A stretch of 64,000 nt of DNA from Rhea pennata (taxonomy: Eukaryota; Chordata; Aves; Rheiformes; Rheidae), in contig NC_084666.1 in the NCBI RefSeq assembly GCF_028389875.1, positions 62,318,422 through 62,382,421 on the forward strand, written 5' to 3'. The number at the start of each line of letters is the position of its first letter. The first letter of the stretch is position 1. This document shows positions 1 through 64,000 of the stretch, piece by piece. Both the position numbers and the translations under genes were made by a program. A model generated the notes under the pieces. That model ran no database searches, had not been told where the DNA came from, and was given only the letters and a program-made list of their open reading frames with translations.

Positions 1-536
1 AACAAACACGTGCTTGTGTTTTACTGCAGCATTTATCTTTCTTTCTAGTACCTGGAGGCTTTGCTATACAAAAGAGACAAGATGGTTAAGAAAAAAAAAT
101 CGATTTGCTGGGGGCTTTATTTATTTATTTTCCTTCTCTGGCTTAAAGATTAGATGTTTTCTCTTGGTAAAGCTGGATATACCAACTGGCATTGGCTGTA
201 TTAAAATAAGGAAGAACCTCAATCAAAAAGCCTCTCCTAAGGCAAGCTTTCTTGTTAATATGCACCAACATGAAAGGCTTTCTTTTCATCCTATACAACT
301 ACAGTGTGTGTAAATTGCAGGGGGCTCATTGGCATAAATCTTGGCTGTGACCTCTGAGGTAAACTGGATTTACATTACTTTCTGACAAGAATTAAATGAA
401 GGCCTTGTGGATATATGAACAGCCTTCTAGACTGCAACAGATGGGCATGAATGTGCTCCCTAGGCAAACTATCAGTGACATCTGTGTCCTCCAAATTCTG
501 GTGGTCTCAGCCAATTAGCAGGCAAAAGGGAATGGG

Positions 537-575
<39 letters not shown>
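537..575. repeat. A39 homopolymer
   Basis: An uninterrupted run of 39 A; no retroposon body was recognised upstream. Confidence 0.95.
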
Positions 576-576
<1 letters not shown>

Positions 577-2940
577 CCAGCCTCTGCACAGCTACCCAAG
601 CCAGAGCTGAAGCAGAAATGCTTCTGTTTAGAAATGGGATCAGAAACAGCCCCCAGCAGCAAGGAGATGGTTATCTGGCTGGGTAGACTACAGAAGCAGC
701 ATTACAGAAAAAGCTGAAGTAATTGGATGGAACTGATATTAATATTAATACAGAACAAATTCCAATCACAGGTAAGCCTGTGTAAGACTAGAGTAACATC
801 ACTACCATGATAGTCACACTGATGTAATGGAGAACAAAGTTTTGCCCAGTGTTAAAAAGCAGAAAAGGGTCCAAAGTGAAATGCAGTGCCTAACTTAGTT
901 AGCCCAAACATTGCAGAAGCCTAGTTCTAGCTCCGTATTCAGACTAATGCCGCATTCTGCTTTCCTTCTGGAAGACTGAGCTAAGCGTCCAAATGTAAAG
1001 TCTACCACTACAAACCTGTGCTTAAAAACATTTCTCCTTTGGTGGGTAACGTCCAGGCAAATTCTACATTCACCAGTGCCTGTACCTGCCTGGTCCAAAG
1101 CTGAGCTTAGTGCCCTGTGAAAGAGCATCTAGAAGTTGCAAGCAGAACAGGAAAAGCATTTTCATATTTTTGTTTGTTAGAACGATGGTTGGGATTTTTT
1201 AGTGCAGCAAAAACCAAAACATTCGTTACAGTTATTTAAAAATAATGAATTCCAGAGCTTTATTTCAAAGCTAGCCTTAACCCAGGAATGTTGCTTGCAT
1301 GAACTTTAAACACCAGCAAGGTTTTAAGTATGGGAATGGGAGACGAGGGGGTGATCATCCATGGAAAACTTTAAAACAAGAACACAGGGCTACACTGGCC
1401 ACCTCATGGAGCTCATTAAATGAAACATTTGGGAGTCAAACTGATAATTGAACTAGGCCATTCGATCTCTTCATGAGCCAGCCCTCATGAAATACATTTT
1501 ACAAGATATTTCTGTCTTCCCCAAAATTTTTAGCTAATACACCTAATTAAATATCCCTCCCATTATAAGAGCAGGCAGCATCTCTGGCAATAACCAGATC
1601 CATGATGGAGGCAGTGCTTAGTACTGAACAAAAGCACCTGTTGTTTTGCCCTAGTAATGACTTTTCAGAGTGGCAATTTGCACTCTTCTCCCTCATCATT
1701 GCTAGCTCATGCCCCACTAGGGAAGGCAGAAAAGGGAATAATTGAGGGGCAGATCAATAAATTAAAAAGTTAAAAAAAAAAAAGAAAGAAAAAAGGAAGA
1801 CATAATGAATTTGGTACAGCACATATTTTTAGATCAAAGATGCCTTTGAAGTGACAAACTCTTAATCCATAAACTACTGAAGCACTTCCTTTCTCTCCAA
1901 AACTACTTGTTGTCAAATAAAATGGAAGTTAAGGAAATTATCTTTATCTGAAAATGGCGAAAAGAAGCCATCACCTAATGACAGCCTTGTCAAAATGACA
2001 ATTGGGGAAATTGTTAGGAAGGCAAGGCCTAAGGACTGGAGGAATAAGCTTGCTGTTTGCTCTAATCTGGTCAGGCAGGCCCCACACAATTCCAGTCAGC
2101 TTGCTGTGTGAAACAGCTAAGTCTTTGTCAATGATAATAGGGGCTGGAAAGACTTCTCTTTCATGAATATGTATCACTCCCCCCCCCCCCCCATGTCTAC
2201 AGAGAAAAACCCTTCAAAACTGCAAAATAAAAACCAACCCACCAACAAAAAAAATCCCCAAACAACAAAATCCTAAGCTCTGGGGCTGTGCAGAGCAAAA
2301 AACTACTAAGTAATGAAAGCTCACGTTTGGAAAATGGCGCCAGAAGGATCTTCTTCCCAAAGTCTTTCCTGGGACTTTTATTTCCCAGCACACTGGGATG
2401 AGGCACTTCAAGTCTTCACTTGTAAGTATGAAAAAGCAAAATGACCCATTGGGTGTATTATGTCCATCACTGTATTTTACATCAAGTATTTGTCTGAATG
2501 TGGCGCTTAGGTGTCAAAACCCTGGTCACACATGCACATCATTGGGCTGATATAACAGAGCCTCACATGAATGCCTGATGACTTGTGGGAGAAGATCATT
2601 TTTGGCAGGTCTAAATGTTTCCACGTGCAAAGGTTTTAAGCACAGGCACTGGATTGGTTTCATATCAGGATAACAATTTCCCTGTGAAGTTTACAAATAA
2701 GTGGCATTAAACATTATACCTGGAATCATCTTTATTAATTACATACATACGCTAATGCAATAAGAATGGGTTCCTTTACATGTAACAACACACTCAAGGC
2801 TTTAAGAAGGGGCCAGTGATTTCCCAGTGCTCATGTTAAAACAATTTTCTGAGAGGTGTTTATGACCTTCTGCAAATAAAATCTTTCACAGCTTCACAAG
2901 TCAAACTGTTTGAATCACTGATCCCTTCGAAGTTTTAGGG

Positions 2941-3002
2941 ATATACACACATATATATACACGTGTGTGTGTGTGTGTGCGCACACACACATGCGCACAC
3001 AC
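2941..3002. repeat. Alternating TA/TG/CA microsatellite with GCGC
   Basis: A purine-pyrimidine alternating block in which TG repeats pass through TGCGCA into CA repeats, largely self-complementary. Confidence 0.95.
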
Positions 3003-6000
3003 AGTATTAATTCTCAAGAATTCAAAAGACTGGAATAAAACTGGAAAAGGAAAGCTAAATCCTGCCAACTGAGGCTGATATATAGACAGAAGATGCTTTA
3101 AAAGGTTGAAACGGCTCAAAAACGCATGTCAAATATTGTCTCTGCAGGACTGATCCAGAATCTCCTGTAAGCCCAAACCTGCCCTTTAAGTCAACGGAAG
3201 GACAGACAAGGAAACAATGAGGAATCGAACCAAGTCTATGCCCGTTATGGAAGACTTGAACATATTTTAAGGTATAGTGGATTTTTTATTTTAAGGTATA
3301 GTGGAAAGTTGTGATATTATTAAAGCATTTGATAGTGTTTAAAAATTTACCTTCAAATGTTTATTATCTTTTTAGCTTTGCTTGTAACACTGCAAAGTAT
3401 ATCTTAACTTACTAAGAGAAACTGTGGTAATATTACAAACTTCACTTTTTCTCCAAATAGCAAATAGAAAATAAAGTTTGACTTCCAGCAGAGATATTGA
3501 GATACAAAGCTCAATTTTGAGGGTTTTCAATATTATGCAATGTTTGCTGTAGACATTTCCATTTCATTAGCATATTCTACTTTACATGAAACCCAGCAAT
3601 GAATGCTGTCCCTGATCTAAGGCTAATCCTCTTTAAAGAGCTACAGGCTATATTACATGTGGCCATAGCCACGGTTATGCCACGGCTGAATCACTTTGAA
3701 GCCTATTGAACAGTGTTCCCTTGTGAGACTGCATACAAACCCACAGACCAACGCTCCCTGCGTTGTGAAATCCTACTGTTTTTGTCACCAAGAATTTTAA
3801 CGGATATAACCTCCTAGCCCCCTTATTTGGGGCTAGGAGGGAAGAAATACGGGGCTGCCCTCACTACCTTTCAGTGAGGATTTACAACTAAAGCATACAC
3901 ACCTAACATAGTACAAACACCTCACTGCTACACATTAGAGAGCAACTGCTCAAAGGGAGAGTAACTGGAACAAGAGAAGGTAAAGATGAACCAGGCATCA
4001 GCTTCCTTGGGTAAAAGCTCTGTCTCCAGTACAACTTTTTCAAGGCTTCTGAAATACAGCAGGTTACAATGGTTCAGTTTTAAAGGATGGCAGACACTAT
4101 ATCCCCAAATGGGAAAGAAACAGAAGATGCCAAAGCAGGAGTATTTGTTCCCTCCTTCCCCCCCCCCCCCCCATTCCACCTTAAAGCCTTTTTTGTAGAA
4201 AGGCTCACATTTATTTCTGCCATCTTTGGTTCAGGCCTATTTTTTGTTCATTTCGTTTTAGGATGCTGGCTAGAAAGTAAGAGTTGTACTATGATGATTC
4301 ATGAGAAACTAAATTCACCAGAATTTAAAGCACACACCTGAGGAAAACTGACAGTATTGTATTGTGCCAGGTAGCTCCACAACATAATAGACATCACAGG
4401 TAAAGCTATTCTGGACAGCATCATATATATCTTTAAATAAAAACTGGGTTAGCTACCTTCAAGGCAGAGTGCATTTGTTGCATGCATGTACCATTTAACC
4501 CCTTAAGGGATGAAATAATGGAATTTGGTATTTATTGTCACACAGCACAGAATGTAGAATCCTTAATACCTATACAAATTCAAATGAAAAAAAAAAGAAG
4601 AAGAAGAAGAAAAACTCCCTTCACTGATGTATTGTTCCTGCTATATATCAGCAGAGGACAGTTTCTCCGTTTTAGGGCATATCTTTAACTCTTGAAAATA
4701 GCCCTCTTTGTTCAATCACTGCTTTTGAAGAGAGCTGTAAAGGTTGATTCTGTTCAGTCTGCACTTTTACACAGGAAGTTATCTCCATTTAAACAGTATA
4801 GAATCAGAGAGAGTGAGTAAACTCAGTCCCTATGGTAAAATCTCATCCCCTGTGAAGGCAATGTTTAAGTTGCTTGTTTTTTTAAAAAAGCACTGCATCC
4901 TAAATGTTGAATATCCTACAAAATTTAGAACTGCTACTATATACCTGAAAGACAAAACCATATCACTCCTCAGGTGGTACATGAAAGGACAAAATATTTT
5001 CTCTTTCTAATTTGCAAGAAGTCTCACAAAATAACAAGGGTAAGTCTCTATACTTCTAGCCAGCATATACTTCTCCCTAAAACTAAACAACCAAATCTTC
5101 CACTAGTAAATCACCTCCATATACAGCTGAAGAGAGAAGACTATCAAATAACTGAAAACTGGGCTCCCAGTTATTGGTAAACACAGACAACTCCAGTAGG
5201 ACTAACCACCAAATAAATCCCTGCTTTTTAACTATTTTTTTAAATAGAGTTCCTTTGTTCTACAACTGTGAGGAATGAGCACAGTTGCAGTTAGCAACTG
5301 TGTACAGAATACTCATCCCCAGTGTGTTCCTCTAAGTTGCATGAATGATTTCTCATTTTCAGCTCCACTGAAATTCATTAGGACACTTCTCTGAGAAACA
5401 TGCTCTGCACCAAAATGCTTAGACTTCAGTCTTCATTCCAAATTCAAGAACAGGGAAGAGCTGACGATTCTTATGGATCAGGGTTTAAAGATGATTTGTG
5501 TATAATTTTAAGCAAGGAGCAATTCCTGAGTACCTGTTCGATGGCAGTGGACCTCCCTTACTCCTCTTCCACTTCTTGTTCCCACTGCTCATGAAAGCTG
5601 GGATCATGCATAGCCTGTCTCCCACAGAACGAGCCTTCCTCCAAAATCACAACCATCGGGAAGAGGGGGCTCCATCTCACAAGGAATGTCTTCACTTCTT
5701 TCCACACTGTCCCTGCTGTCCTTTTTTCTTTCTTGCCCTGGCTCCCTACCAGTTATTTAAAGGAAGGACTGCCATCCCTCAGTCAGATTAAGGAAGAAGA
5801 TGCTGAAGATTCCCTGTTGGGTCAGTTCAAGGTTCTTGCTGTGCAATGCTAACAGGCCAAAGGGGATCAGTCTGTTCCACCTCACAGCCTCTTGCTGGTA
5901 TTTACCTTATTCCTTGACATCCCCTCACAGCGTGGTTTCACTGTCCTGTAGGTCATTCTACAGGCCTCAGTGACAAAGCAAACACAGGGAGGAGAGAATG

Positions 6001-6847
6001 ACTGGGGGGGGGGCGGTTAGGAAACACAGCCAGGAGGATGGTGAGAAGAAAGAACACCAAACCAGAGGGGCAGGAAGATGGAGGAGAAATTGAGATAGTA
6101 CAGAAAAGATAGAAACAGGGAAGAAGATAGAGGGAAAAGACAAAGACAAGTTAGAGTGGAAAACCAGAGGCAAACCATGATGTTGAAACAGAAAGAAAAC
6201 ACAAGAGTACCAGGAGAAAACATGAGAGTACTAGGAGAATGGCATAGACAGGGTTCACCTTGTAAGATACAGTTCTCCTCACCAGTCAAGAGATGTGGTA
6301 TCATCAGGAGTTGATTCAGATCAGACGAGATTGAAAACAGAAGCACTCCTTTTCCTGAGTAAAGGAGAAGGATGGAAGCAGTAAAAAAAACATGGAGGGA
6401 ATTGCATGCCCTTTTTCCTTTGGAATACCTCCTAACTGCTTCATGATGTAGAGCTATTTTTGGAAGCAGGATTCAAAATTTCAGTGAATGCAACTCCTTC
6501 TTGTACATATCTCCTCCCTCTCACACCGAGATCCAGCTGACTATCTTGCTATATATTTAGAGTGTATGTGCCCATAGTGGTTCTGTACAGATACACTACA
6601 GGTTGCTAAACACCATCTTTATGTGACTATCCTGGCATATTTCTTCTCTGTGTAAACGTGAGGCACTTCAGCAAGGTTAACAGCAATTAACTGCAGAACC
6701 TAGCCGCAGACAGTTGCTTCCTCTTTTATGTCTTTCCTAAACGAACTCATGGAAGCTACTATTGTCACTATTGCCATTTATTTAAATACCACAACAAGCT
6801 CATGCAATATCAGAATGATAACTCCCACTTAAAAACAAACTCCCAAA

Positions 6848-6883
<36 letters not shown>

Positions 6884-6884
6884 G
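6848..6884. repeat. TC then CA microsatellite
   Basis: About ten TC units followed by about nine CA units, directly beside the CpG-rich block at 6890. Confidence 0.95.
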
Positions 6885-6889
6885 TCAGA

Positions 6890-7480
6890 GCCCTCCCACC
6901 TGCGGCAGAGGAGGTCGGTTCAGAGCAGCGCAGCGCCCGGGGCTGCCTCGGGACCCCCGGAGGAGGCTGCGCTCCCGCTGCCTGAGCGAAGGCTGCCACC
7001 GCGCGGCGAGGACCCGCAGGCGGGGAAGCGCGACCTGCGCCCGCTCCCACCATTTCCTGCACCCCAGACTGGGCCAGCTTGAACTGGACCAAGAAACGGG
7101 CAGCGACATAGCCTGAGAGGAAGAGCAGCCAGAGGCTGTAACTGCGGCATTTCAATCCAACACGCGTGATAGTTGCAGCTTTTGGCCCAGCACAGTCTAT
7201 GCACAAGCAAACACACCTGCCGGCCCTGCACTTTACAGCTCTAAAGCACTAACGGGCTCTCAGGAACCACTCCTCCTCGGCTGTGTGTGTCCCTGAGGCA
7301 CGGAGGACCACTTCCAGCCACCTCAGCGCTGCCCAGAGAGCCCGGCGGGAGCCCTGGGACAGCTCCGGTACAAGCTCAGCAAGCATCCTGCCACAGAGCA
7401 CGCCTGGGCCCGTGCGACACGTGCCCACCGCTGCATGGCAAAGGCATGGCGTGTAATGCGGGGGAGAGCGAGCGGACAAG
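6890..7480 (-). promoter_or_regulatory. Second CpG-rich block with possible - strand first exon
   Basis: CpG-dense DNA, most strongly 6900-7060. On the - strand it ends in a good donor, CCGCAG|GTGGGA (exon edge 6900), followed immediately in the putative intron by GT and GA repeats. It may be an alternative ALPK1 promoter/first exon, or a start of an unrelated noncoding RNA. No conserved protein is encoded. Confidence 0.4.
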
Positions 7481-8938
7481 CTGCAAGGCTACTTGGAGGT
7501 GTGCCAGAGGGGCTGAACAAACGAGGGGGATAAGGACTGGGCTGGGGTGGTAACAGATTAACATTTTTCATAGCCTTTCCACTAAACCCACTACATAAGC
7601 TGCACTTGAGACGTTTAACCTACGTGGTAGACAACGCGTGAATGTTTTGCTTATGTCCCCTGCTGGTGAGAATTCAGCCTTGCAGAGTAACAGTATCTCT
7701 ACGCACCTGCTTTCAAAACAAACAAACAATGCATTCAAATCCACCATGGGTATTTTCTAATGCAAAGTTTGACACAGAAGTCACAACTAGATCACAGCTT
7801 CTGCTTCTGTGTTCACGTGACGACACCATTAACAAATCCACTGTACTAGTGAGCGAGAAGCCCAGTAACCCCTGGAAAAGGGTTACCAGAAAAATACTAA
7901 TTTTACCTACAGCTTCCATAAACACAGTTCCCCCTGTTACACCTAAAACCCTTGTGTCACACGGCTGGCAAACCTGTGGGCTACATCTGTGGTTTTGATA
8001 AGCACCTGTAAACGTTTGGCCCTGGGAATGAAGGAAAGAACCGCAGCGAGATCTCAACATCACTGAAATCAGGCCAGACTTGCTGTTCATCTAACAGGAT
8101 GCAGAGTCTTTCATAATACTCGTTTAAATAGCTGAGAAAAGTAGAAAGTGTCAAACTACCTATTAACTAGCCTCATATCTTGTCTCCAAACACAGATCTG
8201 CAGAATGGCTTTTCACAGCAAAAGAAACCGAACTACCAAAGAACATGTTTCTTAAATACTCGAAAAACATTTTTCTATCTATCACAGAATTCCTAACTTG
8301 TAATAAACCAGGTGGATCATTAAAAGCCTTGCCAACAGCTCAACATGTTAGAACGTGCAGAAAACCATTATAGGGATGTTCTGTTAAAGCTTCATCTATT
8401 TTCTTGTCGACTTCAGTAAAGTCACTGGCCACTCCTGGAAAACACAACTTAGCAATCCACTAATCATCTGTAGCAAATAAAGGAAACGGGCTATACCTGC
8501 TGCTCCTCCTTTAGTTGCTCATCTTTACATGGGAAGTTTTATCACAGAAGGAGTAGGTTGGAATAGCTGAAATTCAATGCTGCAGCACAAACTGCCAGTC
8601 AAGTAACTACTAAATATTTTTTTATTGTTTTATATACATGTTAAAACAAATGTGCCTCCCAATCACCATAAAATGGGTATGCTTTTCATCAAAAGCAAAT
8701 TTGTCAAATAATAACATTCTCCTGCATGCTTTAATATCTAAAGCCTGTAGATTTTACTGTAGTATTCACTAACAGAGCTTTGACCTATGATCATCACTGA
8801 AATCAAAAAGTAATAGTTCAATTTAATAACAAGATAAACACTCTTAAAAAGCACACATGCCTTAGAAGCAAACCTCATGCACAGTCTAGGCAAAGCAACA
8901 GGAATGACAAACAATCTCTGAAAGGAATCAAAACTCAC

Positions 8939-8968
8939 TCAATTTCTTCCACAACAGGTAAAGGACGG
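8939..8968 (-). other. Candidate 30-nt leader microexon on the ALPK1 side
   Basis: Acceptor with a long pyrimidine tract (CTGGCTTCCCCTGTAG) and donor TGA|GTGAGT. It is too short to identify. It could splice after the 10070-10156 exon. Confidence 0.25.
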
Positions 8969-10069
8969 CTACAGGGGAAGCCAGGGGTTGGAGAAGAGAA
9001 GTTTTGTGCTCAGCTAGCCCAAAAGAATTAGCTGTCTTGCAAATAAATAAATAAATGTTATTTACATATAGATACACAAAACCCCTATCCTTTCACTCAC
9101 TAACCCAGAATACACTCCCTTATTATTTATTAATTTTTTAATAATCTTATTACCCAAGATGAACTTTCTGAAAAGAGAAAGAAATATATCTGTCTTCAAC
9201 CACTCTCAGACTTTCAAAGCTGATCATGACTGAAAGTAGTTTAAGAGTTCCCAGATTTTTCCACTTTATAAATGTACATATTTGGGATGCGGAATTATCC
9301 AAAACCATAAGAAACTGGATCAAAGGTTTTGGCCTTAAGAATCAGTCCAAACTTGTTAAAACGCACTACCACAACAAAAGCACCCCCACCTCTATCCCTT
9401 AGCTTACCATAACCACCAATTACAAATATTTAATCAGCCCAAACAGCTAGCATCTCTAATGCAGCACTAGTATCTACAAAGAGAGGCCGTACTGGACATG
9501 ATAAATAAGCACCACAGCACATTGGTATCAGAAGGAACACCCATTTAAAGTAACGGGCATTACTTTTCTTTCTTTCTTTTTTTTTTTTAATAGTACTTCC
9601 TCCTCTCTTACAATTTTTATTTTAGTACTTCCTCCTCTCTTACAATTGGTAAGGCAATGAATATACAAGACATTCAAGACAGCTTGAATGGAAAGCACGG
9701 CTCTGCTCCATCTTCATTTACTCACCCAACACTCCTTGTAATCGAAGGGAAAACTGTGTTGCTGGCTGTGCAATGTGGCTTGTACACGTTTCTATTCCCA
9801 AAGTGACTGAGATTTCAGATGTACCTCAATTATCAATTTCATAACTCCAGGGTTGCTAAAGTACAGGGAGGTGCTAGTAGAACTTCCAGGGAGTAAAGTG
9901 CTTTTTCTTCCCAGCACGTACAGTGGCTAAAACCAAACAGGTTTTGTAAAAAGGTGCAAGGGAGGAGCCAGTTCCTGCCTCTGACACCTTCCAGCCTCTG
10001 CACACTACACAAAACAGGACAGCAGCAAGAGCTGCTCCAGTAACTAGGTAAACGTTGACATCAGCTCAC

Positions 10070-10156
10070 CTGGCTTGAGTCCCAGCGTCTTGTGCACAAC
10101 ACAATGCTGCCCAGCTCTACCAGCTCTGGGCATCTGTTTGCAGTTTCCCTTTTTGT
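10070..10156 (-). other. Candidate ALPK1 leader exon
   Basis: 87 nt between a strong acceptor (TTGTTGTTCCTTTAG) and a perfect donor (CAG|GTGAGC). Two frames are open for 28-29 codons, neither resembling ALPK1. Its position, 1.7 kb inside the divergent side of the TIFA island, suits a 5' UTR exon of ALPK1. Confidence 0.35.
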
Positions 10157-11879
10157 CTAAAGGAACAACAATAATAATTAAAAAAATACAACACAGGAAT
10201 GAACTCTAGTAAACTAAGTAACTATTACTGCAGGAAATCCTTAAGACTACACTCAAAAGTATGAATGCAAAGAGCCAAAGTCTTTTCTCATGCAACAGGA
10301 AACTTTGAGTCATTTTCCTGATGCTGGTGGCATTCCAACCAGTGTTAAACTTGCAGAAGAAAGCACTAAATCCATTTCCTGTCATCTCCTGTATGAAGTC
10401 ATGCAGAGTATTTAATTCAAAAGATAGCAAGAAGTATGTAAGTTAATTTAAGGCTACATAATCCTAGAAAAAAAAAAAGAGTACTCACACAGCTCAATAG
10501 CTACTAGTATCAAAATAATTTGATCAAAAAAGAAAGATCTAGCTCTCACACAGCACGGAAGTCTTGTAAATATGCTCTGCTTCCGGAAATGAAAGGCGAG
10601 GACGAATTACAGCAATCAGCATGTGCAGTAAATGTAATGATTGCACAATTGTGGGTTTTCCAGAAGAAGGCAAAGCATTTTTGTGTGAACATATGTGCCC
10701 AGCCCAGATTGCTGCAAAAAAAAAAGGGGGGCTTTCCAGTAAGTCAATAACTTTAAAGAAATGTTTTCATTATCTGTTTTTCAAAATGATTTCTCTCCAA
10801 ACAAAATTTAACCTCATTTTTCAGATGAAAAGGGAGAAAGATAGAAGAGAGCTTTTATCTGCACCCAGACTATATTGTATAAAACCAATTGCAGAAGAAA
10901 GAAATCAACAAAGAAAGAAATCAGCAAACTAGAACTAATTTCCTTGTCCATTGACCAAATAAAAGGAATCTGCAAAAGAAGTTCATTTTAACTGACATAA
11001 ACATTTTATAACCTATGTCAAAGCAGTCAGATTTTCTGTACTTTATTAAGACACAACACCTTTGTCAGGGCCAACACTACACAAATACACACGCGGGGCA
11101 CAGAGTAGTCTAGGATTAAGGTTGAGGTCAAGACTTGTATTCTACACCCTGCCTCTTGCATGGGAATCAACGTACTTATTAAGAAAAACTAAGCAGCCAA
11201 ATGAGAGGTAACGGTACATTTTTCCTACTAGACATTATTTCCTATGCAGTAATGGTGCCCCAGGACTGCCAGTTTTCAGCTCAGCTTAGATAAACAGCCA
11301 AGAAGAGATTAGGTTTTTACCAAAGGCAGTTCAATGAAACTGAACCACTGTTGCTTCAAGCAGAACAAAATAACTGAATAGTTTATTTGTGATTATAAAA
11401 CACTATGAAATAACTCTTATATTTAAAACGCTACTACTTCTATGTACTAACATTGGTTTCCGAAAGGGTTAAAGTTTTGGAGTTGGCAATTGAAATTATT
11501 TTGTCTGAGATCAGAATCTGTGAACTGGGCTCACACTCTTTGTGACAGCAGTGTGACTACTCATATAGTAAAATGCTCAGGAGCACAAGATTTTTACACA
11601 TCTATATAAATTCCAGATAGAGCTGAGACTATTTTTTCCACTTACGCATAGTAAAGAACTCTGCATTTTCAGAGAAGTCGCATAAAAATTCCCTAGCACC
11701 TGCCGAGCAGAGATCGATTTTTTATTTTTTCTCTCAAATGCGAAACTGGGCTGAATACCCCATGCAGTTTTAAGAAGTGTGAGGAAGCACGCTCTAAGGA
11801 ATACAGCAGGTGGGAATCAGGCATTGAAAATCCATGCCAGGGACATACACTGCTCCCCTGGACACCTCACATGCCAACA

Positions 11880-12720
11880 CTCGCCTCAGGGCGAGACCCC
11901 GGCGCCTTTAGCGGGGCTCACTCCCGCACGCCCAGCAACGGGCGCTCCCCGCGGGGCGACGCCGTCACCCGGGGGCCACACGCCGTGCTCCCGGCCCTCC
12001 GACCCCTGCCCTGCTCCTGCCGCACGGAGCCTCCTCCACGCGCTCTGGCCCCTGCGCCCGCCGCTCCTAACGTAGGTGGTAAGAAAACAACCCACCCGCC
12101 GCCTCGCTTTGCCCTCCCCCGGCTCGCCCGAGCGGCTCGCGGCGCTGCCCGCTGCCGTTGAAATCCGCACGTGGCTACGCCGCCTGCGCAGCTCTGGGCT
12201 CGGCGCGCGCGCGGCTACGCCACCTGCGCAGCCCTCGGCCCGGCGCGCGGCCGCCCGCCCCAACCGCCGCGCGCGGCCGTTGAGGGCCGTCAGCGACCGT
12301 TGGCCGCGCCGCGCCGCCCCCGCCCGCCCCCTGCCGCGAGTCGCGCCGCGCCCGCGGGGCTCTGACGGGCCGTTTCGCAGCGGTAGCGCCAGGCAGAGAG
12401 GGCAGGGAGCACGAAGGACGCCGGGCGCACACTCTCCGCGCACGGCGGAAGGCGGCCGGAGGCGCCGCGGCGGACCCCGCACCCCCAGCGGACAGGTGAG
12501 AGCCCGGGGACAGTCACCGTGGGCGCAGGCCGAGCCCGTGAGGCGGGGAGCGCGGCGGCCGTGAAGGGATCCCCCGCCCTCGCGCTCAGCCGCGCCTCCT
12601 CGGGAGCGGGCGTGGGCTTGTCGCGACTGCGCGTCTCCTTGTCGGCTGTGGCGTCGCGACTGTGCCAGTTTGTCACTGTCAGTTCTCAGCGATCGGCTTC
12701 CAGCGCTGGGGAAGGATGTC
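11880..12720. promoter_or_regulatory. CpG island promoter of TIFA, probably shared with ALPK1
   Basis: This block is dense in G+C and CpG within AT-rich DNA. A + strand donor GACAG|GTGAG after 12495 is a good end for TIFA exon 1. On the - strand a possible donor (GGGA|GTGAGC, exon edge 11922) could end the first exon of a divergent transcript. In mammals ALPK1 and TIFA start head to head, so a bidirectional promoter is expected. The island holds three CCGTTG (MYB-like) motifs at 12155, 12277 and 12297 and a tandem repeat with TGCGCA cores at 12173-12249. The exact start sites cannot be read from sequence. Confidence 0.75.
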
Positions 12721-15465
12721 CCGGTGGTCACTGCTCAGTTCTGGAAGATTTGAAGGCGTTCACAACTGTTTGCGCTCTGCACTTGTAACATCTTGTGGAT
12801 GGCACTGGCTTTGAGGTCAGCTGGGACTTTTCAGAAATTACTGATTTAGGTCATGGTTTTGGCATCTGAGCTCTTGTGGAAGTTTCCATTGTAATCGGCA
12901 GCATGAGAAACTGATTTTTTGCAGCTGAAATACCTCAGAGTGGCATAAAGTCATGTTCAGGAAGTCTGATTTGTGCACACAGGGGACTGGGAATGAATGA
13001 CACTTTAAGCATATATTCATGCAAAAATGGTACAATTACAACAAAGATTATTCTTTAAACAACACTAAGTTCACAGAATGCAAGCACTACAAAGTTAGGC
13101 AATGTCAGAAGTAGTTTGCCTAGAAAACACTTGTTTTCCACGTACAGCTGTGTAATGTACAGTGTATATTTAGGTGCGCATGCCTTACTGTCTGCATTAA
13201 ACACCTGACTCAGTGCACAGGACGAACCTGCTTGGGGATGAACTGAGGCTTTAAAAAGAGGCTGTTGTCTGCTGGCCTCATACGTAATATCTTACAGGCA
13301 GCAGAAGATACTCTAGTGACTGCAGCATAGAATTTCAGGAAGACAAAAAGCATAGCTATGTGCTTTAAAGCAATTATGTAACATCCTTGAAAATCCACCC
13401 ATGTTCATGGTCATTTAAAATTAAAAGTGGCCACAGAACAGATTTTCTTGGTATTCAGGTTGAAACCCCATGTTCTAATTTATGGAAACAGACAGAGCAG
13501 TCTGAACTGTAACTCGCATGTAGAAAGTTAAAATGCTTGAATAAATTGTTTGTTAGACACTTAAACAGGTTGGAGCCCTAAGGGTGTCAAGTTAGGTATC
13601 CTCATTCTTGTTTCTCCATGTCATTCATCTGTATCTAAAAAAGGGGGACAATGGTAATCCCATTCTGAACACTAATGCTTTGAAGAACTTAGATCCTCAT
13701 AGTGAAAAGCACCATAGAGTGTGAGCAAAATTAGTAATTTCCATCTCTAGAGAGTATTCCAAGAACAACCAGTTAATAAAGCTTGCACAACAAATCCAGC
13801 TGATAGAATAAGGTTGAAGTCCGCTCACTAAAACAAACTAATCTCTTTTGCACACTGCAAGAGAGGATGTTGAGAGAAGACGAGGAGGTGAGGTCATGAT
13901 CATTTGACTCAAGTGAAGATACAGGCAGTATGAGGACAATGGGCTGCAGGAGGAATGTTGATTTTTTTTTTCTTTTAACTCAAGGAAAGCTTCCTTCTCG
14001 AGATAGAATTCTTGAAGTCTTTCTCCTGTCCAGTACAATCCTTTTGTTCTCCCATACAATCTGGCAAATAGAAACTTCTTCAGGATTTAGGTGAAAGTCT
14101 GTTCAGTCCTACTTCTATAAACTTTTAAATCAGGCCTCAGCAACTGGGCTCGGAGTGCCTGAGACGGCATACGAGTAGATCTTGAATCAGTGGTCTAGGA
14201 GCTGCTGAGATTCAAGTTCAATGAGTGTTGCTGTATTTTGGAAGCAGTCTGTGAATCTTTGCCTCTCAGAAAGGCAGCATTTCCCACTGAACATGTCCTG
14301 ATGTACCATTTTTGGAAAGGTTCCTACCCCTGCTCTAATTGATACATATTACCATTTGTAAAATTTAGAAAAAAATTGAAGGAAGACAGTATTTTACATT
14401 GATGTTATTATATACAGTTGTGCACTCTGCAAATTCCTCAGAATATATTTCTTTTATTCTTGTCTGTTTTTTGCCCAGCACTGATGCACTTCAGAAATAG
14501 ATAAAGAAACTAGTGGGAGAAGAACATGTTTTTAAATCAGTATCAAATTCAGCCCAGGTCTTGAGACTGAAAACTCTTTCTGCAGACTGTTTTTGAAGTG
14601 AAATGAGCTGGTTTTCCCCTCTGAGAAAAGTTGATCTCATGTAACACATCTCAATTCCTGTAACTGGTGCAAAACAGGAAAGTGGAGAAGTAAACACAGG
14701 GTCAGGCTAAAGAGTCAATCTCTAGCTCATAAAGGTGCTACCAACTAATTGGAGTTGAGGAATGCTAGCAGAATGAGTAATGGAGACTTGTGCCACGGCA
14801 GCTTGTCTTGTAGATGATGGTTGTTCCTGAATAACCTGCAAGCAGGGAGTCTATTCATACTTTTGTCAAAAGCATAAAATTATATTTTCTAGTTTGGTTT
14901 AAAGTCAGCTCTTTAAAGTGAGAACCTGAAATTTGATGTTTCTCTAATCATCTAAGCTTGGTATAAGCCCTGTTGTAGGCTACTTAAGAAAGTAAACTAA
15001 GCTTTAGCCAAACTTGTGTCAGAAGTGTTGTTGTTAGTGTATTACAAGTCTAGAAGGAGGAGAATTCTAGGTTTCACCTAGGAAGAGGTGCACTGATACA
15101 CCATTCACTGTTTACAAACACTGATACAATTTAGCCTTTAAAAGCAAGAAGTTACAAGTTACTTATTGCAGTGATGATTCACCTAGCCATAAAACAGAAC
15201 AGATTGAATTATAAATTACTTCTTATAATGATTCACTGAACAGAGCTGGTGAGGAAGTTCAGAATCAGTGTGATGAACTCATGGAGAAGAACTCATGGGA
15301 ACTCATGGAGATCTGAAAGAAAAACATTGCGAACATCTGCACTACAGGATTCTATTTAAATGGCTACTTGTTAATAATGCAGTTTAATAAGCTTTTTCTC
15401 TGGTGAGCAACTGACAACTCGTTCTTGGGTTCCTACTGTAATTACCCTGTCTTTTCTTTCTTTAG
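12496..15465 (+). other. TIFA: TIFA first intron
   Basis: This stretch is between the candidate exon 1 donor and the next candidate exon. It is AT-rich with no conserved reading frame. A good acceptor-like tract ends near 14478 but has no matching donor. Small direct repeats of GAACTCATGG occur near 15275-15312. Confidence 0.45.
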
Positions 15466-15564
15466 ACTGTCAGTCCATTACCTTTAAATATTCAGCGTTC
15501 ATGTACAGAGCACCAGACTGCAATGCTTTCTAGTGTGTCTAATATTTTACTGGGATGCACTGAA
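15466..15564 (+). other. Candidate upstream TIFA exon, 33 open codons
   Basis: The acceptor (CTTTTCTTTCTTTAG, ending 15465) and donor (GAA|GTAAGT) are both near consensus. The 99-nt exon is open in frame 0 for exactly 33 codons (TVSPLPLNIQ... ending LLGCTE) and joins the 16134 exon in phase. An in-frame ATG at 15523 would add about 90 residues to TIFA. It could equally be an untranslated leader exon. The function of the encoded segment is unknown. Confidence 0.45.
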
Positions 15565-16133
15565 GTAAGTCAGACTTTGGAATAGAATTCAGTTCATAAG
15601 CAAGTACCTCCATGCTGCATTTGAGCAGCTCTTTAAAAGAAAACAATAATAACATTTTTTAGTCCTACTGCATTTCTGCACTAGATTGCTGGGGCTCAGA
15701 TTTTCAGATAGGCAGTGAGCCAAAAGTGAAAAAACGAGAATTGGTGACAATTCCTGCTCTAAGTCCCTCTGAAATTAGAGCTTTTGGGTTCATTTTACAC
15801 ACTGTCACATCAGTTATTTCTAGACATTGTATTTTTTATTATACAAGAGGTAAAATCTGATTAAAGATCCAACATGTTGCTTTTTACAATGTTGAAATAT
15901 TACTGCCTACAGTCAGACTGCACTTGTAAAAGTTACTTGTCTGATACCTTCTAGTCAAAGGAATACCCTATAAAACAGTGTGCACACTGTCACAGATACT
16001 ACTACTTAATGGTCTATTACAGGTCCATAGAACATTCCTGCTAAGTGACATATTTCTTCCAAAGATAAATCTACTTGTGAGATCCTTATGAAGAACTAGG
16101 TGGTAGCAATTTGCAGTCATGTATTTTTTTCAG

Positions 16134-16341
16134 AGTTCTCAAGTGCTAAGTAATGATCACAATCCATACGAGATGGCTATCAACCTCACTTTATATAGCT
16201 GGCAAGAGTCACTGCCATTTAGCGGTAGTCACCATTGTGGAATCCTTGGCAAAGCGGTCGGAAAAGATGATGGTCATGGACTGGGTTTGTTCTACTTCCA
16301 CATCTTTGTTCCAGTAGTTTCATTGTTTACTATCATTTCTT
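16134..16341 (+). other. Candidate upstream TIFA exon, open and in phase
   Basis: This 208-nt segment lies between a strong acceptor (T-run then CAG, 16131-16133) and a consensus donor (TCTT|GTAAGT at 16342). One frame is open throughout (69 codons plus 1 nt). Spliced to 16459, that frame continues through FLRTYVI directly into the TIFA ATG. It contains an ATG in strong context at 16173 (GAG ATG GCT), which would add 63 residues to TIFA, including a hydrophobic stretch (LFYFHIFVPVVSLFTIIS). If left unspliced, the frame stops at 16367. I do not recognise the sequence as a known domain. It may be a 5' UTR exon with chance coding capacity. Confidence 0.45.
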
Positions 16342-16458
16342 GTAAGTACACAGGCACTAAACAATAGCATGTAAAGTACTTTAGTGCCAGTCTGAAGTAG
16401 TACCATTTTTTTGGCATTACATTGATTCTGTGCTCTGAATTTTGCTGCTTTCCCGTAG

Positions 16459-17600
16459 TTCTGAGGACTTATGTCATCATGACCTCTTGTGAAGAAGCTG
16501 ATACTGAAGAAACAGTAACATGTCTCCACATGACTTTTTACCATCCTTGCCAAGATGACAAGAGGATGTTTCGTTGCCTGAATTTCTATAAGCGAGAACA
16601 GCTCCGGGCAGATGAAATGGCTGTGTTCGGCCGCGATCCTAATATCTGCCGATATAACTTAATGGATTCTCGTGTTTCTCGGATTCAGTTTTCTTTGCAG
16701 TTTTACAGAAAACTGAACAGCTCAGAATTTTGTTTTGAGATAAAGAACATGAGCAAGAAAACAAAGCTGACTGTGGGCCACACCGAACTGGGTTACTTGA
16801 ACAAAACTGACTTGCCATGGAAGTGCATCATTTGTTTTGGGGACTACCAGATCTTAACAGAGATACAAGAAGGAGAGTCTATGGATTATTTTGAAACTCA
16901 CTTACATTTGGCTCAAATGCCACTCTTACAAGAAAAATGCCTGCCATCACTGCAACCCATACCTGAGACTGGCACTTTCCCTTCTTTGTTTCTTTCCCAA
17001 GACAAAAGCCCAACAGAGACTGATGAAAATGAGTCATACTAGTCAGGAAAAGGAGGCTGGATCAGATTTTAAACATTTGAAACCTGCATGACTTCTGGAT
17101 CTGAAATCATGTAGTCCTTACTGCTGTTATGTCAATCCTCTTAGCCTTTGTGCTCAGGATGAGTGCACCAGAATTTCATTGCTTCAACAGAAGCAGGCTC
17201 CTGCCCCTGTCCTTTTTTGGGCATGTGTGCTGTCTGATCACCACTGTTTGCCACATCAGCATGTGGGAGACCCCAGTTTACACAGACACTTAAGTCCACA
17301 GAAGCAGATTCAATTCAAGAACCAGGCCTACATGCTCCAACTGAGCATGCCAAATGGTGTTTTAGCCCCAACATTGAGTAGCTGAGTAGGTATGTGGTAT
17401 CTTGTTACATTTGTTATATTTTGTGCTATGCTTTTGACATTAAGTTCTGATCACTATTTTTAAATCTAGATCGTAACTTTCCAGGTTTTACATCTTAGAA
17501 ACACTTTGTCAGCATCATCCTTTTTACTTACCGTTTGCATTAACTTTGCAGAATTTTCTTCTATTTTTTCAATGGATTAAAAATATTTTTGCAATTTAAC
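16459..17600 (+). other. TIFA: TIFA terminal exon with 3' UTR
   Basis: The acceptor is a T/C-rich tract ending in TAG at 16456-16458, followed by 20 nt of leader, the CDS and a 3' UTR. An ATTAAA at 17576-17581 is the first good poly(A) signal candidate after the stop at 17042; no AATAAA was seen before it. The end coordinate is an estimate. Confidence 0.6.
16479..17042 (+). CDS. TIFA: TIFA, TRAF-interacting protein with FHA domain
   Basis: The 187-residue product aligns along its length with mammalian TIFA (184 aa in human, from memory). It is a cytosolic adaptor: ALPK1, activated by bacterial ADP-heptose, phosphorylates Thr9; phospho-Thr9 binds the FHA domain of a neighbouring TIFA, and the oligomer recruits TRAF6 to activate NF-kB. 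Visible here: Thr9 in ADTEE (7-11); FHA core signatures FGR (50-52), VSR (66-68) and NMSKKT (90-95); and a C-terminal TRAF6-binding motif of type PxExxE, P178-T-E180-T-D-E183. There is about one extra residue before the FHA core and a C-terminal Tyr187 that I do not recall in human. The start is chosen because MTS..ADTEETVTC matches the family N-terminus; Kozak -3 is A. The exon is entered at a pyrimidine-rich acceptor ending at 16458. All the conventional coding sequence is in this exon, as in mammals. Confidence 0.97.
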   Translation: MTSCEEADTEETVTCLHMTFYHPCQDDKRMFRCLNFYKREQLRADEMAVFGRDPNICRYNLMDSRVSRIQFSLQFYRKLNSSEFCFEIKNMSKKTKLTVGHTELGYLNKTDLPWKCIICFGDYQILTEIQEGESMDYFETHLHLAQMPLLQEKCLPSLQPIPETGTFPSLFLSQDKSPTETDENESY

Positions 17601-18376
17601 TGCTTTTTTTTTTGTTAATGTAAATAACCATACAATGTCAGTGTTCGTCTTATGTGTATATCCAGCTGAACTTTTTAGTAAATGCATTTAGTTACTCAGT
17701 AAGGATTTGTCTTCCTCTACAAATGTAACTGGGAAGTACTTATGTAAGTAAAATAACTCCTAGGACAATTCAGATAAAAAATTTTTACTGGCAATATCCT
17801 GGGCTTTCTAAAAGCGGCACTGCTCCAAGATAAGAGTTAACTGAAACACTTTCAGCAAGTGTAAGCAAGTGTAAGCACCTTGCTTACAATTTTGTTTCCA
17901 GTTAACATTTTTGGTTAAATACCCAGTAGTACTCAAAAATTGTTTCAGTTATGTATGTCTTTGAGTGCCTAACATTTCACTAGAGCTTCCCTCCAATTTG
18001 GCAAGTTATTTTATGTTGTTTCAAAGACATACAGGAAAGAATAAGAACATACCTGTGAGTTACCCATCTTATCATCAAGTATTAGATCTGCTCAATAGCT
18101 TAATTATCCTAAACATGCAGTAGATCACTCTCCTTCCCTGTACACTAACTACTTCCATCTGCACAAATACACAGCATTGAGGAGGTGACAGAAGTTTACA
18201 TCAACCATGCATCTCTAACGATCTAAAACCTACCTGTCAGGGGAATCCTGAGATAGAGTTTACATTTTAGGTGCCCTAAACATTTTATCCACCTAAATAT
18301 TAGGAATGCATTTCAACAATAATCTTTACAAGTGCAAGAAAGCCAGAAGTATAACTGAAAGGAAAATTACATAGCA
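17601..18376. other. Short interval between TIFA and the candidate - strand exons
   Basis: AT-rich with no gene seen. It includes a small hairpin-forming direct and inverted repeat of GTGTAAGCA near 17858-17886. Confidence 0.4.
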
Positions 18377-18399
18377 TTATCTGAGATTAAGGCGAGCAA
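18377..18399 (-). other. Candidate terminal exon E of unrecognised - strand gene
   Basis: Acceptor CTTTCTCTTGTAG. The carried frame reads VARLNLR and stops (TAA). No AATAAA follows on this strand within the next several hundred bases; a GATAAA occurs near 18283. Confidence 0.35.
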
Positions 18400-18488
18400 C
18401 TACAAGAGAAAGCAAGTCACTAGAGAGACAATGAGAACTAAACATCGGCTTATATAGGATTTTGTTGTTCTGTTGGTTGCGCCCTTAC

Positions 18489-18613
18489 CAAAAATGCCTT
18501 GTTTCCCAAATTTTCTACTCTTTGAGACAGCCTGGTTGGCTTTTAAACGCTTTTGACCCGAGTCTTTCTGCTCTTTAATTAGAGATGCAAGTAATGACAA
18601 ATACAAGCTCTGT
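18489..18613 (-). other. Candidate exon D of unrecognised - strand gene
   Basis: 125 nt from CTTTCTTTTTCTAG to TTTTG|GTAAGG, both strong sites. In the frame carried from exon C it encodes QSLYLSLLASLIKEQKDSGQ followed by a Lys/Arg-rich tail ending KFGKQGIF. Family unknown. Confidence 0.4.
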
Positions 18614-19016
18614 CTAGAAAAAGAAAGCAAGATGAAAGCACAATCTTACACAAGCTCATACATGTATCATCTTCTGTCTGCAATCAACCCCTCATAAAAT
18701 GTGTAGTGTCCAAGAGAGGAGGGAATGTTTGTTTTGCACTGTTCCTATTAGTGCTATTAAGTTATTAGCGATGACATGCAAGTTCCTGTTTTGTAATGCT
18801 TTGGCTTTCAAAAACAGATTGCTAAAACTACCACTAAGTAGTAGTAGTAGTAAGCAATTTCTATTCACTGGCCCTGTCCCACACAAAATTAGTCTATGCC
18901 ACTAGTCATATAAATTGCTTCCATATTTGGTGCTATTATCTGCAGAAAAAATGACATCAAGCTCGAGTTTTCAAGTGTGTTATAAAACCAAGTCTCTAAA
19001 AACAGTAGTTGCTTAC

Positions 19017-19151
19017 CCGAGAAAACCTTCGTCGGCTCTGCAGAGTACACAGTGCTGCATCTTGTTGTACATTCTGCATTCACTCTGTCTAGAGGGACTC
19101 TGGACATCAACAGAACTGCGGTGGAACATTGAATAGACACATCTCCAGGAA
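19017..19151 (-). other. Candidate exon C of unrecognised - strand gene
   Basis: 135 nt (45 codons) from TTTTTCCCCAG to CTCGG|GTAAGC. Two frames are open. One, SWRCVYSMFHRSSVDVQSPS to RADEGFL, continues exon A and stays open into exon D. It is Cys-rich (QHCVLCR), but I cannot assign a domain. Confidence 0.4.
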
Positions 19152-19403
19152 CTGGGGAAAAATATTTATCTTGGGAATAGAAAAAAAAAAACCAAAACCC
19201 AATGTTTTCCAAACCCTAATCATTTCTAAAACTATATGTAGCTGGGTGAGAATCAACCATAAAATACATACCAAAAAATGATTAATCTCTTAGGAGAATC
19301 CTATCACTCTGTTGACTTAAATAGCAGATGTATTAGTTTGACTCAAAGAGGAAAACAGTAACAGTATCAACTGACTTGAAAAGTGTTTAATTTAGAAGCT
19401 TAC

Positions 19404-19497
19404 TCCTAGAAGATGTCCTGGCTAAAGAAGTCACTGAAGAGCATGGCAATACACTAAGGAGAAATGCAGCGTAAAGAGAAAATCCAGTTACTTTTGC
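19404..19497 (-). other. Candidate exon B of unrecognised - strand gene
   Basis: 94 nt from TTTTCACAG to GGA|GTAAGC. It is open only in phase 0 and encodes a hydrophobic stretch (SLYAAFLLSVLPCSS). It does not fit the frame of exon A, so it would belong to a different isoform or to an untranslated leader. Confidence 0.3.
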
Positions 19498-19744
19498 CTG
19501 TGAAAATACAAGAGGTAAATACATTAAAATGCAGGTAAGGGCACATTACACAGATGTGTAACTGTTAGCTTATTAGCCATCTTTGTGCTGTCTCCTAAGC
19601 ATTTGGCTACATTTCACTGGGAGCAGCTGATGGCCATGAGTGCACAGCCAGACATGCAGGTTGAGGTATAAACCTGAAGAAAGTTGCACTGCATAGAATT
19701 TTAGATAAATGAGAAGCTGGCACTGGTGGTATGAAAATTTTTGC

Positions 19745-20075
19745 AGAATCACAGAATGGTTGAGGTTAGAAGGGACTCTGGAGATCATGTAGTCCAACAC
19801 TTCTGCTCAAGCAGGGTCACCTAGAGCATGTTGCACAGGATCACGTCCAGGTGGGTTTTGAATATCTCCAGAGAAGGAGACTCCACAACCTCTCTGGGCA
19901 ACCTGTGCCAGTGTTTGCTCAACCCCCCCCCCCCCCCAAGCCTGTCCAGGTCTCTCCGAATGGCAGCACAGCCTTCTAGTGGATCAGCCACTCCTCCCAG
20001 TTTGGTATTGTCAGCAAACTTGCTGAGGAGGCACTCTGTCCCTTCATCCAGGTCACTGATGAATAAGTTGAACAG
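19745..20075 (-). mobile_element. CR1 LINE 3' fragment
   Basis: On the + strand it begins with the reverse complement of the CR1 tail (AATCACAGAATGGTTGAGG) and continues through the usual AGTCCAACAC and CAGGTGGGTTTTGAATATCT blocks, so the element's sense strand is -. It is 5'-truncated and interrupted by a C-tract at 19923-19937. It confirms an avian or reptilian genome. Confidence 0.93.
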
Positions 20076-20669
20076 TTATTTTGAAGCAGTTCATCCAGGA
20101 GTCATTTTGATACATAGGACAAAACTAAATTGCTCCTAAGGGTTCCACTGTCTGCTTGCAGCTTTTAAAATTGTGAGTACTTGCTGTTTGGGAAGTCAGG
20201 GATCATATAACTACAGGACAGCATCAGATGCATTACTATGTACTAATTTTGTAGCACTTACTTTCCTATAGCTTGGTTGTCTCATGATAAGCTATGCTGC
20301 CTTCCTCACTTTGTCACTGCTAAAAGCACTCTGAGCCTGACTTAAAAGCTTGCTGAAAACATTCCCACAGATTTCAAAGGCTTTAGACTAGGCATCTAAT
20401 GGAAATTGTGAAAATTTAAACAGTTGGCTTTAAGGTCCTCTCGTGTATGTCTTGAGGTGCCTTCACTGAGTTATTCTTAATTTATATCATCGAAAACAGC
20501 CTTGAGTCTAGTACTTACGTAACTGCAAAAATTGGAGACATTGTCATCAAAAAAAAATACACATTCTTGCTTGATTTAGCCTATTCATACAGGTGCCTTG
20601 AGCTACACCAAAAACCAGCACAGTCTCTCACAGCATTGATGATCATAAAAAAATAATAAAAAGACTTAC

Positions 20670-20712
20670 TTTATTATGATTCCTTCCAAAGTCCTAAGAA
20701 TGCTATCATTTT
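20670..20712 (-). other. Candidate exon A of unrecognised - strand gene
   Basis: 43 nt with a pyrimidine-rich acceptor (TTTGTTTTGCAG) and donor AAA|GTAAGT. Only one frame is open (NDSILRTLEGIII), which needs one incoming base and leaves two. That phase also fits AP1AR exon 9, so an alternative AP1AR 3' end is possible. Confidence 0.35.
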
Positions 20713-23449
20713 CTGCAAAACAAATATAAAAAAACCACCACAGTTGAGAAATTGTAGTCACCAGTTCTATAACATGTCAGTCCAGAAAACACTGGAAGGA
20801 AAACACACACCTGATGATTACCTCTAACAGTCATTAATTGCTAATGATTGCCTGCTAACATAAGAAAATATCAGTGACTCATTCTTAGTAAATCTGGGCA
20901 ATCTTCATGAAATTTCAAGACGTTAAAGATACTGTTACATAGAGCTGTTCTTAAATGTATTTTAATATCTAGAACTAAAATCATTTATATCAAAGCAACT
21001 CCAAAACCAGGCAGCCATGATGAGAACAATTTTGATAGAACAGAATGAAAATATTTTTTTCATCACAAAGTACTTTTCTATCACAATATGTATTATAGAA
21101 GAGAATATTGGCACACTGTTTCTATGAACTTTCAAACTTTGTCATTAAATGTAGGGAAATGATTTCAAATTTACAAGTTTTGAAATTTACTCAACAGTTC
21201 ATAGAAACAGGTCTTACCCCACAAAAAGGGAAGCAGGGAGAAATCAAGTTTACAAAGATTTTAATTCAATGTAGGCAGCCTCATGTTATACTTTATTATT
21301 TTTAGGTGGTTATTTTTAGTATTGTTCCAAGTTTAGACACATAGGAAATACAAGAAAATTAGGCACCTGGGAATACGATGCCAAGCCAGGAAAGTTAATA
21401 GGAAGCTATATAAGGTTGTCAGTTGAAATCACTTGAAAGTGCAATGCAACTGAAACCTTCTGTTTTCCAGAATTTAGCTTAGCTCCTGAAGGTACACATT
21501 TTGTATCTACCAGATGATCAGTGTGAATTCTCTTCTCTACCTCCTTGATCTTTTTCCTGGAGACTGCCATTAGTCATGTACTACAGACTTAATTCTAAGA
21601 AATATTACATGCAATAGGTAACACTTTTTATAATTTTTCACTTGGGTCAGGCTACCTATGGAATTTTACAATTTGTATTTACAATTATGGAATATTAAAA
21701 CACAACACTGAAACATCAATTTTGCACTTAAGTAACTCTTAATAGACTGCCCTAATAATTGTGTCGAACGATTTTCTGTTCAACGATGGTATAGCCTCAA
21801 TGATAATGAACTTTTGCTCAAAACTTCTTAGCGTAAAAAAAAAATTTAGCATAGAAGCCTTCTATATGTATAAGCAGCACATGAATAATTCAATAAAACT
21901 CTTTCCACAGAAGTAAGATAATTTCCTGTAAAAGCCACTATCTCCTACACACAGGTACAATCAGGTACGTCCACTAAAATGGTACACTAGCTAATGCAGT
22001 CATGAGGACCGGAAGCTGCTTCGTAACACAAAGGGCAGATAAACCTACTCTTGTAATGAGAGTACAGCTTCTTGTTTTTGGCAAGAGCAGGGTTCCGTAC
22101 TCAAAGTTCCTTAAGTCCTCTATTACTGCATCTTGTTGGAGCTTCCTTGCCAAAGCAACATCTCTCAAGTTCAGTAATGATACAGCTAATCATTTATTAA
22201 AAGTTTCCTTAGCAATTCTCATGCACAGGTAATTCTGGATTACATTTTTAATAATTCATCTTCATATGCAGCTTTCACTGTATATGAAATGAGAGTCCCA
22301 AAAGAGATAAAATGCCAAAATTTAAGATTGACATGAGAGAAGATATTAAAACCCAAAACACTACTGACACTTAGTCATCCTCCTAACAGCAATTACAAGC
22401 TGTAATAGTGCCTTAGCTAGAAACTCCCCAAAATACTGTCCCTGCTGACAAAGCTGAAATACTGTACCTAGTTTTTCCAAGCTAAGTGGAATTTACTTTT
22501 GCAAAAGGCAAATTAAAGCTATAAAATTAAAGCCTTTCTCAAATGAAAGGGGTATCTCTTTTTAGAACAGCTGAAGTGTTTCTATTGATTATCAATTGTC
22601 TTCAGATTAGAAAAAATGATGGGGGAATGGAAGATGAGTACAATACAGATCCTGAATTAAACATTTTTTTCAAAATTACTTTAATTATAGCATTTTAAGT
22701 TTGTACAGATATATATAATTTACAGTACTGTTGCACTATTTTACAGAAGCAGTTTATATCATCCTTCAACTTTTAAACTGTTTTAGCAAATACTGACGAA
22801 AATTTCATAAATTCAGTGATTCACTGAATTCTGAGAAGTCGAATGCTATTAACTATGGCTTCAACACACATACATTACAGTAGAAACCTTCAGTTGAAGT
22901 TAAAACTTCCTTTTTGCTAAATGCTGTGCTCATTTTTCAAAGCAAGATTGTCAGCTAAGGTTACTTCCCCTCAAGCATGGTCAGGACAAGTTAACCTGAA
23001 GTTCACTGGCAAGGAAAAGTAGTGACCACTGCAAAATAAGTTACAGTTTCATCAAGTAAAAAAGTGTTTATTTACATGTTGAGAAAGCTGTCTTACTTTC
23101 AATAGGTTATCATATGAATACATGTTAGGAAAAGTTAGACAGGAATAGCTAATGCCAAACCAAAAATATACATTGGATGTGTACAATTTTTTTAAAAAGC
23201 GTATTACAAGCAATGCAAATGTAGATAACTACACTGAATATTTCCAATGACATAGCTACAGTTTAAATTAAAAAAAAGAATGTTATCAACAAAAGGATGT
23301 TTGTTAATGTCAATATATGTACATATTTAATCCAAATATCCAGTATTTTTATTTAAGCTAAAATAACATGAAGAGGACTGCATTATAGTGACCCTGACAT
23401 TATATGGACTCAGATAATCTAAAACAGTTATGCAACTGTTACCAGCACA
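20713..23449. other. Region between the AP1AR UTR and the candidate - strand exons
   Basis: AT-rich, with no recognised gene. At 21974-22232 both strands carry open frames of 64 and 76 codons, and the + strand has a donor-like CAG|GTAATT after 22228; the status is unclear. A 21-bp inverted repeat lies at 22810-22830. Confidence 0.4.
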
Positions 23450-24797
23450 TTCAATGCAGCTTTAAATAGTTAACTGTGCTGCTTTTATTCCACAATGGAG
23501 ACATTATACCCCAAACCCTTTATTTAGGGAGAAGCAAGAGCGCAACACAAAATAGCAGTAGAATAGAATGGCTTTACTAAAACTTTGGGTAAAGCTTGAG
23601 ATTTACAATTGTTTTGCACTTCTCTTCAGTTAGGATCTAGAACAAATTTTTAAAGCTTGAATTAAAATAAGGGGAAGGTCACACAATAAATTATACAAGA
23701 TTTGCAGTAACTAAACATCCATTGAATTTCAGCCCATATTAGGAAAATTAACCATGCAATTAAGAGGCACAAGAAAGCTAGAGCACTTAAATATACTGTT
23801 TTGTAACCTGAAAAAAAGACATTCTTCCTTCTTCGTCTTATGCAGATACAGGAATCCCGTTTTTAGGTTCTTGTTGTTTCCAACCTAGTAGCAGAGCAGC
23901 TGTCCTTCTCTACAGTTTGCTTAGAGAACAACACTTTTCAGTAACTATCAACCTAAATTACAAGTCTTCCACAACTTAAGAATTTTAACTGCTATGTGAT
24001 AACATCTTTAGGTCTGTTTCAGGCTTTGGAGGAAGTGGAGGGAAGTCAAAACTTTGGTCTTCCTAGTTCTCCATTAAATAATGCTGAAATGTTTCAGTTT
24101 TAAGCATAAAGAATGTGTATAGTTGTTTTCTGTTTAGCACACTCTCACTATGTCTGGCATATTATACAAGACAATTTCTTACCTAACCTGATGATTTATA
24201 CTATGTTTATACGTTAATTGTGCTTAGTGTAAAACAAATATAAAGAGGAAAACAGAAGGTTAGGAAGAATATAAGTTAGAGAGGGAAAATAACCAATTGC
24301 AAAACAAATTTCACACATGGTAAATTGCCAGTTTCGCCCCCTAAATAGCTAAGAACAAATCACATAGCACGTATTGATAAAAAAAAATAAAAAAGTCCAT
24401 ATTCAAGTATTAGATAAATTATCTAAGACTACTTCCGAGATAAACATTAGGCCAATGATGAATTTTAAAAACAAATCAGTAGAAATAATCCAGAAGAAAA
24501 AAGCCTAGTTAAAATAGACATGTCAAGCAGCAAAGCTTAAATTAGTGCGAATAATTTAACATTAAACCAGACATCCAGAAATATACAGAATAGATTCATC
24601 CTAGTTTTCACAAAAATTTAGAAGGTAGATGATAAAATTGCACTTAATTCTGAATTAATTCAGATAGCAAGTCATTCACATTCCTTGCTGATTGATTTAA
24701 AACATTGTTCCCTTCTTTTTCTTATGTAAGAGCAGTATCTTTTGTGTGCTCTTTCGCTTTTAAGCATTTGGTCATAAACAGGAGCCACAAAGTTTCA
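23450..24797 (-). other. AP1AR: Likely AP1AR 3' UTR
   Basis: This is AT-rich sequence after the stop codon. The first AATAAA signals on this strand are at 23519-23524 and 23484-23489 (read as TTTATT on +), predicting a 3' UTR of about 1.3 kb. Further AATAAA copies near 23346 and 23068 could serve longer forms. Confidence 0.45.
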
Positions 24798-25063
24798 CTA
24801 TCTGTCTTGTTGATCAGAGTCAGATATCCTTACATCTGATGCAGAGAAGTCTAAAACAGGATTTACAAATCCAGCATACTCTGAATTGCCATTATCATCC
24901 ATTTCAGCACTAACAAAGTCATTCTCCCACTCCAAACCATTAGAATCATCAGAGGCTGAAGCTGGATTACTTCCAGTCTTCTTGTTGCTAAATTTTAGTG
25001 CTGCCCGGAGAATATCTTCTTCTGTTTTAGAGCGTTCTCTCATTGGAATCATTCTGTTCATGC
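24798..25063 (-). CDS. AP1AR: AP1AR exon 10 (terminal coding)
   Basis: Acceptor TTGTAG, then GC completing Gly214 and 87 codons from MNRMIPMRERSKTEEDIL to SDQQDR and the stop. It carries the second acidic Trp motif (GLEWENDF) and the conserved NSEYAGFVNPVLDF block. Confidence 0.97.
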
Positions 25064-28000
25064 CTACAATTTAAGACATAGTTGTGAGCAAAAAAAATTG
25101 AAGGAAGCGTCTTTGCATTTGCATCAGAACATTAGAAGAAACAACAACAATCCTTTAGATATCCAGATTCTATTAATTTCACTCTTCAGTATCACTTAAT
25201 TTGAATAATACTAGAAAAAGTAAAGTCAGTAGTTTGCAGCCATATTTGGCCTGAAGAAATGTAATAGCTAGTAATGTTATTTTCAGACCTCTGAGGAAGA
25301 CGCAGAATACTGTGAAACAACTCAGTTTCAGTATTTATTTCTCCTATGTATTCAACCTGCTGGGCTCCAACAGGAACATGCAAATATTAGATTTTCAGCA
25401 TTGTACCATTTCTAGAAAAGCTAGGGTCTGGGGAATCCAGTAATACTCCTCTAACTCACAGAAAAATAGCTTAAACATCAAGTGAAACATTTTAAACAGC
25501 AGCTAAAATTTAGACAGTGGTGCATTTGTATAGGAAAGGTCTTCTATTTCTATGAAACGTATGTTTAAATTCATGCAAAATGCTGTTCAGGAAAATACAC
25601 AAAGGCATTAGAGATACTATGTATGTTGTTAGACTTTCTTGTGCTGTATCGAACACCACCTCTACCACTGAAATAGAAAAATATGAACATGCTTTCTTTC
25701 TTAATTATTTTTCTCAACCCTCCTTGTACCTTCCTAAGTAAATTCCCCTTTTAAGTTTGGACTAACTTAGTGAAGTGATTAATTATAATTGAACTTACAT
25801 ATTGCATTTGAAACATTTATGTAAGTAAAACATTTATATAAGTAACTTCTGGTGGGAACCTTGGGGAAAAAAAAGTATCCAAGAGGTACCTTCTTCCCTT
25901 CCCCAGACTAAAGTGGTGGATTTTATGTTAATGTTTCATGAGTTTTCTGAAACACAGCAGCTTTTCAACTTGATTATTCCTTTAGTACCGATAGCTCACT
26001 GAAGCCGTTGTTCGTTTCTCTTGCTGACACCATATGAACTACACTGCCAAATATGTCAGTACAACATTAGTACTACAAATTCCCTGTATGCTATCGCTAT
26101 GTGACACCAAAGAATGAAAAACAGAATTACTGTACCAAAACTCCATATTCAAGTCAGAACAGTTACTGTTTCTATTTTATCCACACTCCTTTCCAGTCTC
26201 TACAGTAGCTTTTTGACAGCAATCAATGCAGTAACTAAACCTCTTAACCCTAAGAGGCAGTCAACCCCTTCAGGGAGATGGTTGGGCCAGACCTACCAAG
26301 GATGTGTTAAAGGCTACTCTAAGTCCTTACAATAGGGATTGGTACTTGCTTCAAATGACCATACTGATTTCTTTGCAGCCATCAAAACAATTATGAGACT
26401 ATATTCTCAAATATAAGCAGTCTTTCATGAATCCTCTCACTTGTCAAACTTTGAAGCTATTAGGGAAGAGAAATGTGCCACTGTCACACGACATGAACTA
26501 TTAAATATTTATTTCCCCCTTACACAGCAAGGAGTAGTAGGAATCAGAAAGAAAACTCTGCAACAGTTTTGTTTTCTGTGTGTAGACGTTTTTGGGTGCT
26601 TCTCATTACTCACTATTCAAAACCTGATCTAAGCTTATGACTGAGCCATTACCTGATCAACATGGAAGTTATACAGTCAAGCAGAAAACAATGAATAGCA
26701 AACTCCAATGATTATTATTCTATACACAGAATTAAGTCTCCCATTGGCAAGGGTAATAAAAGCCCATGCTCAACAAAATCCTCAACCCATCAAACAAACA
26801 TGATAATCTTGCATGCAGGTATGGCTAGTAAAGACTGAATATCATTCTTGTCTACTTTTCTGTAGTTACATAGAAAGATACTGCATTACACTAACACTTA
26901 GGAGTGGGAGGACAACTCAATCTGTAAAAAACAAAGAATGCAACTTGCCCATTTCTCAAGCATAGAGTACAATAAAGTGTTCCCAGAATGCTGTTTCTGC
27001 ACTGGTGCTAATTCCTACCAAAGTAAAATCCAGTGTACTTCAGTATATATGGTATTGCTTGAATTTCAGTTCTTCTAGAATGCTAATAGCTCTTGCACAC
27101 ACTACCTAAAAAATAGGACTAGTATTTCTAGGAAAATCTGGCAAAAGATTGTATGTCAAAACTGGGTTTGTGAACTAGACATTTTACTTTTCTTGACAGT
27201 GCTAGATTTTTGAAATATACACAAGCTGTGAAAAAAACAAATTCTCTTAAGTAGAAATAATTTCTTTTACATATAGGTTAAAGAAAAAATCTTAGTTTAT
27301 TTTTGGCAGCCTTGAAGGCATCAGTTTCAAAATTTCGGATGCACTTTGAAATACAGACAAGTTTTTAGTATACCTGCAAAGAGCACAGAAAACATCTGTA
27401 ACAAAACAGCAGCAGCAGTTAGAATAGTTAGAGTACTCATCTGTAGGGTACTCATCTGGAATGCAGACTTTAGAAAAGTTTCCAGTGGAAGTTACAATAA
27501 AAGTAATTAGGGTTTAAAAGAATCAATGCTTCCTGAAACTTGTCAGTCAGAGACTCTTGACTGTACATAGTAAAACAAAGAACAAGCTGTTCCTGTTGCT
27601 TTTGACTCTTAAGAGGGCAGCACTTCTTTACAATTAGTTTTGTCATGGATTTACTACAAGTCATGGTGCCACAATGTGCAGGAAAACAGATTTACTGAAG
27701 AGTCCAAATAAATGAATTGATTTATTAGATAGAAAACTGTTTATTTTGATCTAACTAAAAATCATTTATGACTATTCAGTCAGTACATACTTGAAAAAAA
27801 CGCCATGAATAGAAAGAAAGCATTAAGCCACCTTCACTTATAGAAGTGACAAATTTACAACCATCCTAGTTAAAACTGTCAGCATTTTTGATCTGTAAGT
27901 TCATAATGAAATTGAATGAGATAATAAATACCTTCTTCATCTTCCCACTCTAAATCTAGTGAAGTGCTGTCATCATTTCCACTTGTTGATTTTGTTTTAG

Positions 28001-31000
28001 TCATTAAGTCACAACTGCTCTCTGTATTTGGTGTCAGTACTGTAGCATCAGATGAAAGTCCTACATCAAAAATATTTTTTTTAATTGCAAGTATACTAGA
28101 TTTGAGATTCAACATGTAAAACTACACTTTTGAAAAAGGTTTGTTGTGCTCTGTGACTTTAAACCTCAAGCATATCTGAAAAAAAACTTTGTCATTTCAA
28201 AGAGTACACAGTAGCTTTTTAATGGCATACATTATTAAAAGATTATAGGAGACACTTAACAACACTGAGTCTAATTAGAACTACAGAGGAATTTAGTATG
28301 ATGGACTCGTACAAGGATTTGCAACAACAACAACAAAAAAAACTACAGGCAGTGTTTCCCCAAAACTACCATCAGCCCTCAACGTTTTGCTGACTAACAA
28401 GAACTCCCATCAAGCTTAGAGATAATTTACAAAATTGTTTTCCTGTAAGTTGTTATAGGAACCATAGTACTATGGAATTTTTAAATATAGGCAGCTAAAT
28501 CCTCTTTTACTCTTCACTAGAAAAAAAGAATTAACAATTAGTGTATTTTGCTAAGAAATGGTTAAAAATAACTATATACATACACATTCACATCTTCAAA
28601 AACACCTAGGTTTTACAAGAAAAAAAAAAATCACTGCAGGTTATTGTCTCTACACAGATGGCTGGAAAGTCTTAGTAACATGAAATCCGTGCAAAGGACT
28701 TGTTTGCTTACAGAATTTGCCTTTGAAAACTGGAATAGCTGTGAGAAGTTGTATATGCTGTGCTTTTTGAGCCATGAGGCATCAGGAATTCAAGAGGGAA
28801 ATGAATTCCTGCCTGATTTTATTATTACTTTTTCTAAAAAAACCCCACAGGGATAGGAACGTAAGAATGATTATTCTTATGGAAAAAAACAAGAAAAAAA
28901 AAACCCAAAAAACAAAACAAACAAACCAAAAAACACACTGTGCTCCTCAGAGTCACTTTACATTTAAAAACATATATAAAAAAGAAAGACTTACTACTAC
29001 TTCGAAAAGCTTCATACTGGAATTTTGTATTTCTCAGGAAGGAATCAAGATCTTCCTCTGCAACAGAACTGTAAAAACAATGCACTTAAATCTATTGCTT
29101 TTAGCTTTATAAATTTCTAAGGACACTATTAAAAATCTTATCCAGGTATCCTACTGTTCAAAATTTTAAAGAAACTGTTCATAGCCTCTTCTAAGCTACA
29201 AAGTACATACAGCTTTAACTTCAATCTTTATTAAATAATCCACAGAATTCCTTTCCATTCCTACTTATCAATCCTCTTCCAATCTGAATATCTACTCAAT
29301 TTTTAGGAGTAACTCCATTTAGAAATTAATTATCTTAACTTCTATCACAAAGCAACTCTTCCTGTGGCAGTAGCATCAATTTTGCATGCATCATTCTAAT
29401 AACTCTCGTGAACACCAGAATGAATACAATCTACCTCAACATTTGCAGATTAATAGCATCAAGTATGCATAAGTAACTACTTGGTTCAAAGGAGAAAACT
29501 AAGCAGAACAAAAACAAAATTGTCTTAGAAATGCTGCATTTTTAAGTGTCCAAAAAAAAAAAAAAAAAAGTTTTTTTTGGGGTGGGGGATGAGGAACAGA
29601 AGTAAAGAAAGTTTTGGTTCTTGATTATCGTTATTAACATTTTGTATCTTACCTTTGATATTCTCCATTATTAACAGCATGCGTTCTCTGTGTTATCCTT
29701 TGCAGTCTATGCTGCTACCAAAAGAAATAAACTGTTGAAAACTGCTGATGACAATCACTTGGAAATATACTCAATAGCCTGAGCATTCTCTTAACTGTGA
29801 TATCAGAAGGAACATTATTCTTCCTCAACTTGGAACAAAGTATAGCTTACGGAAAGACTGACTTTCACTCTAATAAAGATCAAATTTAGTAAGACTGAAG
29901 TGACTGTTACATACAAGTAGCATTGTTCTCAATCTTCGAAACTGCATCATAATCTTTATCTAAAAGAAGGTATTGTGAATAGAGTGTGCCTCTATTAACC
30001 TATTTTGTGCACAATCGAGAATCATCATTTTGTCTAGAAACATATGAACACCACTTATTTCTCATAACTTGCAAATATTTTCATCAAAGTTAATCCTTCA
30101 GTTTTGTTGGATTTGTTCTGTTCTATGCACAAGAACAAGTCAGTAACTCAATCTAGCATTAAAAAAAAAAAAAAAAAAAATCTTACAGGTCCCTCTACTG
30201 CTGCTCAAAGGAATATTGTCATCCCTTCTGGTTGCCTGCATCAGCACAAAGTGATTCATTTATAATAATAAAAGCTTTATAGCTTTGCTGGGACAAAACT
30301 AGGCAGAAACAGAGTGAAAAACGCAAGACAAACCAATATAAGCATTCATTTTGCACTCGTAAGAGGAACAACTGATGTCAAAGAAGTAGGGTGGTTCTAT
30401 TTCTTGAAGTTTTTGGGTTTGAATTTGACTCAAGTTTCTTTTCCTTGTCTTGAAAAAAATAAGAATATAAGAACTGGGCACATTTGCCATGCAATGAAAA
30501 GTAAATTAGTTATGATACAGTAATTTTTCACTCTGATTATGGCAAAATTTAACATAAAAAATGAACAAGCTAGTTTCATAGGAAAATCTGACATATCTAG
30601 CTACCATGTTTTCTGAAAATCTACTCTCAGCATTAATGGATCTGTCCCTGAAAGAGAAAAAAAGGGACAAACAAACCAGACTCTTCAATTTCAAACCTTA
30701 GCTAAGAACTGCTCTTAGCTAGGTAAACAGTCTTGTTAAAAAAAATGCATTTGCATTTTATCAACTACTATTTTCAATCCCAAGATGACGATAGCTTCAT
30801 TTCTTGGCAAAATTCCATTTTAAGTATTTAAACAAGCATCAGAACAAATAGATTAAATCTGGTGGGGAGTTGAGAAGTTGTAGAAAAAGTAGAAATATCA
30901 CCTAATAGTAGTTACAGGCAAGAAGAGTTAAGTAAGCAGGGAGAAAGAGCCAGGAATTTGACACCAACATATAGTTAAACAAGCCAGGAAAATCAGTTTC

Positions 31001-34000
31001 TGATATATGCAGCAATTTCTTTTTTAAATTCACATACCTGCATCATACTGGATTTTAAGTTATCTACTCATTTTGTTAGGTCACATACAAATATCCAGCA
31101 CTAGAAATTCCAGGATACACCTGTGTTAATATTCTCCACTGTTAAATTCCCTGACAACTATCTGAGCAACATAAGCAAGTCAAATTTGTTTTAAGAAGAT
31201 GCCATCTTTCCAATGAAAAGGTTGTTTTCATTTGATGGATGTCTGCCCATAAACAGCAAATATATGTTTTTAAAAATGGCTTCTAGTTTATGTAGCATAT
31301 CCATACAAAAATGCTTTCTTAGAAATCCTTATGGTTGTTTGGGGGAGATTATTTGTAAAGAACATAAATGGTACTAGTCCTATAAGGGGAGGAAATTAAA
31401 ATCTCGTATTATAGTCTATATTAGGTCCTGACTAGAAAACAGGAAGACAGGGAAAAACAGCACTTGTCTCACAGGATTTCCACAAAACACCTAAAGACTT
31501 GAATATAAAACTAATTATTTTTGCTGATTTCAAATAGATGAAAAACTACTTTAAAAAACAGAAGCAAGCAAAAAGAAAAAGAATCAACCCCTCCACCCTA
31601 AATGCCAAGAAGATAGAAATCTGAAATAAGACATGAGCTATATTTAACAATATAATTATTAGATGAACACTGAGTCATGACCATTGGTCTGAAAGTAACA
31701 GTTTTCAATTCATTCACTTTTCAATACAGACAATACGGTAGGGTTAAAGATATTCCCCTATAGCTACTGCAGATTCCAGAAATCTTTTCTTTCAAGGACT
31801 GTAAATCTGAACTTAAAAAATTACTTGCAATCATATGTATACCACATGTCCCATAGACTGTTTCCTTGAACATGCTACAAATGTAGCCATATACATTATA
31901 TATTACCAGACAGTGACAATTCTGAAAGTGTTCTTTTTAATTTGCATGTTTCTGGCAACCTGAAATTTGTGCAAGACTCTGTATTTTTCCATCTTATTAG
32001 TATAGTGTATGTATTGAATGCACTGATAACCAGAGGTTAAAAATAGGTAATTCTTTAAGCTTCAACAGAAAAAAAAAATCAGTCATAAGTACTTCCAGGA
32101 GACAGAGCAGCATGTTTTTGAATAAGCAGGAAAACATAACTTGGCTTTTGTTTTGCTTGACCAAGTTCCACAGACACTGGGCATCTAAAAGTAGGCACAG
32201 AGACATTCAAAACAAAACAAAAAAAAAATCCCCCCAAAACAACACACTGCTACTGTTAAGTACTTATTACTGGACTTTGGCTACTATGAATAAAATCACA
32301 GAATCACAGAACAATTCAGGTTGGAAGGGACCTTAGGAGGTCATCTAGTCCAACCTCTGGCCCATGAATACAGATGATTCAGAAACGCTTTCTCTTCATG
32401 TTAACACAAGTAATACAGAATGGGAAAAATTAAGCACATATAAATATATGAAGTGTATTCTATAAATGTGAGGATATCATCATGTGCACTTAATTTCAAG
32501 GTTTTCCATTAGAAGACAATCACAGAACACTTTATATGAAGAGCAGTTAATTTTATATGTCATAAGTCTGTTAAGCTAATTCTGTTTGTTTTTTTAGATC
32601 TCTCATTCAAGATCCGTACTCAGTGTCACAAGTTGTTTCAAACAATTTTGTTCATTTTTCAGTTATCCCAGTCAGTTGTACTTTTAAATCAGATATTTCT
32701 CTTTCTTTCTCCACTGGAATTTACAAGCCAAATCAAAGCAATTTCCTCATTACGTTTTCTTGGATGTAAAGGACATTAGGAAAGTCTGTATACACAAGAA
32801 CAGAACAGAAGCTCTGATATATATTGGGGTCTTTTTCCCCTCACCTCCAAGAGCTTTTTCTGCTTTGCTGCCCTGGCTGCTTCACGTTGTGCAGCATATA
32901 AAGCCTCCTCTTCTATTCTTAACTTCTCCTCTTGTAAGGCTAACTGTATATGAACAAAATAGTAAGGGTTAACAAAAGTAGAACCTATCTAATCTTCCTA
33001 TGAATAAAACTGTAACTCCAATAAATTAAAAAAAGAGCTACTAGAAAATAAAAATAAAATAAAATAGACTATAGCTAAACCATTTTTCTTCATTAAACAG
33101 AATTTGATAGCTCCCCCCACCAAAAATCCCACAAAATGTAGATAACTAAACATTATCCTATTAAACAAACATTATTACTAGGAGAATAGTGAATTGCTGT
33201 AAATGCATGGTCGCATTATATTATGAACTGCACAGTGAAAGGCTTAACACTTTTCAAACACATATTTCATTAGTACTTCATTCAAAATCATTCTTAATTT
33301 CTATATTGTATTCCACTTCATAGTCCACTAATTGCTGCAACATTGAAAAAGATGACAAATTAGGTTCCCTGCTTAAGAAAAAGCTCTAAACAAACTAAGC
33401 ATAGGAAAAGCTGAATCAAGTATCCTGCCTGTTTTGCCTTTTATATGAAAAGAATTATGGTTTAACCATTATGAACAAATAACTAGCCTATTTATTCAAT
33501 TTGTTGTCTGAGAGATTGATGGAAAAAATCTCTGATGCAAACTTAATTTCACAGCAGTCAATCTCCTTGGGTATCTTGTAGACTATAAAAACCCCAAGAG
33601 AGGAACCCAAACACATTGTTTTGTTCATGTGAATAAGATCTCACTGCATTCACGGTTAAGATTAAATACTTTAAAAGAAAAAAAACAAAACAAAACTACC
33701 CCCCACACCACACTAGTCATCATAACTGTTTACCTCTGACTGAAGTTTCATATCAACAGCTCTCTGCTTTTCAGCAATGGAGTCATACTGTCTGTCTTTC
33801 AAGTCAGCAATTTCTTCCTCAGTCAGAGGCCTAAAAGTGTGGCATGAACACAAAAAGACTGCAACTATTATTTGTTCACAGCAACTCTAACTTGCAAAAG
33901 TAATTTAAGTATATTCATATAGCCTTTCTTGACTGGTCCTTTAATCTAAATTCAACAAGCTGTGCATTTGTCTTACCTCTCCTAAGCCCAGAGTTCCAAA

Positions 34001-37000
34001 GTTCTAGTTTACTCAAGACCAGTCACTATCTCTCCTTCCCTCTGTAGAGCATTATCTCTATCTTTAAAGAAAGCATATTCCCAAAACATGTTTTGTTAAA
34101 AGGACTATGAGAGTAGAATAGTTAAACTGTCATTGTTATGCAAGTCTCACTATTTTCTTATTTGTTCTGGTCACCCAGATTTAATTGTTCCTCTTTCATC
34201 TGTTCTCTACTTTATGTATACTTAACAAACAAAATTACCAAAGTGATATAGTAATTACGAGGTCTGCTATATCCAACAGCTTTTCCAGAAGTGCTGGCTA
34301 GAGATCAACATTTTGGGAACTATTAAGCTGAAGTAATACAAAATATCTAGAATTAGGCAACCAAAGTGCACGCTTCAGTGTTCACATATGTTACCTATCT
34401 CAGTAACTATTGCTTACAGAAATATTAATATGCTTACAAAAAAAATCCACTGAATCTTCAGTCCTAACACCTGTGTAACTTTAAATACTGATACTGGGAA
34501 CAATAAAAACTTTCTTTACAACATTCTATTTTGACCGTCATGTACAGTTTTTGCAAGATGCATTAAAATCTAAAATGCAAAACATTAAAGTTAGTAAGAC
34601 ATATATTCTTTCCACACAGCCGATAACTGAAAAGACAGAGAGGGCTTTTACGGGAAATCTCATGAATTTAACAATCACAATGGGAGAGCAGAGAGAAAAG
34701 AGAGGTCCTGAATCTCAAAGTCTTACCTGGGACTGCTTCCTGGGCTTTCCCCCTGTTAAAAACACACAAACAAACAAAAAGTCTAAGTTTTTAAGAATCC
34801 TGTTAATCAATCGATTTTAAGACAGGGAAAAAATTATATATTTTCCCCCATATACTGCTTTTACAATCGGAGGGAATATCTCCCCTTATTTATCATCTTT
34901 ATTTGGAATTCCAAAGAATCTTGTTACATAACCAACTGAATTGGATGACTCTATAAGTAAAACAAATAAAGGGGCTTCCAAATGAAAATAAGCATTCTGT
35001 TGCTGTACTTGAGGAACCAAACTATTAGTCTTCATGTTTTTAAAATACACGACAGAATACTGAAAACACTTTTTGCCATTATCAAGCTAATGAAAGAAGT
35101 TAATGGTTTATTAAATTAGCAGTGAAGGTCTACTCTTCTTTTTTTCCTGAAACTCCGCTTCAGAGAGTTTACCCATAATTTTCAGGAGAGAGTGCTCCCA
35201 GCATTTTCCTTAGCAAAACAACTCATGTTCCTTTTGGCTCAGATACAAAGCATTTGATGAATCTTATACAAGAGTTATACCAAGAGCAAATTCTCTTTCA
35301 GGTCCCTGTTTTTCTGTTTATCTTTGATTTTTGTCTTCTAAAAGTCCTTTGGGGGAAGACAGCACTATAGACAATGTCCTGAGGCTGCCCTGCATTGGAT
35401 TTCTCTTCTCTCAGGTCTTCCTCTCTTCCAAAGTGTTAAATTATTTATTTGTAGGGCAAGCAAAACTCAAAAGTAAATCCTCCTAGCAACTTAAGTCTAA
35501 GCAGGTTAACATACCATGAAGTAAGAGGAAGACTTTGGAATCATTTTTAAAGTGAATATACTGTCCTAGCAGATTTCACGTTATGATCCTAGTACCCACC
35601 TCATCACTTTCCACTAGGTTCTCAAACTGCAGAAAAAAAAAAGTAAACAATCTTTACAATTCAGTACAACACATCACGAAACATTCCTTTTCCTGAAATC
35701 CAAAACAGTGATTACTATTATTATTGCTATCCTCAGTAAAGGGATGTATCTGAAAGGTCTTGGACTTTTAGATCATAAGATATATCAGAGAAAGTAAATC
35801 AGGTTATTCTGAGAACCTCAGATTATACAAATTAACTTTACAGCAACCTTGGCAAAAAGATACTCAGTGGCCGAGAAAGGACACGTGTACCAAACAAAAT
35901 GGATAACTATAAAGAAACTTCAGCTGACTAGCTTTTTGTAGATCAGATTCATGCAGTCAGGAACTAAATATCCTACACTTAAATTGCCAGGAAAAAGAAA
36001 AATAGACACCCCCCTCCCCCCACAGCAAACACATTGCAATATGCTTGCAATGTGCTATAAATGTGAGCACTCACCTCTATAGTAAAGTGTTCTCCCGTTG
36101 AACACGTTCTAAAATACTTTGATCTGGGAAAATAAGTCCTCAGTTACACTACAGAATGATATTCTTCATTTCAGATTCACAGAAGAAAAACGAGCCTGAT
36201 ACTTAATGTATTTCAAAAACTATTTAAAAAAATAATAAAACAAACATAAATTTTTCAGCACTTGTTAACCTGTGCTCTGCATTGCTGCCAGAACACAAAC
36301 AGGCAATAACTTATAAACACGAGGTACAAGACTGGAGAAAAGACAAGCACTTCACATGAGGGAGACCACTTAGCAGGATGCTGGACTCTACCTCTGTGGC
36401 CATTTGGAATCAGTTCTGTGGCACCTTGAACACCATTTTCTTGAAAGAGACTACTCCAGGCAATTTCTGAAAATCCTACTGCTCGTCATGACATTTAACT
36501 CTTCATTAGCATAAAATCTTGTACAACATCAATTTCAAATTATAATACAGTCTACTTTGACAGCTTGACACATCTAGAAGATTGACCTTCCATTTCTCCC
36601 ATACACCTAGAAACACTACTGATTACTAAAAAACAACTAAGCACCTCAAAGGAAAATACCTACAAAGAGGGCAAGGCTACACTTTCTGATGAGACAGTTA
36701 TTCACAGACTGTATTTTTATATCAAGAATCAGTCTTCTCCTCAATTCTGTAATTATGTTAAGGTTGTTCTCCCCCCCCCCCCAAAAAAAAAATCAGTGCT
36801 GTACAGTACTAAATTATCTGAAAGTATTTAACCTAGTGAAAGAATTTTGTCTATCATCCCCAAGTAAAATCAAATGTATTCAAAAAACCATCCGTTTCAT
36901 ACAGCTTTTTAAAACCAGAGAGTCTTCAGTTGCAAGTGCTCACTCATAGCAGGAAGAAATCCAGGGCCTCAACGTTTCTATGCGTGATTGTTCAGAATTT

Positions 37001-40000
37001 GCAATCAGCATCTACTTCTACTGTACTGAAAGCAACATACCAGCCAAAGCCTGAATCATTTTAATCACATCATATTTCATCCCCATATTTTTCCCTAGAA
37101 GACAGCTGGAGCATGTCTCCCCGGCAACCTGCTGTGGGGCCCAATTCACTGCAGATTACTGATCAACCTTTCCTTGTATACACCACTTTACCTTGTAATG
37201 TACAGCTGGTAGCACAGAAGAACTGCTTATAATTGATCTTCGGCTACAAAACCAGAGATGAAAGGCCAGTTCAATTCATGCACTATATCTTACATATAAT
37301 TGGGAAGTGTGGCACAGCTACTTAGAATATATTCACTGCACCCCTGTATAGTATTTCAGTGTGCAGGAGCCAATACCATTAAGAATCTAATTCATTAGTC
37401 CCCAAACAATTTTGTTTCAAAAAAGGAAAGAAACTTGAGGTATGCTTTTACTGAAAGTATAGTTCTAGTTTACAGCATTGGGAGCTAATCAAAATACACT
37501 GAACTTAAAGTTAGATAAGCTGCAGTCAGATTACTTGTAAGAATTGAACAGTAAACCATCAAAAATTAGACAGTACAATATAAGCTTACTAAATGTAATT
37601 ACATGCGTCAACACTGATATGATATTTAAAGGAAGACCTTCTACATTTTCTGCTACTTCCTGAACAGGGACTACATAATACAAGAGCTGATTCTGTGCAA
37701 TAGCTGAAGCCCTGAAATCCCACAGCAGCTATGGAAGACTGAAGTCATGAAGGTCAGAAAGGGGAAATACTATCAACTCCATCCCTGTCTTGTCATCTGT
37801 ACCAACTTTAACACACTTAAATGAGAATAATAAAAGCAGTAAATATTTTAACTGTACTGTTTCATTATTTTCTAAAATAGACTTGAGAAGCATACAGGTT
37901 TGATATGTACTAGAGAAAACAGTTCAGCTCATACACAGAAATTATAGAGACTGTCAAATCAATTTTAAAAGTTCTAAAGTTATTAAGGAAACTGGCTCTT
38001 CATCACTCAGAATACCTCTATATATATATATATGTGTGTATATATATATATGTACACACACACACACACATTTGTACTTTATTTGCTTTTTATGCATAGT
38101 CATGTTACTAACCTTTTTTAAAAAAATCTTATTCAGAATATATGTGCCATTAAAAATGCTACTAAAAATCTTTGGCAGATTTAATCTATTAAAACAAGAG
38201 TATGAATAAAAGCTAATTACTTTTTCCACATTAATGACAAAAGAGGTTTCACATTTTGGTTTCTACACAATAGAAAAAAAAAAAAGCTGGAGTCAAATTA
38301 CATTTTTTTTTTAAACTCCTTTAGGAGTAAAGAGGAATTCTTAGGATTGAAGGTAGTGACAAACCAGATATGACCTACTTTCTAATTATGGCTGCAGCTT
38401 GTAGTACTCCAAGCAAAACTCTTGATCTATTTCAGCTGAAGAATAAGGACACTCCTTAAAAAAAAAATAGTTAAAGAAAAAGTTTGTATTTTTACAGAAA
38501 AGTGAACTTCTACTATACTGACGGTTTCGGTGATTCATTTCTCTTTACTCATGCACAGCATGAACATCATAACAATTCATACATACATCTCCAGATTTTT
38601 AAGAATTACAAGCAAACAGAGTTTAGAATCTCAGAGGACTCTGAAGCACTTTTATAAACTCTAGATTAAATGACTAAGTATACAATTTTTTTCTTACAGT
38701 TAAATCTTGGCACCTCTAAGAATGCTGAAGTAGTAGGTTTGGGGGGAAAAAGGAATCTGAGTTTGACTAACATAACTACAATTAAGTCAATGAACTACAT
38801 TATGCTGTTCCAGAAGTAGTGAGATTTGCACAATTTTGTAACAATCTAACTTTCAAACTTTTGTAAGATGTGTCTTAGAAATTTCATTTTCCTTTTAACT
38901 TAGTTCTCTATCCCTTCCCATTGTACAATTAAGGAAAATACCTACATTGCTCAACACTTCAATTCTGTAAATTACCAGCTTACCCAGAAAATGAAGATCC
39001 ACTGAGACATATACCAGCTATCTATAAGAAGTAGCACTGATAATCTTTTTCTCATAATCTCAAATGATCCCTGTATATGATATTCCAGGTTCAAGGTTCA
39101 AAAGGGAATCCAAATAGACTTTCCTAATTGAAAGAACTATGCCTATTTCCTGTACTATCATTTCAAGATACCTTAGAGCTTCCACTACAGGCTACGCAAT
39201 CAAACACCTGGACAAATGTATATAATATTTTTAAGACCACAACAGTAAACAATAAGATTTATTTCACTGATAAAGACAGTTGGATGTTGGACTAACAGGA
39301 AGACTATATGCTCATGGGAGTAGCTAAGCTATAATGGCAAACATGAACTACTTCTTTGAGGTTATGCTCCTAAAACTTTCTTCCTGAATCTGGAACAGAC
39401 TTACAGAATTCCCCACCATTTAAAAGAATGGCATTTTTTTCACAATTCTGTGTATTAGCATCCATATTTGCCACTCTATGAATTAAGCAAGTAGTAAATC
39501 AACAGTTACACAAAAGGCACTGAAACACATAATAAACTCTGGCAAGAAAGCCCTCAGACTTCAGTAACAGCTTGCTGAAAATATGAGAAGGTAGAGCATG
39601 GCAGAAAAGCTGCTGAATGATGTTTCAGGAGTCAAACATGAACCAAAAACAAATACTAGAACAGATGACGCTGCAAACACTGATAAGCAAAAAAAAAAGG
39701 GGGGGGGGCAACAACAGAGTGTGGCAAACAAAGAATGAAAATGAGAGACAAACAAAAAGATATATAGGTAATAGTCACTCAAAAGCTGAGGGAGAGATAA
39801 AAGGTAACAGCCTATCTAGAAATTGCTGTGATAACAAAAAGGTACAAGGTTGTCTTGGTTATCTCCCCCTATTAAAGACTCATAGGTAAATAAAAGATAA
39901 AAAAAAAAAAATCCTCTAAATATCTCCCCAAACTTAAAGTAGTAGTTGACAGGGTAAGAAGTACACTTTGCAGAAATCTTACTATCGCTGCCCTTGACTG

Positions 40001-40953
40001 TTAAAAAAGGGTATTATCCTGTAGAGTGTTAAGACAAGACTCAGCAAAAAACACATGGTAAAGCAAGTATCTTTCATATATTATGTTTTTCTTCATATCA
40101 CAGTACAAGAAACCGATACTTCGACAGCTGTCCAGCTATTTCAGCTGTTTGCATGCTCACTGTCTATACCTATGTATCAAATACTGGTAACTATATGGAA
40201 AAAAGTCAAGGTCTAGGGAATGTATCCCTTTCTCTCCTCATATGCTGCTTTTTCATGACTGTAACCTACTGTTTATTGCAAATCGAGAAAAAAAAATGTA
40301 GGTTATGTGCATTTACAAGAAATACTGACAGAAAGGTCATCCCAACTATTTCTGCCCTTTTGTAATGCAATCAGCCTTTACTGCAACAGTGTCTCTGCCT
40401 CTAATACACAAGACCATACTCCTGAAAACGTGGCGTTTTTCCATCCTTTTACAAACACAGCACCCTGCACAGATTTCCGGAAGTGGTCTGAAAATCTTCG
40501 TAAGCTTTTTCTTTTCTTTTTTTTTTTTTTTTTTGGGGGGGGGGGGGGGGGAAGAAAGGGCCCAAGGAGTCAAAATTCCCCCAGTGAAAGAACCCAAGCC
40601 GCCCTTGGAAGCGTATTACGACCCGGTGAGCAAAGCAACCGTTTAACGGTGTTTCGTCAGCTCGGGCAGCCGGCGCAGCCGCGCACACGCCCGTCTCCTC
40701 CCTCTCCCCTGCCCGCAGCCGCGCCGCCGCCGGGCTGCAGCCCGCCCGCCGGGCCGGGCCCGCTCTGTCCGCTCCACCGCCGCTACCGGCCTCCCGCGGC
40801 GGAGGGAGGAGCCGGGCGGGCCCAGCACCTCTCCGCCCCGGGGAGGGGAAAAGGGGGAGCCGCGCTCTCTGCTCACCCGCCGCCTCGCTGCAGCCGTCCC
40901 GCTTCCCTCCGCAAGAAGAGCCCGCAGCACCCCTGCGCCCAGCAGTTCCCCAT
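24798..40953 (-). CDS. AP1AR: AP1AR, AP-1 complex-associated regulatory protein (gadkin/gamma-BAR), 10 coding exons
   Basis: Ten exons join to a 301-residue protein, against 302 in human from memory. It is a peripheral membrane protein of the trans-Golgi network and endosomes that links AP-1 to kinesin-1 and restrains Arp2/3. Visible here: an N-terminal MGNC with Gly2 and clustered Cys (4, 9, 10), consistent with acylation; a conserved GSKYFRTC block (26-33); a charged helical coiled coil at about 62-140 with EEK and AAQREAARAAKQ stretches; the conserved STSGNDDSTS region; and two acidic Trp motifs, LEWEDEEG (207-214) and GLEWENDF (256-263), likely contact sites for gamma-ear or Arp2/3. Intron phases agree at every junction. 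The start is the only ATG giving MGNC; its context is good (G at -3, G at +4). The gene is tail to tail with TIFA. Confidence 0.97.
27932..28060 (-). CDS. AP1AR: AP1AR exon 9
   Basis: 129 nt encoding RLSSDATVLTPNTESSCDL to DLEWEDEE, nearly unchanged from mammals. It carries the first acidic Trp motif. Acceptor GTAG, donor GTATTT (weaker). It ends with one base of Gly214. Confidence 0.96.
28995..29068 (-). CDS. AP1AR: AP1AR exon 8
   Basis: 74 nt encoding SSVAEEDLDSFLRNTKFQ to FRSS, preceded by TTTTTACAG and ending A|GTAAGT. It matches the family block EDDFESCLRN...QYEVFRSS. Confidence 0.94.
29653..29714 (-). CDS. AP1AR: AP1AR exon 7, with tandem NAGNAG acceptor
   Basis: 62 nt encoding QHRLQRITQRTHAVNNGEYQ plus AG; donor GTAAGA. 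The acceptor is TAGCAG, so splicing 3 nt later would drop Gln126 and give a 300-residue protein. This is the most diverged exon compared with the human protein. Confidence 0.9.
32293..32365 (-). mobile_element. CR1 LINE 3' fragment (short)
   Basis: Contains the tail repeat ATCACAGAATCACAGAA followed by GGTTGGAAGGGACC and GTCCAACCTC, about 70 bp. It lies in AP1AR intron 6, and its orientation is the same as AP1AR. Confidence 0.92.
32845..32943 (-). CDS. AP1AR: AP1AR exon 6
   Basis: 99 nt, 33 codons, from LALQEEKLRIEEEALYAAQ to KKLLE, the core of the coiled coil. Acceptor CAG, donor GTGAGG. Phase 0 on both sides. Confidence 0.96.
33734..33830 (-). CDS. AP1AR: AP1AR exon 5
   Basis: 97 nt encoding RPLTEEEIADLKDRQYDSIA and on to LQSE, the start of the coiled coil. 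Acceptor TTTTAG, donor GTAAAC. It ends in phase 0. Confidence 0.95.
34727..34752 (-). CDS. AP1AR: AP1AR exon 4 (26-nt microexon)
   Basis: Encodes GESPGSSP plus two bases of the next Arg codon; acceptor AACAG, donor GTAAGA. Skipping it would shift the frame. Confidence 0.93.
35600..35626 (-). CDS. AP1AR: AP1AR exon 3 (27-nt microexon)
   Basis: Nine codons, FENLVESDE, identical to the family sequence, between CAG and GTGGGT. The exon is phase 0 on both sides, so it could be skipped without a frameshift. Confidence 0.95.
36075..36123 (-). CDS. AP1AR: AP1AR exon 2
   Basis: 49 nt between CAG and GTGAGT. It completes a Gly codon and encodes SKYFRTCSTGEHFTIE, almost the family sequence. It ends in phase 0. 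Confidence 0.95.
38018..38070. repeat. TA/TG/CA microsatellite
   Basis: TA repeats broken by TGTGTG, then CA repeats, in AP1AR intron 1. Confidence 0.95.
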
Positions 40954-41480
40954 CGCATCCTGGGCGGCGGCGGCGGGGCGCAGCGCAGCTCCTCCCTCCT
41001 TCCCGCCCGCCCCGCGCGGCGGCCGTTGGCGCCGCGCGCGCGCCCGCAGCTCGGATTCGAACGGGCCCGGCGCCGCGCGAGCCGCCCAACGGCCGCGGCA
41101 TCAACGGCCGCGAAGAGCCGTTGGAAGTGGGGGGCCGGGGAAGAAGAGAAGGGAAGGGAAGAGAGGCGGCCGCTGCCGGAGAGACGCCGAGGCCCCCGCC
41201 AGGCGCAACGCCGCATGCCCGGCGCTGGCGCCGCCCCGGCCCGCCCCTTCCCGGGCGCTGAGGGGGCGGTGGCCAAGCCCGGGCCGAGGGGGAGGTGTCC
41301 GGCCCGCCTACCTCCCCGGGCGCCCGGCCTGGGCTTGGCTGCTCCCTCTGCGAAAGAAGGAGCAATTTTTTATCGCGTTTGGCTGCAGCTGCACGACCGA
41401 GGGGGAAGGGGCTTTCCTCACCCGGCAATGGCTCCCCGCCCGGCTTCCCCTCGTTCACTCAGGTACTGTTTGCTCGGCCG
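40560..41480 (-). promoter_or_regulatory. CpG island promoter of AP1AR
   Basis: A CpG-dense block surrounds AP1AR exon 1. It holds CAACGG/CCGTTG (MYB-like) motifs at 41023, 41087, 41102 and 41118 and a palindromic pair (accgtTTaacggt type) at 40638-40650. An E2F-like TTGGCGCC overlaps the first of these. A + strand donor-like CAG|GTACTG at 41461 could end a divergent noncoding first exon. Confidence 0.85.
40877..40953 (-). CDS. AP1AR: AP1AR exon 1 (coding part)
   Basis: It encodes MGNCWAQGCCG to LQRGG (25 codons plus 2 nt), ending GGCGG|GTGAGC. The acylation signal and basic region lie here, inside the CpG island. An out-of-frame ATG sits 5 nt upstream, at 40958. Confidence 0.93.
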
Positions 41481-42597
41481 CAGAGCCGTTCACGAAAGCT
41501 CCCTTAAGCAGTAGAGACCTGGGAATGAACAAAGGTGTTAGGGCTTGGTCTAACGCAGCTCGATTCCCTCTGGGTTTGTAACGTTTCCTGTGTTCTGCAG
41601 TAACCTCCGATCCTGCTTCCGCAGGCACTGGTGGGGCATACATGCATCCTAAAATTATCATGCCATATCACGGGACTCACTCTTGCTCCTGTTTAAGCCA
41701 CCAGCTACTTACGAGACTGCACTGCTCTTGGCAGCTTGTTGGCATGTGGGCCGTTGCAGACTTGTTGGCTGACTTGTCTCTTGGCTGACCAAAGCAAGCA
41801 GATAAAGAATTGAACTAACACTACAATTCATCTCTCAGAACTGCAGTTACTGTAGGTGTTTTTCTGCCAGATGTTGTTTTTCAAGAAACTTGGAAGAACT
41901 TCCTGAAAACAGACTCTTTCAAATGTTAAAATTGCTCAGGGGTGCAAAAAAAAGAAAAAAGTCTGGCAAACTTACAAAAGGATCTTCTCGTTAAAAACTG
42001 TAAGCATGTCACTAAGGTATTTATTTCCTTCCAGGTTTAGGATAAAATGAAAAACATAGCTTTGGACAAGGTGAGGGAGACATGATTGCATTGTATTGTG
42101 CAAATGTAAACTAACAGTAGAAAAACCCTGCAAAAAACAAAGGTGAAATCTTTCAAAATGGAGAAGCAAATGTTGGTTAGGTTCTATCTGTGAAAACAGA
42201 ATGGAAAAAAGTCTACTCACTGCAAAATGATACCCTTTGCCTTGGGCAGAAGGCAGAAACATCTCATGATCAGCTATCCCCACCACCACACACCACCAGG
42301 TGTGATTTTTTTCTCTTCTTTTTTGTGATGAAGAGAAGTATGATATATTGTAAAATTGTGGATCCTGGCATATAACTGTATGTTAACAAAAATTCCTTGC
42401 TAAAAAAGAAAAAAAAAAAAGGAAAACAAAAAAACCCAAGAGCTTTGTAATTCCAAAGAATGGAAAGATCATTCAGGACACCAAACTATTTCATTCCCAG
42501 CTCCTCTAAGTCATTGGATACTTCATTGCCAAGGATATTAAATGACTAGTGTGAGTAATCTAAAAAGTAAGATCTAAAGGACAGGTGCTATCCTTAC

Positions 42598-42656
42598 CTT
42601 GCTTGAGGATTCATTTTAAAAATTATGATGGATGATTCTGTCTGATGCTATGATAT
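42598..42656 (-). other. Candidate exon upstream of AP1AR
   Basis: 59 nt from AAAATTTCAG to AAG|GTAAGG, both near consensus. It ends ATG AAT CCT CAA GCA AG, an ATG that leaves two bases. This is the phase needed by AP1AR exon 2, giving MNPQAR then SKYFRTC without the acylation signal. Confidence 0.35.
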
Positions 42657-43736
42657 CTGAAATTTTTGGCAAACAAAGTAGAAAAGCAAGATCAGAACTG
42701 TTACTGTGTTGACATTCTCTAAATGAACAGTTCTGAGAACTACTCTAAGACAAACAAGATGTGGAGGGTGCACAACACATGCACACTTTACTTAGTATAA
42801 CAGGGTATATGATATATAAAATAAATGCAATTGCCCCAAATCCAAAGGATCCAAAATCTGCATTGACAGAAATCACATTAGTCTGATTCTGCTCAAAGTA
42901 CTGAAAATGTCTAACTTACATTGTAGATACTTAGAAAATGAAACCTATCCAGTTAATATTTATTGATTTAGATACATGTTTTTTGTTACCACAAGACTAC
43001 TGATTTAATTCACAGAAAAGCTCTTCTGACTAGTGACTTTAAAACTCCTCAGGTGTCCTCGGGGATACCTCATAGATGTCCCTTACTTTCACCATGGAAG
43101 ATAGAAGAGTTCACAGTTAGCTGCATTTAAAAGAAGAAAAAGATGCCTGGTTCCAAAGGCCAATATCAAAATCAATTGCCAGTAATCACTCTTTGGGGAG
43201 AGGAATCCAACTCAAGGCTCTTGTTGGCCACAAGCGTCACATTATAAAGGAGAAAAAGGTTTCTGTCGATGTATCAAGATTGACCTCAGTAAATGTCATT
43301 CAGATACTAACAGACTGTCAGATACATCTGGAGCACTGGTACTATGTGATTTAGCAAGATGTCTCACTCACTCTTCACCACCTTCAGTATCTGTGCTTTA
43401 GCACCACACAGAAACACATCATCATAAATTAACAGTGAAGATACACACATGTACACATACAGATCACTGAAAAAACCCCACTATAATCAAAAGAAATTCT
43501 TGCCATTTTTTAGTTAGGGGCTGACAGTAAAAAAAAAAAAAACCACCACCACCACCACCAACAACAAAAACCCACTGTATTACTTCTGTGTACGCTCAAA
43601 CAGCAGCAAAGAGGCTGGAATCATGGATAAATGAAGATACCACTGACAATGGACACTGCCCACAAGTGAGAAAGGCTAAGTCACCAGCAATCTGGTCTAC
43701 AAGATCAGTCCACAACCATCAGCCTCAGCTCAGATA

Positions 43737-43799
43737 GGAAATGGACTAGATGATCTCCAGAGGTCCCTTCTAACCTTACCCATTCTGTGATTCTGTGAA
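43737..43799 (+). mobile_element. CR1 LINE 3' fragment (short)
   Basis: Sense-strand CR1 end: GGACTAGATGATCTCCAGAG, then CCCTTCTAACC and the tail ATTCTGTGATTCTGTGAA. Its 5' limit is uncertain; upstream sequence to about 43600 could be diverged CR1. Confidence 0.92.
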
Positions 43800-46243
43800 A
43801 GGATCTTGATAAGTCAGCTAGACAAGACAGGCATATACTGGGGACACAGAAAAGTAGTGCTATGCCCTATGTCATCTCATTTATCTTCCATAAATTTAAA
43901 TTTAACAGATTGGTGCCAGAGCACTCCATTCTTGGAAATTCTGTAATCACTCTTCAGCCAATTACGCTTACCCCTCTCCTATGTCTCCCTTGGTCTCTAG
44001 TTAGGCCACTCAAGTGCTGTTATGTCATCTCTTTTATAAGCTTCTTTCATCTTATTATTACAGCTGAAGGCACAAAGAAAAGAGAGAGATGTTCTTCCTG
44101 CAACATTTCCTGGTTATTGTACCTATCTTCTTCATAACAAGCAAAGGATATTTAATGTACAGTCACAACAAACAAACATGGCCTATGTGACTATGGAATG
44201 GCTGTGACTCTTCATGAGGAAAGACATACATTGTCAGAAGGTACCATATAGATGCTACCAACAAGGAGCATCCTTTTATAATAGGCAACAACTGTATGGA
44301 AGTTCTCCAGGTAGAATTACAGCTACAGATGAAGCTGTTGGGCAGACAGGTCAAGCAGAGGAAGCAGAATTATTTGCTGATATTTAAAAGAGAAAAACTG
44401 AAAAACTATCTGCACTGACAAAATGCCTTTTTGAGGTCTGCTGTGTGTTTAAAGTTGTGGTTAGCACCTTTCATTTAATGTGAGAGGTACTAGAAGTGGT
44501 ATCTCAGCAGTGAAAAAGTTAATTGGTTGCCACGTTAGGTAGCTATTAGCAGTGGTGAACGGATGCTGGGACCTAGAGAAGGCAACTCCTACAATAATGA
44601 TGAGCAGTAGAGGGTAGGAGGAATATAATAAAATAATGCTAAGTGATCTCTGATTTTTCTTCCTGGAAATATGAGGTCAGTTTTGAAAGGAGCATTACAG
44701 TGACAGCATACAGGAAGTGAGAACAAGTGTGAAGAAAAAAATAAAAACAATCAGACACGAATTATGGAAGATGATGCAGATCAACATGACTCAAGAGAAA
44801 TATGATACAGGTTTCAGAAAGGATTATTGGAATATATGATGTTCATGATGCTATTTTCTGTGGAATTAACGCTTTGGTGAAATATATACAGCTCCTCTCC
44901 AAAGACAAATGTTGGAGTAGTCAAGCCTGACAGGCATTCATAAATTTCTTCAGAGCAATTGGAGACCTTTTCTTCCACACTACTCTAGACTGTGAAATAT
45001 AGGCCACAGTTCACAGTACAATTCAAACTTATGTCTTGTACCATATCATTTATACTCTGCCAGCTGCATAGCTATTATACTGATACTGGACTGTGTAGAA
45101 TTTGACAGAAACACCAGGATTATAACTAAACAAGCACAATTCCTGACTAGGTCCATTGTTTTTAGAACCTCTAGTTAAAAAGAAAAATGTTAAGGAAAAC
45201 AGTAATAATAACCAAATCTTAGTTACTAACTATTTTGAACCAAAAGAGCTGTAGAAAGCCCCATGACAGTTAACTTGTCCGTCCATCCACCCAACACAGC
45301 AGCAACAAAAAGAACAGTCAGTTCATCAAAACAAAGTCAGTCTTCAGTGGTATGAAAGCCACAGAGGAGATAAGTTCTAACAAGATGAGGCCAAGGAAAA
45401 GTTCAAACAACCATGAAAAAAATCAATTATCTTCAAAAAAGAGAGGGTAACTTAAAGAAAGGTTCAAAAGCAACTTATAACCTTTGTGAAGTGCACACTG
45501 TAATACCTTGTCTTAACCTTAACTCTGAGAAAGGATGACTGTAGATTTTAACAAAATATTACTTACATAAAGACAGAGCAAGTGAAAAATCACCCTATCC
45601 AAACATGGTTCCTGAAATTAAAATGTCAAAGGTTTGCAGAATTTGTAGAATTCTAGATCTGTCAGTTATTCCAATGACAATGGAAAGCAAGGACTTTCAC
45701 CACACATCGTTAGAAAACTTTTTATGAAAAATAATGGCAGTCCTGCATAAATTAGCCAGTTATGAGCAATGCCCTTGGGTCTTTCCCTCCTTTCAGAGTA
45801 GTAACATAGAACAGCTCCATTACCTTTCCTGAAAATGTTTGCTGAGGCTCTCACGACTGATGAAAGAGATGTCTAAGAATTGCTTGGAAAAACAGAAAAG
45901 TAGGGTGGCTAAGCCCTTGCATGATGACAGTGGGGTATGACATTTTCCCACTGAGTAAAGGGGTAGGAGTTACACAGCTTCACAGTCCTTTGAACAGGCA
46001 TTCCTAGTCTGTAACTAAACTTTCGTTCATGTTGCTTTTCTCTCTTTTTCCCACAACTCATTTTAAACAGAATACCATTGTTTCTGGAATACCCTGATTA
46101 GAATAGCCACACAAATTTCTTTCTTCCCGTAGTTACAGTTTTTGAGTTTTATTAGATTGCTTTCTTTCACATGAACCTTGCTGTGCCACTCACATCCACA
46201 GCAAGATAAAATGTGCGTAAAGCAAAAAATCTCAGTTGCTCAC

Positions 46244-46308
46244 CTTCATGGGTTGCTACATCAGTTGCCATCTCTTTCAGTGGTCCTACATCAGATGTAG
46301 GCCTCATT
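46244..46308 (-). other. Candidate exon upstream of AP1AR
   Basis: 65 nt from TGTTTACAG to GAAG|GTGAGC. Only one frame is open (MRPTSDVGPLKEMATDVATH). Spliced to the 42598 exon it continues as EDIIASDRIIHHNF and stops. Unrecognised; possibly a noncoding RNA. Confidence 0.3.
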
Positions 46309-47443
46309 CTGTAAACAGATGTACATGTTTAAACTTTGCCATAAGTAGCCTTTATTGAAATAAATGGGTTACACACATGCCTAATGCTAACTTCTGTGCA
46401 ATATATGCAGAAAGTTAAATACAATTAATTACTTAAATACTTAAAATACAATGCACAGCATAGGCACTAATACATACATCCATTTTAAAGCAAATTATTC
46501 CACCTTTAGCATTGCCACAGTCTTAGCAACACAAGCTGCCTCGCAACAGCACACAGCTGCTCAGATACAGAACATTCATTAAATGAATTCACTTTTTTTT
46601 TTTAATCTTGGCACTCTGCCCACTGCATATTTTCTTGCCAAAATAAGATTTCTTAGTGATTTGTTCTTTCTATGACTTAATGGCTTTAAGAAACCACAGC
46701 TTTAGAGAATCTTGAAAGAAAATGTCTTATAAGGCATTTTTACTCATTATAGCCAAAGTACAATTCCAACACGTCTTGGGTATTCTCATATGCAGGCTTT
46801 GTTAGAAAGGAAGCAGGCATCTCTTACACCATCAGCTCACAATTTATATTGTCGCTATCCCTGTCTTCCTGATACCTTGGCAACTATTCTAGAAAGCAAA
46901 TGGGGAACAAAGGAAGTTTTAGGGACCAGAAAGAAAGAAAGACAAAAAAAGGTGGAGATCACATTCAATCAGCATTTTGGGTACAAAACTGAAGTAGGTC
47001 TGTTAATTTTTAGGGAACAGCTTTAAGCAGAATTTGGGCCTGTTTTTAAAAATACCCATTTCAAATTTCTCTTGCACATTTGCATCCCCAGTACAGGCTG
47101 TTTTTTTCTTGCAGATCAGAAGCCTTCTCACAAGTATTTTTCTTAACTATTTTTTTAATGATATAAAAGGTGAGCTCACTAGTTCTGAGATCTCTGGAAT
47201 TTTCTCAAGACATTCAAAAATAGCCCTATCATCATCTTGAAAGCCAATCAGGGATATCATGAGGGTATAGCCAGTTAAACTATTCTAGCTGCCATAGGTC
47301 TGGGTTAAATTGTTATCATCTCCAGCAGTTCATTAATCTGGATCCTTTCACAGAATCAGCACAAAAAAAGTCACATGAACAGTTTAACAAGCAAAATTGA
47401 AGAAGCAAGAGAGAGGCATGGACAAGCAACTGAACCAACTTAC

Positions 47444-47484
47444 CTGCAGTTTACTTTGGTCAGAACACGTTGTTTTATTGTGCC
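47444..47484 (-). other. Candidate exon with perfect donor
   Basis: The donor CTGCAG|GTAAGT is ideal. The proposed acceptor (ATTAG) lacks a pyrimidine tract, so the upper edge is uncertain. The frame GTIKQRVLTKVNC leaves two bases and joins the 46244 exon in phase. Confidence 0.25.
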
Positions 47485-50400
47485 CTAATTGCAAACTACT
47501 TTTTCTCAAGGCACTGATACTCACTTTGGTTTTGTCTATAGGAAGTTATACTGAAGCCTTTTTGCTAATAGTATGAACTTGAAAGACCCTGGACACAGTG
47601 TTCTTGATTAAAATAGGAACATTTTTCCAGCTCTCACTTACAGGCAGTTAGAAACTGGCACTAAATGTTTTTAAGAGAATTAATTTTAAGGGTGGAGAGC
47701 AGCCTCGATGGAATGGAATTTCCCAGTATTTAAACTGTGCTGACAACAGCAAATGTAGGAGTTTTATATGTGGCATCTGGAAGACAAAGAGCAGAGCAAG
47801 AATGTGGAAAAGAACACAATTCTCAGTTCAGGTTACATAGATAGTGGGGAGCCCAGCAATTTAAATTTACTGTGGAATGTAAAACTGGATCTCTGCGTAG
47901 TGACTGGTTTGATGCTGGAATGGCACTCCTATTACGTATGGCCTGGGAAGAAGCATTTAATATAAAATGAATGTAAAATGTAATGCTTATTGCGTATTAC
48001 ATTTTTGACAATCATTTCTAGGATTCGTGCATTAGACCTTAGGATACTTCCTCATGCAGTCAAATTCCCCAAGGTAAAAATGGCAAGTGTAGTGTCACTT
48101 ATAATTCATCACCTCCCTAATATAGAGCATGACAACATCCTCTGAGCTAACCTAAAGCAGTAATGATGCCTTTCTGAACCTGCTGTTGGAGCTGGATTGT
48201 GTAAAAATGGATGCTGCAATTTCCTTTTCACTGTGAGACAATGATCCCAGGATAGCTTTTTAAATAATGCTATTAATGACAACTCCTTTGAAGGTCATCG
48301 GGTCACACAACACACTGGCAACTGCTCCACATCTCCCTCAGTGTTGGCAGTGGGGTCTTATAGCAGCCAAGCTTTCAAAATTATAAGTTCACACTAACAA
48401 TGTCACAACTTCCATAAAACAAGCAACCACTGTGAAGATCTCTAGTCTTTCAGGAGTGCCATTTGTTAGATAATAAGATAGGCTCTTCAAAGGCACCCAG
48501 TGGGTAGATTGAAGAAACCTGTACTGGACTAGAACACCTAGTTGTTTATTGCCACCGGCACTTTTGTAGTCTTCTACGTGATATTTTATAGCACATGAAG
48601 CAAAACAAAAACTACGTCTGAGGTCAGTCCTGTATTTTTATATCTGGACAGTGCAATAGGATCCTAGTCCAGTAGAGGGGCTCCTAGACACTTAAAAGTA
48701 ATGAAAGAGAGATAAGTATGACAGATCAAATAGTTTGTGTGCTTTTTGGTATGTTCATTTTAAAACACCATTTTCGAGATAATAAATATATATGCATGTG
48801 CATATAGTACATATTTTAAATTGTAAACTTACATATATACTTACTATTTTAAATTGCAGGTTTGCTATTAGGGCACATTCAGATTTTTTCTCCCACAAGT
48901 AGGTAGCTGGGGACAGGCAAGACACACTTAAAAGATGTGATAAAAGTGTTTTTTGTGTTTTTCTCCTTTGTCTTACAACAGTTACCTGAGGGCTTTTGGT
49001 GGGCTTGATGATACCCCAGCATTTCTCTAGCAGTCATGGGCATGAATTGGTTCTCTTCTTACTCTTGAATATATTGTTTAAAGTAAGTCCTATGAAAGGA
49101 GGCAATATGCAGCTTCTGCTGATGTGTTTGCACTGCGCACCTGGCACCTTTATGGACCTTCTACAGAAAGTGAGCAACACACAAGATCCAATGGAAAAAG
49201 TAATGTTCTCCAAATATTTAAATATAAGTATGCTCCAGACTTGCATCATTTATATCATAGCAACAAAAGAGCTGAGAATTTTCACTGTCCAGTGGCAGTG
49301 AAAATGGCTTATTTTCTTTTTTACTGAGCAGCATAACTGTTCAGTAAAACTTGTGTCTGAGACAACTGGCACACACTGATTGGAATCAGTGAGGCAAACA
49401 GAGTGGAATGACTAATCATCAAAGAGCACCTCGTCTTGTTCTTTTTGCATGTTTTAGTCTGTTTTATTTTGACAAGGATATTAATTTATTGTTATTTTCA
49501 GTGCCACAGTCAGGCTGTATAGAGCACATGCACAAATATTTAATTTATGTGCATCTGATAATGTGTTATGCATGTCTTACACAATCATGGGGGCAAAAAA
49601 GACAGGACATAGTGTTTTACTGATAGCCCAAGAGTATCCAAGAGGATTATTAAACTGTTAATGAGAGCCACTGTCAGACGAGGGGATTAGCTGGACAACT
49701 TACTGAATGTGGTAATTCTGGGATTCTCTTGCACCGCTAGGGATCCTTTTCAATGTTCAGTGTTGGGTCCATTATGTATATGTATATGTCTGTGTCAGAC
49801 AGATGTGGTCATCGGGCTCTGTGTTTTCTTTTGCTCCTTCACTTGCCTGTTGGATCAGAATTATAAATATTGGTTGTTTAGCACAAACACTAGCTGGTCA
49901 CTGAGTTAAGTGCTCTATCACTGAAATTCTGTAACTTTAAACAATAGATCATCTCCTTCCCAGAACTGATTTATCAGGGGACAGATCACCTAGCAACAGA
50001 GTCCCTCTGGAAAAGAGTCTATGTTTAGTGTATTTCAAGAAAAAAAATCTCTTACAATAATCATCTTAGGACAAATACCTTGTTCTTTATGTCTAGGATT
50101 TTTATGAGTAACTTTTAAACAGTTAAAGATTTTCCAGTGGCACGAGAATTACTTTTTAGTAACATCCTTTCCAGTTAGTAAATGGGAAACAATAAAGAAA
50201 ACAGGTGTTCTGTTAGAAATGGCGTGGCAACATGGCATTTTTCAGAGTGAAGAAAGTGTTATCAGTACGTATGTAGCAACCTACATAGAAACACCAAGCT
50301 TTCAGAATCTCATGTCAAAAAAAACACAGTAATGAAAATTAGAGAGCATGTTTGATTCTCCCATATCTGATTGATTTTGAAGACAAAAAAATTCTTCCAG

Positions 50401-53400
50401 CCATATATTCAGTATGTTCTATATCACTCATTTAGAGTCAGCGATGACTGCAGATATGGTTAGATTCACAAAGATGGTATAAATTAATTAAATAGATTCA
50501 CAAAGATGGTATAAATTCATTAAATATTTATTTGATAATACAATCAGATTAGATGGGGACCTCAAGCTCTTGGGAAGTTATCTATGCCATTATGTATGCC
50601 ATATCTGTGCCATCATACTCTCTGGACTCTCCTGAAAAAGATAATGCAGAACAACTCACTGACTGTGCCACAACCACGGTTGTGATGACTTTTCAGTGAA
50701 GCACTAAGCTGTGGAAAGCAAGCCCCTGTCGTATTCATCAGTTAGGAAAGGGTACCTATTTCTTCAGTTAGTTATGTCAGATTTCTTTTACTTTATACCA
50801 TATCACAACCTCTGGCACCATTTCTTCATTTATTTGGGTCAAATCCCACTGGCTGATACTTTGAGGGGGTACAACTTTACCTAATACCAGATCTTGGGAT
50901 TCAAGCCTGTTTATTGAGTAAGAACTGCATCTTTGAGTAAGACTCCCATGCACAAGATAATGATTTTTTCATTAGTGCATTAAAACTTGTTTCTAGGTAT
51001 TTCCACTGGAAGATCTGAAACAGCCATCTGTACAGGACTAAGACTTCTCTTGGATGCTAGTGTGCTCCTTTCTGCAGTGGGCCCAGCATCCTTCCATGAC
51101 TGACCAAGCAGGCAAAGTCCAGGCTGTACATGTCCAGCAAATTCAGCAGCTGAGCAAGTGTCTTCTAACCAGGTAATCCTGGAATATTCATGCTGTGCCA
51201 GTAGGAATATTTATTCCTCTTATTGGAACTGAGCCCAATAATTTGTTAATGGGCTGAGTTCAGAGTCACTGCAGACTCTTTGCAAATTCTGGTATTAACT
51301 CCTGAAGTTTGAGCCTCCCGAGGAATCCCAAGAGTGGGAAACCAGTACTACAAAGGATCATGGATCATTGAGCTGAGGTACTAAACCAGATCTCTGGAGA
51401 TTGATGCTCAGTTCTCAGCTCTCCACAGACTCCTTTTCCATGATCACAGGTCAAACCTCCTTAAGAAGAACACTTTTTTTCTACCCTTTGACTTTTTTTC
51501 ATTTCTTTAGAGATAAGCCTTTAGAAATAGATACTACTTTTTATAACACGGTTTTCAGCATCAAATACATAGAGATTTGTAGGTACTAATGGAAACTAAA
51601 TAACAACATATCCTGCCATCATGAATAGGTCTCTGTGGTAGTGGACTTAGGGCCATATGGGAGCTTACTGATCATCCTGCATAATACTGCCTATGTTGAC
51701 ATAGTAGCACACTTCTAGTACATTATCTGGAACTAAATTTCTTAAATTATATCTTTTCAGTTTATTGTCTTTATCTATGAAAACAGGGATGTACATATTT
51801 TTAAAGTGAGCATACATACATGTTTTTAACCACACCTGACAACAAGCTTGGTGTACAGTTCTGCCTTTCTTTTTTATGTTTTCCAGAGAGATATGTGCTC
51901 TGAAAAGTACACCAGTGAGAAGGGGAAACTATTTGCAGGTAGAAGTAGTATAAGCTTGTTGGTCTTGGAATGTGATCCCACTTAGCTTTGAGATTCCCTT
52001 ACTTAATCTATTTTATATAAACCTGTCTTCCTTCCCCCTTTACTGAAGGGGAAGTAGAGCCAAGCTTTCCTCCATCAGCAAAGGTAAAGAGGAGTTACTA
52101 TCAGAGGTATTTGATACATATGTCTAAAAGTAAAGAATCTTTGGACTCTCTCTCCTTTTAAACGAGAACTCAGTAGCCGTGTTTTTCTAAAGCTTTTTTT
52201 TCTTGTGTGTGTGGGGGGAGGGGTGCTCATTAGATGATGAAGTACATCAAATAATGCCACCTGTGACAGCTGTTTTTTGAATTACACATTTACTGACTAG
52301 TAACTGTGTTTAGGTTATTTAGTCCAATTGCAGAAGCCTACAATAAGCCCTGAGGTAACAGCTGTGGTTTTCCTGGTGACTGAGGTTAGATTTGAACGGG
52401 TAAACAAGAGCTGAAAAGATCTTCATTACACCGTTACTTTCATGAAAGGCTGCTTCTACCCAGGCATCTATGGGTTGCTGAACTGTACATGAAAGGGGAG
52501 GAAAGTTCTGTAACTGTTAAGCAATTTCTGTTAAACTGAAAAGGGAAGTGTTATTCGCATCATTGGCCAAGAGATTATCAGCTTTTATGGTCACAAGTAA
52601 TTGAATGCTCAACCCAGGATGCTGGGGACACATTGCTATAGTGTGCAGTTTATTGAGCAAACAAAAAGCTAGCAAGCAGAATTTAGCAATAACTGGACTT
52701 GAAGAGCCTCATGTTTTCAATGCCTTTTTTCCTTCTACTTCAATGATTCTGATACAGATCATATCAGTTTGTTTTTTCAATAGGAAGTAATACTTAATTT
52801 CCTTGGCTCCAAGCTGGAGAAATCAGATATTTGGAAACAGACAACAGTATTAAGCAAATTATAAACTGCGTTATCTTAAGAATGAATCTTTCAGTTAAAC
52901 CAACCAAAGTCAGCACAAAGAATGAGGTTAGATAATCTCTTCACATGATATACAGTACTGCAGTGTGTTGACAACCAGAACAAGGGAAACAAGCAAAAAG
53001 GCAAACCTCTCTAGACTGCCACCCTAGATGCTGCCACCCTGCACTGCCCTCTCTGGAAGAGCACAAGATAAACGCAGACCAGTTTTCAGTTGTACGTGTA
53101 GCAGAGAACTGGAAGAAATTTGCTTGAGTCAAAGTCCAGGCTTCCCCTACTGCCGTCAGCCATCTCATGTAAACTCTTTTGGAAACAATCAAGCTTTATC
53201 CTATTTAGGATACAATCTTTAGGAAACAATCCACCTTTATCCTAAAGTTATTTACATTTCTTCTTGTAATCTTGTAATTCTTGATCCTGCTGCTTCAGTA
53301 TCTTACTTAAATGAAGGTTTGAAATCTTTTACTAATACCCAGACGAAAGTTACTAATAGCCAGTTTTTACCTAATTAATCTTTAGTCAACATCACTCTTT

Positions 53401-56400
53401 CACTTAGTGTTTCTTTCCCCATGTGCTTTGTTCTCTGACTTCTTTTTACTGTGGTAAACAAGCCAGCTTCCATAACATTTTCATTTCCATTAACTTTCCC
53501 CTGTATCAGATCCAGTTTAAGCTGTTATTTTTCTTAAAAAATAAACAAAATGAACAAAATTCAGTGCAATGACATAATCTATTGTAAAAATATATCTTCC
53601 AGTACATCGTAGGATATTCTCTGAAAGCTTGTCTTGGTTCCTATTTATTCTGTATTCAGCTAAAACTACAGATGTCCTTCTTCCTATGTCATTTTTTCAG
53701 CAGCTGAGTTGTCAGAGTGCCTTCTTATGAACTCAGGAGTGTATGATCTTCAACATCATACAATGATATTCAATCTCCCCCCCCCCTTTTTTTTTAAACT
53801 CTAGCTTTAACTCCATGGTATTCTTGCATAACCTTCTGATACTCCCTCCTGTTGATTCGGTAACTTTATGAGATTCCTAACTCTTGTATCACTATCACTA
53901 TTGAAACTATAAACAAGATAGGTATACAGACCAAGTTTGAGGAATTCTATAAAATTTCTTCCAGTCTGATAGTTTTCCTTTGTTTCTCTCATCTCCATTT
54001 GACTTATCACCATCTTATTCCCGTATTGTATAAATACCATACTAATTTACAGGTAGACTAGATCTGCTACATTTCTTCTGCCTAAAAAATCAGTTATTGA
54101 AAATACATTGGTTCTAACAAATAAATTCACATTGTATTTTTATCAAGTTTTATGAATAAGGATAGGTTTTCTATTACAGAAGTAATACATAAAGCAGATG
54201 TGTGGGAAGTCTGAAGTAAGCAATTTTAGAAAAGCACAACAGCCTTTTGCTAACTCTGAGGAGTCTAGTCTTCAAGTGATCAGTTCAACAGTTTCACTGT
54301 TCAAAAGGCAAAGTAGAAAACACAAGCAATAGATAAAAATGTGCTAGGTTTCCTAGAAAAGCCAAATACAGGAAAAAGTTTTAAGCTATTTTTGTTTCAT
54401 TTTTTAAAGGAGACTCACACATATGAAAAGCCCCATTTTGATTAGCATCAGGCTCAAATAAGCTGTGCTTGCTGAAGATATGCTGAAAAGTGAGCCATGA
54501 GGCACATAAATAATTTAAACTGCTTTCATGATGCTCTCCACACTTAGCACAAGCTAACCCTATTGCAGAGCTTGGTTCCCACTCTGTACTCACAACAAAC
54601 AAATAGGGAGCCCCTCTGAGGAATAGAGATGGCTTTTCTGAGACCACAGGAACATATTAAAAATCCCATAGTATTCACAAATGCTCTGAAGTTGTTCATT
54701 TTTGGAGAAAACAGTGATTAAGCTGAGGTAGAAAGGCACTAAAAGAGTTCTCTAGGTACTAGAAAAATTTTGCAGTTTGGCTTATACATGTCAAATCTGC
54801 ATGTGTTGGTGCACTGATGAGAAGATCTAGAATGGGAGCCAGGAAAGTGCCATGCACAGTTCAGGGACTTTCCTATATGCACCTTCCAGGAGCGTATGAC
54901 GGAGGATGTATGTTACAACTCACAGCCTATGTGAACTTTCTAAGGGATTGCAGTTAGTATCCTCTTTTAAACCCTCTGTGAAGGCATTTCAGACTACAGT
55001 GCCAACCTTCTAAATAATACAGTAGCTTCCATTTATCTGTATATTACTACTAGCAGAATAGGAAGAAGAGACTCCTAAAAGCAGTAACACCAAAGTTTAC
55101 CAAAGTTTTTGTGTGTGTGACAGCTCACTGTCCAGACAGGAAAGTAACAGATTATACATCGGTGAACTGCAATGCTAGAATGGTTTTGCAAGTTTTTGCT
55201 ATAATAAAATCACTGAAACAGGAAGACATGAACAAAGATAATAATCACAATGTATGGCATTGTTGACTGTTTAATTTTTCAGTGGAGTGCTCCAGTGCTT
55301 TTTATAGTAACAATGGCATGGGCTCTTTTGCCTGCATACACCTCCTCGAGATGAAATGCTTCTCAGAACTCGGCAATGAAACAGCTTTGATTCAGAAACG
55401 CACAAGAGACACTCCCACGCACCCAACTGTCATCATGTGTTAGCTTCTGAAACACCGCCACCGCTATGAACAGGAGCTAGCCCCTAACTACTCAACTTTC
55501 ACAGCTCTTCAGGCAAATGTAAAATATATGGAACCCCAGCATTTCATGAGAGGTAGAATGAACAGCATTATTTAAGGATTCATTGCATTCTCCTTTTACA
55601 GGAGGCTAGTTCAAATGCTACTTCTTTTTCTGAAAGAGAAACTATTCTAAACACTCATTTAAAAAGTCTGAAAGGAGAAGGGTAGAAGCCTACGCTACTT
55701 TTGTTTTTAGTTGAAGTTCAGAGTCTGTTCTATTTTAATCCATGCAACTATGCACTTGGCAAAGGATTCCTCATAAACCATCAGTCAGAAATCTAGGCAA
55801 AGGCTTTAAAGTCCTGTAAGGAGCCAAAATTATCCTTGCCTAGGCACCAGCAGAAGGATAGAGGAGAGGCAGCATGCGACTCCCCTGTTTAAGGTCACTG
55901 GGGACTCAGGTGACTTCTGTCACAAAACATGTTAACTGTCCAAACAGCTCCCTGCAGGAAACAGACAGTCCAGATGGGCTTTTTCCTAGAGTGCAGAAAA
56001 GCTAGGATGCAACTTTGCTTCAGACTCACCCCTGTGTAAGCACTGCCTTGAAATGCAGCCATGGAGCCCGTGGTGACACCAGGATGTTTATTTGGGGCAG
56101 GATGATGCCACTGCCCTCTATCCCCCATCTACACCAGGATCTAAAGAGCTTTCAGCAGGAGTTACAATAGGGTTGCAGTAAGTCCTGATTTGAATACAAA
56201 ATTTTCCAAGGTGGAAAATATCATAGCTCTACATTATCCAGAGACAAAAATTAACTGCTATATTTATCGGATACAAACTCCAAGCATATAGCAAATAAAT
56301 TACTACTAAAATCAATGTTATATGGGAAACTCTGAAAAACTGTTTCTTCAGTGGGTTCTTAGCAGATCCTATGACAGTTAAACACGCTAATTCTGGCACA

Positions 56401-57522
56401 CTTCCTGACTACTTGGTGTAACAGGGAAGGTTATGATAGGTTGAAAAAAACCCTTTGCTCTTAGCTGTAATTTTACCGTGGGGGAAGTCCTCAAGAGATC
56501 CTTAATGGAGAATAAAGAGGACAAAAATGGTTAGAGACAGACCAACAGCTGTGCCAGTGGATGGAAATGCTGCTTCCAACAAGATTTGAGTTTGGCCCTG
56601 GGGACTTTGTCTAAAAGCAGCGAGATGTGGCAGCAGGGACAGAGTTTTCCCTTAGGGAATTCCACAGGCTTCAGTGGCGTTATTTAGGAGGCAGCAGTAG
56701 GACAAAATAAGCTGTCAGAAATCTGCTTTTACACAGTAGTAATAATAATAAAAAGGTAAAAAGAAACAGAATATATAATGATAGAGAAGCAGAGCTGATT
56801 CTGAGTTAAATGCTTTCTGATTTTCCCCGGGAGAGACCTTAAGCACTTAGAAAGGAGAAAACAGCTTGCACTAGCACTATGGTGGAAGCAACGATCTTCA
56901 GTTTAAGAATGGCTACGCTTTTTTTTTTTTTTTTTTTTTTTTCCCTTTCATAGTCAGCATTTCGCAGGGATTGCAGAGGGAGGGGCAAAAAGGCAGCGAT
57001 CAGGAAGCTTTCAGAAAAAGAGGGGAGAACTGTAGCATCAAAGGGGACTTGTGTTACCAATTTGGAAATCTAAGGACTTTGGAATAAATTTGGAAATTAA
57101 TTTAAAAATATATTAAATTAACTTTTTTAGTAACAAAAGAAGAACAGAGTATTCATGGCAGAACACAGCTACCTGTGAAGGCCTGAATTTCTGTGTCAGT
57201 GCTTTTTAGCTTACTTGCTAGTTTGTGCAACACACTGCTTAGTCTCCCGGGAAACTGCAGATAGCCACCACTGCACAAATAAATACTATTACTCTCAGGT
57301 CTTAGCTATACTCTAAAATCTACTCGCTTATAAGCACAGAAGTCTCCCCCTTTCCCCCCTCAGCCAGTAAAGCCCAGGTAAACCCCAAACATTTTAAGAT
57401 GGAAAAAATAGCCCAGCTGACATGGTAGGCCAGTCTCAAGAATGATGAAATCTCATGCTGAGTGCAGGTTCAAAACCCCTAAATTGTGTAACAGTCTGTT
57501 CTCCACTGAATTATACACATAA

Positions 57523-57523
<1 letters not shown>

Positions 57524-57560
<37 letters not shown>
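57524..57560. repeat. A37 homopolymer
   Basis: An uninterrupted A run; no recognisable mobile element is attached. Confidence 0.95.
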
Positions 57561-57562
<2 letters not shown>

Positions 57563-57799
57563 TCTCCCAAAACAAATGTTAAAAGAGAAAGCTATACCCA
57601 AAGACAATGGCTAATGATTTAGAATGAGAAAATATGGGGACTTTGAAGTCAAAGTTAAAATTAAATTTGTTAACAGAAATTTGTACTTACTTGTCAAATA
57701 CTTTGGGGTAATAATTTGTGAAGTGGGAAGAGACAAGGAAGGCTTCATTGCTAATACAACCTAGTCAAATATTTTCATCTTTTTCTCTCTAATTGCAGA

Positions 57800-58188
57800 T
57801 GGAATCAAGAAAGTAGAACCCAAAATTTAGAAAGATTTTTGAACATTTGCAGGCATTTGGCTCTCTTTTCTGATGAAACATCAAAATGGGTAAAAGACTC
57901 AAGTCTGTTAATCATTCTTCCTCTCCGCAACAGGATTCACAGAAGATGTGTACTGAGGAAAGTTGAGAGGCATAAAAGTTTGCTCTTACGAAAATTGTAT
58001 CATCATGCTTTTCCTAATCTTATTAGGATCAGGACAAGAATGCAGTATGTTGGAGCGTATTTCCACTCTTTAACAACACGGAAAGGACCGTTACGTGGTG
58101 CTCAGCTGCCTGGAGACAGGCAGAGTCTGTTCAGCAGCAGAGAGAGAAAGCTCTGAGCTTGGAGGACTGAAATGCCTGAGGAAATCAG
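57800..58188 (+). other. Candidate noncoding exon
   Basis: 389 nt between a strong acceptor (CTTTTTCTCTCTAATTGCAG) and a consensus donor (CAG|GTACGT). A 105-codon frame from 57839 is basic and unrecognised. Most likely part of a long noncoding RNA, if transcribed. Confidence 0.3.
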
Positions 58189-61100
58189 GTACGTGGCTGC
58201 TGTCAGCTCTAGCCAAGCATCTTCTAAGAGGCAGGAATATAGAACGTGACAGTAAAGGAGACACTGGAAAACTGCTTTCAGAGTTTGCGACACAGGCCAG
58301 ATAGCGTTAGAGGCATGCCAGTCCCTGCTGTGACCTGGCATTCGGTGTGTGCAGGCTGCATTCACCCACACCAGCAAGCGTTGTTAGGAGAGAAGCGGCT
58401 CTCCAAATTTTTGAACTGATAGTAAGAGCTTTTAAAAACATGAATGAAAGAATGGTTTCAGTGGATAGCTCGGTAAAATCTTTGAAACAATTAATTTACA
58501 GATCAAAGCTCAACTTTCAAAAGCATGTTGGGCACTTAAGAGCTCAAATCTCATTTAAATGCAGAAGAGTCCTCAATGCCTGTCACTATAGAACAGAATT
58601 TGGGTTCCCAAAGGATTTTTTTTTTTACCTAATAATTCATCTCCTTGCTATAGACTTAATGTATCTGGGAAGTATGTTCCAGACACCTAGAGGAAGACCA
58701 CTATATTAGAAAATAAATAATTTATTTGTAAGAGATTTATTGTGAATTAAGGTAGAAAAATTATTGCTTCCCTTTACTGTTCTAGGTAGCATGTAAACTC
58801 ATGTCTCTTGTACGTTTATCACCCACATAGCAAAGGCAGCTACCAGGAAGCATCAGCAGTTTCTCAGACACTAATTTGGCTCCTTTCTCATATGTATTAA
58901 ATTCTCATTCAAATGAGGACTGAGAGATGAGCCCCTTTTCCCCATCAGGCTTTAGAATGCATTCTACAGTAAAAAGTACATGTAAAATATGTCTAGAGAG
59001 ATTCAGACATATTCCAGAAGCATTTGTTATAAGCAGTGTTCACTCTGAACACAAGCTGATGCATCATGCAAAGCCACAAAACAACTGAACTTAATTTACA
59101 ATTAGTGAACATAAAACTTAGACACTACACTTAGCTCTGTAACAGTGCTGTCCCAGATATCTCCCGACCAAATCCCTTGGTCTGTGGTGTAACAGCCCTT
59201 CCCCTCCGCGCCAGCTGACCTCTTGCCATTTCATTGCTGCCTGTGGGCCGGTGAGAGCTTCCCCGCACTTGGACAGTTGGCTGCACTCTGGCAAGGAGAC
59301 AGTTCGTCTGGGGCTGCCCCAAGAGCAGCTCCGTCACCAGGAGATTATCTCTTGCACCCCTCTGTGCCATTGCTGGGGAGGGAGTGTTTCAATACATTCT
59401 GTGGGAAAAAGGATTTATTAATTCAGATGCTTCACTTCTGCATTTATTGAGAAAAAAAAATGTCTGGAACTGATGCAAAGACTTTTGACAAGAAACAGCA
59501 TCAAACTGCATGAAAGATACCAAGAACACGATCTGGATAGTTGAAGACCAAAGTTCAGGAAGAGAGCAAGTTTACACCACAGGTAAAACCACTACTGTAA
59601 GTCCAGTTCTCCTTTTCCATCCCTGTTTAGTTCATTTGTATAAAACAGAGTTGATGAAAGCTCAGTTTCTTCAGAGCGAGTAAGGAAGCAACATTGGTAA
59701 CTGCATACACAAGTGCAGACATTACCCTGAAGAAAGTGAACTGCAGCTGAGAGTTAAAGGAAGTTGGCATCCACCTGGCCTGTGTAAACATGCAACAACC
59801 GTACCTGCAGGCTGCTTGACCCCTCTGCTCTCAAAATTCAGGTGTCAACCTACCATTAGCCCTTTGCAACTCTCTGGACGCTTGTAGATTGCAAACCACA
59901 GTTTGACACACAGGCACAGTGAAAAGTGATTACCCCAACATATTTTTAAAAATCCTCTCTCCAATTTCTTTCTCTCTGCTGTTAAGCAGGTACAAAGTCA
60001 AGGAAACCCAAAACATTCATCTGAAAACAAAATTTGTGCCTAGGTAACAACGTTTTCAGGAGACTGAATAATAAAAAAGCAGCAGCACCTGGAACACAGC
60101 AGGAGGCTGTTCTAGCCTAGAGACAGCTGTGGGACAGAGAAGGGGATGAAGCCATCAGTTGTGGCAGTGCTAGAGGCCAAAATCTACACTAAAGCCCAGG
60201 ATGAAAACTATCACATGAAGGTTTCTGCCATTACTACAGAATTTAGGCAGACAGAAGGTTCTGCAGCTAGATTCAAAACTTGAAATTCTTGAACTTGCGT
60301 ACATACAACACAAGTCTAACTTATTTTGGTGCAAGACTACCAGTATGAGTTTGAAGAACCAAAATTCAACTTTGCTACAGAGGAATTATTGGCTGCTTTT
60401 AGAAAACCTGTACTATTTAACTATTTGTGTGTATTGAACAGCATAAACACATTTAAGTTTCTGCTGGAGCTCGCTCTCTCTCAAAAAAAAAAAAACCAAA
60501 CAAAAAAAAACCCACCACCCATCTGAATTGTGGTGAAGGAAAAAAAACCCAACTAGTTTGAATTGGGATTGTATTGGACCACGTGTTGCTCTGCAAGGAT
60601 TTTAAAAAAAAAAAAAAAGCTCCCAAAGCTTTTGGGGACATAACAATTGTCACTTTAAAGTATTTTGCACAGCCCTGACCACTTTTGGTTCCTCCAAAAG
60701 CTGCTCTGGATGCAAAATAGATATGTTACATGATAAAGGCTACTTTACACTGTAATGTGGCCATTATTTAACATTGTCTAGTTCTACTTTTAAAATTCAG
60801 TGCAACTTGCTGCATACACAACCACAGAGATCTGAAATAGTTAATTTAGCCACTGTAGGGACAAACACAAATGTTGGTTTTGGCTCCTGCGATTTCTCCA
60901 GCATCAGTTCAGTTGATTTCAGTGGATATTTGAAAGCTGCCGTATTTCATCTGAGTCTGCCATGAGAGTTTAAAAGGAGTCAAATAACCTTAAAGAAAGC
61001 ACCACAAAGAATTCAGTTCTCACTGATGACAACATTTTTTATTAGAAAGAATAACAAAGTGCTTTCTATACAATTAATACAGAGATTTTTAGGAAACATG

Positions 61101-64000
61101 ATTTTTTTAAAGGGATAATTTCAATGTGATGATTTTTCAGTGCAAACAGGGCTTTCTAAAATTCTCTTGTGTGTAGAGTTTCTTATCTGTTCAAACATCT
61201 ATGCATTTGACAGGTGTGAAACAGTACTGAAAAGTCCATCCTTTAAAAACAGAGGTAATATAAAAAGCTTTTAACATGTTGTATTGATTGACAGGAGTTA
61301 CACTGTTTATTTTAGGGGATATAATTCCTTCATACAGTCCTATTCACAAATGCATAAAGGTGCTTTCAGTATTGCAGTAATAATCACATACACCAATATA
61401 AACAACATTATCAAATTTAATTATATGGACACATGGGAAATTGTCAAATTGTCTTTTTTTTTTTCCTTCCTTCAAATTAACCTGATTTTGAGCTAAGGAC
61501 ATTCTTTGAATGCTTGGTGCTTTCTCTGCCTTGGAACTAAGTTTAGATTGAAGGAAGAAAACAGTGCAAGGACTGTTCACTCATTATTCCTTATTTATGA
61601 TGCACATTTACAATCTGATTTCTTTTGATACATATATGCACCATTTCATTGCATTCCATTCTCAATTCCTTGGGTCTAACTCTACCCCCGTCCCCTTCTT
61701 CCCTTAACTCCTCTTTCCTCTCCTGTAAAGGAGAAAGAAATATAAGTATAGCCATAGCACAGAAATTAGGACAGATGATTCTATGCAAATTCCTATATAT
61801 AATGGAATGCATGAAACAAAACAGATGTATACTTGAACTTGAGGGGATCTTCCATGCAATAGATTTTTTTTTCTTTTTCAGTCAAGCTTAACTCCATTAA
61901 AAGGGCTATTTTGTCAGGTTTTTAAAAATGATATAGTTACCTTTAAGAGAAACCATTAGAACTTAATTATACACAATGCTAGTCCAAAAGCTAGATCCAT
62001 AGCTCATGTGTTTACAAACACGAGTGTGAAAAGAATACCCAAAATGACTGTTCAGGAGTGAAATAATCACAGCTCTGCCCATAACAGCAGACCTGCACAC
62101 AGTGTCCTTGTCTCGCCAGCCACATCCTTGCCTCATTGTTCCCCAGTTCCTTGCGTACAGAGCAAAAGCACCACCTCAACACTACGTGCCTTGTCACAAC
62201 ACCGTGTCTCTACACAACAGCGTTACTGCAGCAGTGCCTCACACAGACACTTTTTTCCTACAAGACAAAAGGAATTGGATGAGATCCTCTGAACCGTAAC
62301 TTGGTTGTGGGAAGAAAGGAAGTTTTTTTTCTAAATGACAAAACATTTTTGCAGTACTGTCCTTATACAGGAGAAGGAAACACATAAACCCACCATTGTA
62401 ACTATACGAATATGCGAAGGTGTAACAGCGATTCTATTTTTCAAGGGATCTGAAATAAAAACAGTTTACCCTTAGGCACTTGTGAATACAGATTTCCTGC
62501 CCCCAAGTTCGGTGTGTATGTGGTCTTTGCTTTTGCACTTCCAGCTGTGAGTAACAGCAGCTCGTGCCTAGGCACACTTCCTCTTGTCAAGCGTCTCCAC
62601 GTTTTCTGCAGAACTGTTTTAACTAGGTGACAGTCAACACAGGTCGCAGCCCAAAGGCACACCTCGGCCTCAGCTCCAATCCAGGCTGTCCTGCTGACGC
62701 AGCAGCGCGTCTCCGCTGCACGGACAACGTCACGGAAAACATCCGAGGATTTGGACAAGAGACCTGGCTCCTCAGAAGGTAACTATGCATCCACCTACCA
62801 TTCGTTACAAAAGCTGAAAAAACTTTCTATAGATCACATTTAGGCACATAAGGACTTCAAAAGGAGCTTGGCCTTCGTGTTCGCTGCCCTGAATAGCAGT
62901 TATTTCAGTGATAGGAAAGGTTGTGAAGACTGGGGCCAAAGGTCCTCAGAACAGAGCCCAGCAATCAACAAGATCCGCGTTGCCATAAAATCTGCCTTAA
63001 GAATTGAGTTGCAGGACAATACAAACGCTTCCCTTGATTTCAAAGGTCTTTGGATAAGACGCAGCATTTTCAAATAAAAACTTTTGAGTTGTTCAGCACT
63101 GCTGGTACAAAAAAGTTAAAAATATCACTGCAGAAATCAAGTAATTTTACGTAAATTTCACATATTGCATCTCTTTACTGAGGAATTAAATTATACATTT
63201 GTTTAAAGTCAAGTTTGTAATGAAGTATTACTAAAAGTAATGTACAGCAAATTTAAATTGCCCTATTTTGTACAGATGCTGTCTCATTATACTGTTTTCT
63301 TCTAATTGAACGCTTTCAGCTCATTCTGAAATATACAGCACTTCCCTGGAGTGGCTTCTAGGCAGCCACAGTGTATTTTGTACCTGCTCCTGAATATCCT
63401 ATTCTCCAACCTATTTTGCTCATAAGATGCATCTACAGATACACATTTTTGATGCCTAGTCTGGAAACAAATCAAGCAATACTACTAAAATAACCACTTG
63501 ATTTCAACTATATTCTTGTCTTACAACAGGATATATGCCCGATTTGCTTATATAAACACAAAGCTTCTACGTAGTCTGAGCTCCATACTGCAGTGAGTCA
63601 GGAGACCAGTAACAGATCTGGCCTGGTACCTACCTAGCTGTTGAGACACTTCACGCTTGTGCACAAGACCGCAGAGGAAGTAGGCGATACTCTAGCAAAT
63701 ACACTGCAGCTGTATCCATCTACAAAGTCCATGAATTACCAGATATTTATCTTCAGAAGAAGGCGGGGAGTGACAGCAAGAAAAAATAAATAGCAGTAGG
63801 AGTCATACGCATTCACAAACAAGGCAAACCTGCACTTGACCATTTGGCCAACACAGGCTGGGGCTGATTCCTCCCTAGCCCTAAACCACCACAGAAGCCT
63901 TGTGTGAAGTCGTTAATACCAGTACAAAAGCATTTTTTCTGGCATAGCTTGTTCCCTGGGGCGAAGCTTGCTATAAACTACGCTAACCAAAGGTGCTTTC
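58189..64000. other. Gene-poor right end
   Basis: No recognised gene. A small CpG-containing patch at about 62640-62778 ends in a + strand donor-like AAG|GTAACT. FAM241A, expected on this side of AP1AR by mammalian synteny, was not found. Confidence 0.4.

Follow-up and report, generated by a model that had tools for sequence, protein, structure and literature searches.

The TIFA gene in the window analyzed here (64,000 nucleotides of Rhea pennata DNA) is preceded by two exon-like segments that could be spliced, without a stop codon, into the frame of the TIFA start. This open in-phase leader is real, but it stands at a chance level of about 5% once the candidate segments are counted, and the balance of evidence leans against an N-terminally extended TIFA. 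Probably, the locus is an ordinary TIFA gene, with position 12495 spliced to 16459 and a leader that is open by chance. The features on which the analysis is based are as follows.

11800–12799, no strand: CpG island (five 200-base bins, GC 0.58–0.83, CpG observed/expected 0.80–1.28)
12376–12495, + strand: candidate TIFA exon 1, non-coding, without an ATG; 12376 is an arbitrary start
15466–15564, + strand: leader segment 1, 33 open codons, in-frame ATG at 15523; acceptor 10.7 bits, donor 7.7 bits
16134–16341, + strand: leader segment 2, 69 open codons plus 1 nt, in-frame ATG at 16173; acceptor 9.1 bits, donor 6.4 bits
16459–16478, + strand: untranslated start of the TIFA exon, 20 nt, containing an ATG at 16471; acceptor GTAG/TTCTGA
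16479–17042, + strand: TIFA coding sequence, 187 aa, single exon, Thr9 conserved (phmmer and Pfam)

The name TIFA, given to the gene in the initial annotation, was confirmed by full-length homology and by the presence of an FHA domain. When the 187-aa frame at 16479–17042 (+ strand) was compared with PDB by phmmer, TIFA (6l9u) was matched over residues 1–185 with an E value of 4.3e-57, and Pfam detected the FHA domain (PF00498) at 24.4 bits, with a cut-off of 20.7. In the alignment to 6l9u, Met1 and Thr9 of the product starting at 16479 align with mammalian TIFA, and the ADTEETVTCL sequence around Thr9 is identical. Near the C-terminus, SPTETDENE is aligned to SPSEMDENE and, as far as sequence can tell, contains a TRAF6-binding motif; we take the C-terminal TRAF6-binding motif of TIFA to be of the Pro-x-Glu type. 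Since the N-terminus, including Met1, aligns with that of the mammalian protein, 16479 is most likely the main TIFA start. The role of Thr9 in TIFA is described in PMC7083832; in that study, residues 1–9 were not seen in the mouse TIFA crystal, an observation ascribed by its authors to flexibility. A DNA-level search of the bird's own genome did not find a processed TIFA copy that would reveal the true mRNA leader. No TIFA relatives were found in two public contig collections (12 pattern matches in one, none of them confirmed, and 0 in the other).

The donor of candidate exon 1 (CGGACAG/GTGAGA, after 12495) scored 11.35 bits and was the best of 20 donor candidates above 4 bits in the region. 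The initial annotation counted in favor of the leader that this donor fits the same frame. The fit itself is correct, but it carries little information as evidence, since the sequence between 12076 and 12495 is without an ATG and its last 60 codons are open in two of the three frames. The CpG island that surrounds exon 1 may be a head-to-head promoter shared by TIFA on the + strand and an alpha-kinase gene on the − strand. Three alpha-kinase matches were detected on this contig, all of them on the − strand and the closest some 36 kb to the left of the window; we call this gene ALPK1 on the assumption that mammalian synteny holds. A search for literature joining TIFA, ALPK1 and “bidirectional promoter” found none. 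The island also contains a GC-rich tandem repeat at 12166–12249 (period 40, 2.1 copies). A further GC-rich region, at 40265–41581, has long open frames in both directions and may be the promoter of the gene that follows, which, by synteny, we expect to be AP1AR.

Coordinates and frames of the two leader segments were checked, and the initial description of both as open, bounded by good splice sites and in phase with the TIFA exon proved accurate. Segment 1 (acceptor CTTTCTTTAG/ACTGTC, donor ACTGAA/GTAAGT) is 99 nt long and ends in phase 0, while segment 2 (acceptor TTTTTTTCAG/AGTTCT, donor TTTCTT/GTAAGT) is 208 nt long and encodes a hydrophobic part at its C-terminal end. The TIFA exon begins at 16459 after the acceptor TTTCCCGTAG/TTCTGA (7.4 bits), its ATG at 16479 shares the frame of the leader, and the joined frame runs on from 15466 without a stop until that of TIFA, which ends at 17042. 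The bit scores of splice sites were obtained with matrices of rounded vertebrate consensus values that are not fitted to this genome. By a simple splice score, segment 1 ranks first and segment 2 sixth among the 70 exon-like segments of the intron. The second-ranked segment (13751–13887) has stops in all frames, and the third-ranked (15348–15402, 55 nt) is open in one. Strong donor-like sites (9.7–11.1 bits) are also present in the TIFA intron at 13887, 15248 and 15402; these could belong to alternative first exons or be decoys.

In order to estimate how often such a leader arises by chance, we took 272 non-coding stretches of equal length from this locus, on both strands and overlapping in 500-base steps (some may hold real exons), and joined the exon-like segments of each (acceptor of at least 7 bits, donor of at least 6 bits) to the TIFA exon. 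To be counted, a stretch had to keep the TIFA frame open either across one segment of 207 nt or more or across two segments totalling 300 nt or more; the corresponding real values are 208 and 307. Comparable open leaders were obtained in 13 of the 272 stretches, a count confined to segments joined to TIFA among the genes of the window; with an acceptor of at least 9 bits required, the number was 11 of 272. In the non-coding DNA of the window, the share of positions from which a given frame stays open is 14–16% for 33 codons and about 2% for 69, so that for a segment pair fixed beforehand by splice score, the raw chance would be about 0.3% or less. The TIFA intron between 12800 and 15400 is less open (6.6% for 33 codons and 0 for 69 codons). 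Among 6000 dinucleotide shuffles of each segment, 13.4% stayed open for segment 1 and 3.4% for segment 2.

Codon content was assessed against length-matched, GC-restricted controls. Of 68 training loci, 15 were excluded, 3 because they contained stops or N and 12 because both orientations could be read; 41 of the remaining 53, those with GC below 0.50, were used. Since the training proteins consist mostly of kinase and BTB domains, amino-acid content is a biased yardstick. Total codon score and synonymous choice were both evaluated. In total codon score, segment 1 does not stand out from background, being matched or surpassed by 486 of 1026 open runs of non-coding DNA; 2 of 171 coding chunks scored as low. 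Its synonymous choice is unremarkable, as 162 of the 1026 non-coding runs were as high and 32% of the 171 coding chunks were no higher. Segment 2 is marginally coding-like. Its total score was reached by 2 of 151 non-coding runs and not exceeded by 3 of 68 coding chunks; for synonymous choice, 3 of 151 runs scored as high and 40% of the 68 chunks as low. Among 6000 of its own dinucleotide shuffles, 5.3% had as high a total score and 15.2% as high a score for synonymous choice. For both segments joined, codon scores as high were found in 2 of 22 non-coding runs and scores as low in 0 of 48 coding chunks; for the stretch that starts at the 15523 ATG and ends with segment 2, the respective numbers were 5 of 68 and 1 of 56.

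The in-frame ATGs noted initially at 15523 and 16173 are present in the sequence. Translation from 15523 would give a product of 277 aa (90 additional residues), and translation from 16173, which is in the strong context originally attributed to it (G at −3 and G at +4), a product of 250 aa (63 additional residues). Seven out-of-frame ATGs, absent from the initial annotation, are also found in an mRNA carrying both segments, at 15501, 15555, 16153, 16267, 16270, 16276 and 16471. The number of ATGs before 16479 is one (16471) without the segments, six with segment 2 alone and nine with both. When segment 1 alone is included in the mRNA, the ATG at 15523 starts an upstream ORF of 15 codons. The ATG at 16471 is in a weak context and opens a three-codon upstream ORF (ATG TCA TCA TGA, 16471–16482) whose TGA overlaps the TIFA ATG, an arrangement that could permit termination-reinitiation at the TIFA start.

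The hydrophobic stretch that the initial annotation placed in the extension does exist: LGLFYFHIFVPVVSLFTII reaches a Kyte-Doolittle maximum of 2.14 over 19 residues, although 9 of 201 non-coding open runs equalled or exceeded this value. Two Lys and two Asp residues precede LGLFYFHIFVPVVSLFTII, and one Arg and several Glu/Asp residues follow it. The orientation of membrane segments follows the positive-inside rule. If the stretch were an anchor, these flanking charges would therefore orient the protein with TIFA in the lumen, separated from ALPK1 and TRAF6, which would be expected to disable it. The proposal that residues ahead of Thr9 could alter activation also appears weaker than originally claimed. 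In TIFA-knockout cells, ADP-heptose signalling was restored by FLAG-TIFA and not by T9A, T9S, T9D or T9E, as reported in PMC9704527. Judging from the name of the construct, the FLAG in that study should be N-terminal; since FLAG-TIFA was functional, residues added before Thr9 need not change activation.

We have searched for relatives of the leader in several collections. Neither segment had a Pfam match at E ≤ 1. Segment 2 had no relatives in PDB, and none among viral contigs, where 18 pattern matches were obtained and none was confirmed. In the bird's own genome, the 69 aa of segment 2 matched themselves and, weakly (E 1.64), one sequence with two internal stops. A DNA search of the same genome (1.27 Gb, 180 contigs) with 15300–17100, in which very common words were skipped, retrieved only the query itself. 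These searches gave no further copy in the genome with a meaningful score and no viral relative, and an origin of the leader from a mobile element or virus was rejected. No RNA families were matched in the window at gathering scores.

Taken together, these data are probably best accounted for by a TIFA gene of the usual kind. Transcription would begin in the CpG island near 12.0–12.6 kb, the exon 1 donor at 12495 would be joined to the acceptor at 16459 with no exon in between, and the ATG at 16479 would be the start of the normal 187-residue adaptor, whose Thr9 is close to the N-terminus. Segments 1 and 2 would then be intronic exon-like sequence or, at most, occasional 5′ untranslated exons, without a coding function. 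With the 12495/16459 junction, the mRNA would have just one upstream ATG, weak in context, and should be a good messenger for TIFA. One can also imagine a minor isoform in which both segments, or 16134–16341 alone, are spliced in and translated from 15523 or 16173, resulting in 90 or 63 extra residues with a hydrophobic segment by the TIFA N-terminus and, possibly, membrane binding. We consider this unlikely, despite the correct splice sites, matching phases and unbroken frame, the strong start context of 16173 and the first place of segment 1 among the exon-like segments of the intron. The marginally coding-like codons of segment 2, a synonymous choice that falls within the coding range for either segment, the lesser openness of the rest of the intron compared to other local non-coding DNA, and the hydrophobic maximum also speak for such an isoform. 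Yet 13 of the 272 non-coding stretches do about as well, segment 1 looks non-coding by total codon score, a family match is lacking for either segment and a structure match for segment 2, the 9 non-coding open runs of 201 are equally hydrophobic, and the flanking charges would, by the positive-inside rule, put TIFA in the lumen.

It is likewise doubtful that the segments act as alternative 5′ untranslated exons that tune TIFA output, their in-frame openness being incidental. Such a translational brake would be consistent with the nine ATGs, two of them in frame and seven not, that precede 16479 when both segments are included, as against one without them, and with the 15-codon upstream ORF created by segment 1 alone. 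However, with both segments present, the two in-frame ATGs would yield an extended protein rather than a simple block, and ATG counts of this size are presumably unremarkable for a leader derived from an intron. The most far-reaching idea, a second TIFA isoform of birds or of this bird lineage, made through two coding leader exons and placed at a membrane by a hydrophobic N-terminal extension of 63 or 90 residues, apart from soluble ALPK1 signalling, seems to us very improbable. If it were true, the membrane-placed isoform would be a TIFA decoy or a localised pool, and the extension a novel means of positioning or restraining ADP-heptose sensing (ALPK1-TIFA-TRAF6) in birds. For now, the case mainly demonstrates how easily in-phase open leaders arise, as about 1 in 20 stretches of this size yields one when joined to the TIFA start codon.

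Judged by titles and the beginnings of abstracts, no report on avian TIFA or on TIFA leader isoforms was recognised among the literature matches listed. PMC7549962 used BSR-T7/5 cells and does not contain “kDa” in its main text, and the words “exon” and “isoform” occur 0 times in PMC13283784. The gene described here resembles mammalian TIFA in its full-length homology, conserved N-terminus and Thr9, FHA domain and an alpha-kinase gene nearby on the opposite strand. No difference from mammalian TIFA is shown, and the titles and abstract beginnings of the matches listed offered no counterpart to the upstream extension. Known N-terminally extended proteoforms made from upstream in-frame starts include the one encoded by the PTEN 5′ leader (PMC4892431) and a translational variant of Vangl2 (PMC11065751). 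In these cases, as at the TIFA locus, the leader shares the frame of the main ORF and offers start codons of its own, whereas the TIFA leader is known here from sequence alone. Thousands of human non-AUG extended proteoforms are reported in PMC9789052 to be without evidence of selection; unlike those, the potential starts in the TIFA leader are AUG codons.
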